From Wenzhouxiangella sp. XN201 (GTDB lineage: Bacteria; Pseudomonadota; Gammaproteobacteria; Xanthomonadales; Wenzhouxiangellaceae): a stretch of 64,000 nt of DNA. Under the pieces are notes generated by a model. The model was not told the origin of the DNA. It ran no database searches and saw only the letters and a list, made by a program, of their open reading frames with translations. Positions within the stretch are counted from its first letter, which is position 1, and every line of letters starts with the position of its first letter. The stretch is from the NCBI RefSeq assembly GCF_011008905.1, contig NZ_JAAIVI010000017.1, positions 248,001 to 312,000 on the forward strand. Reading direction: 5' to 3'. A program made the translations under genes and the position numbers. Of the stretch, positions 1 to 64,000 are shown one piece after another.

Positions 1-149
1 TCGAGGATCTTGCCGTTGCCGACTGCAACCACTTCGCCGCGAATCGGCTTTTCGGTGGCGCTGTCGGGAATGACGATCCCGCCCGGGGTGGTGCGCTCTT
101 CTTCCATGCGCTTGACGATGACGCGATCATGTAAGGGACGCAGTTTCAT
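1..149 (-). CDS. groES: GroES co-chaperonin (10 kDa), 3' end off the window
   Basis: This is the lid of the GroEL folding chamber in the cytoplasm. The minus strand from the ATG at 149 reads [18 protein letters not shown], followed by [16 protein letters not shown] and [12 protein letters not shown], which is the typical GroES N terminus including the mobile loop. About 49 of the usual 95 or so residues are present; the rest and presumably groEL lie beyond position 1. A GGGAG ribosome site sits just upstream of the ATG. A heat-shock type promoter lies at 294-322. The gene is divergent from cutA. Confidence 0.95.
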
Positions 150-293
150 GGGTATTTCTCCCTGTCGTTATACAGTTGATTGTGATGTGACAGACCACCC
201 GGCCCGGTTCGAACCGTACCGGCTGGCCCTGTCTGACCTGGAGGCGCGCCGCGCGAAACGATGCTTCGCCGCGAAAGCGCCGACACGCTTGCG

Positions 294-322
294 AAATGGA
301 GCCCGTGAATGCGCATTTCAAG
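294..322 (-). promoter_or_regulatory. Putative sigma-32 heat-shock promoter of groES
   Basis: On the minus strand, CTTGAA (322-317) is followed after 15 nt by CTCCATTT (301-294). This closely fits the sigma-32 pattern CTTGAA N13-17 CCCCATNT. Transcription would start near 287, leaving a leader of about 135 nt before the groES ATG. I saw no CIRCE inverted repeat. The call is a consensus match only. Confidence 0.7.
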
Positions 323-435
323 TGGTTTCGTGGGCGTGCCGAGAGATTTTTGTGCCGCCATCGTCGGCCTGTCAGAATATGGGCCGCTCGCGTCGATATT
401 GCGGGCAGCACATTCACGCTGGAGTGCGGTGAACC

Positions 436-756
436 ATGAGCGATGAAATCTGTCTGGTGCTGACGACCTGCCCCGACCGGGAAACGGCCGAACGTCTGTC
501 GGCCATGCTGGTCGAACAACGGCTGGCGGCCTGTGTGTCGGCCGGTGCGGTGGTCACCTCGATCTATCCCTGGCAGGGCGCGATCGAAACCGAAAGCGAG
601 ATTCCGTTGACCATCAAGACGACCCGGGCACGGGTGCACGCCCTCAAGAACGAACTGGTCAGGCATCACCCCTACGAGGTGCCCGAAGTGCTCGTCGTTC
701 CGGTGGCCGACGGGCTGGATGACTACCTGCAATGGATTAGGGACTGGGTTCAATGA
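436..756 (+). CDS. cutA: CutA1 divalent-cation tolerance protein
   Basis: This is a 106-aa protein of the trimeric, PII-like CutA1 family, linked to copper and other divalent metal tolerance; its exact biochemical role is unsettled. The family pattern is visible: LVLTTCPDRETAERLSAMLV near the N terminus, the LAACVS segment, the SIYPWQG motif at about 43-49, and the HPYEVPEVLVVPV segment near the C terminus. The length is normal. Its stop overlaps the dsbD start by 4 nt (ATGA), so translation is probably coupled. The cutA-dsbD pairing is common in proteobacteria. Confidence 0.95.
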   Translation: MSDEICLVLTTCPDRETAERLSAMLVEQRLAACVSAGAVVTSIYPWQGAIETESEIPLTIKTTRARVHALKNELVRHHPYEVPEVLVVPVADGLDDYLQWIRDWVQ

Positions 757-3002
757 CAACAAGACGATTCCGGGCCGCTGCGCTGCTGGCCTGCCTCTGG
801 CCGCTGGCGGTTTTCTCCCAGATCAGCCCTGACGATCTGCTCCCGGTCGAGGAAGCCTTTGCGCTTGAAGCCGATGCGCAGGCCGGCGCGCTCGTCCTGA
901 CCTGGGACATCGCCGAGGGCTATTACCTCTACCGCCATGCTTTCAAGGTCGAGCCCATCGGTGACGGTGTCGAACTTGGTGCGCCCGAGATACCGCCGGG
1001 CGAGGCGACGGTCGACGAGTTCTTCGGCGAGACCGAGACCTACCGCGATTCGGTCAGCATTCGCGTTCCGGTCGAGGCGGCCGGCGATGACGGCCAGGTC
1101 GGTGCCCGCGTGGCTTTTCAGGGCTGCGCCGACCTCGGCGTGTGCTATCCGCCGCATCGCCAGGAAGTCAGTGTCCGAATCCCGGGCGCCTCCGAAGGAG
1201 CGGCGGGCTCCGGCGGGCGTTCACCGTTTGCCGGCACCGGGCGCGGTTCGGGCGATGCCCTGGGCGCGCTGCTGGGCAGTCAGCGCCAGGCCCTTCCGGC
1301 CGAGGAGGCCTTCCGTATCGAGGCCATCGCCGACGGCGACGGCGGCATTCTCGTGCGGGCCACCGCGCAACCGGACTACTACCTGTACCGGGAGTCCTTC
1401 GATTTCAGCGTACGTGAGGATGACGTTAGCGTTACGGCCTTCGAGATGCCGCCGGGAGAACCCAAGACGGACGAGTACTTCGGCGACACATGGGTCTATT
1501 TCGGCGAGGTCGAGATTCCGGTCTCGCTGTCGCGCCCGGCCGGCGGGGCACGCGAACTGACGCTGGATGTGGCTTTCCAGGGCTGCCTCGATGAAGGCAT
1601 CTGCTATCCGCCCATGGAGCGCAGCATTCCGGTTTCGATGCCGGCGGCGGACGCGGCCATCGGCGCCCCGGCCGAACGCGAACAACAGCCGGCGCCCAGC
1701 GTCGCCCCGGCTTCCGAGCAGGACCGGCTTGCCGCGGCGCTGGCTGGACGTCCGGTCGTGGCCATGAGCCTGTTTCTGCTCGCCGGCCTGCTGCTGGCCT
1801 TCACGCCCTGCGTGTTCCCGATGGTGCCGATCCTGTCCGGACTGATTGCCGGCGAGGGCGATCGCATGACCACCGGCCGGGCCTTCCGCCTGTCGCTGGT
1901 CTACGTACTGGCCATGGCCCTGGTCTATACCGCTTTTGGCGTGGTCGCCGGCTTGTTCGGTCAAAACCTGCAGGCGCTGTTCCAGCATCCGGTGGTTCTG
2001 GTGTCCTTCGCCGCCCTGTTCGTGGCCCTGGCCATGGCCATGTTCGGTTTCTACGAGCTGCAGCTGCCGTCCTGGCTGCAGACGCGCCTGAACGAGTGGT
2101 CCAATCGGGCCGAGGGCGGCACCCTGGCCGGTGCGGCCATCATGGGCGCGCTTTCGGCACTGATCGTCGGCCCCTGCGTCGCCCCCGCGCTGATGGGTGC
2201 GCTGATCTACATCGGCCAGACCGGCGATGCCGTGCTCGGCGGCCTGGCATTGTTTTCCATGGCCCTGGGCATGGGTATACCGCTGATCATCTGGGGAACT
2301 TCGGCCGGCAAACTGCTGCCGCGTGCCGGCGGCTGGATGAATGCCGTCAAGGCGGTGTTCGGTGTCGGCCTGCTGGCGCTGGCCATCTGGATGCTCGAGC
2401 GCATCCTGGCGCCTGCCACGGTGATGCTGCTCTGGGGCAGCCTGGCGATTGCCTGCGGCGTGTACCTCGGCGCACTCACCCGCCTGGAGCCGGCCGCGAG
2501 CGGCTGGCGCAAGTTGTGGCAGAGCCTGGGCGTGATCCTGCTGGTCGTCGGCATCGTACAGCTTATCGGTGCGGCCTCCGGCGGACGCGACTGGATGCGC
2601 CCGCTGCATCACCTGGCCGGCGGCGGCGCGGCGTCGAGCCAGGCGGCCGCGGTCGAGTTCCGCGAGGTACAGACCCTGGAACAATTGCAGGCCGCTGTGG
2701 CCGCTTCCGATCGGCCCGTTTTCCTCGACTTCTATGCCGACTGGTGCGTCGACTGCGTGCGCATGGAGCGACGCACCTTTACCGATCCCGGGGTGGCCGA
2801 ACGAATGTCCGGATTCACCCTGCTCAAGTCCGACATCACCGCCTACAACGATGACCACAAGGCCATGTTGCAACACTTCGGCCTGATCGGTCCGCCGGCC
2901 TACCTGTTCTTTGCCGATGGCGAAGAGCTCGAGCGCTACCGTATGTTCGGGTTCATGGGTCCGGACGAGTTCGGTGCGCTCCTCGACGAGGTGGCGCGGT
3001 GA
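753..3002 (+). CDS. dsbD: DsbD thiol:disulfide interchange protein with two N-terminal periplasmic domains
   Basis: DsbD carries reducing power from cytoplasmic thioredoxin across the inner membrane to periplasmic DsbC/DsbG and cytochrome c maturation. The 749-aa product has a signal peptide (about 1-22), then two copies of the nDsbD domain, with paired cysteines C125/C131 (QGCADLGVCYPP) and C278/C284 (QGCLDEGICYPP). The membrane domain follows (about 335-610), with the conserved cysteines in FTPCVFPMVP (C353) and GPCVAP (C475). The C-terminal thioredoxin domain has WCVDC (C665/C668). E. coli DsbD is about 565 aa with one N domain, so the extra domain explains the length. It overlaps cutA by 4 nt and tlpA by 4 nt. 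Confidence 0.95.
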   Translation: MTTRRFRAAALLACLWPLAVFSQISPDDLLPVEEAFALEADAQAGALVLTWDIAEGYYLYRHAFKVEPIGDGVELGAPEIPPGEATVDEFFGETETYRDSVSIRVPVEAAGDDGQVGARVAFQGCADLGVCYPPHRQEVSVRIPGASEGAAGSGGRSPFAGTGRGSGDALGALLGSQRQALPAEEAFRIEAIADGDGGILVRATAQPDYYLYRESFDFSVREDDVSVTAFEMPPGEPKTDEYFGDTWVYFGEVEIPVSLSRPAGGARELTLDVAFQGCLDEGICYPPMERSIPVSMPAADAAIGAPAEREQQPAPSVAPASEQDRLAAALAGRPVVAMSLFLLAGLLLAFTPCVFPMVPILSGLIAGEGDRMTTGRAFRLSLVYVLAMALVYTAFGVVAGLFGQNLQALFQHPVVLVSFAALFVALAMAMFGFYELQLPSWLQTRLNEWSNRAEGGTLAGAAIMGALSALIVGPCVAPALMGALIYIGQTGDAVLGGLALFSMALGMGIPLIIWGTSAGKLLPRAGGWMNAVKAVFGVGLLALAIWMLERILAPATVMLLWGSLAIACGVYLGALTRLEPAASGWRKLWQSLGVILLVVGIVQLIGAASGGRDWMRPLHHLAGGGAASSQAAAVEFREVQTLEQLQAAVAASDRPVFLDFYADWCVDCVRMERRTFTDPGVAERMSGFTLLKSDITAYNDDHKAMLQHFGLIGPPAYLFFADGEELERYRMFGFMGPDEFGALLDEVAR

Positions 3003-3535
3003 CAGGTTGGCGGCTGTTCCTGACCGTCGCCGTGCTGGGCTTTGCCATCGGTGCCGGCCTGGCCTGGCTGACCAACCGCGATCAGGGCTTGCCCGATCCG
3101 GGCCAGGCCGGAGCAGGCGTCGGTGAAGCTCAGCCCGGCTTCAGCCACCGCAACCTGGCTGGAGAAACCGTCACCGACGCCGCCTTTGCCGACCACACGC
3201 TGCTGGTCAACTTCTGGGCCACGTGGTGTACACCCTGTCGGCGCGAGATGCCGGTGCTGCAAGACGCCAGCGAACGCCATGCGGACAAGCTGCGAGTGGT
3301 CGGCATCGCCCTCGACGACCCCGAACCGGTGGCGCGCTTCGTCGAGGAAATCGGCGTCGACTACCCGATCCTGGTCGGCCAGAACGACGTCATGGACACT
3401 CAGCGCGCCTGGGGCAACGATGCCGGCGCCTTGCCCTACACCGTCCTGGTCGACGCAGAGGGGACCGTTCGCTGGCAGCACTACGGCGAGGTCACCGCCG
3501 AGGAACTCGACGAGGTGCTGAGCGAAGTGCTCTGA
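2999..3535 (+). CDS. TlpA/ResA-like membrane-anchored thioredoxin
   Basis: This is a 178-aa periplasmic thiol-disulfide reductase of the TlpA/ResA family. It has a single N-terminal membrane anchor (about 5-24), a short linker, and a thioredoxin fold with the active site WCTPC (C77/C80) after LLVNFWAT. The cis-Pro segment GALPYTVLVD is present near residue 142. The GTG start overlaps the dsbD stop (GTGA), so it is likely co-translated and is a plausible acceptor of electrons from DsbD. Its target, such as apocytochrome c or a periplasmic reductase, cannot be read from the sequence. Confidence 0.88.
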   Translation: MTGWRLFLTVAVLGFAIGAGLAWLTNRDQGLPDPGQAGAGVGEAQPGFSHRNLAGETVTDAAFADHTLLVNFWATWCTPCRREMPVLQDASERHADKLRVVGIALDDPEPVARFVEEIGVDYPILVGQNDVMDTQRAWGNDAGALPYTVLVDAEGTVRWQHYGEVTAEELDEVLSEVL

Positions 3536-3656
3536 CTAGCAACCAGCCAACCAAACCCGACCATTCGCCACCGTATCTTCGCCGAACTCCACCGAACGTG
3601 TGGACATTTTCGGCTACATGCGGCACACTCGCGATTCTTTCATGGCAGGAGACGGC

Positions 3657-4103
3657 ATGACCGCCGTTCTGGTCGTTCACGGTCCCAATCTGAACCTGCT
3701 TGGCGAGCGCGAGCCGGCGATTTACGGTAGCGAGACGCTCGCTTCGATCGACGCCGGCCTGGACGAGTTCGCATCAGGGCACGGCATTGTGCTGGAGACC
3801 TTCCAGTCCAATGCCGAGCACGAGCTGGTCGATCGCATCCAGGCTGCCCGATCGGACGGGACCGACTGGATCCTGATCAATCCGGCCGCATTCACGCACA
3901 CCTCGGTGGCCCTGCGTGATGCGCTGGCTGCTGTTGATCTGCCTTTTATCGAAATTCATCTGAGTAACCCGCATCGCCGCGAACCGTTCCGGCACCGCTC
4001 ATACTTCAGCGATCTTGCCTTTGGCGTGATCAGCGGATTCGGGGCGGATTCCTACCGGCTGGCGCTGCAAGCTGTCATCAACAGAACTAATGCTTCGGGA
4101 TAG
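3657..4103 (+). CDS. aroQ: Type II 3-dehydroquinate dehydratase
   Basis: It converts 3-dehydroquinate to 3-dehydroshikimate in the shikimate pathway. The 148-aa product begins [20 protein letters not shown], with the catalytic lid Arg18 and Tyr23 (AIYG), the substrate loop [16 protein letters not shown], and the catalytic His101 in [15 protein letters not shown] chose the ATG at 3657 because it has AGGAGA just upstream and matches the family N terminus; an in-frame GTG at 3600 would add 19 unlikely residues. It lies 3 nt before accB. The aroQ-accB-accC order is common in gammaproteobacteria. Confidence 0.96.
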
Positions 4104-4106
4104 TCC

Positions 4107-4583
4107 ATGGATCTGAGAAAAATCAAGAAACTGATCGAACTGCTCGAGGAATCCGAGCTGGCGGAAATCGAAATTCACGAAGGTGAGGAGTCGGTTCGAC
4201 TGATTCGCCATCATGCCCAGCAGGCTGGCGCCCAAGCCACGCAGATTCCGGTGCAGGCGCCTCCGCAGCCGGCCCAGCAGGCAGCACCTGCGCCCTCGGA
4301 GTCGGCTCCGGCCGAAGCCGGAAAGGATGAAGCGCTGCCCGAAGGCGAAATCGTGCGCTCGCCGATGGTCGGTACGTTCTACAACTCGCCCAATCCGGAA
4401 TCGGAGCCCTTCGTTCGCGAGGGCAGCACGGTCTCGGCCGGCGACACCCTGTGCCTGGTCGAGGCGATGAAGATGTTCAATCAGATCGAGGCGGAATTTG
4501 GCGGCAAGGTGGTCGCCGTGCTGGTCGAGGACGGCCAGCCCGTCGAGTTCGACGAGCCCCTGTTCGTGATCCGGAAGGCCTGA
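4107..4583 (+). CDS. accB: Biotin carboxyl carrier protein of acetyl-CoA carboxylase
   Basis: AccB carries the biotin that shuttles CO2 in acetyl-CoA carboxylase, the first step of fatty acid synthesis. The 158-aa protein has the conserved N-terminal helix ([20 protein letters not shown]), an Ala/Pro/Gln-rich flexible linker at about 38-72, and a C-terminal biotinyl domain with the biotin acceptor Lys122 in EAMKM. The thumb-containing segment ([15 protein letters not shown]) is present. It sits 6 nt upstream of accC, as in most proteobacteria. Confidence 0.97.
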
Positions 4584-4589
4584 CGCACC

Positions 4590-5936
4590 ATGGCACCGTT
4601 CAAGAAGGTACTGATCGCCAACCGTGGCGAGATCGCGCTGCGCATTCTGCGGGCTTGTCACGCCATGGGTATTCGCACCGTGGCCGTGCACTCGACCGTC
4701 GATCGCAATCTCAAGCACGTCGGTATGGCCGACGAGTCGGTCTGCATCGGACCGCCGCCTGCCAACCAGAGCTATCTCAACGTTCCGGCCATCGTGGCGG
4801 CCATGGAGGTGACCGACGCTGAGGCCGTGCATCCCGGTTACGGTTTCCTGGCGGAGAATGCCGATTTTGCCGAGCGCATCGAGGAGTCGGGTTTCACGTT
4901 CATCGGACCGCGCGCCGAAACGATCCGGCTGATGGGCGACAAGGTGTCTGCCATCAATGCCATGCGGCAAGCCGGCGTGCCCTGCGTGCCCGGCTCCAAC
5001 GGCCCGCTCGACGATGACGACCGGCGCTCGCGCAAGCTGGCCGACGAAATCGGCTACCCGGTGCTGATCAAGGCGGCGGCCGGCGGCGGCGGGCGCGGCA
5101 TGCGCGTGGTCGAGCGCCCGGAGGACCTGATCAAGTCGATCAGCCTCACGCGCCAGGAAGCGCGCAGCGGCTTCGGCGACCCGACTGTCTACATGGAAAA
5201 GTTCCTGACCAACCCGCGTCATGTCGAGATCCAGGTGTTGGCCGACAGCCACGGCAATGCCGTGCACCTGGGCGAGCGCGACTGCTCGATGCAGCGCCGC
5301 CACCAGAAGGTCATCGAGGAAGCGCCGGCGCCCGGCATCACGCCCGACGAGCGTGCGCACATCGGCAAGATCTGCACCGATGCCTGCAAGCGCATCGGCT
5401 ATCTCGGCGCGGGAACCTTCGAGTTCCTCTACGAGGACGGCGAGTTCTATTTCATCGAGATGAACACGCGCATCCAGGTCGAGCATCCGGTCACCGAATG
5501 CGTGACCGGACTGGACCTGATCCGCGCCCAGATCCTGGCGGCCGCCGGCGAGAAGCTGCCGTTCACGCAGGAGGACGTGAAGATCCAGGGCCATGCCGTG
5601 GAGTGCCGTATCAACGCCGAGGATCCGGTAAAGTTCATCCCGCAGCCGGGCACCATCGAGGCCTTTCACGCGCCCGGCGGCCCGGGCATCCGGGTGGACT
5701 CACATATCTACGACGGCTACAAGGTGCCGCCCAATTACGACTCGATGATTGGGAAATTGATCGCCTACGGCGAAACACGCGGGGCCGCCATCGAGCGCAT
5801 GCGCGTCGCGCTCGACGAGATCGTTCTCAAGGGTGTGGTTACCAACATCCCGCTGCACCAGCGCCTGATGCGCGACTCCGGCTTCCGCCAGGGTGGGACG
5901 AACATCCACTACCTGGAGAAGCTGCTCAAACCCTGA
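4590..5936 (+). CDS. accC: Biotin carboxylase subunit of acetyl-CoA carboxylase
   Basis: AccC carboxylates the biotin on AccB using ATP and bicarbonate. The 448-aa length matches E. coli AccC (449 aa). The N-terminal carboxylase fold ([18 protein letters not shown]) comes first. The ATP-grasp domain has the glycine-rich loop GGGGRGMRV at about 165-173 and the catalytic segment [35 protein letters not shown] carries the metal ligands and catalytic Arg. The C-terminal carboxylase domain ends in IHYLEKLL. It is the last gene of the aroQ-accB-accC run; a tandem-repeat hairpin follows. Confidence 0.98.
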
Positions 5937-5967
5937 GTCCGTCGAGGAATTGGAAAAGCTTGAACTG

Positions 5968-6106
5968 CTAAGACGCAAAGAAGAACAAAGAAACCACGGA
6001 AAACACGGAAGTCACGGAATAAGAAGTTCTTTATTCGAGATTCCGTGTGTTCCGTGCCTTCCGTGGTTACAAGGTTTCTGTCTTTCGTATTTTCTTTGCG
6101 TCTAAG
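5968..6106. repeat. Inverted repeat with tandem-repeat arms (CACGGA unit, period 9)
   Basis: This lies between the convergent ends of accC and chpC. The left arm (5968-6020) carries ACGCAAAG followed by three CACGGA units spaced 9 nt apart. The right arm (6039-6106) is the same in reverse complement, with extra bases between the two blocks. The sequence can fold into a long imperfect hairpin. There is no U-tract, so it is not an ordinary intrinsic terminator, although it could protect 3' ends from both sides. Confidence 0.8.
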
Positions 6107-6123
6107 CGGTTGTGCTTTGGACG

Positions 6124-6609
6124 TTAGCTGGTCAGCGGCAAGGCACCAAATGCTGCATGGGCGACGAGGTGGCCCAGGCGGTCGAGATCGGGGATAACCG
6201 CTTCGCGGCCATCGACCTGGACGCGGCCGGCCACGGCGATCGGGTTGGTTTCGGTCGGCACTTCTTCGAGATTGTCCTCGGTGACCGTTGTGAGCTTGGG
6301 GTGGCCCTGCGCGAGGATCGCCATGTAGGGCATGCGATCGGTGTCGATCAGGGTCTTGATGATGCAAAGCCGCGAGCCGTTCGTCTTTTCCTTTTCCGCT
6401 TCTTCGATCAAATGCGCATAGCTGATCACCGGCACTTGCCAGCCGTGCCAGAGCACGGTGCCCAGCACCCACTCGGCGGCCTCAGGAATCGGCTCGGGTT
6501 CGGAGTAGCTCACCACTTCGGCCACGCTGGCGTTGGGGATGAGGACATCGATGCCAGTCAAGGGCACCATCACGCTTCGAATTTCGGTTTCTGACATGCT
6601 CGGACTCAT
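6124..6609 (-). CDS. chpC: CheW-like adaptor of the Pil-Chp system (ChpC-like)
   Basis: This is a 161-aa CheW-domain protein. CheW proteins couple receptors to the CheA kinase. Visible features are the short hydrophobic VMVPLTGIDVLIPNASVAEV start, ILGT-like VLGTVLWHGWQVPVISY, and a C-terminal MAILAQGHP segment. It overlaps the chpA stop by 4 nt (ATGA) on the minus strand and is the last gene of the cluster. By position it matches chpC of P. aeruginosa. An internal ATG four codons in (MSETEIRS) is a possible alternative start. Confidence 0.8.
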   Translation of the reverse strand: MSPSMSETEIRSVMVPLTGIDVLIPNASVAEVVSYSEPEPIPEAAEWVLGTVLWHGWQVPVISYAHLIEEAEKEKTNGSRLCIIKTLIDTDRMPYMAILAQGHPKLTTVTEDNLEEVPTETNPIAVAGRVQVDGREAVIPDLDRLGHLVAHAAFGALPLTS

Positions 6610-9600
6610 CCTTGCGGCACGGGCAGCTTGAGGCGGTCGAAGACCTCTTCGACCAGATCGCCTTCCTGGTAGGGCTTGGTCAGGTAACCGTCGACGCCCA
6701 GCTCCTTGGCGTGCTGGCGGTGCTTTTCGCCACTGCGCGATGTGATCATCACCATCGGCACATGCTTCAGGCGCGGATCGTTGCGAACGTGGGTGGCCAG
6801 CTCATAACCATCCATGCGCGGCATCTCGATGTCGAGCAGGATCAGGTCGGGCACCCGTTCGAACATGCTCTCGACCGCGTCGAGTCCGTCGCGGGCTGTG
6901 ACGACTTCCAGACCACGGTGTTCAAGCACGCGCGCGGTCACGCGTCGCATCGTGATCGAATCATCAACCACCATCACCAGCGGCGTGCGCTTGACTTCCT
7001 GCGCCTGGCTTTCGGCATGCTCGTATTCACCCTCGTGACCCGGCAGCAGGTCGCGGTCGAAGGCGCGGCGGATCAGCGGGCCCATGTCGAGAATCGGGAT
7101 GACCTGGCCGTCGCCGGTGATGGTGCCGCCAAGAATGCCGGTAATCGAGCTGACCTGCGGCCCGACCGGCTTGATCACGATTTCACGATGCCCCTGCAGT
7201 TCGCTCACACGCAGTGCGGCGCGGTGCTCGCCGGCCTCGATCATCAGCAGCGACAGGGTGTGGTCGGGCAGATCCTCGGCCGTGAAGCCAAGCTGCGTTT
7301 CGAGCTCAAGCAGCGGGTAGTGGTCGCCGGCGTATTCCTGGTGCGGCTCGGCGGAGTTGATCTGGCGCTCCCACTCGCTCGGCAGCATGCGGGTGACCCC
7401 GCGAACCGACTGCAGCGGGATGGCAAACTGGCGGTCGGAAACGCGCACCATGATGGCCTGCATGACCGTCAGTGAGAGCGGAATGCGAATGGTGAAGCTG
7501 GAGCCTTTTCCGGGTTCGCTCTGAGCGGCGACGCTGCCACCGATCTGGCGCACCTCATTGGCGACCACATCCATGCCGATTCCGCGTCCGGCCAGTTCGC
7601 TGACTTCGGTTGCCGTGCTGAAACCCGGTCGGAAGATGAGCTGTGACAACTCGCGTTCGCTGGCCTGCTCGGGGTTGACGAGCAGGCCCTTCTCGGCGCC
7701 CCGTCGGCGAATGGCGTCGAAGTCGAAACCGGCGCCATCGTCGGAAACGCGCAATACCAGTTCGGTGGCCTCGCGGCTGACGTCGACGTGAATGGTCCCG
7801 GTTTCCGGCTTGCCGGCCTTGCGCCGCTGTTCGGGCGATTCGATGCCGTGGCTGACTGAGTTGCGCAGCAGGTGTTCCATGGGCGCCGTGATGCGGTCGA
7901 GGACGTTGCGGTCGAGCTCGCCCTCGCCCTCGATGTCGACCTTGAGCTGAGCCTGCCGGTCGAGTTCACGAGAAGCGTTGCGAATCACGCGACGGAAGCG
8001 CGGCAGCAGGGTGCCGAAGGCCACCATGCGGGCCTGCATCAAGCCTTCCTGCAATTCGGTATTGACCCGCGATTGCTGCATCAGCAGGGTTTCGGACTGG
8101 CGCGTGGCATCGTCGAGGATGGTGGTCAGGCTGGTCAAGTCGCTGACCGATTCGCCCAGCGCACGCGACAGCTGCTGGATGGTCGAGTAGCGGTCAAGTT
8201 CAAGCGGGTCGAAGGTTTCGTCGGTCGGCCCGTGCTCGCGCTCATAACGGGCCAGAATCTGTGCCTCGGTCTCGATTTCCAGTTTTCTGAGCTGGTCGCG
8301 CAGGCGCAGGACCGTTTCGTCGACTTCGGCCACGTTATTGCGGAAGACGTTGATCTGCTCTTCCAGGCGCGAGCGGAAAATGCTGATCTCGCCGGCGAAG
8401 TTGACCAATTCATCGACCAGGTTGGCCGGCACGCGCAGGGTTTCGGTTCGGGACACGTCGCTTGCCGCCTGATCGGGTCGCTCGGTGGCGACTTCTTCCT
8501 CGATCAGTTCCGGCAGCTCTTCGACTTCCTCGAATGCCTCGGCCCGCTCCGGGAACAGGCCGCCGGTGGGGGCCTTGGGCATCGGCTCGCGCTTGTCGAC
8601 TGCCTCGACCATGGCATGCAGGTGGTCGCAGCCGGCTTCGAGTGCATCGATCCGCTCGGCGGTGGCGCGGTGCAGGCCGGCGGCGATGCCTTCCAGCAAT
8701 TCCTCCATCACATGAGCGACTGACCCGATGGGATCGAGCCCGACCATGCGGGAGCTGCCCTTGATGGTATGCAGGTCGCGCTGCAGCCCGGTCACCAGTG
8801 CCTTGTCTTCCGGCGTCTCACGCCACTGCTGCAGCGAGTCGTCGGCGTGTTCGAGCACTTCGTGGGCTTCCTCGAGGAAGGCTTCGAGCAGGCTTTCGTC
8901 GACGTCGGCATAGAGTGCCTCGGCCGACTCGGTCTCGTCTTCTTCGGCGGCGTGTTCTTCGACTGACGATACCTCGGCCTCGTCCTCGTCGACGTCTTCT
9001 TCGACTTCGGCGAGCGCCTCTTCGGCAGCCTGCTCGTCTTGTGCTTCGTCGATATCGAGCGCTTCGGCTTCCTCCTGCTCGTCGGTCGACAGGTCTTCGA
9101 TCTCGTCCGCGGACTCCGTTTCGGGCTCCGGCAGGGTTTCCTCGGGCGCTTCCTCGGTCTCCTCGGCCTGCTCGTCTTCGTCGGCGTGTGCGCCCTCGTC
9201 AGCCTCGGGTTCCTCAAGCTCGCTCGACGCCGCTTCGGTTCCTTCCGGCACGTCGGTATCGTCCATGCCGAAGACTTCGCCCGCATCGGCGTCGAAATCG
9301 ACGGTCTCGCCGGCATCGGAACTGAATGCGGGTTCGTCGGCGTCGACCTCCTCTGGCTCGGGTTCGGCCGGCTTCTCGGCATGCGCGGGCGCTGCCGCCT
9401 GGCCTTCGCCGTAGGCCATGCCGTGCAGGCGGCGCAGTTCGTCGGTTAGTTCGGCGGTCTCGAATTCGCTGTCGTCGACATCACCGCCCTGGAGGCGGTC
9501 GAGACGCTTCTGGAACAGTTCCTGGCAAGCAATAATGGCCTCGAGGCCGGCCTCGTCGGGTGCTTCGCCGTCGTGGGCCAGTTCTTCAAGGTACTGCTCG

Positions 9601-12110
9601 AAGACCTGGGCGGTGTCGTTTTCGTTGCCAATCGGCGCCAGGCGCATGGTGCCTTTCATGGTGTGCACTGCACGCACCAGGCCATCGTCGACCAGTTGCG
9701 GCACGTCGGCATCGAGCGCCTGCTCGACCCAGTTGTCGAGGGTTTCGAGGTTTTCCGAAAGCTCCTTGACCATCAGTTCGATCAGGGTCGAATCGAGGCC
9801 CTCGACCTCGGCACCCCCGGCACTTCCCTGGGCGACCGGCGCTTCTTCGCCGGCAACGATGCGCTCGGCGCGGGTGGCCAGTTCGGAGCAGGCCGCCTCG
9901 TCGTATTCGGCCTCGCCCTCGCCGCTGAGCCGGGCGCGCATGCTCGGCAGCATCACCACGGCCGATTCGACCAGTTCGATGGTTCCCTCGCTGGCATCGA
10001 GTTGGCCTTCGAGCACCTGATTCATCAGGTTTTCGAATTGCCAGGCAAATTCGCCGATTTCCTCGGCCCCGGCCATCCGGCCCGAACCCTTGAGCGAGTG
10101 GAAGGAGCGCCGGATGGTGGTGAGCACTTCGTTGTCGTCCGGCTCCTTGCGCCAGCGCGGCAACATGGCCTGCAGGGTTTCGTGCTCCTGATCGAATTCC
10201 TCGAGGAAGATCTCGACGATGTCGAAATCGTCCATGCCACCCATGATGGCTTCGGCTGAAGGCTCTGCCGGTGTGTCTTCCGGTTCCGGCGCTTCGGTCT
10301 CGTCAACCTCTTCGGCTTCCGGCACCTCATCGGTTTCGTCCGCCTCGATCTTCGAGTCGTCCCACTCGTAATCGGCACTGTCGGCGTCGGCTTGCAGTGT
10401 CCCTTCTTCTGCCGCTTCCGAGCTGATCTCCGTCTCGTCGCCCGCCGCTGTCGAGTCCGGCCAGTAGCCAAGAGCCTCCAGACGCCTGCGCGTCTCGGCA
10501 AAGAAATTCCTGCCTTTCTCGTCGAGCCGTGTCCGCGCGTCGAAATAGAACTCCGAAACGGTCAACGCCTCGGCCAGGGTTTCGAGCTGCTCCGGGTCGG
10601 CCGAGTCGTGGTCGATCAGCTCGACCTGGACCAGGCGCGCGGCGGCGGTGAGCATGCCAGCGCCGTCATCGAGTTCGGCCATGGCCAGTACCGCGGCGAT
10701 CCGTTCGAGCATTTCGTGCGCTTCGCGCCCGGCGTCGGCATCGGCCTTGCCGCGGTTGAGGGCATCGAGCAGGCTCTTGGCATGCGACAGGTCCTCGCCG
10801 GCTTCGACCAGCAGCTGCCTGATGACGCGACGCCATTCAGACGTGGGTAGCAGGGTGGCCGATTCGCCTTCGGATTCCGCCCCCGCCGCCACATCGTCGG
10901 CCACGGAGTAGTTCTCCTCGAGCTGCGATTCCACCACCAGGAGCTCACGCGCCACGGCCAGCAGGGCCGGGTCTTCGGGGTCCGAGCCGAGTTCTGACAG
11001 GCGGCCGGCCTGGTTCTTGATCCGGCCGGCCAGGTTCTCGAGACCCAGCATGGCCAGGCTTTCGCCGACTGATTCGAGCAGCTGGGTCTGTTGGTCGATC
11101 AAGTCCGGGTCGGCGCTGGATCGTTCGAGCTGCGTGCCCAGGGCGTCCTTGATTCGCGCCAGATCCTCGCGCGCCGCCTGCGTGACCGCGGCGAAGAGCG
11201 CGCGATTGCGCCCCGCCAGAAACGCTCCCGTCTGGCCGCTGGCGTCGAGTCCGTGCTCGTCCAGAGTGAATGCGGCGTAGGCTTCGCCGGCGATTTCGCC
11301 GCCAGGTTGCGCCTGGGACAGGTGAAGCAGGAAGCTGCGGCAGAGGTCGTCGGACTTCTCGTCTATCTCGACGTTGCCCTCGGCCAGTGACTTGAGCAGC
11401 GCATCGAGCCCGGCATACAGTCGGGCGATGTCCGGACTGCCCTCGATCTCGCCGTTGGCCAGCGCCTCGGAAACGGCAGCGGCAGCCCAGCCCGTGCGGC
11501 GAGCCGGTTGCGGCAGTCCGGCATGATCGCGCATTGCCAGCCCGACCGTGGTGAGTGAACGCAGCGCTTCGCCGTCGTGGTTATCGATCAGGAAACCGCG
11601 CAGGGCGTGCTGATAGTCGCGGCGCAGCGTCTCGGCCGAAGGGCCCTGCTCGCCCTCGGGCAATTCGACCGAGGCCAGCGGCGGCTGGAAAAAACGCGTT
11701 TCATCGAGCGGCGATTCGCCAATGACCGTGCGCAGGTTGTTGATGGTCGACAGCACCACCATCGGTGCATCACGACCGGTATTTTCCAGGTAGTCGAGGT
11801 AGTCCGGCAGAGTGGCCGCGGCGTCCATCAGGGCGTCGAGCGCTTCGCTTTCGCGCTCGAAATCACTCTCGCGAAGGGCCGCAAGCGTGCCGGCCATGGC
11901 CTCGCCCAGAAGCTCGCCGCTGTCGAACTCGAGCACCGACAGGCTGCCGGCAATGCGCCGGCTGGCCTCGATGGCGGCGTCGAGATCAGCCGGGTCGCGC
12001 TCATCGGCGGCGCCACTCCATCGCTCGACGGCCTGCATGATGTCCTGGCCCAACTCGTCGAGAAGCGGGCGGGTCCACTGCAGGGACTGATTGGTCGTCG
12101 AGCTGCTCAT
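6606..12110 (-). CDS. chpA: ChpA: hybrid CheA-type histidine kinase of the type IV pilus chemotaxis-like system
   Basis: This 1834-aa cytoplasmic kinase controls twitching motility through PilG. Domains in order: an N-terminal region of about 600 residues with no clear phosphorylatable Hpt; three Hpt domains with histidines in FHSLKGSGRM (about 669), VHTMKGTMRL (about 816) and LHTIKGSSRM (about 1112); and a very acidic Glu/Asp-rich linker (about 900-1060) between the second and third Hpt. Then follow a CheA dimerisation helix pair (about 1220-1290), the HATPase domain (LLRNSVSHG near 1413, GRGIGMDVV), a CheW-like domain, and a C-terminal receiver with the phospho-Asp in ILLDIEMPRMDGY (about 1758). 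P. aeruginosa ChpA is larger, with more Hpt-like domains. It lies downstream of pilJ. Confidence 0.93.
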   Translation of the reverse strand: MSSSTTNQSLQWTRPLLDELGQDIMQAVERWSGAADERDPADLDAAIEASRRIAGSLSVLEFDSGELLGEAMAGTLAALRESDFERESEALDALMDAAATLPDYLDYLENTGRDAPMVVLSTINNLRTVIGESPLDETRFFQPPLASVELPEGEQGPSAETLRRDYQHALRGFLIDNHDGEALRSLTTVGLAMRDHAGLPQPARRTGWAAAAVSEALANGEIEGSPDIARLYAGLDALLKSLAEGNVEIDEKSDDLCRSFLLHLSQAQPGGEIAGEAYAAFTLDEHGLDASGQTGAFLAGRNRALFAAVTQAAREDLARIKDALGTQLERSSADPDLIDQQTQLLESVGESLAMLGLENLAGRIKNQAGRLSELGSDPEDPALLAVARELLVVESQLEENYSVADDVAAGAESEGESATLLPTSEWRRVIRQLLVEAGEDLSHAKSLLDALNRGKADADAGREAHEMLERIAAVLAMAELDDGAGMLTAAARLVQVELIDHDSADPEQLETLAEALTVSEFYFDARTRLDEKGRNFFAETRRRLEALGYWPDSTAAGDETEISSEAAEEGTLQADADSADYEWDDSKIEADETDEVPEAEEVDETEAPEPEDTPAEPSAEAIMGGMDDFDIVEIFLEEFDQEHETLQAMLPRWRKEPDDNEVLTTIRRSFHSLKGSGRMAGAEEIGEFAWQFENLMNQVLEGQLDASEGTIELVESAVVMLPSMRARLSGEGEAEYDEAACSELATRAERIVAGEEAPVAQGSAGGAEVEGLDSTLIELMVKELSENLETLDNWVEQALDADVPQLVDDGLVRAVHTMKGTMRLAPIGNENDTAQVFEQYLEELAHDGEAPDEAGLEAIIACQELFQKRLDRLQGGDVDDSEFETAELTDELRRLHGMAYGEGQAAAPAHAEKPAEPEPEEVDADEPAFSSDAGETVDFDADAGEVFGMDDTDVPEGTEAASSELEEPEADEGAHADEDEQAEETEEAPEETLPEPETESADEIEDLSTDEQEEAEALDIDEAQDEQAAEEALAEVEEDVDEDEAEVSSVEEHAAEEDETESAEALYADVDESLLEAFLEEAHEVLEHADDSLQQWRETPEDKALVTGLQRDLHTIKGSSRMVGLDPIGSVAHVMEELLEGIAAGLHRATAERIDALEAGCDHLHAMVEAVDKREPMPKAPTGGLFPERAEAFEEVEELPELIEEEVATERPDQAASDVSRTETLRVPANLVDELVNFAGEISIFRSRLEEQINVFRNNVAEVDETVLRLRDQLRKLEIETEAQILARYEREHGPTDETFDPLELDRYSTIQQLSRALGESVSDLTSLTTILDDATRQSETLLMQQSRVNTELQEGLMQARMVAFGTLLPRFRRVIRNASRELDRQAQLKVDIEGEGELDRNVLDRITAPMEHLLRNSVSHGIESPEQRRKAGKPETGTIHVDVSREATELVLRVSDDGAGFDFDAIRRRGAEKGLLVNPEQASERELSQLIFRPGFSTATEVSELAGRGIGMDVVANEVRQIGGSVAAQSEPGKGSSFTIRIPLSLTVMQAIMVRVSDRQFAIPLQSVRGVTRMLPSEWERQINSAEPHQEYAGDHYPLLELETQLGFTAEDLPDHTLSLLMIEAGEHRAALRVSELQGHREIVIKPVGPQVSSITGILGGTITGDGQVIPILDMGPLIRRAFDRDLLPGHEGEYEHAESQAQEVKRTPLVMVVDDSITMRRVTARVLEHRGLEVVTARDGLDAVESMFERVPDLILLDIEMPRMDGYELATHVRNDPRLKHVPMVMITSRSGEKHRQHAKELGVDGYLTKPYQEGDLVEEVFDRLKLPVPQG

Positions 12111-12173
12111 GTCGGCATGTGGTTCAATCGGCTACAACGCATGTCTTTCGGCCTCTGGGTACGCTGGCTTCGG

Positions 12174-12196
12174 ACGGGCCGTTGAAGGCCCGCCCG
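12174..12196. other. GC hairpin between pilJ and chpA
   Basis: In the 94-nt gap between pilJ and chpA, CGGGCC and GGCCCG flank the loop GTTGAA. There is no T-run, so it may be a processing or partial-termination signal that sets the relative amounts of PilJ and ChpA. This is only a fold seen by eye. Confidence 0.35.
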
Positions 12197-12204
12197 CCGG
12201 GCGA

Positions 12205-14244
12205 TCAGTCCTCGTCTTCGGGCAGCTTGAAGTCGGCCACCGAGTCGCGCAGTTCGCGTACCAGCTCAGCCAGGTTGGCCACCGACTTCGCCGTCTGGCC
12301 GGTACCTTCCGTGGTCTGGATGGAGATATCGCGAATCGAGTTCATCATCTGCGCGATGCGCGTTGCGTTCTTCGACTCCTTCTGGGCCTGCTGGGAAATC
12401 TGCTGAATCAGTCCCGCCAGGTCCTTGGACACGTTTTCAATGGACCCCAGCGCGTCACCGGCGTCCTCGGCGAGTCGCGCCCCGGAGACCACCTGCGAGG
12501 TCGTTTGCTCCATCGAGGTGACGGCCTCGGAAGTGTCGGCCTGAATGGTTTGCACCAGGGCCTCGATTCGCCGCGTGGCGTTGGTGGCGCGTTCGGCCAG
12601 GCGCTGGACTTCGTCAGCAACCACCGCGAAACCGCGGCCGGCGCCACCGGCCGAAGCGGCCTGAATGGCAGCGTTGAGGGCGAGCACGTTGGTCTGTTCG
12701 GAAATGCCGTTAATCAGTTCGACGATGTCGCCAATTTCCTGGGAGGACTCACCCAGTCGCTTGATTCGCTTGGATGTTTCCTGGATCTGGTCGCGAATGC
12801 TGTCCATGCCGGTGATTGTCTGGCGCACCATATCGGCGCCGCGGTTGGCGATCTCGACCGAGTTCTGTGCGACATCGGCCGACTCGCTGGAACGCTGGGC
12901 CATGTCATCGAAGGACTGCGCCATTTCGTTGATGGTTTCGGTGGCCGAACGAATCTCCTTCGCCTGGTGCTCGCTGGCCTCGGCCAGTTGCGTGGTGGTG
13001 GCCCGGGTTTCCTGGGCCTGGGCGGCCACCTGCTGGGCGGTGGTGTTGACGCCCGAGACCAGGTCGCGCAAGGCCTCCACGGCGTAGTTGACCGAGTCGG
13101 CGATGGCGCCGGTGACGTCCTCGGTCACGGTGGCCTGTACGGTCAGGTCACCGTCGGCGAGCGAGGACATTTCGTCGAGCAGTCGCAGAATGGCTTCCTG
13201 GTTTCGCTGGTTGACTGCGGCCGTCTGTTTCGCGGCGCGGCGCTGCTGGAAGTAGGCACCGGCACCGATCAGGAACAGGATCAACAGGGCACCGGCGGCC
13301 AGTGCCAGGCCGGCCAGCAGTGACGGCCACACAACGCCCTCGCCGAGGGTGGCGTAGTCGTTGGCCAGGTCACGAGCCTGGTCAGTAAGGTCCTCGGCGT
13401 CGAGGAAGATTTCATCGGCTGCGTCGCGCACCTCGAACAAGTCGGTCGAGGCCGTCAGGATGGTGTCGACGTCCAGTCGGATCTCCTCGAAGATCGGTAC
13501 GACTTCGGCCAGTGCCTCGAGCACGCGGCTGTTGCGCACCGCCTGTAGACCAAGGCCCTCGTCGCCGTTGATCAGGCCCTGGAGCACGCGATCGAACAGG
13601 CTGGCGTCGCGGCTGAAGGCGTCGGCGGCGGTGATGGCGCCCTGGCCGCCAGCGAGGATGTCGTTGACGCGCCGGAGCATGCGGTCGGCCAGCGCGAGCT
13701 GCCGGCTGGCGACGTAGATCTGTACGGTCGGGGCGCCGGTTTCGATCATGCGCCGCACGACCTCGTCGGACTGGGCCTGGAGCTGCGGGATGTTGCCCGA
13801 AAACGCCGAGGCGGCGTCACCCAGTTCGACCACCAGGTCGGATCGATCGAGGATTCGAGAGGCATTGTTATCGATCCCCGACCAGATTTCCTCCAGCGTT
13901 GACAGTGGCGCATTGACCCGGTCCGGCGAGGGCGGCAGATTGGTTTCCGGGTTGCCATTGCGCAGTTCGTCGATCGACTGGTCGATGATGTTGCGCGTCT
14001 CGCGCAGCTCGTCGAAAGCGTCGAAGTTGCCCACGGCGGCTTCACCGGCCGCTTTGGCCAGCTGCTGGGCACGCACCTGGATCTCCGTGGTCAGGCCCAG
14101 ATACTGGGTTTCCTGCACGTTGCGCTGGTTGAGCAGGTAGAAGTTGTATGCCACCAGACCCAGCAGGGCCACCAGCAGGATGAACAACAGGGACTGTGCT
14201 GGAGACAGTCGCTGCTGCATTGTTTGAGTCACGACGCTACTCAT
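12205..14244 (-). CDS. pilJ: PilJ: methyl-accepting chemotaxis-type receptor for type IV pili
   Basis: This 679-aa inner-membrane receptor feeds the ChpA kinase. It has a transmembrane segment at about 18-38, a periplasmic sensor of about 265 residues (PilJ-type, with repeated helices such as [13 protein letters not shown] at its end), and a second transmembrane segment at about 306-330. A HAMP-like region and the cytoplasmic signalling hairpin follow, whose tip contains [19 protein letters not shown] (about 518) and [15 protein letters not shown] strong GAGGTGA ribosome site precedes the ATG. No methyltransferase (pilK) or methylesterase (chpB) gene accompanies it, so adaptation may use enzymes encoded elsewhere or be absent. 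Confidence 0.95.
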
Positions 14245-14382
14245 GCCTTCACCTCATTGTTGGATCTTGCGGGGCTGCAAGGCGTCAGGCCAGTCGCCGG
14301 GCAGCCGTAGGTTTTCGGTTCATTCGGGCGCAATCCGGCCGGCTGGGCCACAAATCGCCGCGCCCGATATCGGAGTCGAGTC

Positions 14383-14961
14383 TCAGTCATCGCGTGCACC
14401 ATTGACGAATGCCTGGTTGCGCTGCAGGGCATCAATCTCGAGCACGCCCCAGTTGCGTTCACTGGTTTCGAATTGCTTTTCGACCAGGCCGGCCAGGGGT
14501 GTTTCGCCCCAGCTTGAGTCGGCCTTGAGGTCATTGGTGTGAAAATGGCGCTGGCCGAACACCTCGTCGACCATGAGTCCGGCCAGGCGTCCCTGCAGGC
14601 GCGTCATGATCAGGCGCGTGCGATTGGTGATCGGGGTGCGGCTGCCGAACAGGAACCAGCCGAGGTCCGAAACCGGGGCCAGGTTGCCGCGTACATTGGC
14701 GATACCCAGCAGCCACTCCTTGGCGCCCGGGATGGGCGTAAAACTCGGAAAGGCGATGATTTCGTCGACCTGGTCGATTCGGCAGGTCAGGTAGTGATCG
14801 CCCAGTCGAAAGACCACGCCATCCCAGTTGCTGATCTGCTGCTGTCTGGCAGCCTCGCCAACGTCGTGGCCGAGGCTCCTGCGCTCATATTCGGACAGCC
14901 TGGCGAAAAGCGACAGGCGCCCTGATTCGGCTGCGGTTGAAAGTTGCTGGTCCCCTTGCAT
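14383..14961 (-). CDS. pilI: PilI: CheW-like adaptor
   Basis: This CheW-domain protein (192 aa from the chosen start) links PilJ to ChpA. The domain is recognisable from DGVVFRLGDHYLTCRIDQVD, then FPSFTPIPGAKEWLLGIANV, RGNLAPVSDLGWFL, RLIMTRLQGRLAGLMVDEVF and RNWGVLEIDAL. I prefer the ATG at 14961, which has GAGAGGG at the right distance, over an upstream GTG at 14985 only 9 nt after the pilG stop. A 138-nt gap to pilJ has no obvious content. Confidence 0.92.
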   Translation of the reverse strand: MQGDQQLSTAAESGRLSLFARLSEYERRSLGHDVGEAARQQQISNWDGVVFRLGDHYLTCRIDQVDEIIAFPSFTPIPGAKEWLLGIANVRGNLAPVSDLGWFLFGSRTPITNRTRLIMTRLQGRLAGLMVDEVFGQRHFHTNDLKADSSWGETPLAGLVEKQFETSERNWGVLEIDALQRNQAFVNGARDD

Positions 14962-14993
14962 CGTCCCTCTCGAATTTCCTTGCACGGCCAGGC

Positions 14994-15425
14994 TCAGGCA
15001 GCCTCGTGGCGATCAAGCTGATCCCTGACGGTGCTGAGCAGCTCATCCCGGGTAAACGGTTTGGTCAGGTAATGGTCGGAGCCGACGATGCGGCCCCGCG
15101 CCTTGTCGAACAATCCGTCCTTGCTGGTCAGCATGACTACGGGAACGTCCCTGAAGCGCGCGTTGTTCTTGATGATGGCGCAGGTCTGGTAGCCGTCCAG
15201 ACGCGGCATCATGATATCGACGAAAATCAGGTCCGGCTCGTGCTTGTGAATCAGCGCCAGGGCCTCGAAACCGTCATTGGCCGTGATTACTTCGCAGCCC
15301 TCGCGGCTGAGCATCGTTTCCGCGGAACGACGGATCGTGCGGCTGTCGTCGATCAGGAGGACTTTCAGCCCTTCCAGATCGTTCGACCCGTTTCCCCCTG
15401 TTTCCGTGTTCTGTTCGTCGCTCAT
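14994..15425 (-). CDS. pilG: PilG: CheY-like response regulator of twitching motility
   Basis: This is a single-domain receiver of 143 aa. The acidic pocket is D26/D27, the phospho-acceptor is D70 in IFVDIMMPRLDGYQT, T100/S101 follow, and the conserved lysine is K122 in YLTKPF. The wording around D70, GLFDKARGRIVGSDHYL, and the 17-residue N-terminal extension match PilG rather than PilH. PilG favours pilus extension and cAMP production in P. aeruginosa. It is the first gene of the pil-chp run, divergent from gshB. No pilH lies next to it, although ChpA carries its own receiver. Confidence 0.93.
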   Translation of the reverse strand: MSDEQNTETGGNGSNDLEGLKVLLIDDSRTIRRSAETMLSREGCEVITANDGFEALALIHKHEPDLIFVDIMMPRLDGYQTCAIIKNNARFRDVPVVMLTSKDGLFDKARGRIVGSDHYLTKPFTRDELLSTVRDQLDRHEAA

Positions 15426-15475
15426 CGTCCACCCGAAGCTGCTGATATCAGTGATTACAGACCATAGCGGCCTAG

Positions 15476-15514
15476 GTTAGTCTAACTCTGACCGATTTAC
15501 CAATCCAGTAGAAT
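15476..15514 (+). promoter_or_regulatory. pilG-gshB intergenic region: 11-nt palindrome and possible -10 box
   Basis: The 185-nt divergent region holds a perfect palindrome GTTAGTCTAAC (15476-15486) and, 22 nt further, TAGAAT (15509-15514), a 5/6 match to the sigma-70 -10 box, pointing to gshB. A weak -35 (TCTGAC) is 16 nt upstream of that box. The palindrome lies just upstream of this -35 and could be an operator. These are consensus matches only. Confidence 0.3.
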
Positions 15515-15610
15515 TGTGTCACAGAAGTCCATGGGTTTACGGGAGTTTTTCCGGATACCCGGCCACCGGACCCAACCTGACCGCGGTCAGTCTGACTCAA
15601 CGGAGCTCGC

Positions 15611-16549
15611 ATGCGCAACAACCTCGTGGTCGTCATGGACGACATTTCGGCCATCAACATCGTCAAGGACACCTCGTTTGCCATGCTTCTCGAGGGGCAG
15701 CGCCGTGGCTATCGCCTGTGGTACCTGGGCGACACCGATCTGTTTCTGGACGGGGCCGTGGTGCACGCCCGGATGCGCCCGGTGACAGTACGCGACGATC
15801 CGTCGGACTGGTTCGAACTCGGCGCACCGATCACGCGGCCGCTGGGGGAGGATGACCTGGTTCTGATGCGTTCCGACCCGCCGGTCGATACCAACTACCT
15901 GATGGCCACGTACCTGCTGGAGCGCGCCGAGACGGCCGGGGCGAAGGTGGTTAACCGACCGCAAGCGCTGCGCGATTTCAACGAAAAGCTGGCCATTGCC
16001 CATTTTCCCGATCTGATCCCCGACACCCTGGTCAGCGCCGATGCGGCATCCTTGCGCGATTTCGTCGGCCGTGCCGGCCGGGCGGTGCTCAAGCCGCTCG
16101 ACGGCATGGGCGGGAAAAGCGTGTTCCTGAGCGAAGACGGGGACCGCAATCTCAACGTGATCATCGAGACCCTGACCGACAGCGGGCAACGCCTGGCCAT
16201 GGCCCAGGAGTACCTGCCGGCCATCGACCAGGGCGACAAGCGCATACTGCTGGTGCACGGGAAGCCGATCGAGTATCTGTTGGCCCGCATACCCGGGCAG
16301 GAAGACTTCCGGGGCAACCTGGCGCGTGGCGGTCGCGGCGAAGGCCAGCCGCTGGGCGAGGCCGACCGCCGCATCGCCGCAACCGTCGGCCCGGTACTGC
16401 TCGAGCACGGCATCGAATTTGCCGGCCTGGACGTGATCGGCGACCGTCTCACCGAAGTCAACGTCACCTCGCCGACCTGCGTGCGGGAACTGGATGCACA
16501 GTTCGGCATCAACATCAGTGGTGAACTGTTCGATGCTATCGACCCATGA
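15611..16549 (+). CDS. gshB: Glutathione synthetase
   Basis: GshB joins gamma-glutamylcysteine and glycine with ATP to make glutathione. The 312-aa product has the GshB N-terminal domain (VVVMDDISAINIVKDTSFAM) and an ATP-grasp domain with NRPQALRDFNEKLAIAHFPD, VLKPLDGMGGKSVF and MAQEYLPAIDQGDKRIL. It ends with EVNVTSPTCVRELDAQFGIN, containing the metal-binding EVN. The length matches the family (about 315). Its stop overlaps the tonB start (ATGA). The same gshB-tonB neighbourhood occurs in P. aeruginosa. Confidence 0.96.
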   Translation: MRNNLVVVMDDISAINIVKDTSFAMLLEGQRRGYRLWYLGDTDLFLDGAVVHARMRPVTVRDDPSDWFELGAPITRPLGEDDLVLMRSDPPVDTNYLMATYLLERAETAGAKVVNRPQALRDFNEKLAIAHFPDLIPDTLVSADAASLRDFVGRAGRAVLKPLDGMGGKSVFLSEDGDRNLNVIIETLTDSGQRLAMAQEYLPAIDQGDKRILLVHGKPIEYLLARIPGQEDFRGNLARGGRGEGQPLGEADRRIAATVGPVLLEHGIEFAGLDVIGDRLTEVNVTSPTCVRELDAQFGINISGELFDAIDP

Positions 16550-17412
16550 CTGCCATGTCCGCGAAACCACGCGGTAGTGATTCCCTGGCCATCGCCGCGG
16601 CGGTGGCTGTCGGCCTGCACGCGGCCATCATCGGCCTGGTGCATTTCGAGTTTCTGGGCGAGCGCCCGGACGATGTCCCCAGCAGTCTCGATGTCGTGCT
16701 GGTCGAATGGGCCACCGAGGAGGCGCCCGAGGAAGCGGATTTCCTGGCCCAGGCCAATCAGCGCGGTACCGGAACTACCGAGGAGGCCGAGCGGCCGGCC
16801 GAGCCGATGACGCCCAGCACGGATCCGGCTGATGGCGAGATCGAACGCGAGCAGACCGACGCTGCGCAGGATGAGCCCGAATCCAGCCCCGAAACGGTGC
16901 AGGTCGAAGACAGCCAACAGCCCGAACCCGTGGCCGAAGCCAGCGAGGATGACCCCGCGGTGGAAATTTCCACCAGCGAATTGATGGAGCAGGCCAGGGC
17001 AACGGCCCGGGTGTCGCACGAACGGATCAGCGATTCGGCCGATTTTGCCCAGCGCCCCCGGCGCAAGTTCATCTCGGCCAACACGCGCGAACATCTCTAT
17101 GCCGGCTATATGCGCTCCTGGGTCGGAAAGGTCGAGCGCGTCGGCAATCTCAACTATCCCGAACGGGCACGCCGGCGTAACCTCGCCGGCTCCCTGGTGC
17201 TCAGCGTCGACGTGTTCGAAGACGGCAGTGTCGGTCGCATCCGGGTGCTGCGCTCGTCGGGCCACGATGTGCTTGATGAAGCGGCCGTGCGGATCGTGCG
17301 GCTGTCGTCGCCGTTCGCGCCACTGCCCGAGGAGATCCGGCGCGAGGTCGACGTGTTGACCATCACCCGCACCTGGCAGTTCTCGAGTTCCGGCGTGCTG
17401 CAGGGTGGATGA
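16546..17412 (+). CDS. tonB: TonB-family energy transducer
   Basis: This 288-aa protein is anchored in the inner membrane and spans the periplasm to energise outer-membrane functions. It has one transmembrane helix at about 13-33, a long acidic Glu/Pro-rich spacer (about 55-170) rather than the usual Pro-Lys spacer, and a C-terminal TonB domain (about 195-288: YPERARRRNLAGSLVLSVDV, GSVGRIRVLRSSGHDVLDEA, ITRTWQF). By gene order it matches TonB3 of P. aeruginosa (PA0406), which has been linked to twitching and pilus assembly. A role here beside pilG is therefore plausible but inferred. No exbB/exbD are nearby. Confidence 0.88.
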   Translation: MTAMSAKPRGSDSLAIAAAVAVGLHAAIIGLVHFEFLGERPDDVPSSLDVVLVEWATEEAPEEADFLAQANQRGTGTTEEAERPAEPMTPSTDPADGEIEREQTDAAQDEPESSPETVQVEDSQQPEPVAEASEDDPAVEISTSELMEQARATARVSHERISDSADFAQRPRRKFISANTREHLYAGYMRSWVGKVERVGNLNYPERARRRNLAGSLVLSVDVFEDGSVGRIRVLRSSGHDVLDEAAVRIVRLSSPFAPLPEEIRREVDVLTITRTWQFSSSGVLQGG

Positions 17413-17455
17413 TGGCGCACAGGGAACATTGATCAGGGGATCCCTGCCCCCCATA

Positions 17456-17483
17456 TTGCCTAGGTGTCCACCCCGTATAGAAT
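17456..17483 (+). promoter_or_regulatory. Putative sigma-70 promoter giving leaderless yqgE mRNA
   Basis: TTGCCT (17456-17461), 16 nt, TAGAAT (17478-17483). Only 6 nt separate the -10 box from the GTG start of yqgE at 17490, so transcription would begin at or next to the start codon. There is no Shine-Dalgarno sequence. Confidence 0.5.
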
Positions 17484-17489
17484 GTAATC

Positions 17490-18044
17490 GTGAGTTATCT
17501 TGAGCAGCAATTCCTGATCGCCATGCCGGGCATGGAAGACCCAAACTTCATGCGCGGAGTGACCCTGCTGTGCCAGCACAACGAAGAAGGCGCGCTGGGG
17601 ATTACCGTCAACCGGCAATCGGAGTACGTGCTCGAGGACGTGCTTGAGCAGCTCAGCATCGAGTGTGATGACCCCGAGCTGGGCGGCATGCCGGTGTACA
17701 CCGGCGGTCCGGTTCACCCCGAGCGCGGCTTTGTCCTGCACAGCCGCGATCGTAGCTGGGAAGCCACCGTCGAGGTGGGTGACGGCATCTGCGTGACCAC
17801 CTCGCGCGACGTGCTCGAGGCGATTGCCGCGGGCGAAGGCCCGGAAAAGTTCCTGGTCGCACTCGGTTACTCCGGTTGGGAGTCCGGGCAGCTCGAAAAC
17901 GAGATGCGCGAAAATGCCTGGCTGAGCGTGATGGCCAGCGCCGACATCATCTTCGATCTGCCGGTCGATGAGCGCTGGGAGCGGGCTGTCGCCCGCCTGG
18001 GCATTGACGTGTCCAGCCTGCAGCCGGCCGGCGGGCATGCCTGA
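17490..18044 (+). CDS. yqgE: YqgE/AlgH family protein (UPF0301)
   Basis: This is a conserved protein of 184 aa with no firmly established activity. It is recognised by the start SYLEQQFLIAMPGMEDPNFM, by VTLLCQHNEEGALGITVNR, by the glycine-rich VYTGGPVHPERGFVLH, and by the C-terminal SGWESGQLENEM and WLSV segments. The GTG start gives the expected N terminus; there is no ribosome site upstream (see the promoter entry). It overlaps ruvX by 8 nt and forms the yqgE-ruvX-pyrB run, the common gammaproteobacterial order. Confidence 0.93.
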   Translation: MSYLEQQFLIAMPGMEDPNFMRGVTLLCQHNEEGALGITVNRQSEYVLEDVLEQLSIECDDPELGGMPVYTGGPVHPERGFVLHSRDRSWEATVEVGDGICVTTSRDVLEAIAAGEGPEKFLVALGYSGWESGQLENEMRENAWLSVMASADIIFDLPVDERWERAVARLGIDVSSLQPAGGHA

Positions 18045-18474
18045 GCCGGCGGGTACGCTGCTGGGAATCGATTTTGGACTGCGCACCGTGGGACTGGCGG
18101 TTGGCCACCATCTGACCGGATCGGCCCGTCCGCTCGAACCGATCCGCTATCGCGACACCGACAGCCTGATGGAGCAGCTCGATGACGTGCTATCGCAGTG
18201 GCGTCCGGCGCTGCTGGTCATCGGCCTTCCGCTGGGCGGCGACGGTGATGAGTCCGACATGAGCCGGCGCGTGCGGGATTTCGCCTCCCGGTTGGCCAAA
18301 CGACATGACGCAATCGACATTCGTTTTCACGACGAGCGTCTGACTTCGCATGCCGCCGCCGAGCACCACGCCAGCCGCCGCCAGCAGGGGCGCGCCAAGC
18401 GCCGCGATGCCGAGCGACTCGACAGCGTGGCCGCCAGCCTGATCCTGGAATCCTGGATGGGGGAACATCCATGA
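18037..18474 (+). CDS. ruvX: YqgF/RuvX Holliday-junction resolvase-like nuclease
   Basis: This 145-aa RNase H-fold protein takes part in 16S rRNA 5' end maturation in E. coli (YqgF) and has resolvase activity in some species. The first catalytic Asp is in LLGIDFGLRTVGLAVG. It continues with the family segments VIGLPLGGDGDESDMS, FHDERLTSHAAAE and RRDAERLDSVAASLILE. The ATG at 18037 overlaps the yqgE 3' end by 8 nt; the stop overlaps the pyrB ATG by 4 nt. Confidence 0.94.
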   Translation: MPEPAGTLLGIDFGLRTVGLAVGHHLTGSARPLEPIRYRDTDSLMEQLDDVLSQWRPALLVIGLPLGGDGDESDMSRRVRDFASRLAKRHDAIDIRFHDERLTSHAAAEHHASRRQQGRAKRRDAERLDSVAASLILESWMGEHP

Positions 18475-19370
18475 CGGACCGACATCTGCTCGATATCGAC
18501 CGCTTGAGCGACAACGACATCGAGCACATTCTCAATCGGGCCTGCGCCCTGGCTGCAGGGGGTGAGGCCATGCAGGTGCGAGCGACTGTCGCCAACCTGT
18601 TCTACGAGCCCAGCACCCGCACCCGCGTGTCCTTCGAGCTGGCTGCCGGCCGCCTGGGCCTGCGGGTGGTCAACATCGAGCTTGAACACTCCTCGGCCAC
18701 CAAGGGCGAGTCGCTGGAAGATACGGTGGCCACGCTGACAGCCATGGGGGTCGACGCCGTCGTGTTGCGGCATCCCGAAAGTCATCGGATCAGCCGGTTG
18801 GCAAAGGCGGTTAAGGGTGTGCACCTGGTCAATGCCGGCGACGGCACGCATGCGCATCCCAGCCAGGCGCTGCTGGACGCGGCCACGCTGCGGGCTCGCG
18901 GCATCGACTTCGCCCAGCTGAAGCTGGCCATCGTCGGCGATATCCGCCACTCCCGGGTGGCCGCATCCGGGCTGCGCCTGTGGCAGCGCCTGGGAGTGCC
19001 AGAGGTTCGCCTGGCCGGTCCGCCGGAACTGCTGCCCGAGCGTGCCCCGGTGCCGACTGCCAGCCTGCATGACAATCTCGCCGACGCCGTTCGCGGCGCC
19101 GACGTGGTGATGATGCTGCGCGTCCAGCACGAGCGCATGGACCGCGCCGGCTGGCCCGATCGCGAGTCTTATTCTGCCGACTGGGGTTTGAAGGAGGCCG
19201 ACCTGGAGCAGGCTGCCCCGGACTGCCGGGTGATGCACCCGGGGCCGATCAATCGCGGTATGGAGATTGACGCCGCCGTGGCCGACGGCGAACGCTCGTT
19301 GATTCTCGAGCAGGTGAAGATGGGGGTTTTCGCCAGGATGGCGGTTTTTGAGTGGTTATTTGGGCGTTAG
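18471..19370 (+). CDS. pyrB: Aspartate carbamoyltransferase catalytic chain
   Basis: PyrB makes carbamoyl-aspartate in pyrimidine synthesis. The 299-aa product has the carbamoyl phosphate site FYEPSTRTRVSFELAAGRLG, the KGESLEDT loop, HPSQALLD, and the C-terminal HPGPINRGMEID. The length suits the catalytic chain of the Pseudomonas type, which works without a PyrI chain; no pyrI is adjacent. Unlike P. aeruginosa, there is no pyrR before it and no pyrC-like gene after it. The 609-nt palindromic element begins right after its stop. Confidence 0.96.
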   Translation: MTDRHLLDIDRLSDNDIEHILNRACALAAGGEAMQVRATVANLFYEPSTRTRVSFELAAGRLGLRVVNIELEHSSATKGESLEDTVATLTAMGVDAVVLRHPESHRISRLAKAVKGVHLVNAGDGTHAHPSQALLDAATLRARGIDFAQLKLAIVGDIRHSRVAASGLRLWQRLGVPEVRLAGPPELLPERAPVPTASLHDNLADAVRGADVVMMLRVQHERMDRAGWPDRESYSADWGLKEADLEQAAPDCRVMHPGPINRGMEIDAAVADGERSLILEQVKMGVFARMAVFEWLFGR

Positions 19371-19979
19371 ATTGGTTGATGCCGCTGGTCGCGGCGCGGG
19401 CCTCGACAAGTCAACTTCTGTTTCGCCCGGCTTGCTTCGCAAGCTCTTTGGGCGAGTAACTTTTGTCAGTCGCGACAAAAGTCACCAAAAACGCTCTTAG
19501 AAGACGCGGTTGGTCCGCAAGACCAGAGGGCTTCAGGGCTTAACGGAGATACGGCTTTTGGCTTCGCGATGACTCGGTCGTGAAACATGGCGTTTTCGAT
19601 AAAGCCTTTTCGTAGCCCGCACCCAGACAGCACGACCTCGATCGGGGTTGGCTTCGACTAAGGGTGGGACAGCGGTCGGGGGTGGTGCGCCATTCGAAGT
19701 CGTAGTGCCAGATGCGGGCCGCGGCAGGCGTTACCGCAAGTCAGCATGTTCGGCAGCCGGGCCCAAGCAAAGCCCCAGTCACAGTCCGTGAAGCCACTCC
19801 GCGGCAAGATTTTAGAGGCGTAACCGCCTGCTTTTAAGCGCGTTTTTTGGTTACTTTTTTCGCGCGGGAAAAAAGTTACCCGCCATCAGCCCGCGAAGCG
19901 GGCGGGCGGAACAGAAGTTGACGTGTCGAAGCCCGCACCGCGGCAGGCGGCGTCACCACGCCATGCCGGCTTGAAGAAT
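19371..19979. repeat. Gene-free 609-nt element with about 100-nt imperfect terminal inverted repeats
   Basis: I find no convincing gene between pyrB and ubiK. The left end (about 19389-19496) and right end (about 19838-19945) are imperfect inverted copies, sharing blocks such as GTCAACTTCTGTT, GAGTAACTTTT/GGGTAACTTTTTT and CACCAAAAACGC/AACCAAAAAACGC. Each end contains two hairpins. The left ones are CTTGC-TTC-GCAAG (19431-19443) and ACTTTTGTC/GACAAAAGT (19459-19482). The right ones are ACTTTTTTC/GAAAAAAGT (19853-19876) and GCCCGC-GAA-GCGGGC (19889-19903). The stems differ between ends yet stay paired. The middle (about 340 nt) shows no ORF of note. It could be a miniature mobile element or a structured RNA locus. 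Confidence 0.6.
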
Positions 19980-20219
19980 TCAGCCAGACTGCTGGTCAAG
20001 CTTTTGCTCGAGCGCCTCGAGTTTCTCCCGCGTTCGAAGAAGCACCTTCTTCTGAATCTCGAATTCCTCTCGCGTGACCAGATCCATGCGGTCGAAGGCG
20101 GATTCGAGTACGGCGCGGAACTGCTCTTCCAGTTCGGCGCGGGCGGTGCGAAGCTCGCGCGGTACGGCCGCGGCCAGTTTGCGGGTGATTTCGTCGAGGG
20201 TCTGGAAGTCGGGGCGCAT
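19980..20219 (-). CDS. ubiK: UbiK (YqiC) accessory factor for ubiquinone synthesis
   Basis: This small 79-aa coiled-coil protein of the BMFP family assists the aerobic ubiquinone-synthesis enzymes and binds lipids. It is recognised by MRPDFQTLDEITRKLAAAVP, a central helix (LEEQFRAVLESAFDRMDLVT), REEFEIQKKVLLRTREKLEA and the terminal EALEQKLDQ coiled coil. The frame stays open upstream to 20366, but that part is made of repeat sequence, so I chose the ATG at 20219. No good ribosome site is visible before it. It is divergent from the PII gene. Confidence 0.9.
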   Translation of the reverse strand: MRPDFQTLDEITRKLAAAVPRELRTARAELEEQFRAVLESAFDRMDLVTREEFEIQKKVLLRTREKLEALEQKLDQQSG

Positions 20220-20240
20220 GAGTTTTTTCAGAAACGATTC

Positions 20241-20397
20241 AAACCGCAGATTAACGCAGATGGACGCAGATTTGCGTTTGCATCGTTGCGGTGCGTGGCT
20301 GTCGAGTCGCCGGGATTTGGCGCCCGTGGCCTTCGTGGTACCTCGACAGTGCCCTTCAGTCCCCAATCTGCGTTAATCTGCGTTCATCTGCGGTTTT
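20241..20397. repeat. Inverted repeat with tandem-repeat arms (CGCAGAT unit, period 10)
   Basis: Between divergent ubiK and the PII gene. The left arm (20241-20276) has three CGCAGAT units spaced 10 nt apart; the right arm (20364-20397) is the reverse complement. The 87-nt centre is unrelated. The structure would sit in the 5' region of the PII transcript or cover its promoter. Confidence 0.8.
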
Positions 20398-20399
20398 AA

Positions 20400-20756
<357 letters not shown>

Positions 20757-20783
20757 TGCGCGTCATGCCTGCCCGGAAAGTTA

Positions 20784-20812
20784 ACCACGGAAGACACGGA
20801 ATTCACGGAAGG
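20784..20812 (+). repeat. Single arm of the CACGGA tandem repeat
   Basis: Three CACGGA units with 9-nt spacing, the same unit as in the accC-chpC hairpin at 5968-6106, but with no inverted partner nearby. It looks like a decayed or half element between the PII gene and the M1 peptidase gene. Confidence 0.65.
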
Positions 20813-20870
20813 CTGATTTAGCGTCCCGCTGGAATCTTTAGGCTTTGCGCCAGAGACCAAGGAAATAGAA

Positions 20871-22778
20871 ATGACTGGACGAATGAATGAATGGCTGCTG
20901 GCCGCAATTTGCATACTGCTGCTTGCGGCGTGTCAGGGTAAAGAATCGAGTGAATCACTCGCGCCCGCTGAGGAATGGCAGGTCCGGACCGGGACCGACC
21001 CGCACAGCTTTGCCGAGTACGAGAAGGTGCGCGTCGAACACCTGCGGTTGGATCTGGATGCCGACATGGACGCGCATGTGCTGTCCGGTTACGTCAGGCT
21101 CGATCTCGAGCGCGTCGATCCCGATCATCCCCGCTTGGTGCTCGATACCCGCGGGCTGGATATTCGAGACGTTACCGCGCCCGAGTCGGACGGCAATCAT
21201 CGTCCGCTTTCCTGGAGTGTGGGTGAAGAGAAAGGCTCGCTGGGCCGGCCGCTCGTCATCCTTCTGCCGGAAGGGGTCGAAGCGGTCCGCATTGACTTCG
21301 CCAGCTCGCCCGAAGCCTTCGGGCTGCAGTGGCTCGATGGCGAACAGACTTCCTCGGGCGAGTCTTTCATGTTCTCGCAGAGCCAGCCTCACTACGCGCG
21401 CACCTGGGTGCCGCTGCAGGACACACCGGCGGTGCGCTACACCTTCGATGCCACCGTTCGCGTGCCTGAGCATCTCATGGCCGTCATGGGGGCGGCCGGC
21501 AATCCCTTCGAGCGCAACGACTCCGGCGAATACCGCTTTCACATGCCCCAGCCGGTGCCGTCCTATCTGATGGCGATTGCCATCGGTGACCTGGAATTCG
21601 CCGAGACCGGCGAGCGTTCGGGGGTCTACGCCGAACCCGAGTGGATCGAGGCCGCGGCCGAGGAATTCGACGTACTCGAGGAAATGATCGACATTGGCGT
21701 CGATCTCTACGGCGAGTACCGCTGGGGCCGTTACGACCTGCTGGTGCTGCCACCGAGCTTTCCCTTCGGCGGCATGGAGAACCCGCGCCTGAGCTTCGTC
21801 ACGCCGACCATCATTGCCGGCGACGGCAGCCTGCTGGCCCTCGTGGCACACGAACTGGCGCATTCCTGGTCGGGCAATCTCGTGACCAATGCCGCCTGGC
21901 GTGACTTGTGGCTCAACGAGGGTTTTACGGTCTATTTCGAGTCGCGCATCATGGAAGCGCTCTACGGCGAGGAAGTCGAGCGCCAGCTCGCCGTGCTGGA
22001 ATGGGAGGGACTGGTCGAGGAACTGGAGTCGACCGAGGACGGCATGGCCAGTCTCGTGCTCGACGTCGACGAGCGCGATCCCGATGACGCCTTCATCGGC
22101 GTGCCCTACGCCAAGGGCCGCTTTTTCCTCGACTGGATCGAGCACCGCGTCGGGCGCGCGGCCATCGATGAATTCCTGCGCGCCTACTTCGACCATTTCG
22201 CCTTTGAGTCGATTTCGACACAGACCTTCCGCGCCTACCTCGAGAACAACCTGGTCTCGAAACACACCGATGCCCTGAGCATGGACGAAGTCGACCAGTG
22301 GCTCTATCAGCCAGGCCTCCCCGAATATGCTGTCGCGCCCGAGTCGGATGCCTTCGAGCGCGTCGACGACTGGCGCCAGCGCTGGCTGGCGGGCAACGCG
22401 GCGCTCGACGAGCTGCCGGCCGATCAGTGGTCGGTCTACCAGTGGCTGCACTTCCTGATTGGGCTCGAGGACGAACTCGACGGCGAGCGCATGACGGCGC
22501 TGGATGCCGCCTTCTCACTGACCGACTCGGACAACTACGAAATCCTCTACCAGTGGCTGATGCGCTCGATCGAGGCGCGCTACGAGCCGGGTATCGAGCG
22601 ACTTGAGGCGTTCTTGCTGGAAGTCGGGCGCAACAAGTTCACGCGTCCGCTCTACGGCGCCCTGGCCGACACTGACTGGGGACGGGACTGGGCCATCGAA
22701 GTTTACGAGCGCGCCCGCCCCGGCTACCACCCAATGACGCGACAGGCGGCCGAACGGGCCCTGGGGCTGGGGGACTAG
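20871..22778 (+). CDS. Lipoprotein M1-family zinc aminopeptidase
   Basis: This 635-aa enzyme probably removes N-terminal residues from peptides outside the cytoplasm. It starts with a lipoprotein signal (LLLAAC, Cys21). The M1 substrate motif GGMEN is at about residue 300. The zinc site is H327-E-L-A-H331 with E350, 18 residues after the second His (NEGFTVYFE). The C-terminal helical region (about 470-635) resembles the leukotriene A4 hydrolase-type M1 enzymes. An AAGGAA ribosome site supports the start at 20871. It lies alone between two repeat-bearing gaps. Confidence 0.92.
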   Translation: MTGRMNEWLLAAICILLLAACQGKESSESLAPAEEWQVRTGTDPHSFAEYEKVRVEHLRLDLDADMDAHVLSGYVRLDLERVDPDHPRLVLDTRGLDIRDVTAPESDGNHRPLSWSVGEEKGSLGRPLVILLPEGVEAVRIDFASSPEAFGLQWLDGEQTSSGESFMFSQSQPHYARTWVPLQDTPAVRYTFDATVRVPEHLMAVMGAAGNPFERNDSGEYRFHMPQPVPSYLMAIAIGDLEFAETGERSGVYAEPEWIEAAAEEFDVLEEMIDIGVDLYGEYRWGRYDLLVLPPSFPFGGMENPRLSFVTPTIIAGDGSLLALVAHELAHSWSGNLVTNAAWRDLWLNEGFTVYFESRIMEALYGEEVERQLAVLEWEGLVEELESTEDGMASLVLDVDERDPDDAFIGVPYAKGRFFLDWIEHRVGRAAIDEFLRAYFDHFAFESISTQTFRAYLENNLVSKHTDALSMDEVDQWLYQPGLPEYAVAPESDAFERVDDWRQRWLAGNAALDELPADQWSVYQWLHFLIGLEDELDGERMTALDAAFSLTDSDNYEILYQWLMRSIEARYEPGIERLEAFLLEVGRNKFTRPLYGALADTDWGRDWAIEVYERARPGYHPMTRQAAERALGLGD

Positions 22779-22806
22779 TAGGGTTGGGAGTTTCGGCCTT
22801 TAAAAC

Positions 22807-22950
22807 CTTTAAAACGCAAAGCAGCTAAGCAGCGAAGATCGCGAAGACAACCATTAAATAGAAAATTCTTTTGCAATTAAATTGGATTTTCAAGATTTTG
22901 GATTTTCATTCTTTGCGCCCTTTGCTGCTTCGCTGCTTTGCGTTTTAAAG
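22807..22950. repeat. Inverted repeat with tandem-repeat arms (GCAAAG/GCGAAG unit, period 8-9)
   Basis: Between the M1 peptidase and sufT genes. The arms are 22807-22846 and 22911-22950; read as complement, 35 of 40 positions pair. The five mismatches fall at the spacer positions between repeat units. The 64-nt centre is AT-rich, unlike the rest of the window. Confidence 0.85.
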
Positions 22951-22977
22951 ATTTTTGCTGCGCGAACTTCAGCCCCG

Positions 22978-23008
22978 TTGAATCATCGCTCTCCCAGCCG
23001 GATATAAT
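22978..23008 (+). promoter_or_regulatory. Putative sigma-70 promoter of sufT
   Basis: A perfect TATAAT lies at 23003-23008 with TTGAAT at 22978-22983. The 19-nt spacer is long; shifting the -35 by one base gives 18. The leader would be about 25-30 nt. It is the cleanest -10 box in this area. Confidence 0.5.
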
Positions 23009-23040
23009 AGGGACCAAATCAATCCTGTTTCGGGTGGTCC

Positions 23041-23592
23041 ATGTTCGGCAACTCCTACACACCGGTGAAATTCGAACGCGACTGCGAGGTGGTGATGGTG
23101 CCCGAGGGCGCGCCGGTCGAGCTGCCGGCCGGCACCGTGGGCTATATCACCCAGCAGATGGGCGGCAGTTTCACCATTTATGTCGACGGTCGCCTGTTCC
23201 GACTGGCCGGCGACGAGGCCGATGCCATCGGCAAGGAGCCGCCGCCGGCGCCCCGATTGCCCGAGAACGCCACCGACGAGGACGTCGAGGAACTGGTCAT
23301 GAGCCAGCTCAAGACCGTGTACGACCCCGAAATTCCGATCAACGTTCTCGATCTTGGGCTCATCTACGAGTGCGATATCACCAAAGTCGATGACGAGACC
23401 CGGCATGTGGCGATCGACATGACGCTGACCGCCCCCGGCTGTGGCATGGGCGACATCCTGGTCGCCGACGTCGAGGATCGCATCGCCCGCATTCCCACCA
23501 TCGACAAGGTCGACGTCCGCCTGGTCTTCGACCCGCCGTGGAACCAGCACATGATGAGCGAGGAAGCGCGCCTCGAAACCGGGATGTTCTGA
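23041..23592 (+). CDS. sufT: SufT-like Fe-S cluster assembly protein (DUF59/MIP18 family)
   Basis: SufT helps mature or maintain Fe-S proteins; in other bacteria it is needed when Fe-S demand is high. The 183-aa protein has the SufT-specific N-terminal part (about 1-75, ending in the YVDGRLFRLAGDEADAIGK segment) and the DUF59 domain (about 85-175). That domain shows LKTVYDPEIPINVLDLGLIY, MTLTAPGCGMGD with the conserved Cys, and the terminal VFDPPWNQHMMSEEARLETG. It is not beside other suf genes here. The gene downstream is convergent. Confidence 0.93.
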   Translation: MFGNSYTPVKFERDCEVVMVPEGAPVELPAGTVGYITQQMGGSFTIYVDGRLFRLAGDEADAIGKEPPPAPRLPENATDEDVEELVMSQLKTVYDPEIPINVLDLGLIYECDITKVDDETRHVAIDMTLTAPGCGMGDILVADVEDRIARIPTIDKVDVRLVFDPPWNQHMMSEEARLETGMF

Positions 23593-23610
23593 AACCGGCA
23601 GGAACCCACA

Positions 23611-23689
23611 GTAGCGAAGCGGGTCCTGTGGCGAGCGATTTCGAAACCGCAGGTTTCGTATGAGCGCGCCGCAGGACCCGCTTCGCGTT
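23611..23689. repeat. REP-like compound hairpin between sufT and btuB
   Basis: The sequence GCGAAGCGGGTCCTG pairs with CAGGACCCGCTTCGC at the outside, and CGAAACC-GCA-GGTTTCG forms an inner hairpin. It lies between two convergent genes and could act as a bidirectional terminator or mRNA 3' stabiliser. It differs in kind from the tandem-repeat hairpins in this window, since its arms are not repetitive. Confidence 0.7.
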
Positions 23690-23708
23690 CAGCCCAAACG
23701 CAGGCCGA

Positions 23709-25487
23709 TTAGTCCTGCCAGCTGAGGGCGACGAACAAGCTTCGGCCGGGGGCATTGAAGCCGGCCAGGGGTTCGTAGTCGCGATCGGTGAGGTTGTCGA
23801 TCCGGCCTTCGATCCGGAAGCCTGTACCCAGCGGCCATCCGGCGCGCAGGTTGACCAGAGTGAAGTCTTCCAGTTCGACGCCGCCGACGTCGGCGCGCTC
23901 GCCGGTGTAGCTGACCTCGAGACCAGCCCAGCCGCCGTTGTCGAAACGGTAGTCGAGGGTGGTGTGGGCCTTTTCTTCCGGACGGCGCAGCAGCCGGTCG
24001 CCGCTGTCGCGGTTCTCCGGATCCTGCCACGTCAGGCTCGTCTGACTGTGCCACTGACCCGCGTTGAAGCGGTGAACGAGTTCGGCGCCGCGAATGCGCG
24101 CACGATTGATGTTGATGGCCTGGAAATCCGGTCCGGAAAAGTCGATCAGGTCGTCGATGCGCTGCTCGAACAGGCTCAGGTCGAATTGCTGGCGGTCCGT
24201 GGGCGTCCAGTCCAGTCCCAGTTCTCCGGATTGCGCGGTTTCCGGATCGAGGTCCGGGTTGCCGGCGAACAGGCCGCCGAAGCCCGGCGAGTAGAGCTGG
24301 TTGAAGTTCGGCGCGCGAAAGGCGCGGCCGAAACGGGCGAACAGCCGCCAGTCCTCACTCGGCCGCCAGCCGCCGGCCAGGCTGCCGGTGGTGGCCGATC
24401 CGAACAACTCGTCCTCGTCGACGCGCAGGCTCATTTCCCAGTCGAATGAATTGTGGCGACCTTCCAGGCCGGTCCAGGCACCGATGTTGTAACGGTCGCC
24501 CGACCAGCTGTCCGCGCTGTAGCCCGATTCACGCCAGGCATCCACACCCAGCAGCCAGAGCTGGTTATTTCCCAGTGCCCGTTCAGCCTGGATGCCGGTC
24601 TGCAGGCGGCGGGTGACGGTCTCTGAATCGGAGAAAGCCGTCTCGGTCTCCAGGCGGTCGCGATGCAGCCCGATCGAGGCTTGCCACTGCCAGGGGCCGG
24701 ACAGGGCGCTGCGGTACTCGGTGCGGGCGGAATAGTTGCGCATGTCCGAAACGCCCTGGTCGAATTCGACCTGGCCGTCGCTGGCGCGGGCATTCCAGGA
24801 CCAGGTGCCACCGGCCAGGCCGAGTTCACCGCCCAGGGCCAGACTGTCGTTGTCGAAGCCGTCATCGTCGGGGTCGAAGGCAAAGCCGTTTTCATTCTGG
24901 GCCGAGAAGCCGTCGAAGCGACGCATGGCGACGCTCAGTCCGAAATTTCGCGTCCCCCAGCCGGCCGAGGCACGCCGGTCGTCGTAGCGGCCGTAGCCGA
25001 CCCGGAATTGCGCCCCGTCCGGGCGACGCGTGAAAATCTGGATAACGCCGCCGATGGCATCCGAGCCATAGCGCGCCGCGCGCGGCCCACGCACGATCTC
25101 GACGCGCTCGATGATGGCCGGGTCGAGGTTCTCCCAGGCAAAGGCACCGGTGCCGGCGGCCGATACGCGCACGCCGTCGATCAGCACCAGGACGTGATTG
25201 GAGTTACTGCCGCGCATGAACACGGCGGTCTGGCTGCCCGGGCCGCCGCCCCGCGCGACGTCAATACCGGCTTCGAGCCTGAGCAGTTCCAGCAGGTCGC
25301 CGGCCTGGCTGGCTTCAATCGCGTCGCGATCGATCACGCTACTGCGCGTCAGAGAATCGCCCGTGGCGGCAGGGCTTCGGCTGGCGGTCACCACGATGGG
25401 TTCGCCGTCCCAGGAATCGGCGGAGACGATGGTTGAAACGGAGATGAGGCCGGCGGCAGCCAGCCCGGTCAGGTAACGAAAGTTCAT
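23709..25487 (-). CDS. btuB: BtuB-like TonB-dependent outer-membrane receptor for cobalamin
   Basis: This 592-aa receptor imports vitamin B12 or a related corrinoid. It has a signal peptide (about 1-23), a TonB box (PIVVTAS, about 30-36), a plug domain (about 45-150: LLRLEAGIDVARGGGPGSQT, RGPRAARYGSDAIGGVIQIF) and a 22-strand type barrel ending in FVALSWQD. The length fits BtuB (about 600). The B12 specificity comes mainly from the cobalamin riboswitch directly upstream on the same strand. The TonB gene at 16546 is a possible but unproven energy partner. No B12 ABC transporter genes are adjacent. Confidence 0.93.
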   Translation of the reverse strand: MNFRYLTGLAAAGLISVSTIVSADSWDGEPIVVTASRSPAATGDSLTRSSVIDRDAIEASQAGDLLELLRLEAGIDVARGGGPGSQTAVFMRGSNSNHVLVLIDGVRVSAAGTGAFAWENLDPAIIERVEIVRGPRAARYGSDAIGGVIQIFTRRPDGAQFRVGYGRYDDRRASAGWGTRNFGLSVAMRRFDGFSAQNENGFAFDPDDDGFDNDSLALGGELGLAGGTWSWNARASDGQVEFDQGVSDMRNYSARTEYRSALSGPWQWQASIGLHRDRLETETAFSDSETVTRRLQTGIQAERALGNNQLWLLGVDAWRESGYSADSWSGDRYNIGAWTGLEGRHNSFDWEMSLRVDEDELFGSATTGSLAGGWRPSEDWRLFARFGRAFRAPNFNQLYSPGFGGLFAGNPDLDPETAQSGELGLDWTPTDRQQFDLSLFEQRIDDLIDFSGPDFQAININRARIRGAELVHRFNAGQWHSQTSLTWQDPENRDSGDRLLRRPEEKAHTTLDYRFDNGGWAGLEVSYTGERADVGGVELEDFTLVNLRAGWPLGTGFRIEGRIDNLTDRDYEPLAGFNAPGRSLFVALSWQD

Positions 25488-25524
25488 TGATGCTCCTTGC
25501 GCTCACCCGCGCGTTGCGGGGGTT
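25488..25524 (-). promoter_or_regulatory. btuB ribosome site next to a small GC hairpin
   Basis: On the minus strand AAGGAGC precedes the btuB ATG, and just upstream CCCGC-AACGC-GCGGG forms a 5-bp hairpin. The riboswitch may act by rearranging this area to block translation. I see no U-tract terminator between riboswitch and gene, which favours translational control; this is inference. Confidence 0.4.
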
Positions 25525-25614
25525 GGGGGAGCACAGGGAACAGTCGGGAACGGCCCGTGAGACGTTCAGCCGACGCTTCTCCGGTTGCCCGCCGCAACCC
25601 CGGTCGAATTGGGC

Positions 25615-25792
25615 AACAGGCCGGTCTCCTGACTTCCGGCGGCAGGCCGCAAGGCTTGCCGGGCTGGACCTTCCCCCGGATTGCTCCGGAGTGGTTTCAT
25701 CCAGCCGCATCGACGTGCTGTCGATGCCGGTTACAGTTGCGGGGGCAGTACCGGACTTGCACCGGTTTCCCGAATCACCTGTTACCGATTGT
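25615..25792 (-). promoter_or_regulatory. Cobalamin (B12) riboswitch controlling btuB
   Basis: On the minus strand the hallmark blocks appear in order: a GGTGATTCGGGAAACC start, GTGCAAGTCCGGTACTG, the CCCGCAACTGTAA core, a variable stem, and the B12-box form GTCAGGAGACCGGCC. B12 binding usually shuts off the gene downstream, here btuB about 130 nt later. Confidence 0.95.
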
Positions 25793-25834
25793 TCAAACAA
25801 AAGCGCCGGAGGGCGGTGCCGACCGGCGCGAAGC

Positions 25835-25865
25835 AGTATAGCGTACAAGCGCCCTACAGTGTCAG
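25835..25865 (-). promoter_or_regulatory. Putative promoter of the btuB riboswitch transcript
   Basis: On the minus strand, TATACT (25840-25835) is a good -10 box 42 nt before the riboswitch core. The best -35 is CTGACA (25865-25860), 19 nt upstream, which overlaps the stop region of fadE. The spacer is long, so the -35 is uncertain. Confidence 0.45.
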
Positions 25866-28345
25866 GCCGCCCTGGACTCACGGGCGCCGCGAATCGCGTC
25901 CCCCGTCTCGGTCAATCCGGCCTGCAATTCGGCGAGATCGAAATCGTCGGTGGCGATGACTTCCATGCTGCGGCGGCGCACGTCGAGCAGCAGCTCGACC
26001 TCCTTGGCAGTCAGGATGTCTTTCTTGCGCGCCTGTTCGACACGTTCCTCGAAGGTATAGCCGGCGATCTGGCCGGCACGCTCCGCCTTGATCAGCTTGC
26101 GTTCGACCGGCTCGGCAGCGATCACGTCGGGCAGCAGTTCTTCCATGATGCCCGGCCAGTAGCCTTCACGAGCAGTCTTGTAGCACCCGCGCGTGAGGCG
26201 ATCGCGGGTATCCGAGGGCGAGAGCAGCAGGGAGGCGACCTTGTGGCCGAGCCGATCGTTGGGGGCGCTTTCCCTCTGTCCGAGCGGGAAGACCACCAGG
26301 CGCAGCAGCGGACGCATCCAGCCGATGGGATAGTTGTCGATCACCCCGCTGAAGGCACGCTGGATCTTGTAGATCGCATCGTGGAAGGCCCAGGCCATGA
26401 TCGGCTGATCGGCCGCCGGCCTCGCTTCATGTTCGAAACGGCGCAGCATCGCCGAGCAGATGTAGAGCTGGCTCAGGGCGTCGCCGAGACGACCGGAGAT
26501 CTTCTCCTTCATCTTCAGCTTGCCGCCGTAGGTGAGCATGGCCACGTCGGCCAGGTAGGCGAACGCGGCGCAGTAGCGGCTGAGCTTGCGATAGTACTTG
26601 CGCGTGCGCCGGTCGCCCGGCACCGCCGCGAATTTCGCGAAACTCAGGCCCAGCACGAAAGAGCGCGTGGCGCTGGAGATGGAGTGGCCGATGTGGGCAA
26701 ACAGCAGCTTGTCGAATTCGACCAGGCGTTCTTCCTCGTCGTCGATCTGGAGCGCCTCGAGTTCCTTGAGCACGTAGGGGTGACAGCGAATCGCGCCCTG
26801 GCCGAAGATCATCAGCGAGCGCGTCATGATGTTGGCGCCCTCGACGGTGATCCAGATCGGCGCGCCTTCCCAGGCGCGGCCGAGGTAATTCTTCGGCCCG
26901 AGAATGATGCCCTTGCCGCCGTGGATGTCCATGGCGTCGCGCAGGACTTCGCGGCTCATCTCCGTGGAGTGGTACTTGGCGATCGCGCCGGGCACGGCCG
27001 GGCGCTCGCCGTCGTCCACGGCAGAAGCTGTCTGGCGGCTCAGTGCACTGATGGCGTAGGTGTAACCGGCCATGCGCGCCAAGGCTTCTTCCACGCCTTC
27101 GAAGCGGCCGATGGGCAGGCCGAACTGTTTGCGAATGCGGGCATAGGCCCCGGTGACCATGGTCGCCGCCTTGGCGCCGCCGGTGGTCGACGAGGGCAGC
27201 GAAATGGCACGGCCCACGGACAGCGATTCGACCAGCATGCGCCAGCCCTGGCCGGCGTAGTCGGTACCGCCGAGCAGGTAATCCAGCGGCACGAACACAT
27301 CCTTGCCCCGGATCGGCCCGTTCGGAAACGGGTTATTGAGCGGAAAGTGGCGCCGACCGATGTCCATGCCCGGCGTATCGGCCGGCAGCAGGGCGACGGA
27401 AATGCCGATGTCCTTGGTGTCGCCGATCAGGCCGTCCGGATCGTAGAGCCGGAAGGCCAGCCCGACAACGGTGGCGACCGGCGCCAGCGTGATGTAGCGC
27501 TTTTCGAAGTTTAGCTTGATGCCCAGGGTTTCCTTGCCCTTGAACTTGCCCTTGCAGATGATGCCGTGGTCGACGATGGAGGTCGCGTCGGACCCGGCCA
27601 CGGTGCTGGTCAGGCCGAAGCAGGGGATTTCATCGCCCGAGGCCAGGCGGGGCAGGTAGCGGTCCTTCTGTTCGTCGGTGCCATAGTGGAGCAGCAGCTC
27701 GGCCGGGCCGAGCGAGTTGGGCACCGCCACGATCGATCCGACCGTGGAGCTCAGGCCGCCGACCTTCTCGAGCACGGCGCGGTGCGCCACCGCCGAAAAG
27801 CCCAGGCCGCCGTACTCCTTCGGAATGATCATGCCGAAGTATTTGTTTTTCTTCAGGTGTTCCCAGACTTCGTCGGAGGTTCCGGCGCGGTAGTGGGTGA
27901 ACTCCCACTCGTCGATCATGCCGCACAACTCCTCGACCGGCCCGTCGATAAAGGCCTGTTCCTCGGTGCTGAGCTCGTGCAGCGGTTTCTTGATGAAGCG
28001 GCTCCAGCGCGGATTGCCGCCGAAGATCTCGCCCTCGAAGCCGACCGTGCCGGCATCGAGCGCGACCTGTTCGGTCTCCGAAATCTTGGGCACCATGCCC
28101 TGGAAGCTTTCCAGCACGCGCCGCGTAATGAACTCTCGCCGCCAGCTGCGGTTGTTGATTACCGCGGCGACCGGCAGGAAGAGCAGCCAGAACAGGGTCA
28201 GGCTGATCCAGCCCGGTTCGCCGGCGATGGTGAAGCCGAGCCCGACGGCACCGGTCACGCCCGTCCAGATCGCGGCCGAAGCCCGCAAATAGGCGCAGGC
28301 CAGCCCGGCGACGAGCAGGGCCAGCAAAAACAGGATAAGGGTCAT
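25862..28345 (-). CDS. fadE: FadE-type acyl-CoA dehydrogenase
   Basis: FadE performs the first oxidation of fatty acid beta-oxidation, passing electrons to FAD. The 827-aa length fits the long FadE class (E. coli 814 aa). It starts with two hydrophobic segments (about 1-65), then the acyl-CoA dehydrogenase core: KKNKYFGMIIPKEYGGLGFS, CFGLTSTVAGSDATS in the FAD/substrate region, MDIHGGKGIILGPKNYLGRA and ITVEGANIMTRSLMIFGQGA. A FadE-specific C-terminal domain follows (about 540-827). It begins 2 nt after the stop of the hydrolase gene and should share its promoter. Confidence 0.96.
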   Translation of the reverse strand: MTLILFLLALLVAGLACAYLRASAAIWTGVTGAVGLGFTIAGEPGWISLTLFWLLFLPVAAVINNRSWRREFITRRVLESFQGMVPKISETEQVALDAGTVGFEGEIFGGNPRWSRFIKKPLHELSTEEQAFIDGPVEELCGMIDEWEFTHYRAGTSDEVWEHLKKNKYFGMIIPKEYGGLGFSAVAHRAVLEKVGGLSSTVGSIVAVPNSLGPAELLLHYGTDEQKDRYLPRLASGDEIPCFGLTSTVAGSDATSIVDHGIICKGKFKGKETLGIKLNFEKRYITLAPVATVVGLAFRLYDPDGLIGDTKDIGISVALLPADTPGMDIGRRHFPLNNPFPNGPIRGKDVFVPLDYLLGGTDYAGQGWRMLVESLSVGRAISLPSSTTGGAKAATMVTGAYARIRKQFGLPIGRFEGVEEALARMAGYTYAISALSRQTASAVDDGERPAVPGAIAKYHSTEMSREVLRDAMDIHGGKGIILGPKNYLGRAWEGAPIWITVEGANIMTRSLMIFGQGAIRCHPYVLKELEALQIDDEEERLVEFDKLLFAHIGHSISSATRSFVLGLSFAKFAAVPGDRRTRKYYRKLSRYCAAFAYLADVAMLTYGGKLKMKEKISGRLGDALSQLYICSAMLRRFEHEARPAADQPIMAWAFHDAIYKIQRAFSGVIDNYPIGWMRPLLRLVVFPLGQRESAPNDRLGHKVASLLLSPSDTRDRLTRGCYKTAREGYWPGIMEELLPDVIAAEPVERKLIKAERAGQIAGYTFEERVEQARKKDILTAKEVELLLDVRRRSMEVIATDDFDLAELQAGLTETGDAIRGARESRAA

Positions 28346-28347
28346 GA

Positions 28348-29226
28348 TCAGGTGGCTCCTTGCGCGGCCTGCCGTTTCAGAAACGGTGTGACGGCGCCCA
28401 TGAAATGGTCATTGCGGTCACCGGCCACCATGTGGGTGGCGTCTTCCACGGTGGCCTGTTCAGCGTGCGGCGCCAGTTTGAGGAATTCCTCGATGTGCTC
28501 CTGGCCGATCATCTCACTGTGGCTGCCGGCGACCAGCAGGGTCGGAATCTTGAGCCGGCGCGAAGCCGACTTCAGGCGCGACTGGAGATTGCTGCTTTTC
28601 TCGGCCAGGGCCAGCATGGCCGGGTCCCAGTGCCAGTACCAGCGGCCATCGCCACCCTGGCGCAGGTTGCGGGTCAGGCCGTCGCTCGAGCCGTTGTGGC
28701 GGCGATGTGGGAGAAACCCGCGCACCGCCTCGATGGCCTCCTCGAGCGTTTCAAAGCCCTTGGGATTCTGTCGCATGAAAGCCAGCATGGCCTCCACGCC
28801 GCTGTCGTCCCAGCGCGGCGCGATATCGACCAGCACCAGTGAGGCCAGCTCGACCTTGGGTTTTTCCGAATGCGCCAGCAGTGCGGTCAGGCCGCCCATG
28901 GACGCACCGATCACCGCCGGGTGGTTGGGCAGGGACGCGCAGACGCGTCGGAAATCCTCGATGAACTGCTCGAAGTCGTATTCGCCGCTGGGTGCGCGAT
29001 CGCTTTCGCCATGTCCGCGGGCGTCGTAACTGACCGCCTGCCAGCCGGCTGCCGCCAGGCGCCGGCCGGTTTCCTCCCAAGCGTACTGGGTTTGGCCAAA
29101 GCCATGGGCCATCAGCACACACGGCGCCCGATCGTCGCCATAATAGCGAAGGCTCAGGCGGATGCCGTCATCGGTCCAGATCTGGCGCCGGCGGATATCG
29201 TCATTGAGTTTGCGTACAGCTTCCAT
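28348..29226 (-). CDS. Alpha/beta-fold hydrolase upstream of fadE
   Basis: This is a 292-aa hydrolase of unknown substrate. The oxyanion region VLMAHGFGQTQYAWEETGRR, the nucleophile elbow GASMGG (Ser in the middle) and a late catalytic His in VEDATHMVAGD are visible. The position before fadE and divergent from a TetR regulator suggests fatty acid or ester degradation, perhaps releasing acyl chains for FadE; that is inferred. The ATG follows a good -10 box by only 7 nt, so the message may be leaderless. Confidence 0.85.
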   Translation of the reverse strand: MEAVRKLNDDIRRRQIWTDDGIRLSLRYYGDDRAPCVLMAHGFGQTQYAWEETGRRLAAAGWQAVSYDARGHGESDRAPSGEYDFEQFIEDFRRVCASLPNHPAVIGASMGGLTALLAHSEKPKVELASLVLVDIAPRWDDSGVEAMLAFMRQNPKGFETLEEAIEAVRGFLPHRRHNGSSDGLTRNLRQGGDGRWYWHWDPAMLALAEKSSNLQSRLKSASRRLKIPTLLVAGSHSEMIGQEHIEEFLKLAPHAEQATVEDATHMVAGDRNDHFMGAVTPFLKRQAAQGAT

Positions 29227-29233
29227 ACGGCAG

Positions 29234-29262
29234 AGTATGGGATTACCCTGTTAGTTAGTCAA
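29234..29262 (-). promoter_or_regulatory. Putative sigma-70 promoter of the hydrolase-fadE operon
   Basis: On the minus strand TTGACT (29262-29257), a 17-nt spacer and CATACT (29239-29234) form a good promoter. The hydrolase ATG begins 7 nt after the -10 box. The region between the divergent genes (29227-29349) should also hold the TetR operator; I could not identify a convincing palindrome. Confidence 0.6.
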
Positions 29263-29349
29263 TCACGTTTCATATTGGTTCGATGAGGCGCCGGCACAAG
29301 TGCGCTTCGATCTCGCCATACCCCCATTGGAGTACCATCGCGGATCATC

Positions 29350-29943
29350 ATGGCCAAATCAAGTACCGAAAGTAACAGTAGCAGCGAGAAGACCTCGTTG
29401 ACTCCGGCCGACTGGGAGCAGGCGGCGCTGGCGCTGATTGCCGAAAAGGGCATTGCGGCACTTCGCGTCGAGCCGCTGGCGCGGCGCCTGGGCATCACCA
29501 AGGGCAGTTTCTACTGGCATTTTCCCGGGCGCGATGAGCTTTTGGCGCGCGCGCTCGAGCGCTGGGAGCAGCAGGACAGCCAGCACCTCAAGCTTTCGCT
29601 GCATGCTGCTACCGAGCCGACCGAACGCCTGACCGACTTCGTCTGGCGTACCAGCCGCCAGACGCTCACCCACCGCATATATGTCGCTCTGTGCGCCAGT
29701 CCAGACGATCCGCGCATCGGCCCGGTGCTGCGACGTGTGACCGAGCGGCGGCTGAAGTACCTCGCCAGCGCGCTCGAGGAGCTGGGCCTGGACGCGATCA
29801 AGGCGCGGCATCGAGCCAACCTGATGTACTCATCCTATGTCGGCTACTTGCAGCTCCAGGCCCAGGGGCTGGTGCCGGACAGGGATGAGTCCGATTTCGA
29901 CACCTATGTGCAGCATGTCATCGAGACCTTGATCGAGGTTTAA
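29350..29943 (+). CDS. TetR-family transcriptional regulator
   Basis: This is a 197-aa regulator. The N-terminal helix-turn-helix is at about 20-65 (LIAEKGIAALRVEPLARRLG then ITKGSFYWHFPGRDELLARA), typical of TetR. The C-terminal ligand domain is not recognisable by eye. It is divergent from the hydrolase-fadE operon, so it probably controls that operon, possibly in response to acyl-CoA. The gene is followed directly by a tandem-repeat hairpin that runs to the stop of zapE. Confidence 0.9.
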   Translation: MAKSSTESNSSSEKTSLTPADWEQAALALIAEKGIAALRVEPLARRLGITKGSFYWHFPGRDELLARALERWEQQDSQHLKLSLHAATEPTERLTDFVWRTSRQTLTHRIYVALCASPDDPRIGPVLRRVTERRLKYLASALEELGLDAIKARHRANLMYSSYVGYLQLQAQGLVPDRDESDFDTYVQHVIETLIEV

Positions 29944-30032
29944 GGGTTGGCTAGTTCGCTGGTTCGCTGGTTCGCTGGTTCGGCAATGATGCTAGCCGTT
30001 GCCGAACCAGCGAACCAGCGAACCAGCGAACC
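29944..30032. repeat. Inverted repeat with tandem-repeat arms (GCTGGTTC unit, period 8)
   Basis: The left arm has four GCTGGTTC-type units and the right arm has the inverted GAACCAGC units. The centre is about 12 nt. The hairpin fills the whole gap between the stop of the TetR gene and the stop of zapE, which are convergent. The arms pair almost perfectly. Confidence 0.85.
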
Positions 30033-31121
30033 CTAAGGTCGGTGTTCGCGTCCCAGGTAATCGTGGCTCTGCATTTCGATCAAGCGCGAGACGGTGCGCT
30101 CGAACGGCGCGGCCAGGCGTTTGCCGCGGTAGAGTGATTCGGGGGCTGACTCGGCCGAAATCACCAGTTTGACGGCGCGGTCGTAGCACTCGTCGACCAG
30201 GTGGATGAAGCGGCGCGCCGCGTCGTTGTCCTGCTCTTCCAGCACCGGGACCTCGCTGACGAAAAGCGTGGAGAAGTGCCGGGCCAGCTCGATGTAATCG
30301 CCGCTGGCGCGGTGGCCGCGGCACAGCGTGTCGAAGTCGAACCAGGCGACCGAAGCCGCTCGTTTCAACGGCTGGAGCTGGCGACCTCGAACTTCCAGGG
30401 GGCGGTTGTCGTTTGGCGCGCCGCGGGTCAGCGACCGGAATTCTGTCTCCAGTTCCTCGCGCGTCGCCTCGTCGATGGGATGGTAATAAATGCGATGGCG
30501 GCTGAGTTCGCGCAAGCGATAGTCGGTCTCGGCCGTCAGTTCGACCACTTCGCAGTTGTTTTCGATCGCCTCGATCGCCGGCACGAAGCGTTCGCGCTGC
30601 AGGCCGTCGGCGTAGAGATCTGCCGGTGCGGTGTTGCTGGTGGCGATCAGGGTCAGGCCGCGGGCCAACAGCGGCTGGAGCAGGCCGCCGAGGAGCATGG
30701 CATCACCGATGTCGCTGACGTGGAACTCGTCGAAGCACAGGACGCGGCAGCGACCGGCCACGTCGCGGGCGATGGCCGGCAGCGGATCACGAGCGCTGCC
30801 GCGCGCCTTGAGTTCGTCGTGCACCCGGTCCATGAAGCGATGGAAATGAATACGCCAGACGGCGACACCCCCGGCGTCGAGACTTTCGGCGAAGGTATCC
30901 ATCAGCAGCGTCTTGCCGCGTCCGACCCGGCCATGGATGTAGAGCCCTTTCACGGCCGGATAGCGGCGACGCCAGCGGTCGAGCCAACCCGGCTGCCGTT
31001 GCTGCAGGGCGTCGAAGCGCTGTTGCAGGGTCTCGATGATGCGGCGCTGGGCGGCATCGGGTTCGATGCGGTCGTCGTCGATCAGCGCCTGATAGCGTGC
31101 CTGCGGCCCCGGGTCGGCCAT
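30033..31121 (-). CDS. zapE: ZapE (AFG1-like) cell-division ATPase
   Basis: ZapE is an ATPase that acts at the Z-ring in proteobacteria; eukaryotic AFG1 homologues work in mitochondria. The 362-aa protein has the Walker A motif GRVGRGKT (about 64-71), Walker B VLCFDEFHVSD (about 128-137), sensor TSNTAPADLYADGLQRERF, and the C-terminal part with WFDFDTLCRG and DDNDAARRF-like EQDNDAARRFIHLVDECYD. It lies 11 nt after an alpha/beta hydrolase gene on the same strand. Confidence 0.95.
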   Translation of the reverse strand: MADPGPQARYQALIDDDRIEPDAAQRRIIETLQQRFDALQQRQPGWLDRWRRRYPAVKGLYIHGRVGRGKTLLMDTFAESLDAGGVAVWRIHFHRFMDRVHDELKARGSARDPLPAIARDVAGRCRVLCFDEFHVSDIGDAMLLGGLLQPLLARGLTLIATSNTAPADLYADGLQRERFVPAIEAIENNCEVVELTAETDYRLRELSRHRIYYHPIDEATREELETEFRSLTRGAPNDNRPLEVRGRQLQPLKRAASVAWFDFDTLCRGHRASGDYIELARHFSTLFVSEVPVLEEQDNDAARRFIHLVDECYDRAVKLVISAESAPESLYRGKRLAAPFERTVSRLIEMQSHDYLGREHRP

Positions 31122-31132
31122 GCTTGTAACGC

Positions 31133-31792
31133 TCAGGGCAGGTTGGGTTGGACGTGATTCTTGATCAACCCGCGCAGATCCATCAGCCGGCGATGGAAGA
31201 AATGCCCGGTGCCTTCCATGGTCACCAGGTCTGCATCCTGACCTAGTTTTTCAGCCCAATCGAAGACCGCCTCGGGTGAGACCACCTCGTCCTCGTCTCC
31301 CTGCACGACCAGCCACGGGCAGTTGGGCGGCTGCAGGTCGGCAAAGCCGTAGCGCTCGACCGGTGGTGCAATCGAGATCAGCTGTCGCACCGGCAGATCC
31401 TGGGCGGCCTTGAGTGCAATGTAGGAACCGAAGGAAAAGCCGCCCAGCCACAGATCGTCGTCCGGACGAACCTTGCGGACCCACTCGACCACGGCCAGCA
31501 GGTCCTCGGTTTCACCCTCGCCATCGTCGAACTCGCCCTCGCTTTCATTCACGCCGCGAAAGTTGAAGCGCACCGTGCGCAGTCCGAGTTCGCGCAAACT
31601 GCGCTCCATGATGGTCACGACCTTGTTGCGCATCGTGCCGCTATGCTGGGGATGCGGATGGCACAGCACAGCCGTGGCCGGACGTTCCTTGCCGGCTTCC
31701 GGCACGTCGGCCAGGCACTCGATCCGACCGGCCGGGCCGGTCAGGAAGAACTCGCACGCATCGCTCGGGAACTTGGCCGGGTCGGTCTCCAT
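31133..31792 (-). CDS. Alpha/beta hydrolase (dienelactone hydrolase-like)
   Basis: This 219-aa hydrolase belongs to the family containing E. coli YfhR/YsgA-like and CocE-related small hydrolases. Visible features are the CHPHPQHSGTMRNKVV oxyanion segment, RFNFRGVNESEGEFDDGEGE, the nucleophile elbow GGFSFGSYIA, WLVVQGDEDEVVSP with the acidic residue, and a final His in GTGHFFHRRL. The substrate is not known. It is probably co-transcribed with zapE, and its 5' end faces acpH across an 87-nt gap. Confidence 0.85.
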   Translation of the reverse strand: METDPAKFPSDACEFFLTGPAGRIECLADVPEAGKERPATAVLCHPHPQHSGTMRNKVVTIMERSLRELGLRTVRFNFRGVNESEGEFDDGEGETEDLLAVVEWVRKVRPDDDLWLGGFSFGSYIALKAAQDLPVRQLISIAPPVERYGFADLQPPNCPWLVVQGDEDEVVSPEAVFDWAEKLGQDADLVTMEGTGHFFHRRLMDLRGLIKNHVQPNLP

Positions 31793-31879
31793 CGGTGATC
31801 CTTCGCGGTTGCCAGCGCCGGGTCGGCGGGGGCATCATCATAACTCACCCGCCCAGCGCGCTGCAGGCTCCCCAATGGC

Positions 31880-32491
31880 ATGAATCATCTGGCTCACGTG
31901 GTCCTGGCCGGCACCGACGAGGGCTTGCGTCTGGGCGCCTTTCTGGGCGACCACATCAAGGGTCGTGCCGCCCTGAACGAACTGCCGCCAGACTGGGCGG
32001 CCGGAGTGATCCTGCATCGTCGCATCGACACACTCAGTGATGCCCACCCGGCCGTGACCGCCGTGCTCGAAACCCTGGAGCCGCCCTGGCGACGCTATGG
32101 CGGCGTGATCCTGGACGTGCTGTTCGACCACATGCTGACACGCCACTGGCAGCGTTTTGGCGATGTTCAGTTGTCGACGTTGGCCGACGAAATCGACGAC
32201 CTGTTGGCCCGGCACCGACCGACCCTGCCGCCACGCCTGGTGCGCTTCAGCCTGTGGGCGGAAAGGCGCGGGCTGTGGCAGCGCTACGGGGAACGTTCGA
32301 TGCTGGAGGAGATCTTCACGCTGTTGGCGCGACGTCACGGCCGAACCTGGCCACTGGCGCACGGCGCGCGTCTGCTCGATGACCGGCAGGCGGCCATCGA
32401 GCAGGCATTTCTGGAGATGTTTCCGGTGCTTCAGGCGCGGGTTGCCCGAGAGCGGGAAGCGCTTCAGTCTTCGAGTTGGTCGAGCATGTAG
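31880..32491 (+). CDS. acpH: Acyl carrier protein phosphodiesterase (AcpH family)
   Basis: This 203-aa protein is similar to AcpH, which removes the phosphopantetheine group from acyl carrier protein. It starts MNHLAHVVLAGTDEGLRLGA with the metal-binding region FLGDHIKG and HRRIDTLSDAHP, then DVLFDHMLTRHWQRF, matching the HD-like family (DUF479). The last 28 nt overlap the 3' end of the convergent cytochrome gene. Activity on ACP is inferred from the family. Confidence 0.85.
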   Translation: MNHLAHVVLAGTDEGLRLGAFLGDHIKGRAALNELPPDWAAGVILHRRIDTLSDAHPAVTAVLETLEPPWRRYGGVILDVLFDHMLTRHWQRFGDVQLSTLADEIDDLLARHRPTLPPRLVRFSLWAERRGLWQRYGERSMLEEIFTLLARRHGRTWPLAHGARLLDDRQAAIEQAFLEMFPVLQARVAREREALQSSSWSSM

Positions 32492-32973
32492 TCGACCGAT
32501 GCGCCGACCTGTTCGTCGCTGAGGTCCGACCGGCCGCCACGCGGCGGCATGGCATTGAGGCCATTGATGGCTGAGGCCACCAGTTCGTCCCGACCCTTGT
32601 CGAGACGATCGCCCCAGGTGCTGGTCTCGAGCGTCGGCGCGCCCGCTGCTCCCGAATCGTGACAGGCAGCACAGACCCGGCCATAGATCATTTCGCCGTC
32701 GGTTGAGCCGTCGAAGGCCACCTCGGCTTGCTCACTCTCGGCCGCCTGCGCCGCTTCTTGCGCGGCAGCCCGCCCGGTTTCGCCGGCGTAGATGCCTGCC
32801 ACGGGTTTGAGCCGTTCTTCCACCGCGGCCTGGCGAGCGGCGCTTTGTTCGCCGTCGAATTCCCGCTGGTGAATAATCAGTGCCAGCACGATGATGACAA
32901 CCGTGAAGGCAACCAGCCCGGCCAGAACCGCGCTGAAGGTTTTTATGAATTGTCGATCATGTTCCTCGGACAC
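32464..32973 (-). CDS. Membrane-anchored cytochrome c5-type monoheme protein
   Basis: This 169-aa electron carrier has one N-terminal anchor (about 13-35), a charged linker, and a C-terminal class I cytochrome domain with the heme site CAACH (C101-C104-H105) and a Met ligand probably in NAMPPRGG. I prefer the GTG at 32973, which gives SEEHDRQFIKTF and has GAGGT 9 nt upstream; an ATG at 33009 lacks a ribosome site. Related genes occur in many gammaproteobacteria. The redox partner is unknown. Confidence 0.88.
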   Translation of the reverse strand: MSEEHDRQFIKTFSAVLAGLVAFTVVIIVLALIIHQREFDGEQSAARQAAVEERLKPVAGIYAGETGRAAAQEAAQAAESEQAEVAFDGSTDGEMIYGRVCAACHDSGAAGAPTLETSTWGDRLDKGRDELVASAINGLNAMPPRGGRSDLSDEQVGASVDYMLDQLED

Positions 32974-33098
32974 GCCGGACAGACCTCGTATTGCAGAAAA
33001 TCGGGACATGGCCCGGGATGCGGGCCGCAAAGTCGGCAATTATACCGATTGCCCGGCCGATGATACAGCGGCATCTACCAGAGTTGTTCAGAGGTTCC

Positions 33099-33497
33099 TT
33101 AGGGCGCCGTTGCGCCTGCGGAGAGATCCAGGCGCCGGGCCAGCGCGCTGCCGGCTGCCGCTCCGGCCAGCGGCACGGCCGCGGCCAGCAGCGCCATTGG
33201 ATTGCCGGGCGTGGTCAGGTTGACCAGCACAAAAGCCGAGACGGCGAGAAGTGCACCGCAGACCATGCCGGCGACTGCGTGCCGGCGCATGGCGGTTGCC
33301 ATGGCACCGGCAGCCACACTGCCCAGCAGCCAGATGAGCGCTGGCAACGGGAAAAGCGGCCAGGCAGGGATGCGCCCGCCCGCGAAAGAAACGGACAGCA
33401 GGTCGGTCGGCAGCAGCACTGCGAGTCCCGTAGCAAGGCTTTCGATCAGGATGATGCCGACCAGCAGCCCGGCCAGGAGCGCCTTGAGTGTATCCAT
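33099..33497 (-). CDS. Small membrane protein of unknown function
   Basis: This 132-aa protein has four likely transmembrane segments (about 6-30, 47-66, 73-92 and 97-118) and no charged active-site pattern. I do not recognise the family. It is on the same strand as the cytochrome c5 gene but 125 nt upstream of it. Codon usage and composition look like the neighbours, so it is probably a real gene. Confidence 0.65.
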   Translation of the reverse strand: MDTLKALLAGLLVGIILIESLATGLAVLLPTDLLSVSFAGGRIPAWPLFPLPALIWLLGSVAAGAMATAMRRHAVAGMVCGALLAVSAFVLVNLTTPGNPMALLAAAVPLAGAAAGSALARRLDLSAGATAP

Positions 33498-33630
33498 GTC
33501 GTCAGTTTAGCGTGCCCTGGGCTATACTGGTGTTTTCACCGGCCCGAGCGGCCGCATACACGTTTTATCCCTTCTTCATGACTTCGTTCAAGCGTCCAGC
33601 ATCGGGCCCGGAAGCGCCGGGAGCCGGCCG

Positions 33631-35898
33631 GTGATCTCCAGCGATCCAGCCGGCGTCCCTGAATCGTTCGATCCTTCGCGTATGGCACCCTGGCTTGCCG
33701 GACTGGTGCTGGTTGCCGGCGTGGTGGGAACGATCCTTTTGTTCAATGGGCTGGAGTCGGTCGAGAGAGCCTCGCTGCAGCGATATGTATCGAACCTGGC
33801 CAGCTACATCGAGGCCGACATGCTCACCGACCTGCGTGAGCAGATCAATGCGCAGCAGCGCATGACTGCTCGGCTGGCCCATTACGGGCTGGACGACCGC
33901 GGTGGCTGGCAGCTCAACGCCGATTTGTATCTCGGCCACTACGATTATTATCGCGCGCTGGCGGTACTCTCGCCCGAGCTCGAAATCCTCTGGCTTCAGA
34001 GCCGTGGAGCGCGGATTGCAGAGCCCGGTGAAGTCTTCCCGGTTGACGAAGGCTATCGCCCGGCCCTGGCCCGAGCCGAGGTGAGCGGCGAGCTGGTGGT
34101 GACGCGACCGACCTACATGCCGGACGGCCGTCCCGGCATCAGTTTTCTTCTCCCGATAGGAACCGACAAGGATCATGTCGGGTATCTGGCAGCGACCATG
34201 GATATCCCGTCGGCCATTGATGCCATGATCCCGTCGATGTTCAGGGACGCGCTGGATCTGCACGCGGTTGCCCGCGGCCGCGAAGTCTATCCCTTCCCCC
34301 TGCGTCGCTCCACCACGACCGACTGGGATGCCGGCTTCAGGGTTGATCTCGATGAAGACGAGGAAGGTTTCCTGTTCGAGTTCTCGCTGGGCGCGGCCAC
34401 ACGCGCGCAACTCAGCTCGCACATGCCGCTGGCGGTGTTGATCAGCGGAATTCTCCTGTCGCTTTTGCTGGCGGCAGTGGTCTATCTCGGGCTCAGTGCA
34501 AGCGGCCAGGCCCGCGTGTTGGCGCGCTCCAATCGCCACCTCGAGCGAGAAATCGGGGAGCGCGAAACGGCCGAGCGCGAACTCGAATTCCTGGTGCACA
34601 ACGATGCCCTGACCGGCCTGCCCAACCGGTCAGGTATTACGGTCTACCTGGCCGAACTGATCGAACGTCACGGCAGCGAGGACGGACAGCTCGCACTACT
34701 GTTTCTCGATCTTGACCAGTTCAAGGACATCAACGACACGCTCGGTCATCAGCTCGGCGACCAGTTGCTGTGCGAGGTGCCCCGGCGTCTGGCCGGCGTG
34801 CTGCGCGACCGCGATTTCGTCGGTCGGCACGGTGGTGACGAATTCCTGGTCGTGGCGCGGCGCGACAACCGCGAGCAGGTCGAGCAGCTGGCCGGAAACA
34901 TCCTGCGGGCGCTCGACGGTGGTTTTGCCATCGAGGACCATCGGCTCTTCATTTCGGCCAGCATAGGTATTGCCTACTATCCCGAATCAGGGCGTTCGGT
35001 CAGCGAGTTGATTCAGAATGCCGACACGGCGCTGTTCAAGGCCAAGAATGCCGGGCGCAACCAGTTCGCGGTGTTTACGCGCGAAATGTTCGCCCAGGCA
35101 CAGCACCGGCTGAACCTGAGCCGCGATATTCGGCATGCGCTCGAAGACGGCGAGTTCCGGGTTGTCTACCAGCCCATCTACACCGTCGCCGACCTGAACA
35201 TGTGCGGCGTCGAGGCCCTGCTGCGCTGGGATCATCGCGATGGCTACGCGGTGCCGCCCCAGGAATTCATCCGGGTGGCGGAGGAGACCGGAATCATCGG
35301 CCGTCTGGGGGAGTTTGTGCTCGATCGCGCACTGTCGGACCTGGCCGGCTGGAAGTCGCGCAGCGACCGACTGCCGTGGCTTGCAGTCAATGTTTCGGGC
35401 GCGCAGATCCACGAGGCCGGCTTCGCCGAACAGTTGAGCGTATTACTGCACCAGCATCGCGTCGAACCCGAACAGCTCCACCTCGAAATTACCGAAGAGG
35501 TGTTGATCGAGAACCTGGCGCGCAACCGGCGCATGCTGCACAAGCTCGACGAGATCGGCATGCGAATCGCCGTCGACGACTTCGGTATCGGCTATTCCTC
35601 ATTGAGTTACCTCAAGAACTTCCCGATTTCAGTCGTCAAAATCGATCGCGGTTTCGTGCGCGACATCGTTTCCGATCCGGAAGACCAGGCGATTACCCGC
35701 ACGATCTGCACCCTCGCGGCGGAACTGGGTATGCAGACCGTGGCCGAAGGCGTCGAAACCGAGGAACAGCTGGAAATGCTGGCCGGCTACCATTGCACCT
35801 ACGCACAGGGATTTCTGTTCTCGCGGCCGGTGCCTGCCGGGGAAATCGCCGACATGATCGCCGGACAGGCGGACGGGGAAAACCGTTCGAGTCGTTGA
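33631..35898 (+). CDS. Membrane GGDEF-EAL protein with periplasmic CHASE4-like sensor
   Basis: This 755-aa c-di-GMP enzyme has an N-terminal membrane helix (about 17-40), a periplasmic sensor (about 45-265, CHASE4-like) and a second helix (about 270-292). The GGDEF domain has GGDEF at 401-405, preceded by the inhibitory site RDRD five residues before it. The EAL domain is intact: E528-A-L, the Glu in LHLEITEEV, VDDFGIGYSSLSYL and TVAEGVETEEQL. Both synthase and phosphodiesterase activities look possible; the balance is unknown. The GTG start has GGGAG upstream. A c-di-GMP enzyme suits the type IV pilus system nearby, but no direct link is shown. Confidence 0.93.
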   Translation: MISSDPAGVPESFDPSRMAPWLAGLVLVAGVVGTILLFNGLESVERASLQRYVSNLASYIEADMLTDLREQINAQQRMTARLAHYGLDDRGGWQLNADLYLGHYDYYRALAVLSPELEILWLQSRGARIAEPGEVFPVDEGYRPALARAEVSGELVVTRPTYMPDGRPGISFLLPIGTDKDHVGYLAATMDIPSAIDAMIPSMFRDALDLHAVARGREVYPFPLRRSTTTDWDAGFRVDLDEDEEGFLFEFSLGAATRAQLSSHMPLAVLISGILLSLLLAAVVYLGLSASGQARVLARSNRHLEREIGERETAERELEFLVHNDALTGLPNRSGITVYLAELIERHGSEDGQLALLFLDLDQFKDINDTLGHQLGDQLLCEVPRRLAGVLRDRDFVGRHGGDEFLVVARRDNREQVEQLAGNILRALDGGFAIEDHRLFISASIGIAYYPESGRSVSELIQNADTALFKAKNAGRNQFAVFTREMFAQAQHRLNLSRDIRHALEDGEFRVVYQPIYTVADLNMCGVEALLRWDHRDGYAVPPQEFIRVAEETGIIGRLGEFVLDRALSDLAGWKSRSDRLPWLAVNVSGAQIHEAGFAEQLSVLLHQHRVEPEQLHLEITEEVLIENLARNRRMLHKLDEIGMRIAVDDFGIGYSSLSYLKNFPISVVKIDRGFVRDIVSDPEDQAITRTICTLAAELGMQTVAEGVETEEQLEMLAGYHCTYAQGFLFSRPVPAGEIADMIAGQADGENRSSR

Positions 35899-36005
35899 GG
35901 TGTTCGCGCGCCGAGGTCAAAGCACTATCGCCCTTGAGCGGTTCGTTCGCCCAGTCTCCGCCGCAGACCAGCGCACGGGTCGTTAGGTTACAATACCCGC
36001 CGCAC

Positions 36006-36082
36006 GCGCCCGTAGCTCAGCTGGATAGAGTACCGCCCTCCGAAGGCGGGGGTCGCAGGTTCGAATCCTGCCGGGCGCGCCA
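36006..36082 (+). tRNA. tRNA-Arg (anticodon CCG)
   Basis: A complete 77-nt cloverleaf including the encoded CCA end. The acceptor GCGCCCG pairs with CGGGCGC; the D arm is GCTCAGCTGGATAGAGT, the anticodon arm CCGCC-CTCCGAA-GGCGG has loop anticodon CCG, reading CGG, and the T arm is GCAGG-TTCGAAT-CCTGC. It lies between the GGDEF-EAL gene and queC. There is no sign of an integrated element or a duplicated 3' end. Confidence 0.97.
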
Positions 36083-36179
36083 GATACGAAAGGCCCGCGT
36101 AAGTAGACGCGTTTGAACGGCTTCCGGGCAGAGCAGGCGGGCGGAAAGGATCACATCACGACGGATTCGGGAACGGTGA

Positions 36180-36866
36180 ATGGTTGAGTCTGCCCGCCGA
36201 GCGGTCGTCCTCTTATCCGGTGGTCTGGATTCCGCCACGGTGCTGGCCGACGCCGTCGAGCAGGGCTTCGAATGCCACACGCTGGCGGTCGATTACGGCC
36301 AGCGCCATACTGCCGAACTGGCAGCGGCCGAGCGCGTGGCCACGGGGTTGGGGGCGGCTTCGCACCGGGTCGTGCGCGTGGATCTAAGGGCGATCGGCGG
36401 CTCGGCGCTCACCGATGACATCGATGTGCCCGAGTCGGCCTCGGAAGACATCCCCGTCACGTACGTTCCCGCGCGCAACACGCTGCTGTTGTCGCTCGCG
36501 CTCGGATATGCCGAGGTGCTCGGAGCACAGGACCTGTTTATCGGAGTCAACGCGGTCGACTACTCCGGCTATCCGGACTGCCGGCCACAGTTCGTCAGTG
36601 CCTTCGAGGAACTGGCCGGCGTGGCGACGCGCGCAGGTGTCAAGGGGGCGCGTTTTCGTGTCCATGCGCCGCTGATCGAACTGTCCAAGGCCGAGATCAT
36701 CCGTCATGGTACGGCCCTGGGCGTGGACTACGCGCAGACGGTGTCGTGTTACCAGGCCGATGAAAACGGCCGCGCCTGCGGCCGCTGCGATTCCTGCCGG
36801 CTGCGGCGGGATGGCTTCGAGTCCGCCGGGGTGCCCGATCCGACTCGCTATGCGGCAAGGGGCTGA
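36180..36866 (+). CDS. queC: QueC 7-cyano-7-deazaguanine synthase
   Basis: QueC makes preQ0 from carboxy-deazaguanine for queuosine tRNA modification. The 228-aa protein has the PP-loop [12 protein letters not shown] (about 9-20), [44 protein letters not shown], and the zinc cysteines in TVSCYQ and ACGRCDSC. The length fits the family. QueE and QueD are not adjacent. The gene follows the tRNA-Arg gene by 97 nt. Confidence 0.97.
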
Positions 36867-36950
36867 AAATTCGAGCACGGGCGGCGACCATCGGGTAAGG
36901 TAATCAAGCAAGCACATCCCTCCAATCAATCGGACTGACGCGACCCGGGA

Positions 36951-38789
36951 ATGAACAGCGGCCTGACACTCAGCGGCGACATGGTTCTGGTGCTGATGCT
37001 GCTGGGTCTGACGGTGTTTCTGTTCGTCACCGAGCTGGTCCGCCTCGACGTGGCCGCCATCTGCATGATGGTGCTGGTGGGCCTTTTGGGTTTGATTCCC
37101 GCTGATCAGCTTTTTTCCGGCTTCGCTTCGAATGCCGTCATCGCCATTATTGCCGTGATGATCCTCGGCGCCGGCCTGGATCGGACCGGGGTGATGAACA
37201 CGGTTTCGTCGCTGATCGTCAAGATCGGCGGTCCGGCCGAGCCACGTATCCGCACCCTGATTGCCGGAACCGTCGGGCTGACGTCGAGTTTCATGCAGAA
37301 CGTGGGCGCCACTGCACTGTTCCTGCCGGTGGTCAGCCGTATCTCCGCGCGTCTGGATCTGCCGCTGTCGCGGCTGTTGATGCCCATGGGTTTTGCCGCG
37401 ATTGTCGGCGGAACCGTCACCATGGTCGGTTCCTCGCCACTGATCCTGCTCAACGACCTGATCCAGACATCAAACCGCTCTCTGCCGCCGGGCGCCGAAG
37501 CAATCCAGCCGTTCCAGCTTTTCGATGTCACCCTGGTCGGGTTGGCCCTGCTGGCCGCCACGTTGCTGTTCTTCATGGTGGCCAGCGCTGCTCTTCTGCC
37601 GCGAACCGAGGAAAAGCGGGCGGCTTCGCCGGGCCGCACCAAGAATTACTTCAAGGATGTCTACGGCATCGAGGGCGACATCTACGAGATGCTGGTGACG
37701 GTCGACTCGCCGCTGGTCGGCATGCGTATCGCCGAGGCCGAGAGCCTGGCGGGCGCGCCGCTGATGCTGGCCATACAGAACACTGACAGTCCGCGACTCG
37801 CCCCGCCGGCCGATGAAATGATCTGGGTCGGTACCGTGCTGGGGGTGATGGGAACGCGCGACGAGGTCGGCGAGTTCGCCCTGGCCAATAACCTGCGGCT
37901 CCAGCCCCGTCTGCGCACCTTCGGAAGGCTGTTCAACCCCTCCCGTGCGGGTATCTCGGAGGTCGTCATCCCGCCGGGATCGAAGCTGATTGGCCAGAGT
38001 ATCGGCGAGGCCCGGCTGCGATCGCGTTTCGGTATATCGGTGCTGGCAATCAACCGACGCAATGAGATCATCACCGAAGATTTGCGGGAAGAAGTGCTGG
38101 TGGTGGGGGACTGTCTGGTCAGCCATTCGACCTGGCGCGACCTGGCCAACGTCGCGCGGGACAAGGATTTTATCGTTGCCACCGACATTCCGAAGGAGGA
38201 GCAGCGGCCGCAGAAGGTCTTGCATGCGGTGAGCTTCTTCGGGCTGAGTCTGTTCCTGATCCTGTTTACCGATTTCCAGCTATCGGTGGCGCTGATGGCC
38301 GGCGCCATCGGCATGGTGCTCACCGGCGTCTTGAGCATGGACGAAGCCTACTCGGCAGTGAGCTGGAAAACCGTGTTCCTGATGGCCGGCCTGATACCCC
38401 TCGGGATCGCCATGGAGGTCACGGGCACGGCCGCCTGGCTGGCCGAGCAGGTGCTGGCGCTGCTCGGCGATGTGCCGCAACTGGTCATGCAACTGGTGCT
38501 GGCGCTGATGGCCACCCTTTTCACTCTGGTCATGTCCAACGTGGGCGCGACCGTGCTGCTGGTGCCGATCGCCATCAACATTGCCCTGGCCACCGGCGGC
38601 AACCCGGCGGTTTACGCATTGCTGATCGCGCTGTCCACTTCGAACGCATTTATCCTGCCGACCCATCCGGTCAATGCCCTGATCATGGGTCCGGGCGGCT
38701 ACAAGGTGAAGGACTTCGTGCGTGTCGGCGCGTTCATGAGCGTGTTGTTCATGACGGTCATGCTGTTCATGATCAACCTGGTGTATTGA
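36951..38789 (+). CDS. SLC13/DASS-type permease with internal RCK_C domains
   Basis: This 612-aa inner-membrane carrier has the divalent anion/Na+ symporter fold split by a cytoplasmic insert. The N-terminal half has about five transmembrane segments (LVTEL-like FVTELVRLDVAAICMMVLVG, FMQNVGATALFLPVV, FAAIVGGTVTMVGSSPLILL). The insert (about 215-395) contains two RCK_C (TrkA-C) domains, which can bind ligands or nucleotides. The C-terminal half is again hydrophobic with MSNVGATVLLVPIAINIALA and HPVNALIMGPGGYKVKDF. Substrates in this class include sulfate or citrate; the exact one is not visible. Confidence 0.9.
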   Translation: MNSGLTLSGDMVLVLMLLGLTVFLFVTELVRLDVAAICMMVLVGLLGLIPADQLFSGFASNAVIAIIAVMILGAGLDRTGVMNTVSSLIVKIGGPAEPRIRTLIAGTVGLTSSFMQNVGATALFLPVVSRISARLDLPLSRLLMPMGFAAIVGGTVTMVGSSPLILLNDLIQTSNRSLPPGAEAIQPFQLFDVTLVGLALLAATLLFFMVASAALLPRTEEKRAASPGRTKNYFKDVYGIEGDIYEMLVTVDSPLVGMRIAEAESLAGAPLMLAIQNTDSPRLAPPADEMIWVGTVLGVMGTRDEVGEFALANNLRLQPRLRTFGRLFNPSRAGISEVVIPPGSKLIGQSIGEARLRSRFGISVLAINRRNEIITEDLREEVLVVGDCLVSHSTWRDLANVARDKDFIVATDIPKEEQRPQKVLHAVSFFGLSLFLILFTDFQLSVALMAGAIGMVLTGVLSMDEAYSAVSWKTVFLMAGLIPLGIAMEVTGTAAWLAEQVLALLGDVPQLVMQLVLALMATLFTLVMSNVGATVLLVPIAINIALATGGNPAVYALLIALSTSNAFILPTHPVNALIMGPGGYKVKDFVRVGAFMSVLFMTVMLFMINLVY

Positions 38790-39168
38790 TGGGTGTTGTG
38801 CACTCGACACTGACGCGTCCTTCGTTTTCACTGACCGGCACGGCGGTCAGGGATGCTCGCTGGCAGGGGCCGGATACACACACGCCCCCGTCGGGCTCGA
38901 ACACGGCGCCGTGATGGGCGCAGACCAGGCGCTGCTCCGGGTCGGTCAGGAATCGATCGGGTGCAAAATTGAGCGGACGACCCTGGTGTGGGCAGACGTT
39001 TAGCCAGGCCCGCGGCGACTCGCCAATCCGGGTTGCGATCAGCCACACGGGGTCGCCGCCCTGTTCAATCCGGAACTCCCGGTAACGGCCTTCGACCAGC
39101 TCATCGGACGGACACAGGAACACTGAGTCATTCACGGAGTCTGATTTTCCATGCAAGATCCATGGCAA
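38773..39168 (-). CDS. Rieske [2Fe-2S] protein
   Basis: This 131-aa protein has a Rieske fold with the cluster ligands C59/H61 (NVCPHQGRPLNFAP) and C83/H86 (CAHHGAVFEPDGGVCVSGPC). It is probably a small soluble electron carrier or ferredoxin-like component; no oxygenase or reductase gene is adjacent. The chosen ATG at 39168 overlaps the start of the divergent gene by 18 nt. A GTG start 12 codons later would avoid that overlap, so the start is uncertain. The gene's 3' end overlaps the SLC13 gene by 17 nt. Confidence 0.85.
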   Translation of the reverse strand: MPWILHGKSDSVNDSVFLCPSDELVEGRYREFRIEQGGDPVWLIATRIGESPRAWLNVCPHQGRPLNFAPDRFLTDPEQRLVCAHHGAVFEPDGGVCVSGPCQRASLTAVPVSENEGRVSVECTTPINTPG

Positions 39169-39417
39169 CGATTCTATCAGCCGCCAACCAGCCCCCTGGC
39201 CCGCCTGGGCCTCGTGCTGCTGGGTATCGGCATTCTCGCGCTGAGTTTTCTTCTCGGGCTGGTCTTTCTGGCCATCGCCGTCGGTATGGCAGTCATCGGC
39301 TTTGTGGTCCTTACGGTGCGACGCTGGCTGGGCGGTTCACGCTCGCGCAAGTCCGATGATGGCCTGATTGACGTCGAATATCGAGTCGTCAACCGTCGCA
39401 AGCGCGACGAGGATTAG
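39151..39417 (+). CDS. Small two-helix membrane protein of unknown function
   Basis: This 88-aa product starts MQDPWQRFYQ and has two likely transmembrane helices (about 17-37 and 37-57) followed by a charged, basic C terminus. I do not recognise a family. It sits between a Rieske gene and the antiporter operon, convergent with the latter. Its start is 18 nt inside the opposite Rieske gene as annotated. It could be real; the basic C-terminal tail would lie in the cytoplasm by the positive-inside rule. Confidence 0.6.
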   Translation: MQDPWQRFYQPPTSPLARLGLVLLGIGILALSFLLGLVFLAIAVGMAVIGFVVLTVRRWLGGSRSRKSDDGLIDVEYRVVNRRKRDED

Positions 39418-39418
39418 T

Positions 39419-39465
39419 GTGAAGTGTTCAGTGTGAAGAAACGCACCGCCCCTTCACACTTCCAG
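39419..39465. repeat. Short inverted repeat of the GTGAAGT tandem type
   Basis: Left arm (39419-39438) GTGAAGTGTTCAGTGTGAAG, right arm (39454-39465) CTTCACACTTCC. A 9-bp stem forms with a 14-nt loop. The right arm supplies the stop codon and last codons of the antiporter subunit gene on the minus strand. The unit is the same as in the metK-ahcY gap. Confidence 0.65.
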
Positions 39466-41136
39466 TATCCCGAACATCAGCATCACCGCCAGCAAAATCG
39501 CCACCCACAGGGCCATGGTGCCGACTGGCGAGGTCCGGCCGAGCCCGCGCTCTACATTGCTTGTAACCACGCTTGATCCGACCCGCCAGCCAGTGCTCGA
39601 CAGCCAGTTCCCGGCCGCCGTAAGCGTGGCGTGAATCCGTTGGGCCAGAGTCGGCACGGCGCGCCGCGCAAACCAGTCCGCGTCCAGGTTGGTCGAAGGA
39701 ATTTCGGCCGGGTAGCGCCCTGAGCGGTGCATCCACACGATCGCCAGGGTCGCGAACAACAGCAGTTGCATCTGGATCAGGACGTGGGTGACGTCGTAGG
39801 GCCAGTACTCGTAGTCGTAGGGCAGGATCGCGTACAGCGCCTGGGGATAGACGCCGATACCAATACAAAGGAACGCAGCCAGACCCATGGCCAGCAGCAT
39901 GTTCAGTGGGGCCTCCCGGGCTTCGGCGTGGCCATGGCGCGAGAAGAACCCGAAATAGGGGATCTTGATGCCGGCATGTTCGAGCACGCCGGCCGATGCG
40001 AACAGCATGACCAGCCAGATCAGCAGGTGATCGGTCTTGATCAGCGCGCTCATGATCATCGCCTTGGACACGAAGCCGCTCAACAGCGGAAAGGCCGAAA
40101 TCGATGCGGCACCAATGATGCAGAAGGTCGCCGTCCAGGGCATCTGGCGATAGAGTCCGCCCAGCTTGCTGGCGCTGACCGTGCCCGCCTGCTGCAACAA
40201 CGCACCCATCGACATGAACAGTAGCGCCTTGTAAATGATATGGGCGAAGGCGTGTGCGGCGGTGCCGTTGAGTGAAAGCTCCGTGCCAATGCCGATGCCC
40301 ACGGTCATGAACCCGAGCTGGTTGATGATCGAGTAGGAAAGGACGCGCCGCAGGTTGTTCTCGATGATGGCGTAGAAAATGGGAAAGAATGCCATCACCG
40401 CCCCGATGTAGATCAACAGTTCGGTGCCGGGAAAACCGCGCGCCAGGGCGTAAATGGCGGCCTTGGTGGTGAAGATGCACAAAAAGACCGATCCGGTCGG
40501 CGTACCGGCGGGATAGCTGTCGGGAATCCAGTTGTGCAGGAGCGGGAAGCCGGCCTTCAGGCCGAAGGCGAGAAAGATCAGCCAGGTCGCCGGGCCGTCG
40601 AGCGTCATGGCTTCGAATGCCAGGCTGCCGGTATCGAGCCAGATCAGCAGTGCGCCGGCCATCAGCAGCACGCCGGAAAGGACCTGGTAGACCAGGTAGC
40701 GCAGCCCGGCAGCCACGGCCTCGGGCGTTCGGCCGGCGAAGATCAGGCCGGCCGAGGTCAATCCCAGCAGTTCCCACTGAATGAACAGCGTCAGCAGGTC
40801 GCCGGCGAACAGCACGCCCATGCCCGCGGCTATGTAGAGCAGGCCGCTGACCTGCTGCAGTGTGTCGCGCACTTTCAGCGCGAACAGGATCGACATCAGC
40901 GCACCGATATGGAAGGCGATGCCGAAAATGTAGCTCAGCGAGTCGGCGCGATAGGGAATCAGTTCCAGGCCCAGCAGACTCATGCTGCGGGTCACGTCCA
41001 GTTCCATGTCGAAAAACTGCAGCCCCCCAATAATGGGTGCGGCGAGCAGCACGACGGCCCGCAGCCAGCCGCGTGTGACCGGCACGAGCGCAGCGGCGAT
41101 CAGGAAGGGCCAGACCGGGTGGAACTCAGGAATCAT
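39454..41136 (-). CDS. Third antiporter-type (NuoL/M/N-like) subunit of the Mrp-like operon
   Basis: This 560-aa, multi-spanning membrane protein belongs to the proton-pumping antiporter-like subunit family (MrpD/NuoM-like). Key residues are present: the TM5 Glu in LFIQWELLGLTSAGL, the TM7 Lys in AFGLKAGFPLLHNW, a further Lys in FTTKAAIY, and the TM12 Lys in LSGFVSKAMI. The last transmembrane helix is extended by a linker of about 100 residues and one more helix. Canonical Mrp operons have no third such subunit, so its role is an open question. It overlaps the preceding 85-aa gene by 11 nt. Confidence 0.9.
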   Translation of the reverse strand: MIPEFHPVWPFLIAAALVPVTRGWLRAVVLLAAPIIGGLQFFDMELDVTRSMSLLGLELIPYRADSLSYIFGIAFHIGALMSILFALKVRDTLQQVSGLLYIAAGMGVLFAGDLLTLFIQWELLGLTSAGLIFAGRTPEAVAAGLRYLVYQVLSGVLLMAGALLIWLDTGSLAFEAMTLDGPATWLIFLAFGLKAGFPLLHNWIPDSYPAGTPTGSVFLCIFTTKAAIYALARGFPGTELLIYIGAVMAFFPIFYAIIENNLRRVLSYSIINQLGFMTVGIGIGTELSLNGTAAHAFAHIIYKALLFMSMGALLQQAGTVSASKLGGLYRQMPWTATFCIIGAASISAFPLLSGFVSKAMIMSALIKTDHLLIWLVMLFASAGVLEHAGIKIPYFGFFSRHGHAEAREAPLNMLLAMGLAAFLCIGIGVYPQALYAILPYDYEYWPYDVTHVLIQMQLLLFATLAIVWMHRSGRYPAEIPSTNLDADWFARRAVPTLAQRIHATLTAAGNWLSSTGWRVGSSVVTSNVERGLGRTSPVGTMALWVAILLAVMLMFGILEV

Positions 41137-41383
41137 AGTAATCCTCGTCGCGCTTGACCAATGCGCGCAGGCCCTTGGCCACCAGCACCGCGAAGACCAG
41201 CGCGGCGAAGCCGTAGAGGGCGTGGAAGAACGGGATCGATTCCACGTCGTTGTAAGTGTGGCGGTGAATCAGGAGCTCCACGCCCAGCAGCAGTGCGCAC
41301 ACGATGTAGAGGGCGGCACGAATGCGCTGCTTGATGACGGGGTTGTCCGCCCAGCCGGTGTCATTGCGGTTCGGCTCGCTCAT
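41126..41383 (-). CDS. 85-aa two-helix membrane protein in the Mrp-like operon
   Basis: The product has a polar N terminus (MSEPNRNDTGWADNPVIKQR), two likely transmembrane helices (about 23-42 and 52-70), and an acidic C-terminal tail (KRDEDYYDS). I do not recognise it as any known Mrp subunit. It lies between the second and third antiporter-type genes, overlaps the latter's start by 11 nt, and is 4 nt after the former. It may be a linker or assembly factor specific to this type of complex. Confidence 0.75.
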   Translation of the reverse strand: MSEPNRNDTGWADNPVIKQRIRAALYIVCALLLGVELLIHRHTYNDVESIPFFHALYGFAALVFAVLVAKGLRALVKRDEDYYDS

Positions 41384-41387
41384 GCTT

Positions 41388-42839
41388 TCATCCTCCAGGC
41401 ACCATCGAGGCCAGCCGGAACAGCGGCTCCGGGAAAAAGAACAGTGCTATGCAGCCGCCCGAAGTCAGCACCATTGCGGCCACCATCGGCCACGGGGCTT
41501 CCTGGATCCGGCTGGTGTCGAGCGTCTCGTCGGGCCGGCCGAAGAAGGCGCGCATCGGGACCACCAGCAGGTAGACGATATTGAGCAGCGAGCTGGCAAT
41601 CAGGGTGGCGACCAGCGCCCAGTGTCCGCCCTCGAGGGTTCCGGCAACCAGGTACCACTTCGACCACATGCCGGCGAATACCGGCAGGCCGATGATGCTC
41701 AGGCTGGCGATGGTGAACGCGGCGAAGGTGTAGGGCATGACGCGGCCCAGGCCGTCGAGCTGCGAAATCTTCTTGCGCTGGTGGGCGACCTGGATCGCGC
41801 CGGCGCCGAAGAAAAGCGTGATCTTGGCCACCGCGTGCATGGCCAGTTGCAGGATGGCGCCGAGCAGGGCCAGTGGCGTGGCGACCAGCGCGCCGAGCAC
41901 GACGTAGCTGAGCTGGCTGATGGTCGAGTAGGCCAGGCGAGCCTTGAGATCGTCGAGCGTGAGGGCGATCAGCGAAGCGGCCAGGATGGTAAACGCGGCC
42001 ACCCAGGCGATCCACAGGCTCGCCTGGGTTTCGGCCAGCAGGTCGATGCCGAAGATATACACGGCGATCTTGAGCACCGTGAATACGCCCGCCTTGACCA
42101 CGGCTACGGCGTGCAGCAGGGCACTGACCGGGGCCGGCGCAACCATCGCCGCGGGCAGCCAGCGGTGCACCGGCATCAGGGCGGCTTTGCCGATGCCGAA
42201 GAAAAACAGCCCGGCCAGCAGCGGTAACCAGCTTTCGTCGATTTGGCCGGCGAGAATGCCGCCTTGCTCGAAGTCGACCGTGCCGGTGGCGAAATACGTC
42301 CACAAGATGGCGACCAACAGCAGCCCGATCGAGGTCGTCAGCAAGACGCCCAGGTAGATGCGACCGCCGCGGCGTGCATCCTCGCTGCCCGAGTGGGTGA
42401 CCAGTGGGTAGGTCGAAAGGGTCAGGATCTCGTAGAAGATGAACAGCGTGATCAGGTTGTCGGCAAAGGCCACGCCGGCAGCCGCGCCCAGCGCCAGCGC
42501 ATAGCAGGCAAAGAAACGGCCGAGATGCGGGTAGTTCAGCGCCTTCATGTAGCTCTGGGCGTAGAGCGTGGCCACCAGCCACAGCCCGGAGGCCACCAGG
42601 GCGAACAGCAGGCCCAGCGGCTCGACCCGGAAGGCGATCTCCAGTCCCGGCAGGATCGACCACAGCGTCTGCTCCCGCCCGGCGCCGTCGAGCACCGGCC
42701 CGATCTGCTGAAGAACGCCGATGAAGAAGACGATGGCGGCCAGCCAGCCAAGCCCGTCGCGCAGCTTCGGCCAGCGCCCGGCCAGGGCGATGGCGATGGC
42801 GCCAAAGAAGGGGATCAGGATGACGGTTACCGGGCTCAT
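41388..42839 (-). CDS. Second antiporter-type subunit, MrpA-N/NuoL-like
   Basis: A 483-aa multi-spanning protein that most resembles the N-terminal half of MrpA and NuoL. The key pattern is MPVHRWLPAAMVAPAPVSAL with LLHAVAVVKAGVFTVLKI. The TM5 Glu is in FIFYEILTLSTYP and the TM7 Lys in FFGIGKAALMPVH. A late Lys is in VFAGMWSKWYLVAG. I use the ATG at 42839 because it overlaps the previous stop (ATGA); upstream in-frame extension lies inside the previous gene. Canonical MrpA fuses this part to a C-terminal domain that is a separate gene here. Confidence 0.9.
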   Translation of the reverse strand: MSPVTVILIPFFGAIAIALAGRWPKLRDGLGWLAAIVFFIGVLQQIGPVLDGAGREQTLWSILPGLEIAFRVEPLGLLFALVASGLWLVATLYAQSYMKALNYPHLGRFFACYALALGAAAGVAFADNLITLFIFYEILTLSTYPLVTHSGSEDARRGGRIYLGVLLTTSIGLLLVAILWTYFATGTVDFEQGGILAGQIDESWLPLLAGLFFFGIGKAALMPVHRWLPAAMVAPAPVSALLHAVAVVKAGVFTVLKIAVYIFGIDLLAETQASLWIAWVAAFTILAASLIALTLDDLKARLAYSTISQLSYVVLGALVATPLALLGAILQLAMHAVAKITLFFGAGAIQVAHQRKKISQLDGLGRVMPYTFAAFTIASLSIIGLPVFAGMWSKWYLVAGTLEGGHWALVATLIASSLLNIVYLLVVPMRAFFGRPDETLDTSRIQEAPWPMVAAMVLTSGGCIALFFFPEPLFRLASMVPGG

Positions 42840-44320
42840 GGCAGCGCCCCCGTCGACCCGATCAGGGCCTGGGCTGCGGCCGTGGCGCCGGCCACTGGCA
42901 GGCGGGTGTCGAGCCCGAACCAGAAGTTGAGCCCGACCACCAGCCACAGCGGCACCAGCAGCGCAAGGGGTGCCTCCCGCACCGGCTCGGCCTCAGCCGG
43001 TCGTGACTTGAACCAGGCCGCTTCGACCACCCGCCAGACGTAGATGACCGCCATCAGTGAACTGATGACAATCAGCGCCACCAGCCAGGGCTGGCCGGCA
43101 TCCATGGCGGCCATGATCAGGTACCACTTGCTGATGAAGCCGGCCGTGGTCGGAATGCCGATGATTGACAGCCCGGCCAGGGCGAAAGCGGTCATGGTCC
43201 AGGGCATCTGTCGCCCCAGGCCATGGAAGGCCTCGATCCGAACCGAGCCGACCCGCCAGGCGACCGTCCCCACAGCCATGAACAGCGCGGCCTTGATCAG
43301 CGCGTGGTTGAACAGGTGCAGGAAAGAAGCGGTCAGTCCGGCGGCCGTGCCCAGCGCCAGGCCGAGCAGCATGTAGCCGACCTGAGAAATCGACGACCAG
43401 GCCAGCATGCGCTTGAGATTGGCCTGGAAGATGGCGGTCCAGGCGCCAATGAACATCCCGGCCAGGGCAAGCGCCAGGAATACCGCGGCCAGCGGCAGAA
43501 CGCCGTAACTGTAATCAGCGCCGAAGACCGTGTAGATCATGCGGATCATCACGTACAGCGCCACCTTGGTGGCCGTGCCGGCGATGAACACACTGATGAA
43601 ATTGGGGGCGTAAGTGTAGGCGTTGGGCAGCCACAGATGCAGCGGCAGCATGGCCAGCTTGAGGCCCATGCCGACGATGATGAAAGCCAACGCCACCTGC
43701 ACGGTGCGGGTGTCGGCCACCTGTGGCAGGCGCTCAGCGAGGTCGACCATGTTGAGCGTGCCGGTCATGATGTAGAGAAAGCCGACGCCGATCAGGAAGA
43801 AGGTGGCGCCGACGGTGCCCATGATCAGATAGCGGAACGAAGCCAGCAGGGCACGGCGGTCGGGGCCGTGGGCGATCAGCGCGTAGGTCGACAGCGAGGA
43901 AATCTCGAGGAAGACAAACACGTTGAATGCATCGCCGGTGAGCGTGATGCCCATCAGCCCGGCCAGGGCGAGCAGGAACAGGCTGTAGAACACGCCCTGG
44001 CGTTCGCCGAGTTCGTCATCGACGCTTTTGCGCCCCCACAGCGTGGCCAGCACGGCCAGGCCGCTGACCAAGAGGGCGACAAAGGCGTTGGCGCCATCGA
44101 CGCGGTATTCGATGCCGATCGGCGGCGGCCAGTTACCGAAAGCATAGGACAGCGGGCCGGCCATCGCCGCGGGCAGGACGAGTGCGGCGATCAGCGTGCT
44201 GGCCGCGGCCGCGAGCAAGGCCAGCAGCCACGGCAGCATGCGTCCGGGCAGCAGGGCGCATACGGGTGCGGCGATCAGCGGCACCAGCACGCTGAACGGC
44301 ATCCATTCGATCAGCGTCAT
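42836..44320 (-). CDS. mrpD: MrpD-like antiporter subunit
   Basis: This 494-aa protein has the size and pattern of MrpD. The TM5 Glu is in NVFVFLEISSLSTYALI, the TM7 Lys in MGLKLAMLPLHLWLPNAYTY, a Lys in AGTATKVALYVMIRMIYTVF, and the TM12 Lys in GFISKWYLIMAAMD. It begins in ATGA overlap with mrpC and ends in the same kind of overlap with the next gene. It would form one ion or proton channel of the membrane complex. Confidence 0.93.
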   Translation of the reverse strand: MTLIEWMPFSVLVPLIAAPVCALLPGRMLPWLLALLAAAASTLIAALVLPAAMAGPLSYAFGNWPPPIGIEYRVDGANAFVALLVSGLAVLATLWGRKSVDDELGERQGVFYSLFLLALAGLMGITLTGDAFNVFVFLEISSLSTYALIAHGPDRRALLASFRYLIMGTVGATFFLIGVGFLYIMTGTLNMVDLAERLPQVADTRTVQVALAFIIVGMGLKLAMLPLHLWLPNAYTYAPNFISVFIAGTATKVALYVMIRMIYTVFGADYSYGVLPLAAVFLALALAGMFIGAWTAIFQANLKRMLAWSSISQVGYMLLGLALGTAAGLTASFLHLFNHALIKAALFMAVGTVAWRVGSVRIEAFHGLGRQMPWTMTAFALAGLSIIGIPTTAGFISKWYLIMAAMDAGQPWLVALIVISSLMAVIYVWRVVEAAWFKSRPAEAEPVREAPLALLVPLWLVVGLNFWFGLDTRLPVAGATAAAQALIGSTGALP

Positions 44321-44688
44321 CGATTGTCCTCGTCGGCGGCCGCGGGTTCGTCGTCGTGGATCAGGTCATCCTCGATCGTGCCGTAGGCCTCCTTGATGCG
44401 CATGGCCAGGGCCAGGCCGACGGCCGTGGTGGCCACGCCGACGACAATGGCGGTGAGGATGAGTACGTGCGGCAAGGGGTTGGAGTAGACATCCACCCCT
44501 TCGCGCAGGATCGGCGTTGAGCCGCCGATGATCTTGCCGGCGGAGATGAACAGGATGAACACCGAAGTCTGAAAGATGTTCAGCCCCATCATCTTCTTGG
44601 CCATGTTGCCCCGGGCAATGACGCAGTAGAAGCCGATCATCATCAGGACAACGACGATCCAGTAGTTGATGTGACCGAGTGCCGCCAT
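44317..44688 (-). CDS. mrpC: MrpC (NuoK-like) antiporter subunit
   Basis: This 123-aa protein has three transmembrane helices and the MrpC/NuoK motif GLNIFQTSVFILFISAGKII, followed by DVYSNPLPHVLILTAIVVGV and a third helix with acidic C-terminal tail. The start overlaps the mrpB stop by 1 nt. In Mrp complexes it sits beside MrpD and MrpB. Confidence 0.93.
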   Translation of the reverse strand: MAALGHINYWIVVVLMMIGFYCVIARGNMAKKMMGLNIFQTSVFILFISAGKIIGGSTPILREGVDVYSNPLPHVLILTAIVVGVATTAVGLALAMRIKEAYGTIEDDLIHDDEPAAADEDNR

Positions 44689-45134
44689 CAGTCCGCCTCG
44701 TCCTCGGCCAGGGCCAGCAACTCACGGCGGCGGGCGAACTGCGTGAACACCAGCATCATCACGGTCGCCACCGTCAGGCCCACGCCCAGTTCGACCGTAA
44801 TGATTCCGAACTGCTGGGCCGCATGCTTGCCCGGCAGCAGCGGATAGAAATCGAGGAAATGCCCACCCAGCAGCACGCCGGCAATGCCAACCGCGGCGTA
44901 GATCAGCACGCCCAGCAGCATGAGCACGAACATGGCCCGCTCGGGAATGACCTTGAGCGCGTCCTCCAGGCCGTAGATCAGCACGAACAGGATCCAGGCG
45001 GCTGCAAACACCACGCCGGCCTGGAAACCGCCGCCGGGCGAATAGTCGCCGTGGAACTGGATGTAGAGCCCGAACAGCATGATCAATGGAATCAGGAAGC
45101 GGGCGACGACGCGAAGGATGCCGTGTTCTCTCAT
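44688..45134 (-). CDS. mrpB: MrpB (MnhB) antiporter subunit
   Basis: This 148-aa protein with four transmembrane helices has the MrpB hallmark LYIQFHGDYSPGGGFQAGVV and FGIITVELGVGLTVATVMML. I chose the ATG at 45134, which overlaps the stop of the preceding gene (ATGA), rather than the longer open frame. The length agrees with MrpB proteins (about 140). Confidence 0.93.
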   Translation of the reverse strand: MREHGILRVVARFLIPLIMLFGLYIQFHGDYSPGGGFQAGVVFAAAWILFVLIYGLEDALKVIPERAMFVLMLLGVLIYAAVGIAGVLLGGHFLDFYPLLPGKHAAQQFGIITVELGVGLTVATVMMLVFTQFARRRELLALAEDEAD

Positions 45135-45718
45135 CGCGCGTCCTTCCCCTCGGGCGGCAATTTGCGGCGCCGCTGCGGGCGAACCGACAACAGGGCCCAC
45201 ACCGCCAGGCCGGCGGTGAGGATTACAAAGGCCTCGCCGATGGTATCGATCGAACGGTAGCTGGCGAGCACGGCAGCGACCATGTTGGGTACGCCCATAT
45301 CCGGGTAGGCCTGCTCGATGTAGTAGGGCGCAACGTGGGTGTGGACGGGATTGTCAGGCGCGCCGAATTCGGGCAAATCGAGTGTGGCCCAGATCAGGGC
45401 TGCCCCGGTAACCACGACCACGATCAGCGCTGGCCAATTGTTTCCCGGCACGATCGTCTCGTCGCGGCGCGCCACCGTCAGCACCGCCAGCACCAATAGC
45501 GTGCTGATACCCGCTCCCACGGCCGCTTCGGTCAAGGCCACGTCGCCGGCGTCGAGCACGGCAAACAGGCCGGCACTCAACAAGGAATAGATGGCGAACA
45601 GCATGACCGAGGCGAACAGGTCGCGCATGCGCACGACCGCCACGGCCACGACGACCAGCAGGAACAGCAGGGCGATGTCGATCAGGACTTCGATGGCGGC
45701 GCTCCTTCGTCGGTCCAC
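45131..45718 (-). CDS. DUF4040/MbhD-type subunit (equivalent of the MrpA C-terminal region)
   Basis: This protein covers what canonical MrpA has near its C terminus. RDLFASVMLFAIYSLLSAGL and DVALTEAAVGAGISTLL are the DUF4040 signature, and ASYRSIDTIGEAFVILTAGL matches the MrpA-B region. The start is unclear. A GTG at 45718 (used here, 195 aa) has no ribosome site. Eight codons later an AUC at 45694 has AAGGAG at good spacing and gives the typical N terminus IEVLIDIALL. Both overlap the mrpG 3' end. It is thus a free-standing piece of a split MrpA. Confidence 0.85.
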   Translation of the reverse strand: MDRRRSAAIEVLIDIALLFLLVVVAVAVVRMRDLFASVMLFAIYSLLSAGLFAVLDAGDVALTEAAVGAGISTLLVLAVLTVARRDETIVPGNNWPALIVVVVTGAALIWATLDLPEFGAPDNPVHTHVAPYYIEQAYPDMGVPNMVAAVLASYRSIDTIGEAFVILTAGLAVWALLSVRPQRRRKLPPEGKDAR

Positions 45719-46011
45719 GGTTTCACGTTGTCGACCATGGCGGCCCGTGCCAGCGCATGCGAGGCCGTCGGCGCAGTGAACAGCATGAACAGGAGGATCA
45801 GGGCCAGCTTGATCGAAAGGATGCTCAGGCCGGCCTGCAGGATCAGTCCGCCGATGATCAATAGCGTGCACAGGGTGTCGGTCATGCCGCCAGCGTGCAG
45901 GCGCGTGTACAGATCGGGAAAGCGCAGCAGACCCAAGCCGCCGATAACGGCTACCAGACCGCCGGTCAGCAGCATCAGCCAGGAAATCCAGTCGAGCACC
46001 ACTTCAACCAT
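45682..46011 (-). CDS. mrpG: MrpG antiporter subunit
   Basis: This 109-aa protein has three transmembrane helices and the MrpG/MnhG signature GLLRFPDLYTRLHAGGMTDT, followed by FMLFTAPTASHALARAA. It overlaps mrpF by 8 nt upstream and the next subunit gene downstream. The length is right for the family. Confidence 0.94.
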   Translation of the reverse strand: MVEVVLDWISWLMLLTGGLVAVIGGLGLLRFPDLYTRLHAGGMTDTLCTLLIIGGLILQAGLSILSIKLALILLFMLFTAPTASHALARAAMVDNVKPWTDEGAPPSKS

Positions 46012-46297
46012 CGGTGATGTCTCCTTCCCTGGATGCAGCCAGGTCGCGCATCTTGACCAGCTTGAGAACGGCGACCACGGTGATGAAGTTGATCAGCGCG
46101 TAGACCAGCGCCACATCGACGAGATCGTCGTGACCGGTGATGAACACGATCAGGGCGACGACCAGCACGGTTTTGGTTCCGAATACGTTGACCGCCAGGA
46201 TGCGGTCATAGTTGGTCGGCCCCTTGAAGGCGCGCACGAGCGCCAGCGCCATGGTCAGGAAGACTGCCAGCACGGTGATCATCAGCACAATAGTCAC
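46004..46297 (-). CDS. mrpF: MrpF antiporter subunit
   Basis: This 97-aa protein has three transmembrane helices and the MrpF pattern LVRAFKGPTNYDRILAVNVF, then TVLVVALIVF and DVALVYALINFITVVAVLKL. The start overlaps the mrpE stop (ATGA), and the stop overlaps mrpG by 8 nt. Confidence 0.94.
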   Translation of the reverse strand: MTIVLMITVLAVFLTMALALVRAFKGPTNYDRILAVNVFGTKTVLVVALIVFITGHDDLVDVALVYALINFITVVAVLKLVKMRDLAASREGDITDG

Positions 46298-46779
46298 CGG
46301 CTGGCTTCCCGGCCCTGTTCGAGCCAGCGAAGGCGCTTGGCCATACTGCCGTCTTCGATACCGGCGGCCGAATGGTCGTCGATGGCATGGACCTCGATGA
46401 AGTCATCTTCGAGCTGAAGCGTCACAGTGCCGGGCGTCAGCGTGATCGAGTTGGCGTAGGTCACCTTGGCGACCGGTGTCTCTAGCGGCACCGGCGCGCG
46501 GATCACCCGTGGATGAATGCGCTGTGGTTGCAGGACCAGCCGGGCAACGTGCACATTCGCGCTGACGATCTGCCCGATCAGCCAGGCCCAGTAGACCGGT
46601 AGCCGCCAGGAATAGAGCGCCGGGTTGTGCTCGGTGCCGACCACTTCCATCCGCGCCGACAGCCACACCACGAGCAGCACCGAGGCCGCGCCGAGGGCCA
46701 GGATGGCCGGCTTGTAGACGCCCGAGATCCCGAGCCACAGGGCGGCAAGTATGAAGGCGAGTGACAGGAAGTAGCGCAT
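46294..46779 (-). CDS. mrpE: MrpE antiporter subunit, first gene of the operon
   Basis: This 161-aa protein has an N-terminal membrane region (about 1-42 and 65-85) and a cytoplasmic MrpE domain: VYWAWLIGQIVSANVHVARL, RAPVPLETPVAKVTYANSIT, LTPGTVTLQLEDDFIEVHAI. I chose the ATG at 46779, which gives the typical MRYFLSLAFILAALWLG start; the open frame runs further but is not conserved. The operon order is E-F-G-(DUF4040)-B-C-D plus two more antiporter subunits. Confidence 0.92.
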   Translation of the reverse strand: MRYFLSLAFILAALWLGISGVYKPAILALGAASVLLVVWLSARMEVVGTEHNPALYSWRLPVYWAWLIGQIVSANVHVARLVLQPQRIHPRVIRAPVPLETPVAKVTYANSITLTPGTVTLQLEDDFIEVHAIDDHSAAGIEDGSMAKRLRWLEQGREASR

Positions 46780-46852
46780 AGAACGGCGAATATTACCAAA
46801 GCGGGCCGCGAAATTCCCGTCAACGCGCGCCATCCCCGGCCAATCTCGGCGA

Positions 46853-48274
46853 CTAGAGATAGGGTGAGAACAGCCAGCAGGCGGCATCGCGCAGGCGGGC
46901 CGGGAAGCCTCGGTTGTCGACCTCCTCGAGGGTAACCGCACGGCCGGCCGCGGCGGCCTGATCGATGCATGCCGATAGCCGACCCGCCAGCTCCGGGCCG
47001 TAGGCCTCGACCTGCAGCTCGAAATTGAGCCTGAGACTCCGGAGATCCCAGTTGGTCGAGCCGATCAGGCAATAGAAATCGTCGATCACGAACAGCTTGC
47101 CGTGATTGAAGGGGGGCGGCTGGTAGCTCACCCGAACGCCGCGAAACAATAGTTCCCAGAGCATATTGCGCGTGGCCCAGTCGACATAGGGCAGGTTGCT
47201 TCTTTCGGGCAACACGATGTGGACGTCGATGCCGCGCACGGCCGCGGCCTGCAGCGCGCCGATGAGTTCACGCGGCGGCAGGAAATAGGGCGTCATGATG
47301 CGCACCGACTGACGGGCGCTGGCCGCGGCTGCCGACAGCAGCATGGTCAGCCGGTCGAGGTCCTCGTCGGGACCGTCCGTGATCGTCCGGCACAGGAGTG
47401 CGCCTGGCTCCGGCTCGATCACGGGGCGATGTTCGATGGCTTCGCCGGTGGCGAACTCCCAGCTGCGCTGGAACTCCAGGGTCAGTTGTCCGACCACCGG
47501 ACCGAACAGGCGGAAATGCACATCAGCCGTTGGTTGCGAAATGCCGGCTTCGTCGACCCGGTGCCGGTCGCTGATGTTCAGGCCACCGGTGAAGCCGACA
47601 CGGTCGTCGACCACCAGGATCTTGTGGTGATTGCGCAGATTGATCGACATCGACGGCGGCAGCAGGCGCGGCGGCAGGAAGCGCGCGCAGCGAACGCCCG
47701 CCCGGGCGAGCCGCCCGCTGGCCCGGGGTCGCGCGTACCACTCTCCCACACCGTCGATCAGCACGCGCACATCCACGCCCCGTTTGACCGCATCGCTCAG
47801 GGCCTGGGTGAACGCCTCGCCGGTTTTGTCGTGATCGAAGATGTAGGTCGTCAGGCAAATACGTTCCCGTGCCGATTCGATCGCCTCGAGCATGGCCGGG
47901 TAAGCCTGTTCACCATTGAACAGAGGCTCGATGGTATTGCCTGATGCCAGTGGATGTCGGCTGAGTGCCCGGCCGCTGCGGGCCAGCTCGACAAGCGGGC
48001 TGGGCAGTCCATCGGGCAGGGGGTGCGGTTCATCCACGGTCCCGCCGCGTTCACCCGAGTACAGTGCCGGCATCGAAAATCGCCGCGCCCGGTTACGGGT
48101 TCGGTTGAGACCGAAGAACAGGTAGAGGACGGGGCCGGCCACGGGCGTGACGATACATACGGCAATCCAGCCGAAAGCCCCGCGCGCTTCGCGCTTGTAC
48201 AGCAGCGCGTGCACGGCGGTAGCGGGGGCTAGGAGCGCGTGGAACAACAGCAGCGCCAGGGTTTCCCAGGACAA
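46853..48274 (-). CDS. cls: Cardiolipin synthase (phospholipase D family)
   Basis: This membrane enzyme joins two phosphatidylglycerol molecules to make cardiolipin. The 473-aa protein has two N-terminal transmembrane helices (PLDc_N, about 5-57, with [20 protein letters not shown]) and two HKD motifs: [17 protein letters not shown] (about 213) and [20 protein letters not shown] (about 390). The length fits ClsA-type enzymes (about 480). It is upstream of the antiporter operon on the same strand with a 73-nt gap, so it may share regulation, which could suit salt adaptation. Confidence 0.95.
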
Positions 48275-48349
48275 ATTCCAGTCTCGCCGGTCGAGTCGCT
48301 GTCAGTGTTCCGCCAACGGCGCCGGGATGCAAGCCGGGAGACACTGCGC

Positions 48350-48392
48350 TACAATGCATATCTTTCTATCCCGATTAAAAGATAATAGACCC
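48350..48392 (+). promoter_or_regulatory. Putative promoter and short structured leader of metK
   Basis: TACAAT at 48350-48355 is a good -10 box; the -35 (ATGCAA, 48327-48332) is weak. The resulting leader is about 30 nt. It holds ATCTTT and AAAGAT as a 6-bp stem around a 12-nt loop, and no Shine-Dalgarno sequence before the ATG at 48393. It does not match the SAM riboswitch patterns I know. Confidence 0.35.
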
Positions 48393-49610
48393 ATGCGACC
48401 GTATCTCTTCACCTCCGAATCCGTCTCGGAAGGCCATCCGGACAAGATGGCCGACCAGATTTCCGACGCCATCCTCGACGGCATCCTGGCGCAGGATCCG
48501 CACGCCCGCGTCGCCTGCGAGACCTTTCTCAAGACCGGAGCGGTGATCGTCGGCGGCGAGATCACGACCACTGCCTGGGTCGATCTCGAGGAGCTGATCC
48601 GGCAGGTCATCGTTGATATCGGCTACAACTCCTCGAATGTCGGTTTCGACGGCCACACCTGCTCGGTGATCAACATGATCGGCAAGCAGTCACCGGACAT
48701 CGCCCGGGGGGTCGACCGCGAGATTCCCGAAGACCAGGGTGCCGGCGACCAGGGTTTGATGTTTGGCTATGCCTCGAATGAAACAGATGTATTGATGCCT
48801 GCGCCGATCTATTACGCGCATCGCCTGGTCGAACAGCAGACGCGGGTGCGCAAGCACAGTGACAATCCGTTGCCCTGGCTCAGGCCGGATGCCAAAAGTC
48901 AGCTCACGCTGCGCTATGAGGATGGCCAGCCGGTGGCCATCGATGCCGTCGTGCTGTCGACCCAGCATGATGAGGGCGTCGGACTCGAGGAGATTCGCGA
49001 GGGGGTGCGCAAGCACATCATCGAGCCCGTGCTGCCGGCAGAATGGCTGCACGGCAAGACGCGATACCACATCAATCCGACTGGCAAGTTCGTCATCGGC
49101 GGGCCGGTGGGAGACGCCGGCCTGACCGGCCGCAAGATCATCGTTGATACTTACGGTGGCATGGCACGCCACGGCGGTGGTGCCTTTTCGGGCAAGGATC
49201 CGTCCAAGGTGGACCGCTCGGCTACCTATGCCGGCCGCTACGTGGCCAAGAACGTGGTCGCCGCCGGCCTGGCCGACAAGTGCGAGGTGCAGGTCAGCTA
49301 CGCGATCGGCGTTGCTGAGCCGACTTCGGTGTCGGTCACGACTTTCGGCACCAACAAGATCCCCGAGGAGACGATCGAGACACTCATCCGTCGACATTTC
49401 GATCTCAGGCCCTATGGCATCCTCAAGGCACTTGACCTGTTGCACCCGATGTATCGCGAAACTGCGACCCACGGTCATTTCGGGCGTCAGCCGCAGGAAA
49501 CCTCGGCGAAAGTCATCCGCGACGGACACGAAGTGACCGAGCATTTCACGACCTTCAGCTGGGAGAAGACCGACAAGGCCGAGGCCCTGCGCGCTGACGC
49601 GGGAATCTGA
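48393..49610 (+). CDS. metK: S-adenosylmethionine synthetase
   Basis: MetK makes SAM from methionine and ATP. The 405-aa product starts [20 protein letters not shown], with the ATP site [25 protein letters not shown], the K+ and Mg2+ region [20 protein letters not shown], and [19 protein letters not shown]. It is about 20 residues longer than E. coli MetK (384), as in xanthomonads. It heads the metK-ahcY-metF methyl-cycle cluster. A tandem-repeat hairpin separates it from ahcY. Confidence 0.98.
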
Positions 49611-49615
49611 ATGAC

Positions 49616-49707
49616 AAAGTGTTAAGTGAAAAGTGTGAAGTGTGAAGTAAAAGAAAGGCCCAACCGGAGGCCCGCCACTTAACACTTCACACTTGACACT
49701 TCACACC
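49616..49707. repeat. Inverted repeat with tandem-repeat arms (AAGTGTG unit, period 7)
   Basis: Between metK and ahcY. The left arm (about 49616-49648) has four to five AAGTGTG-like units; the right arm (about 49677-49707) has the inverted CACTTCA units. The loop contains GGCCCAACCGGAGGCC, itself a small hairpin. No T-run follows. Confidence 0.85.
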
Positions 49708-49780
49708 AGGTATCGAAGCCGACTAGGTCGGATGAATCGACGATTTTTCAAAAATGGAAAGAATCACGAGGTAAGCAACC

Positions 49781-51241
49781 ATGAACGCCAACCCCGAAGA
49801 CGTGAAGAAAGGCGTGCTCTTCGACGAGCAGTACGCTCCGACCGACAAGGACTTCCATGTCGCAGATCCGAGCCTGGCCGATTTCGGCCGCAAGGAAATG
49901 AAGATCGCCGAGACCGAAATGCCGGGCCTGATGCAGACCCGCGCCGAGTATGCCGACGACCAGCCGCTCAAGGGCGCGCGAATTGCCGGCTCCCTGCACA
50001 TGACCATTCAGACCGCCGTGCTGATCGAGACCCTGATCGAGCTGGGCGCGGAAGTGCGCTGGGCATCGTGCAACATCTACTCCACCCAGGATCACGCCGC
50101 GGCCGCGATTGCCGAGCGCGGCATCCCCGTGTTCGCCTTCAAGGGCGAGACGCTCGATGAGTACTGGGAATTTACTCACCGCATCTTCCAGTGGCCCGAT
50201 GGGCAGACCGCCAACATGATTCTCGACGACGGCGGTGATGCCACGTTGTTGCTCAACCTGGGTGCCCAGGCCGAGCAGGATCCGAGCGTGCTCGACAATC
50301 CGGGCAGCGAGGAGGAAAAGGCCCTGTTCGCGGCCATCAAGAAGCGCCTGGAGAGCAATCCCGGCTGGTATTCCGATGCGCTCGCCAACATCCAGGGGGT
50401 GACCGAGGAGACCACCACCGGGGTCAATCGTCTCTATCGTATGGAAAAGGAAGGCACGCTCAAGTTTCCCGCCATCAACGTCAACGACTCGGTCACCAAG
50501 TCAAAGTTCGACAACCTCTATGGTTGCCGTGAATCGCTGGTCGACGCCATCAAGCGCGCCACCGATGTAATGATCGCCGGCAAGACCGCAATCGTCTGCG
50601 GCTACGGCGATGTCGGCAAGGGTTCGGCGCAATCGTTGCGCGCGCTTTCGGCCAACGTCTGGATTACCGAGGTCGATCCGATCTGCGCCTTGCAGGCAGC
50701 CATGGAAGGCTACAAGGTGGTCAACCTCGAAGATGAGGGTATCGTCGAGGCGGCCGACATTTTCGTGTCCGCCACCGGCAACTACAACGTCATCAATCAC
50801 GACCACATGCGGCGCATGAAGGACGAGGCGATCGTGTGCAACATCGGTCACTTCGACAACGAGATCGATGTTGCCAGCCTGGAACAGTACGAATGGGACG
50901 AGATCAAGCCGCAGGTCGACCACATCACCTTCCCCGACGGCAAGAAGATCATCCTGCTTGCCCGGGGTCGCCTGGTGAACCTGGGTTGTGCCACCGGTCA
51001 CCCGAGCTTCGTGATGTCGAACAGCTTCACCAACCAGACCCTGGCCCAGATCGAACTGTTCAAGCACGGCGAACGCTACGACAACCAGGTCTACGTGTTG
51101 CCCAAGCACCTGGACGAAAAGGTCGCCCGCTTGCACCTGGAGCGCATCGGCGTTCGCCTGACCGAGCTCAGACCGGAACAGGCCGACTACATCGGCGTGT
51201 CGGTCGAGGGGCCGTACAAGCCGGAGCACTATCGGTACTAG
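49781..51241 (+). CDS. ahcY: S-adenosylhomocysteine hydrolase
   Basis: AhcY splits S-adenosylhomocysteine, the product of SAM-dependent methylation, into homocysteine and adenosine. The 486-aa protein has the substrate region [39 protein letters not shown], the NAD-binding loop [20 protein letters not shown], and the C-terminal [14 protein letters not shown] and [10 protein letters not shown]. The length fits bacterial forms with the extra insert. GAGGT lies 8 nt upstream of the ATG. The gap before it contains a hairpin CCGAC-TAG-GTCGG at 49718-49732 but no SAH riboswitch. Confidence 0.98.
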
Positions 51242-51250
51242 GGAAAAGTA

Positions 51251-51332
51251 GGGTTTCAGGGTTCAGGGTTCAGTTTTCAGGAAAATCTGGAACGGAGCCC
51301 GCCCTGAAACCCGAAACCTGAACGCTGAAACC
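51251..51332. repeat. Inverted repeat with tandem-repeat arms (TTCAGGG unit, period 7)
   Basis: Between ahcY and metF. The left arm (51251-51280) has three to four TTCAGGG-like units; the right arm (51303-51332) has the inverted CCTGAA units. The right arm ends 3 nt before the metF ATG, and no ribosome site remains there. Confidence 0.85.
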
Positions 51333-51335
51333 TTT

Positions 51336-52181
51336 ATGAATAATCCGCAGTTGAGCTTCGAGTTCTTTCCACCCAAGAACGAGAAGCAGCAGGAGACGTT
51401 CGAGCGGACCCGCGATCGGCTTGCGGCACTGAAGCCCGCCTACATGTCGGTCACTTTCGGCGCTGGTGGATCAACGCGCGATCGGACCCGGGATACGGTG
51501 CTGGGCATCCGCGAGGCCACCGGCGTCGAAGCTGCTCCGCACATCTCCTGCATGTCCGAGGACATCGACAGCATCCGCGACCTGCTTGATCGCTATCGCG
51601 ACGCCGGCATCGGGCGCCTGGTGGTGCTGCGCGGCGATCGGCCCTCTGGCGGTGGCACGGGCGTGTTCGACCACGCCGTCGACCTGGTGCGCTTCATTCG
51701 TGAACACTACGGCGATCGCTTTCATATCGAGGTGGCCTGCTATCCGGAACACCATCCGGAATCACCCACACCGCGGGCCGATCTCGAGCATTTCCGGGCC
51801 AAGGTCGAGGCAGGTGCCAATGGCGCCATCACCCAGTACTTCTTCAATCCGGAAAGCTATTTCCGCTTCGTCGATGAAGTCCGGGCCGAGGGTGTCGAAA
51901 TTCCGGTCGTGCCCGGCATCATGCCGATCACCAACTATTCGGGCCTGGCGCGCTTTTCGCGCATGTGCGGGGCCGAGATTCCGCTGTGGATCGCCAAGCG
52001 AATCAGCGCCTGGGAAGAGGACGGTGACCTGGACTCGCTACGTGAATTCGGCGAGGACGTGGTATCGGATCTGTGCCGTCGCCTGCTCGAGGGTGGGGCC
52101 CCCGGCCTGCACTTCTACACGCTCAACCGTTCCCGCGCCTGCCTGGCCCTGTGCCGCAACCTGGGCCTCGGAACACACTGA
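51336..52181 (+). CDS. metF: 5,10-methylenetetrahydrofolate reductase
   Basis: MetF produces methyl-THF for methionine synthesis and uses FAD. The 281-aa product starts MNNPQLSFEFFPPKNEKQQE, with YMSVTFGAGGSTRDRTRDTV, VLRGDRPSGGG, ITQYFFNPESYFRFVDEV, PVVPGIMPITNYSGLARF and GLHFYTLNRS. The N terminus is shorter than in E. coli MetF (296 aa). The start codon comes 3 nt after a hairpin arm and has no Shine-Dalgarno sequence. It completes the metK-ahcY-metF cluster. Confidence 0.97.
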   Translation: MNNPQLSFEFFPPKNEKQQETFERTRDRLAALKPAYMSVTFGAGGSTRDRTRDTVLGIREATGVEAAPHISCMSEDIDSIRDLLDRYRDAGIGRLVVLRGDRPSGGGTGVFDHAVDLVRFIREHYGDRFHIEVACYPEHHPESPTPRADLEHFRAKVEAGANGAITQYFFNPESYFRFVDEVRAEGVEIPVVPGIMPITNYSGLARFSRMCGAEIPLWIAKRISAWEEDGDLDSLREFGEDVVSDLCRRLLEGGAPGLHFYTLNRSRACLALCRNLGLGTH

Positions 52182-52185
52182 CGGG

Positions 52186-52368
52186 CTACTGACCCTCGCC
52201 GCGAATCGCCGGCTGGCCCTCGCCGTCGGCCGGCAGGTCGATCTCGATCGGCCGGCAACAGACCGCACAGTCCATCACAACCTGCTGGCCGAACTCCCCG
52301 GGGTCGAGCGGCAGCTCGTTGTGCTCCCCGCACCAGGGGCATGCAAACGACATCAGTTCCATTCCCAC
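52186..52368 (-). CDS. CPXCG-motif small zinc-ribbon protein
   Basis: This 60-aa protein has two cysteine pairs, CPWC (C10/C13) and CAVC (C34/C37), fitting a zinc ribbon, followed by CRPIEIDLPADGEGQP. Its family is conserved in proteobacteria with no known function. The ORF is convergent with metF and lies 4 nt from its stop; the gap to the next gene (52378) is 9 nt on the same strand, so it may be the last gene of an AlaX-CPXCG operon. Confidence 0.8.
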   Translation of the reverse strand: MGMELMSFACPWCGEHNELPLDPGEFGQQVVMDCAVCCRPIEIDLPADGEGQPAIRGEGQ

Positions 52369-52377
52369 CTTCCGTGA

Positions 52378-53079
52378 TCAGCCGGCCAGTTCGAGCTTGA
52401 CGCGCCGGTTCTGGCGACCCTTCTTCTCGATTTTCCGGACCCGCACCGGGCCGATCTCGCCGGTGCGCGCCACGTGCGTGCCGCCGCAGGGCTGCAGGTC
52501 GACACCGGGGATCTCGATCAGGCGGATGCGCCCGGCGCCCTTCGGCGGCGCCACCGACATCGTCTTGACCAGTTCGGGATGGGCCTCGAGTTCGGCCTCG
52601 TCGATCCAGCGTGACCCGACGGTGTGATCGGCGGCGATGAGCGCATTGAGTTCCCGCTCGACGTCTTCCTTGTCGGGCGGGTCGGGCAGGTCGAAGTCCA
52701 GCCGGCCCGAGCCGTCGGCGACCTGGCCGCCGGTCACCGGGTAGGGCAGCACGGCCGAGAGCAGGTGCAGACAGGTGTGCATGCGCATCAGGCGGTGGCG
52801 GCGCTCGAAATCGATTTCAGCCACCACCGACGTGCCCGGTTCGGGCACCGCTGCTCCCTCGACCAGGTAATGGACGATGCGGCCCTCGCCGTCGAGGCGC
52901 GTGTCGACCACGTCAGCCTGTTGGTCCGCCCAGCTCAGCTTGCCGATATCGCCGGGCTGGCCGCCGCCTTGCGGATAGAACACCGTGGCGTCGAGGATGA
53001 CGCCGGCATCGGTCACTTCGGTGACGATGGCGCGGCAGCTTCGCTGGTAGGCATCGTCCCTGAATAGGGTCTGAGTCAT
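52378..53079 (-). CDS. Alanyl-tRNA editing protein (AlaX type)
   Basis: AlaX proteins free-standingly hydrolyse mischarged Ser- or Gly-tRNA-Ala. The 233-aa product resembles the editing domain of AlaRS. It starts LFRDDAYQRSCRAIVTEV, has FYPQGGGQPGDIG, the zinc residues H101/H105 (MHTCLHLL), and C198/H202 (PCGGTH) near the end with GPVRVRKIEKKGRQNRRVKL. The length suggests AlaX type II. It is 23 nt downstream of the isoaspartyl peptidase gene. Confidence 0.93.
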   Translation of the reverse strand: MTQTLFRDDAYQRSCRAIVTEVTDAGVILDATVFYPQGGGQPGDIGKLSWADQQADVVDTRLDGEGRIVHYLVEGAAVPEPGTSVVAEIDFERRHRLMRMHTCLHLLSAVLPYPVTGGQVADGSGRLDFDLPDPPDKEDVERELNALIAADHTVGSRWIDEAELEAHPELVKTMSVAPPKGAGRIRLIEIPGVDLQPCGGTHVARTGEIGPVRVRKIEKKGRQNRRVKLELAG

Positions 53080-53102
53080 GGCGGATCGTGTTGCCTTCTG
53101 AA

Positions 53103-54083
53103 TTACTCGTCGCGATAGATGGCGATCTGCAGTTGTCCCTCGGTGTCGATGGTGGCCCGATACATGCCAGCGGTGTTGAACGGCATGGCGATATGGCCTT
53201 CGGCATCGATGGCAATCACGCCGCCGTCAGCACCGAGTTCCTTGAGGGTGCCGTTGATGATCGAGTCGGCGGCTTCGTGCAGTGTGGCGCCACCGTGGCG
53301 CATCAGGCTGCAGATGCTGTAGGCAACGACGTGGCGGATAAAGAATTCGCCGTGGCCGGTCGCCGAGACGGCGCATGAACGATTATCGGCATACGTGCCG
53401 GCGCCGATGATGGGCGAATCGCCAACCCGGCCCCAGCGCTTGTTGGCCATGCCCCCGGTGGAGGTGGCGGCGGCCAGGTTGCCGTCGGCGTCGAGGGCTA
53501 CAGCACCGACGGTCGAGTACCAGTCCTCCGACAACTGGGTGGCGGCTTGTTCATCGGCCTGGATGGATTCGAGTTGTTCGCGCCGAAAGTCGGTGATGAA
53601 CCAGTCCTCGTCCTTGAACTCCAGGCCGTGTTCTTCGGCGAAGCTCATGGCCCCTTCGCCCATCAGCATCACGTGCGGGGAGTCGTGCAGGACGCGTTTT
53701 GCGGCGTCGATCGGGTGGCGAATGCGCTTGACCGATGCCACTGCGCCGGCATTGAGGGTGCGGCCGTCCATGATCGATGCGTCCATCTCGACCGTGCCGG
53801 TGTTGGTCAGCACCGCGCCGCGGCCGGCATTGAATTCGGGTGCGTCCTCGAGAACGCGCAGGGCGGTTGCGACCGCCTCGAGCGACGGGCCGCCCGCTTC
53901 CAGCACTTCGTGGCCGGCGCGGATCGACTGTTCGAGGGCACTGCGAATGGCTTTCTCGCGTTCGGCTGTCATGTTCTCCGGCAGGATGGTGCCGGCGCCG
54001 CCGTGAATGGCGATGGCCACGGGCGATTCAGCCATAGCGGTGGTGCAGGCGAGCAGTGCTGCCAGGATCAGGGATCGTTTCAT
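53103..54083 (-). CDS. Periplasmic isoaspartyl peptidase/L-asparaginase (Ntn-hydrolase)
   Basis: This 326-aa enzyme belongs to the plant-type asparaginase family (like E. coli IaaA), which cleaves isoaspartyl dipeptides and asparagine. It has a signal peptide (about 1-18, AMA-ES), the start AIAIHGGAGTI, the autocleavage site before Thr191 (STVGAVALDADG), GGMANKRWGRVGDSPIIGAG and TGHGEFFIRH. Autoprocessing at Thr191 would give the two chains. A Ser rather than the usual Gly precedes the Thr. Its role may be nutrient recovery in the periplasm. It overlaps no neighbour. Confidence 0.92.
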   Translation of the reverse strand: MKRSLILAALLACTTAMAESPVAIAIHGGAGTILPENMTAEREKAIRSALEQSIRAGHEVLEAGGPSLEAVATALRVLEDAPEFNAGRGAVLTNTGTVEMDASIMDGRTLNAGAVASVKRIRHPIDAAKRVLHDSPHVMLMGEGAMSFAEEHGLEFKDEDWFITDFRREQLESIQADEQAATQLSEDWYSTVGAVALDADGNLAAATSTGGMANKRWGRVGDSPIIGAGTYADNRSCAVSATGHGEFFIRHVVAYSICSLMRHGGATLHEAADSIINGTLKELGADGGVIAIDAEGHIAMPFNTAGMYRATIDTEGQLQIAIYRDE

Positions 54084-54168
54084 GTTGGATGGTCTTGCCG
54101 TTCATAGGGACCTGGAAGTCTAACACCCGGACTATACTGGCGATTTCGAAAAGAGAGAGCTTCCATTC

Positions 54169-54576
54169 ATGTCACTGACCATTGTTCCGCTGCACGCCGG
54201 ACTGCTGGCGTTGATCTTCCTGGGCCTGTCCTTGCGGGTGGTGTACCTGCGCCGGACTTTGCGCGTCGGCCTCGGCTCCGGCGGTCACGAGACGCTCGAC
54301 CGAGCGGTTCGGGCTCACGCCAACTTTGCCGAGTATGTGCCGTTGGCGTTGCTCCTGCTGCTGTGCCTGGAGGCCGGTACGGCGCTCCCCGCGTGGGCGC
54401 TGAATGGACTGAGCCTTGTGTTGATCGTCGCTCGTGTGCTGCACGGCTTCTTCGGGCTCAATCGACAATCCGGCATTTCCTTCGGCCGTTTCTGGGGCAC
54501 TGCCCTGACCTGGGTGGTGATTGGAGTGAGTGCGCTGTTGCTGCTGGCCACGGGGATTGGACGCTGGCTGGTCTGA
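54169..54576 (+). CDS. MAPEG-family membrane protein
   Basis: This 135-aa protein has four transmembrane helices and the MAPEG pattern RVVYLRRTLRVGLGSGGHET, LDRAVRAHANFAEYVPLALL, and RVLHGFFGLNRQ. Eukaryotic members conjugate glutathione to lipids; bacterial ones are mostly uncharacterised. TATACT at 54133-54138 is a possible -10 box. The gene is divergent from the peptidase and convergent with the Nudix gene. Confidence 0.88.
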   Translation: MSLTIVPLHAGLLALIFLGLSLRVVYLRRTLRVGLGSGGHETLDRAVRAHANFAEYVPLALLLLLCLEAGTALPAWALNGLSLVLIVARVLHGFFGLNRQSGISFGRFWGTALTWVVIGVSALLLLATGIGRWLV

Positions 54577-54589
54577 AGCACCCCCGGGG

Positions 54590-55111
54590 TCAATCGCGCG
54601 GTCGCGACCAGTACAGCGCTGTATAGACCTTGGGGTCGATCGCCAGTCCAGCCTTGTACCGGGCCGACAGCCAGGCATCGATGTCGTCTCGACCCACGGC
54701 ATGCACCGTGATGTCCTCGCTGTCGCCCCCGCCGCCCTCACCGACTTGCTCGAGCGCACTGGCCTGAACGAACACCGCCATTTCGTCGGTCATGCCGGCC
54801 GAGGTCGGGCAGGCCATGATCTCCTCGACCCGGCCGGCGCGCCAGCCGGTTTCCTCCTCGAGTTCGCGACGCGCGGCTTCGAGCAGCGGTTCGTCCTGCC
54901 GGCCGGCTTCATCGCCGACCAGTCCGGCCGGTAATTCGATCGTGCGGCGGTTGACGGGAATCCGGAACTGCTCGACCAGCAGCAGTTCATCGGCCGGCGT
55001 CCAGGCGACCAATACCGCCACGCGGTGATGGCGTGAAACCAGTTCCCAGCCGCTGCGTTCCACCAGCCGCAGGTAACGGCCGTCGTACAATAGGCTGCTT
55101 TGGTCAGACAT
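54590..55111 (-). CDS. Nudix hydrolase (ADP-sugar pyrophosphatase-like)
   Basis: This 173-aa protein hydrolyses a nucleoside diphosphate linked to another moiety; ADP-sugar is likely from similarity. The Nudix helix is seen in DEPLLEAARRELEEETGW, with the GLVGDEAGRQ segment before it; two extra residues separate the Gly from the first Glu compared with the usual spacing. PCPTSAGM-like ACPTSAGMTDEMAVF follows. I chose the ATG at 55111, which has AAGGAG before it. The open frame further upstream is not conserved. Confidence 0.85.
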   Translation of the reverse strand: MSDQSSLLYDGRYLRLVERSGWELVSRHHRVAVLVAWTPADELLLVEQFRIPVNRRTIELPAGLVGDEAGRQDEPLLEAARRELEEETGWRAGRVEEIMACPTSAGMTDEMAVFVQASALEQVGEGGGGDSEDITVHAVGRDDIDAWLSARYKAGLAIDPKVYTALYWSRPRD

Positions 55112-55217
55112 GGGGCTCCTTGGAGTCGCGGTTGATCCGGCTGAACGAATCGGACAATCGGCAGTCCCAATGCCCGCAGTCGTCAACTCAGATTTTGGAA
55201 TCCAGACAGGAAGAATT

Positions 55218-56666
55218 ATGCGCATTTCCGCACTCGTGTTCACCCTGCTCGTCGGCTCGCTTGCGGCCCTCGGGGCTGCGGCTCAGTCCGCACCGGAACG
55301 GGCCGACAACTCTGACAATGCTTCGGCCGGGAAGCAGCAGCCGGCGCCGGGCCAGCAAATGGGGTACTGGTTTCAAAAGGCCGCCAATGCCTACCGCCGC
55401 CAGGACATCGAGGCCTGGGTCGAGGCCACCGAGGAGCTACACCGCCTGCGTCCCTATAACCAGGACTTCATGCGCCACCTGGTCGAGGGCAATGCCCGTC
55501 TCGGCGATCTCAGCGCCGCCTTCGACATGATGCTCAAGATGCAGCAGCAGGGCCTGTCGGAAAACTGGAGCGAGATCGACGCGGTCGAACCGCTTCGCGA
55601 GCACAACCTGTATAACCATCTCGAAACCCTGATGACGGAGGCCGGCGAGCCTTTTGGCGATGTCACCACCTGGTCCGAGCTGGGTACACAATACCCCATG
55701 CCCGAAGCCCTGGCGGTGGACGGCGAAGGCCGGGTTTTCGTCGGCACGGTGCGCGACGGCCTGATCCTGACCAGCGACAACGGTGAGGACTGGAACCGTT
55801 TCGCTTCGCCCGAGGACATCCCTGAGCTGCAGTCGGTCTTCGACCTGCTCGTCGACGCCCAACGCGGCCACCTTTGGGTGGCGACCGGCTCGGTCTCGCA
55901 GTTTCAGGGCGAGCCGCGCGAGGATGGCGTTCGCAGCGCTCTGCTGCGCCTGGATCTTGAGAGCGGCGAACTGCAGGAGGAGTATCCGATCAGCAGCGGC
56001 AGCGGCCGCAACCTGCTCGGATCACTCGCGCTCGCCGGAGACGGTACGGTGTTCGTGGCCGATACCCAGGCACCGATGATCTATCGGCTCGACCCGGGCG
56101 CCGAACAGCTCAGGCCATTCTTCGGTCATCCCAATTTCACCAGTCTGCGCGGTCTGGCACTGAGCGAGGACGACAGCCTGCTCTACGTCGCCGACTATGA
56201 GCTGGGAATCTTCGTCGTCGACACCACCGGCGGCAAACAAGCCTGGCACTTGGCCGTGCCGGAGACCTTCAATGCCGGCGGTATCGATGGGCTGTTTTTC
56301 TGGAACGATCACCTGGTTGCCATTCAGAACGCCATCACGCCGCAGCGCGTGGTGCGGCTGAAGCTTGGCGCCGACGGCCTGGGCGTGACCGCGGTGGCTC
56401 CGTTGGCGGCCGCACGGGAGGAATTCGACACGCCCACCTTTGGCGTGATGAACGGTCAGGATCTGTATTTCCTCGGTGCCAGTCACTGGCAGCACGTCGA
56501 TCGCGAGGGTAATCCGGTCGACGAACTCTCGCCGGTGCCGATCATGACGCTCGACGTCGATAACGCCTCGGTGCAGGTGGTCGGCCAGGACATTCTCGAT
56601 CAGCTCAAGCGCCAGAGTAGGGAAGCTCAGTCATCCGACGAAGGTGAGGGGGACGGCGAGGGCTGA
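55218..56666 (+). CDS. Secreted protein with helical N-terminal part and beta-propeller-like domain
   Basis: This 482-aa protein has a signal peptide (about 1-22, ending in AAAQS), a low-complexity stretch, a helical TPR-like region (about 48-135, AANAYRRQDIEAWVEATEEL) and then repeated beta-rich segments (about 150-440). These include ALAVDGEGRVFVGTVRDGLI, GSLALAGDGTVFVADTQAPM and GLALSEDDSLLYVADYELGI, as in SMP-30/NHL-like propellers. An acidic tail ends it. I do not recognise a specific function. The AGGAAG ribosome site supports the start. The 3' end overlaps the convergent exonuclease gene by 40 nt. Confidence 0.8.
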   Translation: MRISALVFTLLVGSLAALGAAAQSAPERADNSDNASAGKQQPAPGQQMGYWFQKAANAYRRQDIEAWVEATEELHRLRPYNQDFMRHLVEGNARLGDLSAAFDMMLKMQQQGLSENWSEIDAVEPLREHNLYNHLETLMTEAGEPFGDVTTWSELGTQYPMPEALAVDGEGRVFVGTVRDGLILTSDNGEDWNRFASPEDIPELQSVFDLLVDAQRGHLWVATGSVSQFQGEPREDGVRSALLRLDLESGELQEEYPISSGSGRNLLGSLALAGDGTVFVADTQAPMIYRLDPGAEQLRPFFGHPNFTSLRGLALSEDDSLLYVADYELGIFVVDTTGGKQAWHLAVPETFNAGGIDGLFFWNDHLVAIQNAITPQRVVRLKLGADGLGVTAVAPLAAAREEFDTPTFGVMNGQDLYFLGASHWQHVDREGNPVDELSPVPIMTLDVDNASVQVVGQDILDQLKRQSREAQSSDEGEGDGEG

Positions 56667-57577
56667 TCGCGCAGGCGGTGGAGCCGTTCGCGTAGCGGGC
56701 GGCCGAAGCCGAGCCCGTCGAACAGGGCATCCAGGGCGTCGCCGTCGCCGGTCGTCCTGGCCAGGCCGCCGTTTTCGGCCAGCTTCGGTACCTCGCAGTG
56801 AAGCCCGGTCAATTCGCGCGCGAGGCGGGCGGCGGCCTCGTGCTCACGCAGTTTTCTCGCCAGCGTTTTCGCGCCGCGGATGCTGAGGTATTCAATCTCG
56901 TCGAGCCGATCATAGATCGAGTCGAGGGTGTCGAAATGCCCCAGCAGGGCGACGGCGGTCTTGGGCCCGACCCCGGGCACCCCGGGTATGTTGTCGACCG
57001 CGTCGCCGGTCAGGGCCAGGAAATCGGCAATCTGGTGCGGATACACGCCGAAGTGCTCGAACACACCGCGATGGTCCAGGCGTCGGCGGCGCGAGAAGTC
57101 CCACCAGTGATCGTTACCGTCCTGCAGCAGTTGCGCCAGATCCTTGTCGCCGGTGACCACGCATACCGGTTGATTGCGCACACGGCATTGGGTCGCCAGG
57201 GTTGCGATCAGGTCATCGGCCTCGTAATAGCCGTCCGCATGTACCTGGACGCCGAGTGAGCGGCTGAGATCCTGGCACCAGGCGAACTGCCGTTTGAGTT
57301 CTTCGGGGGCGGGCTCGCGATTGGCCTTGTAGGCGGGGTAGATCTCGTTGCGAAACGAGGTGGTCAGCGACTCGTCGAAGGCCACGGCGATGTGTTCGGC
57401 CCGGGTCTGTTCGAGCAGCTCGCACAAAAAGCGGGCGAAGCCGTAAACGGCGTTGGTCGGCCGGCCGTGGGGATCAACGAAGCGGTCCGGCATCGAATAC
57501 CAGGCGCGGAAGATGTAGACGCTGGCGTCGACCAGATAGGCCTGCTGGCGCTGCGGGTTCGGCGGTACTTCGGGCAT
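56627..57577 (-). CDS. 5'-3' exonuclease (Xni/PolA N-terminal-like flap nuclease)
   Basis: This 316-aa protein has the 5' nuclease fold of the small domain of PolA. It starts AYLVDASVYIFRAWYSMPDR with the first metal Asp, IAVAFDESLTTSFRNEIYPA, YKANREPAPEELKRQF, ADGYYEADDLIATLA, VCVVTGDKDLAQLL, and the helix-hairpin-helix GDAVDNIPGVPGVGPKTAVA. There is no polymerase part. It may act on RNA-DNA flaps or exonuclease IX-like substrates. The ATG overlaps the HNH gene stop (ATGA), so the two are coupled. Confidence 0.9.
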   Translation of the reverse strand: MPEVPPNPQRQQAYLVDASVYIFRAWYSMPDRFVDPHGRPTNAVYGFARFLCELLEQTRAEHIAVAFDESLTTSFRNEIYPAYKANREPAPEELKRQFAWCQDLSRSLGVQVHADGYYEADDLIATLATQCRVRNQPVCVVTGDKDLAQLLQDGNDHWWDFSRRRRLDHRGVFEHFGVYPHQIADFLALTGDAVDNIPGVPGVGPKTAVALLGHFDTLDSIYDRLDEIEYLSIRGAKTLARKLREHEAAARLARELTGLHCEVPKLAENGGLARTTGDGDALDALFDGLGFGRPLRERLHRLRDQPSPSPSPSSDD

Positions 57578-58176
57578 CAGGCGATGCCGGTCAGGCGCTT
57601 TCTGAGTACGCTGTTGCGTGGGAAATGGGCCAGCAGGAATTCCATCTGGTCGGCCAGGATGCGCCGCCCCTGCAGGTAGACGTACTCGGCATGGGTCGGC
57701 GTGAACGGAATGGCCAGCAGTTGCATGCCGGCTTGTTCCGGCGTGAGTGAGCCCTTGTGGTTGTTGCAGCGCTTGCAGGCCGTGACCACGTTGGCCCAGG
57801 TGTCCTGCCCACCCTGCGCCAATGGCTGGACATGGTCGCGTGAGAGCGCACGCTCGCCAAACTGCTCGCCGCAATACAGGCACAGGTTTTCATCACGCCG
57901 GAACAGGGCGCGGTTCGAAAGCGGCGGGGTGTAGCGGTCGTAGAAACGATGGGCGTCGGGATGCGAGCCGTGGGTGGCAATGATGGCATTGACCGGAATT
58001 TCGGTCCGCCTGCCGCTGCAGGCGTTGATGCCGCCATGCAATCGATACAGCACACTGCCAAGCGAATAGCAGACCTGTTCGAGAACGATCAGCCGAACCG
58101 CATCCTGGTAGCCGATCCATTCGAGCGGCATTCCGGTCACGTCAGTGCGCAGTACTTGCTGGTCGAGATTCAGCAT
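57577..58176 (-). CDS. HNH endonuclease-family protein
   Basis: This 199-aa protein has an HNH domain (about 92-145) with the zinc cysteines CLYCG and CKRCNNHKG, and LSRDHVQPLAQGGQDTWANV as the HNH core with its catalytic His. The N-terminal part has no recognised domain. The C-terminal EYVYLQGRRILADQMEFLLA segment is typical of a family common in gammaproteobacteria and cyanobacteria. Substrate unknown. Translation-coupled to the exonuclease gene. Confidence 0.85.
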   Translation of the reverse strand: MLNLDQQVLRTDVTGMPLEWIGYQDAVRLIVLEQVCYSLGSVLYRLHGGINACSGRRTEIPVNAIIATHGSHPDAHRFYDRYTPPLSNRALFRRDENLCLYCGEQFGERALSRDHVQPLAQGGQDTWANVVTACKRCNNHKGSLTPEQAGMQLLAIPFTPTHAEYVYLQGRRILADQMEFLLAHFPRNSVLRKRLTGIA

Positions 58177-58277
58177 CTGGTGCTCCGCAAGTCAGCCGAC
58201 CCCAAGATGTTGGGTAGCGAATTCCCGATTGCGCCTTTATCATCCCGATTTTGTGGTCAATTGCAAGCCTTGGCGGA

Positions 58278-58290
58278 CGGGTTGAACCCG
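58278..58290. promoter_or_regulatory. 13-nt palindrome upstream of the DegQ-like protease gene
   Basis: CGGGTTGAACCCG is a perfect palindrome (six pairs around a central G) 62 nt before the protease ATG, in the 176-nt gap between the HNH gene and the protease gene. It could be an operator. I saw no clear sigma-E type promoter. Confidence 0.3.
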
Positions 58291-58352
58291 CAAGCGCCTG
58301 TCCAGTCCAAGCCGGCGTTGCAATGCATAGCGATCCATTTCGAGGCCTGGTC

Positions 58353-59708
58353 ATGACGAACCGATTCCCGTTCGCCCTTTTTCTGTTTCTGATGCTGGTT
58401 GTCCGGTCCGCTTCGGCTGCGCTGCCGGCCGAGGTCGACGGTGAGCCCGTTCCGTCGCTGGCCCCGATTCTCGAGGAGGTCATGCCGGCGGTGGTCAACG
58501 TGCATACGCGCACGCGGGTGCAGGTGCGTACCAGTCCTTTTTTTGACGACCCTTTCTTCCGCCGTTTCTTCGACTTTCCGAGCGTGCCGCGTGAGCGCGT
58601 TCAGCAAAGCCTGGGCTCGGGCGTGATCGTCGATGCCGAGGGTGGCTACGTGCTGACCAACAATCACGTCATTGACGGCGCCGACGACATCGCTGTTCGT
58701 CTCGAGGATGGCCGCGAGCTGTCGGCCGAGTTTGTCGGCTCCGACCGCGACACCGACCTGGCCGTGATTCGCGTCAAGGCCGAGGACCTGTACGAGTTGC
58801 CGCTCGACGAGTCCGACCGACTCCGGGTCGGCGATTTCGTCGTCGCCGTGGGCAACCCTTTCGGCCTGGGCCAGACAGTCACCTCGGGCATCGTCTCGGC
58901 GCTGGGCAGGCAGGGCCTGCGCGGTCTCGAGTACCAGAATTTCATCCAGACCGATGCGTCCATCAATCCCGGCAACTCCGGCGGCGCGCTGATCGATTTG
59001 CGCGGCCAGCTGGTCGGCATCAACACTGCGATCTTCACGCCCTCGGGCGGCAATGTCGGCATCGGCTTCGCCATTCCGGCCAGCACGGCCGCGCATGTCA
59101 TGTCGCAATTGATCGAGTTCGGCGAAGTCCGGCGCGGTTCATTCGGCGCGGAAGTGCAGGATCTCAACGAGGAACTGCGCGAGGCGCTCGAGCTGGAAAC
59201 CACCCGCGGGGCGGTGATCACGCAGATGAGCGAGGACTCGGCCCTGCGCGAAGCCGGGCTCGAGGCCGGCGACGTGATCGTCGCTATCGACGGCCGGCCG
59301 GTCGAGAATGCCCAGGGCCTGCGCAATATCGAGGGTCTGCTGGCGGTCGGCACACGTGTGCGCGTCGAGTACCTGCGTGGCGGCGAGGAGCAGTCTGTGC
59401 GCGTGCCCATCGAGGAAGACCTCGACGCCCGCATCTCGGCGCATCGCCTCGATGAGCGTCTCGAGGGCGCCCGGCTGGTTCGTATCCCCGACCGCAGCCG
59501 TGTTCTTGGCGTGCTGGTCGAGGAAGTGCGGCGCAACTCTTCGGCCTGGGATGCCGGCCTGCGGGCTGGCGATGTGATCGTCGCGGTCAACCGCAGTGCG
59601 GTGCGCAGCCTGGGTGAACTGCGTGAGCAGTTCCCCGTTGCCGAAGACCGCGAACTGATGTTGGAGATCCGCCGGCGGGGCGTGGGCTACCTGGTGACTT
59701 TCGAGTAG
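58353..59708 (+). CDS. DegQ/Do-type periplasmic serine protease
   Basis: This 451-aa quality-control protease acts in the periplasm. It has a signal peptide (about 1-22), a trypsin-like domain with catalytic H105 (NNHVIDGADD), D135 (DRDTDLAV) and S209 (NPGNSGGALIDL), and two PDZ domains (about 270-355 and 370-451). An LA-loop rich in Phe (FFDDPFFRRFFDF) is present, as in DegP and DegQ. The length fits DegQ (455). The in-frame extension upstream to 58251 was rejected because the signal peptide starts at 58353. Confidence 0.92.
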   Translation: MTNRFPFALFLFLMLVVRSASAALPAEVDGEPVPSLAPILEEVMPAVVNVHTRTRVQVRTSPFFDDPFFRRFFDFPSVPRERVQQSLGSGVIVDAEGGYVLTNNHVIDGADDIAVRLEDGRELSAEFVGSDRDTDLAVIRVKAEDLYELPLDESDRLRVGDFVVAVGNPFGLGQTVTSGIVSALGRQGLRGLEYQNFIQTDASINPGNSGGALIDLRGQLVGINTAIFTPSGGNVGIGFAIPASTAAHVMSQLIEFGEVRRGSFGAEVQDLNEELREALELETTRGAVITQMSEDSALREAGLEAGDVIVAIDGRPVENAQGLRNIEGLLAVGTRVRVEYLRGGEEQSVRVPIEEDLDARISAHRLDERLEGARLVRIPDRSRVLGVLVEEVRRNSSAWDAGLRAGDVIVAVNRSAVRSLGELREQFPVAEDRELMLEIRRRGVGYLVTFE

Positions 59709-59716
59709 CTCGGCGT

Positions 59717-60730
59717 TTATTGCTCGAAACGGTCGTGGAAGATGCCGCCGCCACTGAGTGTGTCGTTGAAAAACCAGTTGACACTGCCGGTGGATCCGAG
59801 GGTGATCGTCCCGGTTGTAATTCGCAAGTGGTTGGCGGGCAGGCCAGCGCTTGTCGCCGACACGTTGCAGACGCCGAATCCGCCGCCCGTCATCTCGACG
59901 GTGATGTCGCAACTATCAGATATGCCGCCGTAAACCAGCTCTATATCGTAGTCGTCAGCGGTACCCTGATCTTCATCGGCACCTGAACGGCCGATGCGGA
60001 GGGTGGTAGCGTCTTCATTGTGAATTTGACGCTGGGTTTCCTGGTTTAGTGTTAGTTGATTCATCACACCTTCGCCGGCACCCTCGCCGCGCAATTGCGA
60101 CACATCATAGGAGGCGATTTCCACAAACGCGTGCCCCCCGGGGAGATCGGCAACATCATTGGAGTAAGTGTCCAGATCGATCTCTGACTCGAACAGGAAC
60201 GGATCATTACTGCCGATCCGGAACCAGTTGAGATTGACATCGTCACCGCGCTGATCGTCGCGGCTTCCACGCACACCGTCGCCGCCAATACCAAGATCGT
60301 AGCTGCCGCCGGTCTTGAGTGTCTTGGCGTAATCCCAGTCGTCGGGGTCGGGAAGGTTGGATTCATTGGCCAGGTTGGGATGGGCCAGCCCGATGCAATG
60401 TCCGACCTCGTGCAGCAGCACGCTCTCGATATCGAATTCGTTGTTGTCCAGTTGGGGATCGCCGCGGGTAACATTGCTCTTTGACGGCTGGAAGGTGTTC
60501 CATGTATTGATTGCGTTCCGTACCGGAATCTCCAGATCGCTCTGGCTTTCGGAAGTCGTTGCGATGCAAACCGAGATACTGAGCGTGCCTCCGGCGCCGG
60601 TGTAGCCGATCGGGTGCACAATGATATCCGGGTTCTCCTGACTCTCTGCAAAAATAAATGTGCCGGCCGATGCACTGGCACTCAGTGCGGCGCCAACTGC
60701 AAGGGCCAGAATGCTGCGGGTCGTTTTCAT
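59717..60730 (-). CDS. Secreted metzincin-type zinc protease
   Basis: This 337-aa protein has a signal peptide (about 1-22) and the metzincin zinc motif H107-E-V-G-H111-C-I-G-L-A-H117. GVMNQ (Met223) may supply the Met-turn. The region after the zinc site has an unusually acidic, Gly-rich segment (about 128-165). The C-terminal domain is beta-rich (about 235-325). The last residues are GGIFHDRFEQ, resembling a short C-terminal tag I associate with secreted proteins of this group of bacteria. The ATG overlaps the stop of the preceding gene (ATGA). Confidence 0.85.
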   Translation of the reverse strand: MKTTRSILALAVGAALSASASAGTFIFAESQENPDIIVHPIGYTGAGGTLSISVCIATTSESQSDLEIPVRNAINTWNTFQPSKSNVTRGDPQLDNNEFDIESVLLHEVGHCIGLAHPNLANESNLPDPDDWDYAKTLKTGGSYDLGIGGDGVRGSRDDQRGDDVNLNWFRIGSNDPFLFESEIDLDTYSNDVADLPGGHAFVEIASYDVSQLRGEGAGEGVMNQLTLNQETQRQIHNEDATTLRIGRSGADEDQGTADDYDIELVYGGISDSCDITVEMTGGGFGVCNVSATSAGLPANHLRITTGTITLGSTGSVNWFFNDTLSGGGIFHDRFEQ

Positions 60731-61239
60731 GGCTGAAGCTCCCGCACATGCTCCCGCATCCAATCGGCCAAGTGTCGCGCGATATCGGCAACCGCCGCCA
60801 TCTCGTGGCCGTCGGGCAGGTTGCGCGCCCAGATTTCCGGCGACGGGGCGGTCACGCGATTGCTGCCGCGGCTGGCGTCATTGAGTTCGATGGTGACCGG
60901 GTCGGCATCGGTGACCACGGCATGCTCCAGGGTCCCCTGCCGACTCTCCAATTCCACTAGGCTTCGAGCATCGACCCCCGCAATCGGTGCGGCCAGATTG
61001 AGCAAAGCCTCACGTTCGGCCGAGCTGACTTGCCAGCGGTAATCTCCGGCCTGTGGACTGTAGAAGGGGAAATGCAGCTCGACGAAATCGTCATCGAACA
61101 ACACCAGACGGAAGGTATTGTCTTCGTGGGCTACCTGGGCGTGGGTGCGTTCGTAAATGAGCAGGGGTTGGGACGCGAGGGCTGGCAGCGCGAAGACTGC
61201 GAGCATGATGGCGGCTATCAAGTGCAAGGGCCTGACCAT
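60727..61239 (-). CDS. Secreted protein of unknown function coupled to the metzincin
   Basis: This 170-aa protein has a signal peptide (about 1-22, ALPALAS) and a soluble domain, with no recognised family. It has a perfect GGAGGTGA ribosome site and overlaps the protease gene by 4 nt downstream. It may be an inhibitor, chaperone or propeptide-like partner of the protease; nothing in the sequence decides this. Cysteines are absent from the mature part. Confidence 0.8.
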   Translation of the reverse strand: MVRPLHLIAAIMLAVFALPALASQPLLIYERTHAQVAHEDNTFRLVLFDDDFVELHFPFYSPQAGDYRWQVSSAEREALLNLAAPIAGVDARSLVELESRQGTLEHAVVTDADPVTIELNDASRGSNRVTAPSPEIWARNLPDGHEMAAVADIARHLADWMREHVRELQP

Positions 61240-61385
61240 GGGTCACCTCCCCAAGTGGTGCGGCGCCGAGTGGCGGGGCTGTCGAGTCTAGCACCGTCCT
61301 TCAAGGTCGTCGAATGGCTGCCCACCCGCGTCGGCGGGTTTCTGCTAACTTGTAGCCAGTCCCCAGTCGGCTGCACTCTGGCCTG

Positions 61386-62501
61386 ATGCCTGAAGCCCCA
61401 AGAATCGATCGTGATCCCGACCAGCCCGAGCGGCTCGTTGCGAGCGGCGCGTGGTGGCTGGATGCGGCGCCGGATCTTGATCAACTGGTGCATCGGCTCG
61501 ACGGCAGCGCCGAAGTGCTGGACGCGAGCGAAATAGAACGTCTGGACGCGGCCGGAGCACTGCTGCTGCTCAGGATTGCCGAGCGCGTGGCCATCGATCA
61601 TGCGGCAATCAATCTCCAGCCCGAGCACCAGGCCCTTTTCGACGTGGTGGCCGGCGCCATGCGCTCCGAATCTGAGGATCAGGAGGCGCCACTGCCGCCG
61701 TTGTGGCAGGAATGGCTGGGCGATATCGGGCGGGCGATGACGGGTGCGGGTGGCAACCTGCGCCTGATGGTGGGCTTTCTCGGATTGGCGCTGGCACGTT
61801 TTTTTGCCACCGTTCTGCGACCGGCCGAATGGCGGGTCACTGCCACTGTGCATCACATGCAGCAGACCGGGCTGAATGCGCTGCCGCTGGCCGCCTTGCT
61901 GAGCTTCCTGGTCGGTGCAGTGGTGGCGTATCTCGGAGCGACCGTGCTCAGGGATTTCGGCGCCGTGCTGTTCGTGGTCGATCTGATTACCTATTCCTTC
62001 CTGCGCGAATTCGGCGTATTGCTGACCGCCATTCTTCTGGCCGGCCGCACGGCCAGTGCGTTTACCGCTCAGATCGGCACCATGAAGTCGCGCGAGGAAA
62101 TCGACGCCATGCGGACGCTCGGCCTGGATCCGATCGTGGTGCTGGTGCTGCCGCGACTACTGGCCCTGATCGTCATGCTGCCCATCCTGGCGCTGCTGGC
62201 CACGGCAGCGGGGTTTCTCGGTGGCCTGGCGGTTTGTGTGCTGGCCCTCGACATCGAGCCGAGCATGTTCCTCCACCGCATGCAGGAGATGGTTGAACTG
62301 CGGCACTATCTGGTCGGACTGGCGAAGGCGCCGTTGTTTGCCGCCACGATCGCGCTGATCGGCTGCCTCGAGGGCTTCAAGGTTGCCGGTACAGCGCAGT
62401 CGGTGGGTGAGCGCACCACATCAGCGGTCGTACAGAGCATCACCTGGGTGATCGTCATCGACGCCCTGGCGGCCGTGTTCTTTATGGAGTTGGGCTGGTG
62501 A
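61386..62501 (+). CDS. mlaE: MlaE-type permease with fused N-terminal STAS (MlaB-like) domain
   Basis: MlaE is the membrane part of the ABC transporter that moves phospholipids between the outer and inner membranes. The 371-aa protein is longer than E. coli MlaE (260 aa). The first 115 residues look like a STAS domain (VLDASEIERLDAAGALLLLR), as in MlaB. The MlaE region follows with TGLNALPLAALLSFLVGAVV, REFGVLLTAILLAGRTASAF, TAQIGTMKSREEIDAMRTLG and LPRLLALIVMLPILALLATA. It overlaps mlaF by 4 nt. Confidence 0.93.
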   Translation: MPEAPRIDRDPDQPERLVASGAWWLDAAPDLDQLVHRLDGSAEVLDASEIERLDAAGALLLLRIAERVAIDHAAINLQPEHQALFDVVAGAMRSESEDQEAPLPPLWQEWLGDIGRAMTGAGGNLRLMVGFLGLALARFFATVLRPAEWRVTATVHHMQQTGLNALPLAALLSFLVGAVVAYLGATVLRDFGAVLFVVDLITYSFLREFGVLLTAILLAGRTASAFTAQIGTMKSREEIDAMRTLGLDPIVVLVLPRLLALIVMLPILALLATAAGFLGGLAVCVLALDIEPSMFLHRMQEMVELRHYLVGLAKAPLFAATIALIGCLEGFKVAGTAQSVGERTTSAVVQSITWVIVIDALAAVFFMELGW

Positions 62502-63325
62502 GCGCGGTACATCGACAGGGTGAGCCGGTGATTGCCGTGCGCGGCCTGGTCAATCGCTTCGGCACGCATACGGTTCACCAGGGCCTGGACCTTGACGTCA
62601 ACCGCGGAGAAATCCTCGGTGTGGTCGGCGGATCGGGCAGCGGCAAGTCGGTATTGATGCGTGCCATCCTGGGACTCCGTGCGGCGCAGGCCGGCACGAT
62701 CGAGGTATTGGGCCAGCGCATCGATCCGGCACGTGAAACCCGGCGCCTGCTGCGGCGTCGTACCGGGGTGCTGTTCCAGGACGGTGCATTGTTCTCATCG
62801 CTGACGGTGCGAGAGAACGTGGAGGTGCCGCTGAGTACGCATTTTCCGGAGCTGTCGGCCGAACTGCGCCTCGCGCTGGCCCGGCTGAAGATCCGACTGG
62901 TCGGGCTGCCGCTATCGGCCTGTTCGAAGTTTCCCTCGGAGCTATCCGGCGGCATGCGCAAGCGTGCCGGCCTGGCCCGGGCGCTGGCACTCGATCCGGA
63001 GTTGCTTTTTCTCGACGAGCCCACCGCCGGCCTGGATCCGATCGGTGCGGCTGCTTTCGACGAGTTGCTGCGCACCCTGACCGATGCACTCGGCCTGACG
63101 GTATTCCTGATCACGCACGATCTTGATACGCTCTATGCCATCTGCGACCGCATCGCCGTGATTGGTGAGCAACGCATCCTGGTCAGTGGCACGCTGGCGG
63201 AGGTGGCCGCTTTCGACCATCCCTGGGTGCAGGACTATTTTCACGGACCGCGGGCGCGCCAGGCCGGTGCGGCACACACAAGCGAGAGACGCCAAAAATG
63301 GAACCACGGGCCAACCACGTCCTGA
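62498..63325 (+). CDS. mlaF: MlaF-type ABC ATPase for lipid transport
   Basis: This 275-aa ATPase powers MlaE. It has the Walker A GGSGSGKSVLMRAI, Q-loop GVLFQDGALFSSLTV, signature LSGGMRKRAGLARALA, Walker B LLFLDEPTAGLDP and the H-loop LITHDLDTLY. The GTG start overlaps the mlaE stop (GTGA). The last 28 nt overlap mlaD. The C-terminal tail is basic. Confidence 0.95.
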   Translation: MSAVHRQGEPVIAVRGLVNRFGTHTVHQGLDLDVNRGEILGVVGGSGSGKSVLMRAILGLRAAQAGTIEVLGQRIDPARETRRLLRRRTGVLFQDGALFSSLTVRENVEVPLSTHFPELSAELRLALARLKIRLVGLPLSACSKFPSELSGGMRKRAGLARALALDPELLFLDEPTAGLDPIGAAAFDELLRTLTDALGLTVFLITHDLDTLYAICDRIAVIGEQRILVSGTLAEVAAFDHPWVQDYFHGPRARQAGAAHTSERRQKWNHGPTTS

Positions 63326-64000
63326 TCGGGGCCTTCACGCTGCTCGGCGCGATCCTGCTCGTGTTCGGCGGCCTGTGGTCGGCCCGCTGGGCCAGCGACC
63401 AGGCCTGGCAGCAGATCGAGGTCCATTTCCTGCAGCCGGTCAGCGGGCTGAGTGACGGCTCGGTGGTGCAGTACAACGGCATCAACATGGGCAGCGTGCG
63501 TGACCTGAACCTGTCGCCCGATGATCCGGGCCGCGTCATCGCCGTGATCCGGATTCAGGCCGAAGCGCCGTTGCGTGAGGACACCACGGCTCGCCTTTCG
63601 GTTTCCGGCCTGACCGGTGTTTCGACCATTCAGCTTCGGGGTGGCAGCGCCGACAGTCCGCCACTGAAAGCCGAGGCGGGACAGGACGTGCCAATCATCA
63701 TCGCCGAGGAGTCGGGCCTGCAGCGTCTGATCGAGACTTCCGAGGATATTGCCAGCACGGCCAGCCAGGTGATGCTGCGCTTGCTGGAGTTCCTCAGCGA
63801 GGAAAACGCCGAGCGAGTCAGTACCACGCTCGACAACATCGATCGATTCACGCAGGTGCTGGGCGGCGAAGGCGAGCGCATCGGCGAGATCGTGGCCAAC
63901 CTGCACCGTGGCAGCCAGGACCTGGTGCCGCTCATGGCGGACCTGCGCCGGGTTGTGACCGACATCGCCGACGCGTTCGAGCAGCTCGAGCCGAGCCTGG
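63298..64000 (+). CDS. mlaD: MlaD-type lipid-binding protein (MCE domain), 3' end off the window
   Basis: MlaD is anchored in the inner membrane and forms the periplasmic ring for lipid transfer. The visible 234 residues show an N-terminal membrane anchor (about 8-28), an MCE domain (about 38-115, VHFLQPVSGLSDGSVVQYNG, LSVSGLTGVSTIQLRGGS), and a long helical region after it. It starts inside the mlaF 3' end (ATG at 63298). The gene continues past 64000. It is longer than E. coli MlaD (183 aa), more like the MCE proteins with a helical tail. Confidence 0.92.
   Translation, partial: MEPRANHVLIGAFTLLGAILLVFGGLWSARWASDQAWQQIEVHFLQPVSGLSDGSVVQYNGINMGSVRDLNLSPDDPGRVIAVIRIQAEAPLREDTTARLSVSGLTGVSTIQLRGGSADSPPLKAEAGQDVPIIIAEESGLQRLIETSEDIASTASQVMLRLLEFLSEENAERVSTTLDNIDRFTQVLGGEGERIGEIVANLHRGSQDLVPLMADLRRVVTDIADAFEQLEPSL

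Follow-up and report, generated by a model that had tools for sequence, protein, structure and literature searches.

A ten-gene Mrp locus of group 3 type with three antiporter-type subunits in Wenzhouxiangella sp. XN201

Gene content and order of the locus

The window, that is the whole stretch of 64,000 nucleotides of Wenzhouxiangella sp. XN201 that was analysed, carries ten genes on the minus strand (46779-39454) in the order E-F-G-(MbhD+MbhE)-B-C-D1-D2-S85-D3. The position and gene order given by the original prediction, made from the sequence alone, agree with this strand and with the Pfam matches of the subunits. The features are:

46294-46779, minus strand: mrpE/mbhA-type subunit, 161 aa (Pfam MNHE, 98.2 bits)
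46004-46297, minus strand: mrpF/mbhB-type subunit, 97 aa, GTG start (Pfam MrpF_PhaF, 54.7 bits)
45682-46011, minus strand: mrpG/mbhC-type subunit, 109 aa (Pfam PhaG_MnhG_YufB, 83.7 bits)
45702-45708, minus strand: Shine-Dalgarno-like GAAGGAG, seven bases before the proposed AUC start of DE (sequence read; Shine-Dalgarno statistics in related loci)
45131-45694, minus strand: DE, MbhD+MbhE (DUF4040) subunit (Pfam MbhD and MbhE; NF009159, 190.7 bits, cut-off 141)
44688-45134, minus strand: mrpB/mbhF-type subunit, 148 aa (Pfam MnhB, 98.9 bits; NF009162, 165.6 bits, cut-off 120)
44317-44688, minus strand: mrpC/mbhG-type subunit, 123 aa (Pfam Oxidored_q2, 74.4 bits; NF005624, 128.8 bits, cut-off 95)
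42836-44320, minus strand: D1, antiporter-type subunit of the MbsH/NuoN branch, 494 aa (Proton_antipo_M, 215.4 bits; best solved chain 6u8y_H; trees)
41388-42839, minus strand: D2, antiporter-type subunit nearest MrpA-N/NuoL, 483 aa, without clamp-helix tail (Proton_antipo_M, 184.2 bits; TM8 His; trees; C-terminus read)
41126-41383, minus strand: S85, small protein of 85 aa (conservation of a gene in the D2-D3 interval)
39454-41136, minus strand: D3, third antiporter-type subunit, 560 aa, related to MbsH' (NF009310, 659.4 bits, cut-off 564)

Adjacent genes share 1-13 bases or are separated by 4-base gaps, the overlap of 13 resting on the proposed DE start. Pfam recognizes three Proton_antipo_M proteins at the locus, in line with the three NuoL/M/N-type pump subunits predicted. 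The predicted 'DUF4040' gene does stand alone, but according to Pfam it is actually MbhD fused to MbhE; in canonical Mrp this part makes up the C-terminus of MrpA, and with D2 and DE encoded by separate genes MrpA is split as predicted.

Group 3 Mrp systems are described as having no mrpA and several mrpD genes (PMC8415708). At our locus the subunits B, C, E, F, G and D of group 3 Mrp (CPA3) are all present (Pfam/NCBIfam), a full-length mrpA is absent (TIGR00940 gave no hit in the genome, G000, at E<=1e-150), the DUF4040 part stands alone and three genes are of the antiporter type, and the fusion of MrpA-N to the DUF4040 part that marks groups 1 and 2 is not found. The locus fits a complete group 3 Mrp, a known though loose class, with three pump-type subunits in place of two.

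DE would start at an AUC (45694-45692), a GTG eight codons upstream being the alternative. In relatives the gene often lacks an ATG, GTG or TTG, and a Shine-Dalgarno site precedes AUC or AUA instead; among the related loci the Shine-Dalgarno core was found in 36 of 41 non-AUG rows versus 11 of 18 rows with ATG at the start column. At that column AUA was seen 11 times versus 4.4 expected from the local isoleucine codons, and AUU twice versus 13.8 expected. The over-use of AUA lends weak support to a non-AUG start, weak because A-UAG also forms the stop codon of G in several rows. A frameshift from G into DE was considered as well and could be excluded for eight AUC/AUA/AUU rows (two of them near-identical), because in them G does not run past the in-frame stop preceding DE.

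The antiporter-type subunits

The Glu and Lys residues of the proton path, predicted to be present in all three pump subunits, are indeed conserved when the window is aligned with relatives from the best 80 of at least 588 loci (rows below 400 aa, 7/70 for D1 and 7/79 for D2, were dropped): the TM5 Glu and the TM7, TM8 and TM12 Lys are kept in 64/64 D1 and 73/73 D2 sequences, and in D3 the three Lys in 81/81 and the Glu in 80/81. D2 also has the TM8 His in 73/73 sequences of this set. MrpA/NuoL have four TM8 marks, of which the window D2 clearly shows just two, this His and the last Val. In the trees D1 groups with NuoN/MbsH and D3 with MbsH' (support 88-94). D2 joins MrpA and NuoL at 76-81 in three trees and stands apart, with long branches, in the first; together with the TM8 His this places D2 nearest to MrpA-N/NuoL, in line with the MrpA-N/NuoL-like later gene of the prediction. 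The deep branches are weak and shifted with the choice of rows, and a single clade of D2 and D3 was not rejected (p-AU 0.486). D3 is already covered by a curated NCBI family, exceeding the cut-off of NF009310.

The AlphaFold2 model of D3 (pLDDT 86.7) shows TM15, the horizontal clamp helix HL and the membrane anchor TM16 (helices 449-471, 487-527 and 537-559). Its fold is similar to those of NuoL (Z 44.1) and MbsH' (Z 42.9); most structural alignments stop near residue 531, and residues 527-536 have a pLDDT below 50. Among the best 80 of at least 588 loci the gap between TM15 and TM16 has a median of 74 aa (range 64-89) in 73 and measures 73-77 by a fallback in the other seven. It is 72 in the window D3, where the automatic measure took an earlier helix (110), as it did in the D3 of G025a (103). 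For MrpA of two-pump complexes the gap was 45-48 in four of six, the other two giving 73 and 75 where, by eye, the script had picked the next helix. For NuoL of three-pump complexes (n=2) it was 80 and 93, and for D3 of the four-pump 'green' complex I 92. This series is not strictly stepwise, with 80 and 93 at the same pump number, 106 in HyfB and 67 in a NuoL-like protein of G025, a genome whose second operon encodes true NuoL and NuoM types.

Conservation of the gene set and the D2-S85-D3 cassette

All ten genes occur in the same order in 59 of the best 80 of at least 588 related loci, spread over six phyla. Since these loci were retrieved using D3, its presence there is by construction, and the DUF4040-based count among class genomes is the fairer figure. 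D3 was also present in 50 of the 52 class genomes exceeding the DUF4040 cut-off (two of the 50, G215 and G251, score below the D3 cut-off), and in both genomes without it (G043 and G153) a contig end falls within D2. DE and D3 lie on one contig within ~6 kb in 41 of the 50 (hand count); in two (G181 and G184) the locus is cut within D2 and in four (G087, G214, G215 and G270) the two genes are on different contigs. Real splits number three (G096, G119 and G217), all breaking between B and C and keeping C-D1-D2-S85-D3 together. The third subunit, for which the original prediction had allowed that it might be unlinked in relatives, is thus mostly linked. Neither did the suggestion of an unusual set, a Mrp/Mbh/complex I intermediate, hold up: the set is common and stable, and an evolutionary intermediate is rejected because D1, D2 and D3 form separate clades among the carriers (97, 99 and 98, respectively) and the set is widespread. 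D3-family genes without DE were seen in G116. Out of 56 class genomes, the groups of 5 and 13 (14 counting a weak match) compared for canonical MrpA did not overlap, but these numbers are too small to establish mutual exclusion.

S85 is a real and conserved gene and a constant member of the set, being present in all 79 loci that show the D2-D3 interval among the best 80 of at least 588. The protein has two hydrophobic stretches (by eye) and a conserved C-terminal R-x-E-D-Y-Y motif, and searches against Pfam, NCBIfam and solved structures gave no convincing match.

Relatives of D2-S85-D3 were also found between nuoK and nuoM in Rhizobium lentis and Sinorhizobium meliloti, where they replace NuoL in both complex I operons examined; we read these operons as the 'green' type of complex I (PMC9040806). 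They encode a full complex I with the same cassette, without E, F, G or B in the stretch seen, whereas the window cassette is linked to E-F-G-DE-B-C-D1, without nuo genes. In S. meliloti an open frame spans D2 and S85, but a fusion was rejected, D2 lying in another frame. At one further locus (L067) the cassette stands alone, without the other seven genes, and the 8 kb preceding it contain no other Mrp genes and no Nuo relatives.

The locus might specify two products, a Pyrococcus-like seven-subunit Mrp (E-F-G-DE-B-C-D1) and a D2-S85-D3 unit that acts by itself or joins another complex, such as complex I in the rhizobial manner. A seven-gene Mrp exists on its own in P. furiosus (PMC8415708), the rhizobial and L067 cassettes point the same way, and the Wenzhouxiangella genome has a complex I of its own; that complex I locus, however, already has its own NuoL (tree), and in the three split operons the break separates B from C and leaves D1 joined to D2. 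We consider two products improbable. The L067 locus does imply that the D2-D3 pair can exist apart, which speaks slightly for two products and slightly against a single antiporter. That the seven-gene Mrp of P. furiosus runs without D2 and D3 was also counted against a single complex.

Predicted function and relation to known systems

The reading that we favour, and regard as probable, is a complete stand-alone Mrp of group 3 type, predicted to be an Na+(K+)/H+ antiporter that is driven by the PMF and has three pumps in its arm. In such a complex the sodium path would be built by E, F, G and B together with the MbhE part, and the junction to the first proton path by C, D1 and the MbhD part, while D2 and D3 would lengthen the arm by two proton-path subunits. 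D3 would sit at the far end, where HL and TM16 may clamp the row of pumps as MbsH', MrpA and NuoL do in their complexes, and S85 may accompany the D2-D3 pair as a constant accessory subunit. Protons moving inward down the proton motive force would expel Na+ (or K+), and a third pump unit could allow a higher H+/Na+ ratio and therefore export when the proton motive force is lower or the opposing sodium gradient steeper.

K+ or another cation could be the main ion of the same antiporter, as Mrp systems with K+ or Ca2+ transport have been described (PMC5703873); the same paper reports Na+/H+ exchange for the group 3 Mrp of Aphanothece, and we judge a main ion other than Na+ less likely, if clearly conceivable.

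Redox modules occur in the related MBH and MBS (PMC7684303), and a pump arm alone can be recruited, which raises the possibility of a pump driven by redox or other energy with an input module encoded elsewhere. As predicted, no redox arm is encoded nearby: relatives of NuoA-NuoI at E<=1e-3 were found neither in the window nor in the best 80 of at least 588 related loci, the genome's own nuo locus serving as positive control and NiFe hydrogenases being covered only as far as they resemble NuoB/NuoD. The membrane arm thus lacks the linked redox module of MBH, MBS and complex I. There was no recurrent neighbour family in those best 80 of at least 588 either, the commonest flank family occurring in 11 (the survey reached more than 1.5 kb before E in 54 and after D3 in 69). 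Both results concern linked genes, not an unlinked module; we regard a pump of this kind as very unlikely.

Taking the stand-alone antiporter as our reading, the closest system in print is the Mrp of P. furiosus, described with the core E-F-G-B-B'-C-D, which matches the first seven genes in order, in the fusion of MbhD and MbhE and in the absence of MrpA and of a redox arm, and which differs by lacking D2, S85 and D3 (PMC8415708). In 'Ca. Nitrospira alkalitolerans' a group 3 Mrp has two extra NuoM/NuoL-like genes after mrpD, (PMC7784846); these may be D2 and D3 with S85, or true NuoL/NuoM types like those in the second operon of G025. Group 3 Mrp and the seven-gene core are already in print; the exact ten-gene set was not found described in the open-access literature searched. 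The MBS of P. furiosus (6u8y) has MbsH, like D1, and MbsH' with TM15-HL-TM16, like D3; it combines two pumps with a redox arm, and its subunit table lists no D2 or S85. Canonical Mrp of groups 1 and 2 has homologous B-G subunits and an expected antiporter function, but differs from the window by a fused MrpA, one MrpD and two pumps. Respiratory complex I also has three pump subunits and a clamp helix, but there HL is on NuoL, a redox arm is present and a sodium module is absent.

Beyond the literature found are the constant S85, the D2-S85-D3 cassette and a DE gene without a usual start codon. The effect of an added pump subunit on the proton/ion ratio concerns the complex I family as a whole, and a common three-pump antiporter without redox chemistry would allow the ratio to be measured directly against a two-pump Mrp. 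The shared cassette, which draws attention to a small subunit overlooked so far, connects the antiporter with an unusual complex I of bacteria. We tentatively propose, as a possibility we hold to be short of even, that D2-S85-D3, including S85 as a so far undescribed third subunit, forms a portable pump cassette, that its attachment to a sodium antiporter core as well as to complex I raised the number of coupled protons in each case, and that a conserved non-AUG (AUC/AUA) start makes DE supply a limiting, IF3-sensitive step of assembly. An AUC/AUA start kept in many lineages would, if true, mean that a structural gene of a membrane complex is weakly initiated, which is rare.

Composition and distribution of the operon

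The original prediction had proposed a Mrp-like operon with a separate DUF4040 gene. This gene order was borne out, the DUF4040 gene (DE) being MbhD fused to MbhE:

46779 to 39454, minus strand: ten-gene operon in the order E, F, G, DE, B, C, D1, D2, S85, D3 (E, F, G, B and C, mrp-type subunits; D1, D2 and D3, antiporter-type or pump subunits; S85, an 85-aa gene)

Clear Pfam matches were obtained for nine of the ten genes, the exception being S85, and the close packing of adjacent genes, which overlap or almost touch, suggests a single transcription unit. Upstream of E, at a distance of 73 bases, lies the end of a phospholipase-D-type (cardiolipin-synthase-like) gene. Of the six antiporter-type genes of the genome (3.13 Mb, 22 contigs), three belong to the operon and the rest to the complex I locus of the same genome. 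The operon is ordinary in kind, a group 3 Mrp (without full-length mrpA and with one or more mrpD copies), and a variant in composition, with three pumps, S85 and a clamp helix on D3. A CitMHS-type transporter with a TrkA_C domain is encoded near its 3' side (36951-38789, plus strand), and the window also contains a cobalamin riboswitch (25602-25804, minus strand, 94 bits).

An alignment of D3 was scanned against one genome per species, which gave at least 588 relatives, of which the best 80 were kept. Gene order in relatives, suggested earlier as a check, held up: all ten genes occur in the same order in 59 of these best 80, only the 3' part is visible in 18 (17 of which start at the locus edge), and in the three remaining loci (L062, L097, L105) S85 fell under the BLAST threshold, with an S85-like frame present on reading the gap. 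S85 was found in every one of the 79 loci, among the same best 80 of at least 588, in which the interval between D2 and D3 is visible. Going by record titles, the carriers within this set include alpha-, beta- and gammaproteobacteria as well as Thermodesulfobacteriota, Campylobacterota, Planctomycetota, Gemmatimonadota and Acidobacteriota, and many are metagenome bins. The spread fits a study of Gemmatimonadota whose available text gives Mrp as MrpBCDEFG, without MrpA, enriched in one order (PMC9426454).

In the class of the window, D3 (NF009310, E<=1e-100) was detected in 51 of 274 genomes and the DUF4040 family (E<=1e-30) in 55 of 274. D3 was present in 50 of the 52 class genomes over the DUF4040 cut-off; in the other two, contig ends cut both within D2. 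Three class genomes have the operon divided between two sites, E-F-G-DE-B at one and C-D1-D2-S85-D3 at the other:

L107 and L108 (genome G119)
L109 and L110 (genome G096)
L111 and L112 (genome G217)

In one genome (G251, locus L125) the D2-D3 interval showed no S85 and holds instead an open frame resembling a LysE-type transporter, a candidate named from reading. Another three-pump Mrp is encoded by a second Mrp operon of genome G025 (locus L122): its E-F-G-DE-B-C genes precede pumps grouping with NuoN (weakly), NuoL and NuoM, and neither S85 nor D3 was matched there.

The three pump subunits and the clamp helix of D3

As had been claimed for the window, the key Glu and Lys residues are present in D1, D2 and D3, and they are essentially invariant across relatives. 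The best NCBIfam matches were NF009305 (D1), NF006236 (D2) and NF009310 (D3), the cut-off being passed by the window's D3 only and not by D1 or D2. In a tree of 85 proteins each subunit formed one clade (support 97, 99 and 98, respectively), with D1 beside NuoN and MbsH (89), D3 beside MbsH' (92) and D2 apart. Without four long branches D2 joined MrpA and NuoL (76), and D3 with MbsH' (88) joined NuoM (80); with rhizobial proteins added, D2 again joined MrpA and NuoL (81) and NuoM was no longer with D3. The placements shifted with the rows used; the most favoured reading, still insecure, has one subunit each of the N-like, L/A-like and MbsH'-like types. The TM8 histidine characteristic of MrpA/NuoL (PMC4938563, available text) is found in D2, but the accompanying Thr and Met are absent. 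D2 is also without a horizontal-helix tail; in the window's D3 it is the other way round, with the tail present and the TM8 histidine absent.

A structure model of D3 (46 sequences, pLDDT 86.7, pTM 0.85) places the horizontal (clamp) helix at 487-527, between TM15 (449-471) and TM16 (537-559). Among solved chains, the closest by VIA-align were NuoL (Z 44.1), MrpD (43.9) and MbsH' (42.9), in near ties, and Foldseek ranked MrpA first. The TM15-TM16 stretch, measured by a hydropathy script, has a median of 74 aa in D3 (range 64-89, 73 of 80 loci; 73-77 by fallback in the other seven) and 45-48 in four of six MrpA; for the remaining two (73 and 75), inspection by eye indicated that the script had picked the next helix. 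Two NuoL gave 80 and 93, HyfB gave 106 and the D3 of R. lentis 92; the window's D3 has 72 by a separate measure, its script value of 110 being a failed measure. These lengths support, without proving, a three-pump arm.

The D2-S85-D3 cassette outside the operon

Among plasmids, D3 matched 101 records, 99 rhizobial and 2 haloarchaeal. The R. lentis genes run nuoJ-nuoK-D2-small gene-D3-nuoM-nuoN, then nuoA-G, and their order is the same in the unannotated record of S. meliloti SM11 (tblastn). The cassette occupies the place of NuoL in the two rhizobial complex I operons examined:

L194, 12279-15761: cassette
L195, 12294-15758: cassette

The small gene matches the S85 profile (E 2.7e-16 and 3.7e-14, small set of frames), and the large subunits of R. 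lentis group in the D2 (97) and D3 (100) clades and score above the cut-offs curated for NF006236 and NF009310. Green complex I was described as having 'two MrpD-like subunits' in the place of NuoL, and the available text of that account mentions no small protein (PMC9040806). One real exception among the 18 loci with only a 3' part (L067) has the cassette alone (8157-11611): over the preceding 8 kb, neither Nuo relatives nor further Mrp genes occur. In genome G116 (L119) two D3-family genes stand alone, nearest to the rhizobial complex I D3, flanking a two-component regulator pair and adjoining a peptide-synthetase gene.

The start codon of DE

There is no ATG, GTG or TTG at the expected start of DE in the window, and DE appears to start with AUC:

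45682-45708, minus strand: apparent AUC start of DE behind a Shine-Dalgarno site (GAAGGAG, seven bases, then ATC GAA GTC CTG)

The sequence would also allow a start at a GTG eight codons further upstream; no Shine-Dalgarno site was seen before this GTG in the window. An aligned start codon of AUC, AUA or AUU, with no usual start within three codons, was found in 34 of 63 related loci, 14 of 30 rows of a class sample (the best-scoring 30 of 54 matches) and 5 of 20 of a phylum sample, with no usual start up to an in-frame stop in 28, 10 and 4 of these, respectively. The remaining rows have ATG, GTG or TTG at the column or just before it, or are unplaceable. Totals were 38 AUC, 13 AUA and 2 AUU; the counts omit the window, and species may recur between the three sets. 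Of 41 non-AUG rows, 36 have a Shine-Dalgarno core at a distance of 3-13 bases before the codon; the frequency at random sites is 8%.

ATG occupies the start column in 18 of 94 rows for DE, compared with 81/89 for E, 71/90 for F, 84/93 for B, 90/92 for C and 77/81 for D2; G (44/95), D1 (42/63), S85 (51/80) and D3 (51/88) are poor controls because their N-termini are variable. On a DE tree (118 rows, some genomes fetched twice) 21 changes of start state were counted, of which at least 7 are forced. No report of such a start in mrp was found in the open-access literature searched. Conservation of an AUU or AUA start has precedents in infC, ccpN and cvfC1; according to the available text of the same source, reporters of ccpN, cvfC1 and citZ reached about 10% of AUG expression in poor medium, the ccpN reporter rising to as much as 30% in rich medium (PMC13009471).
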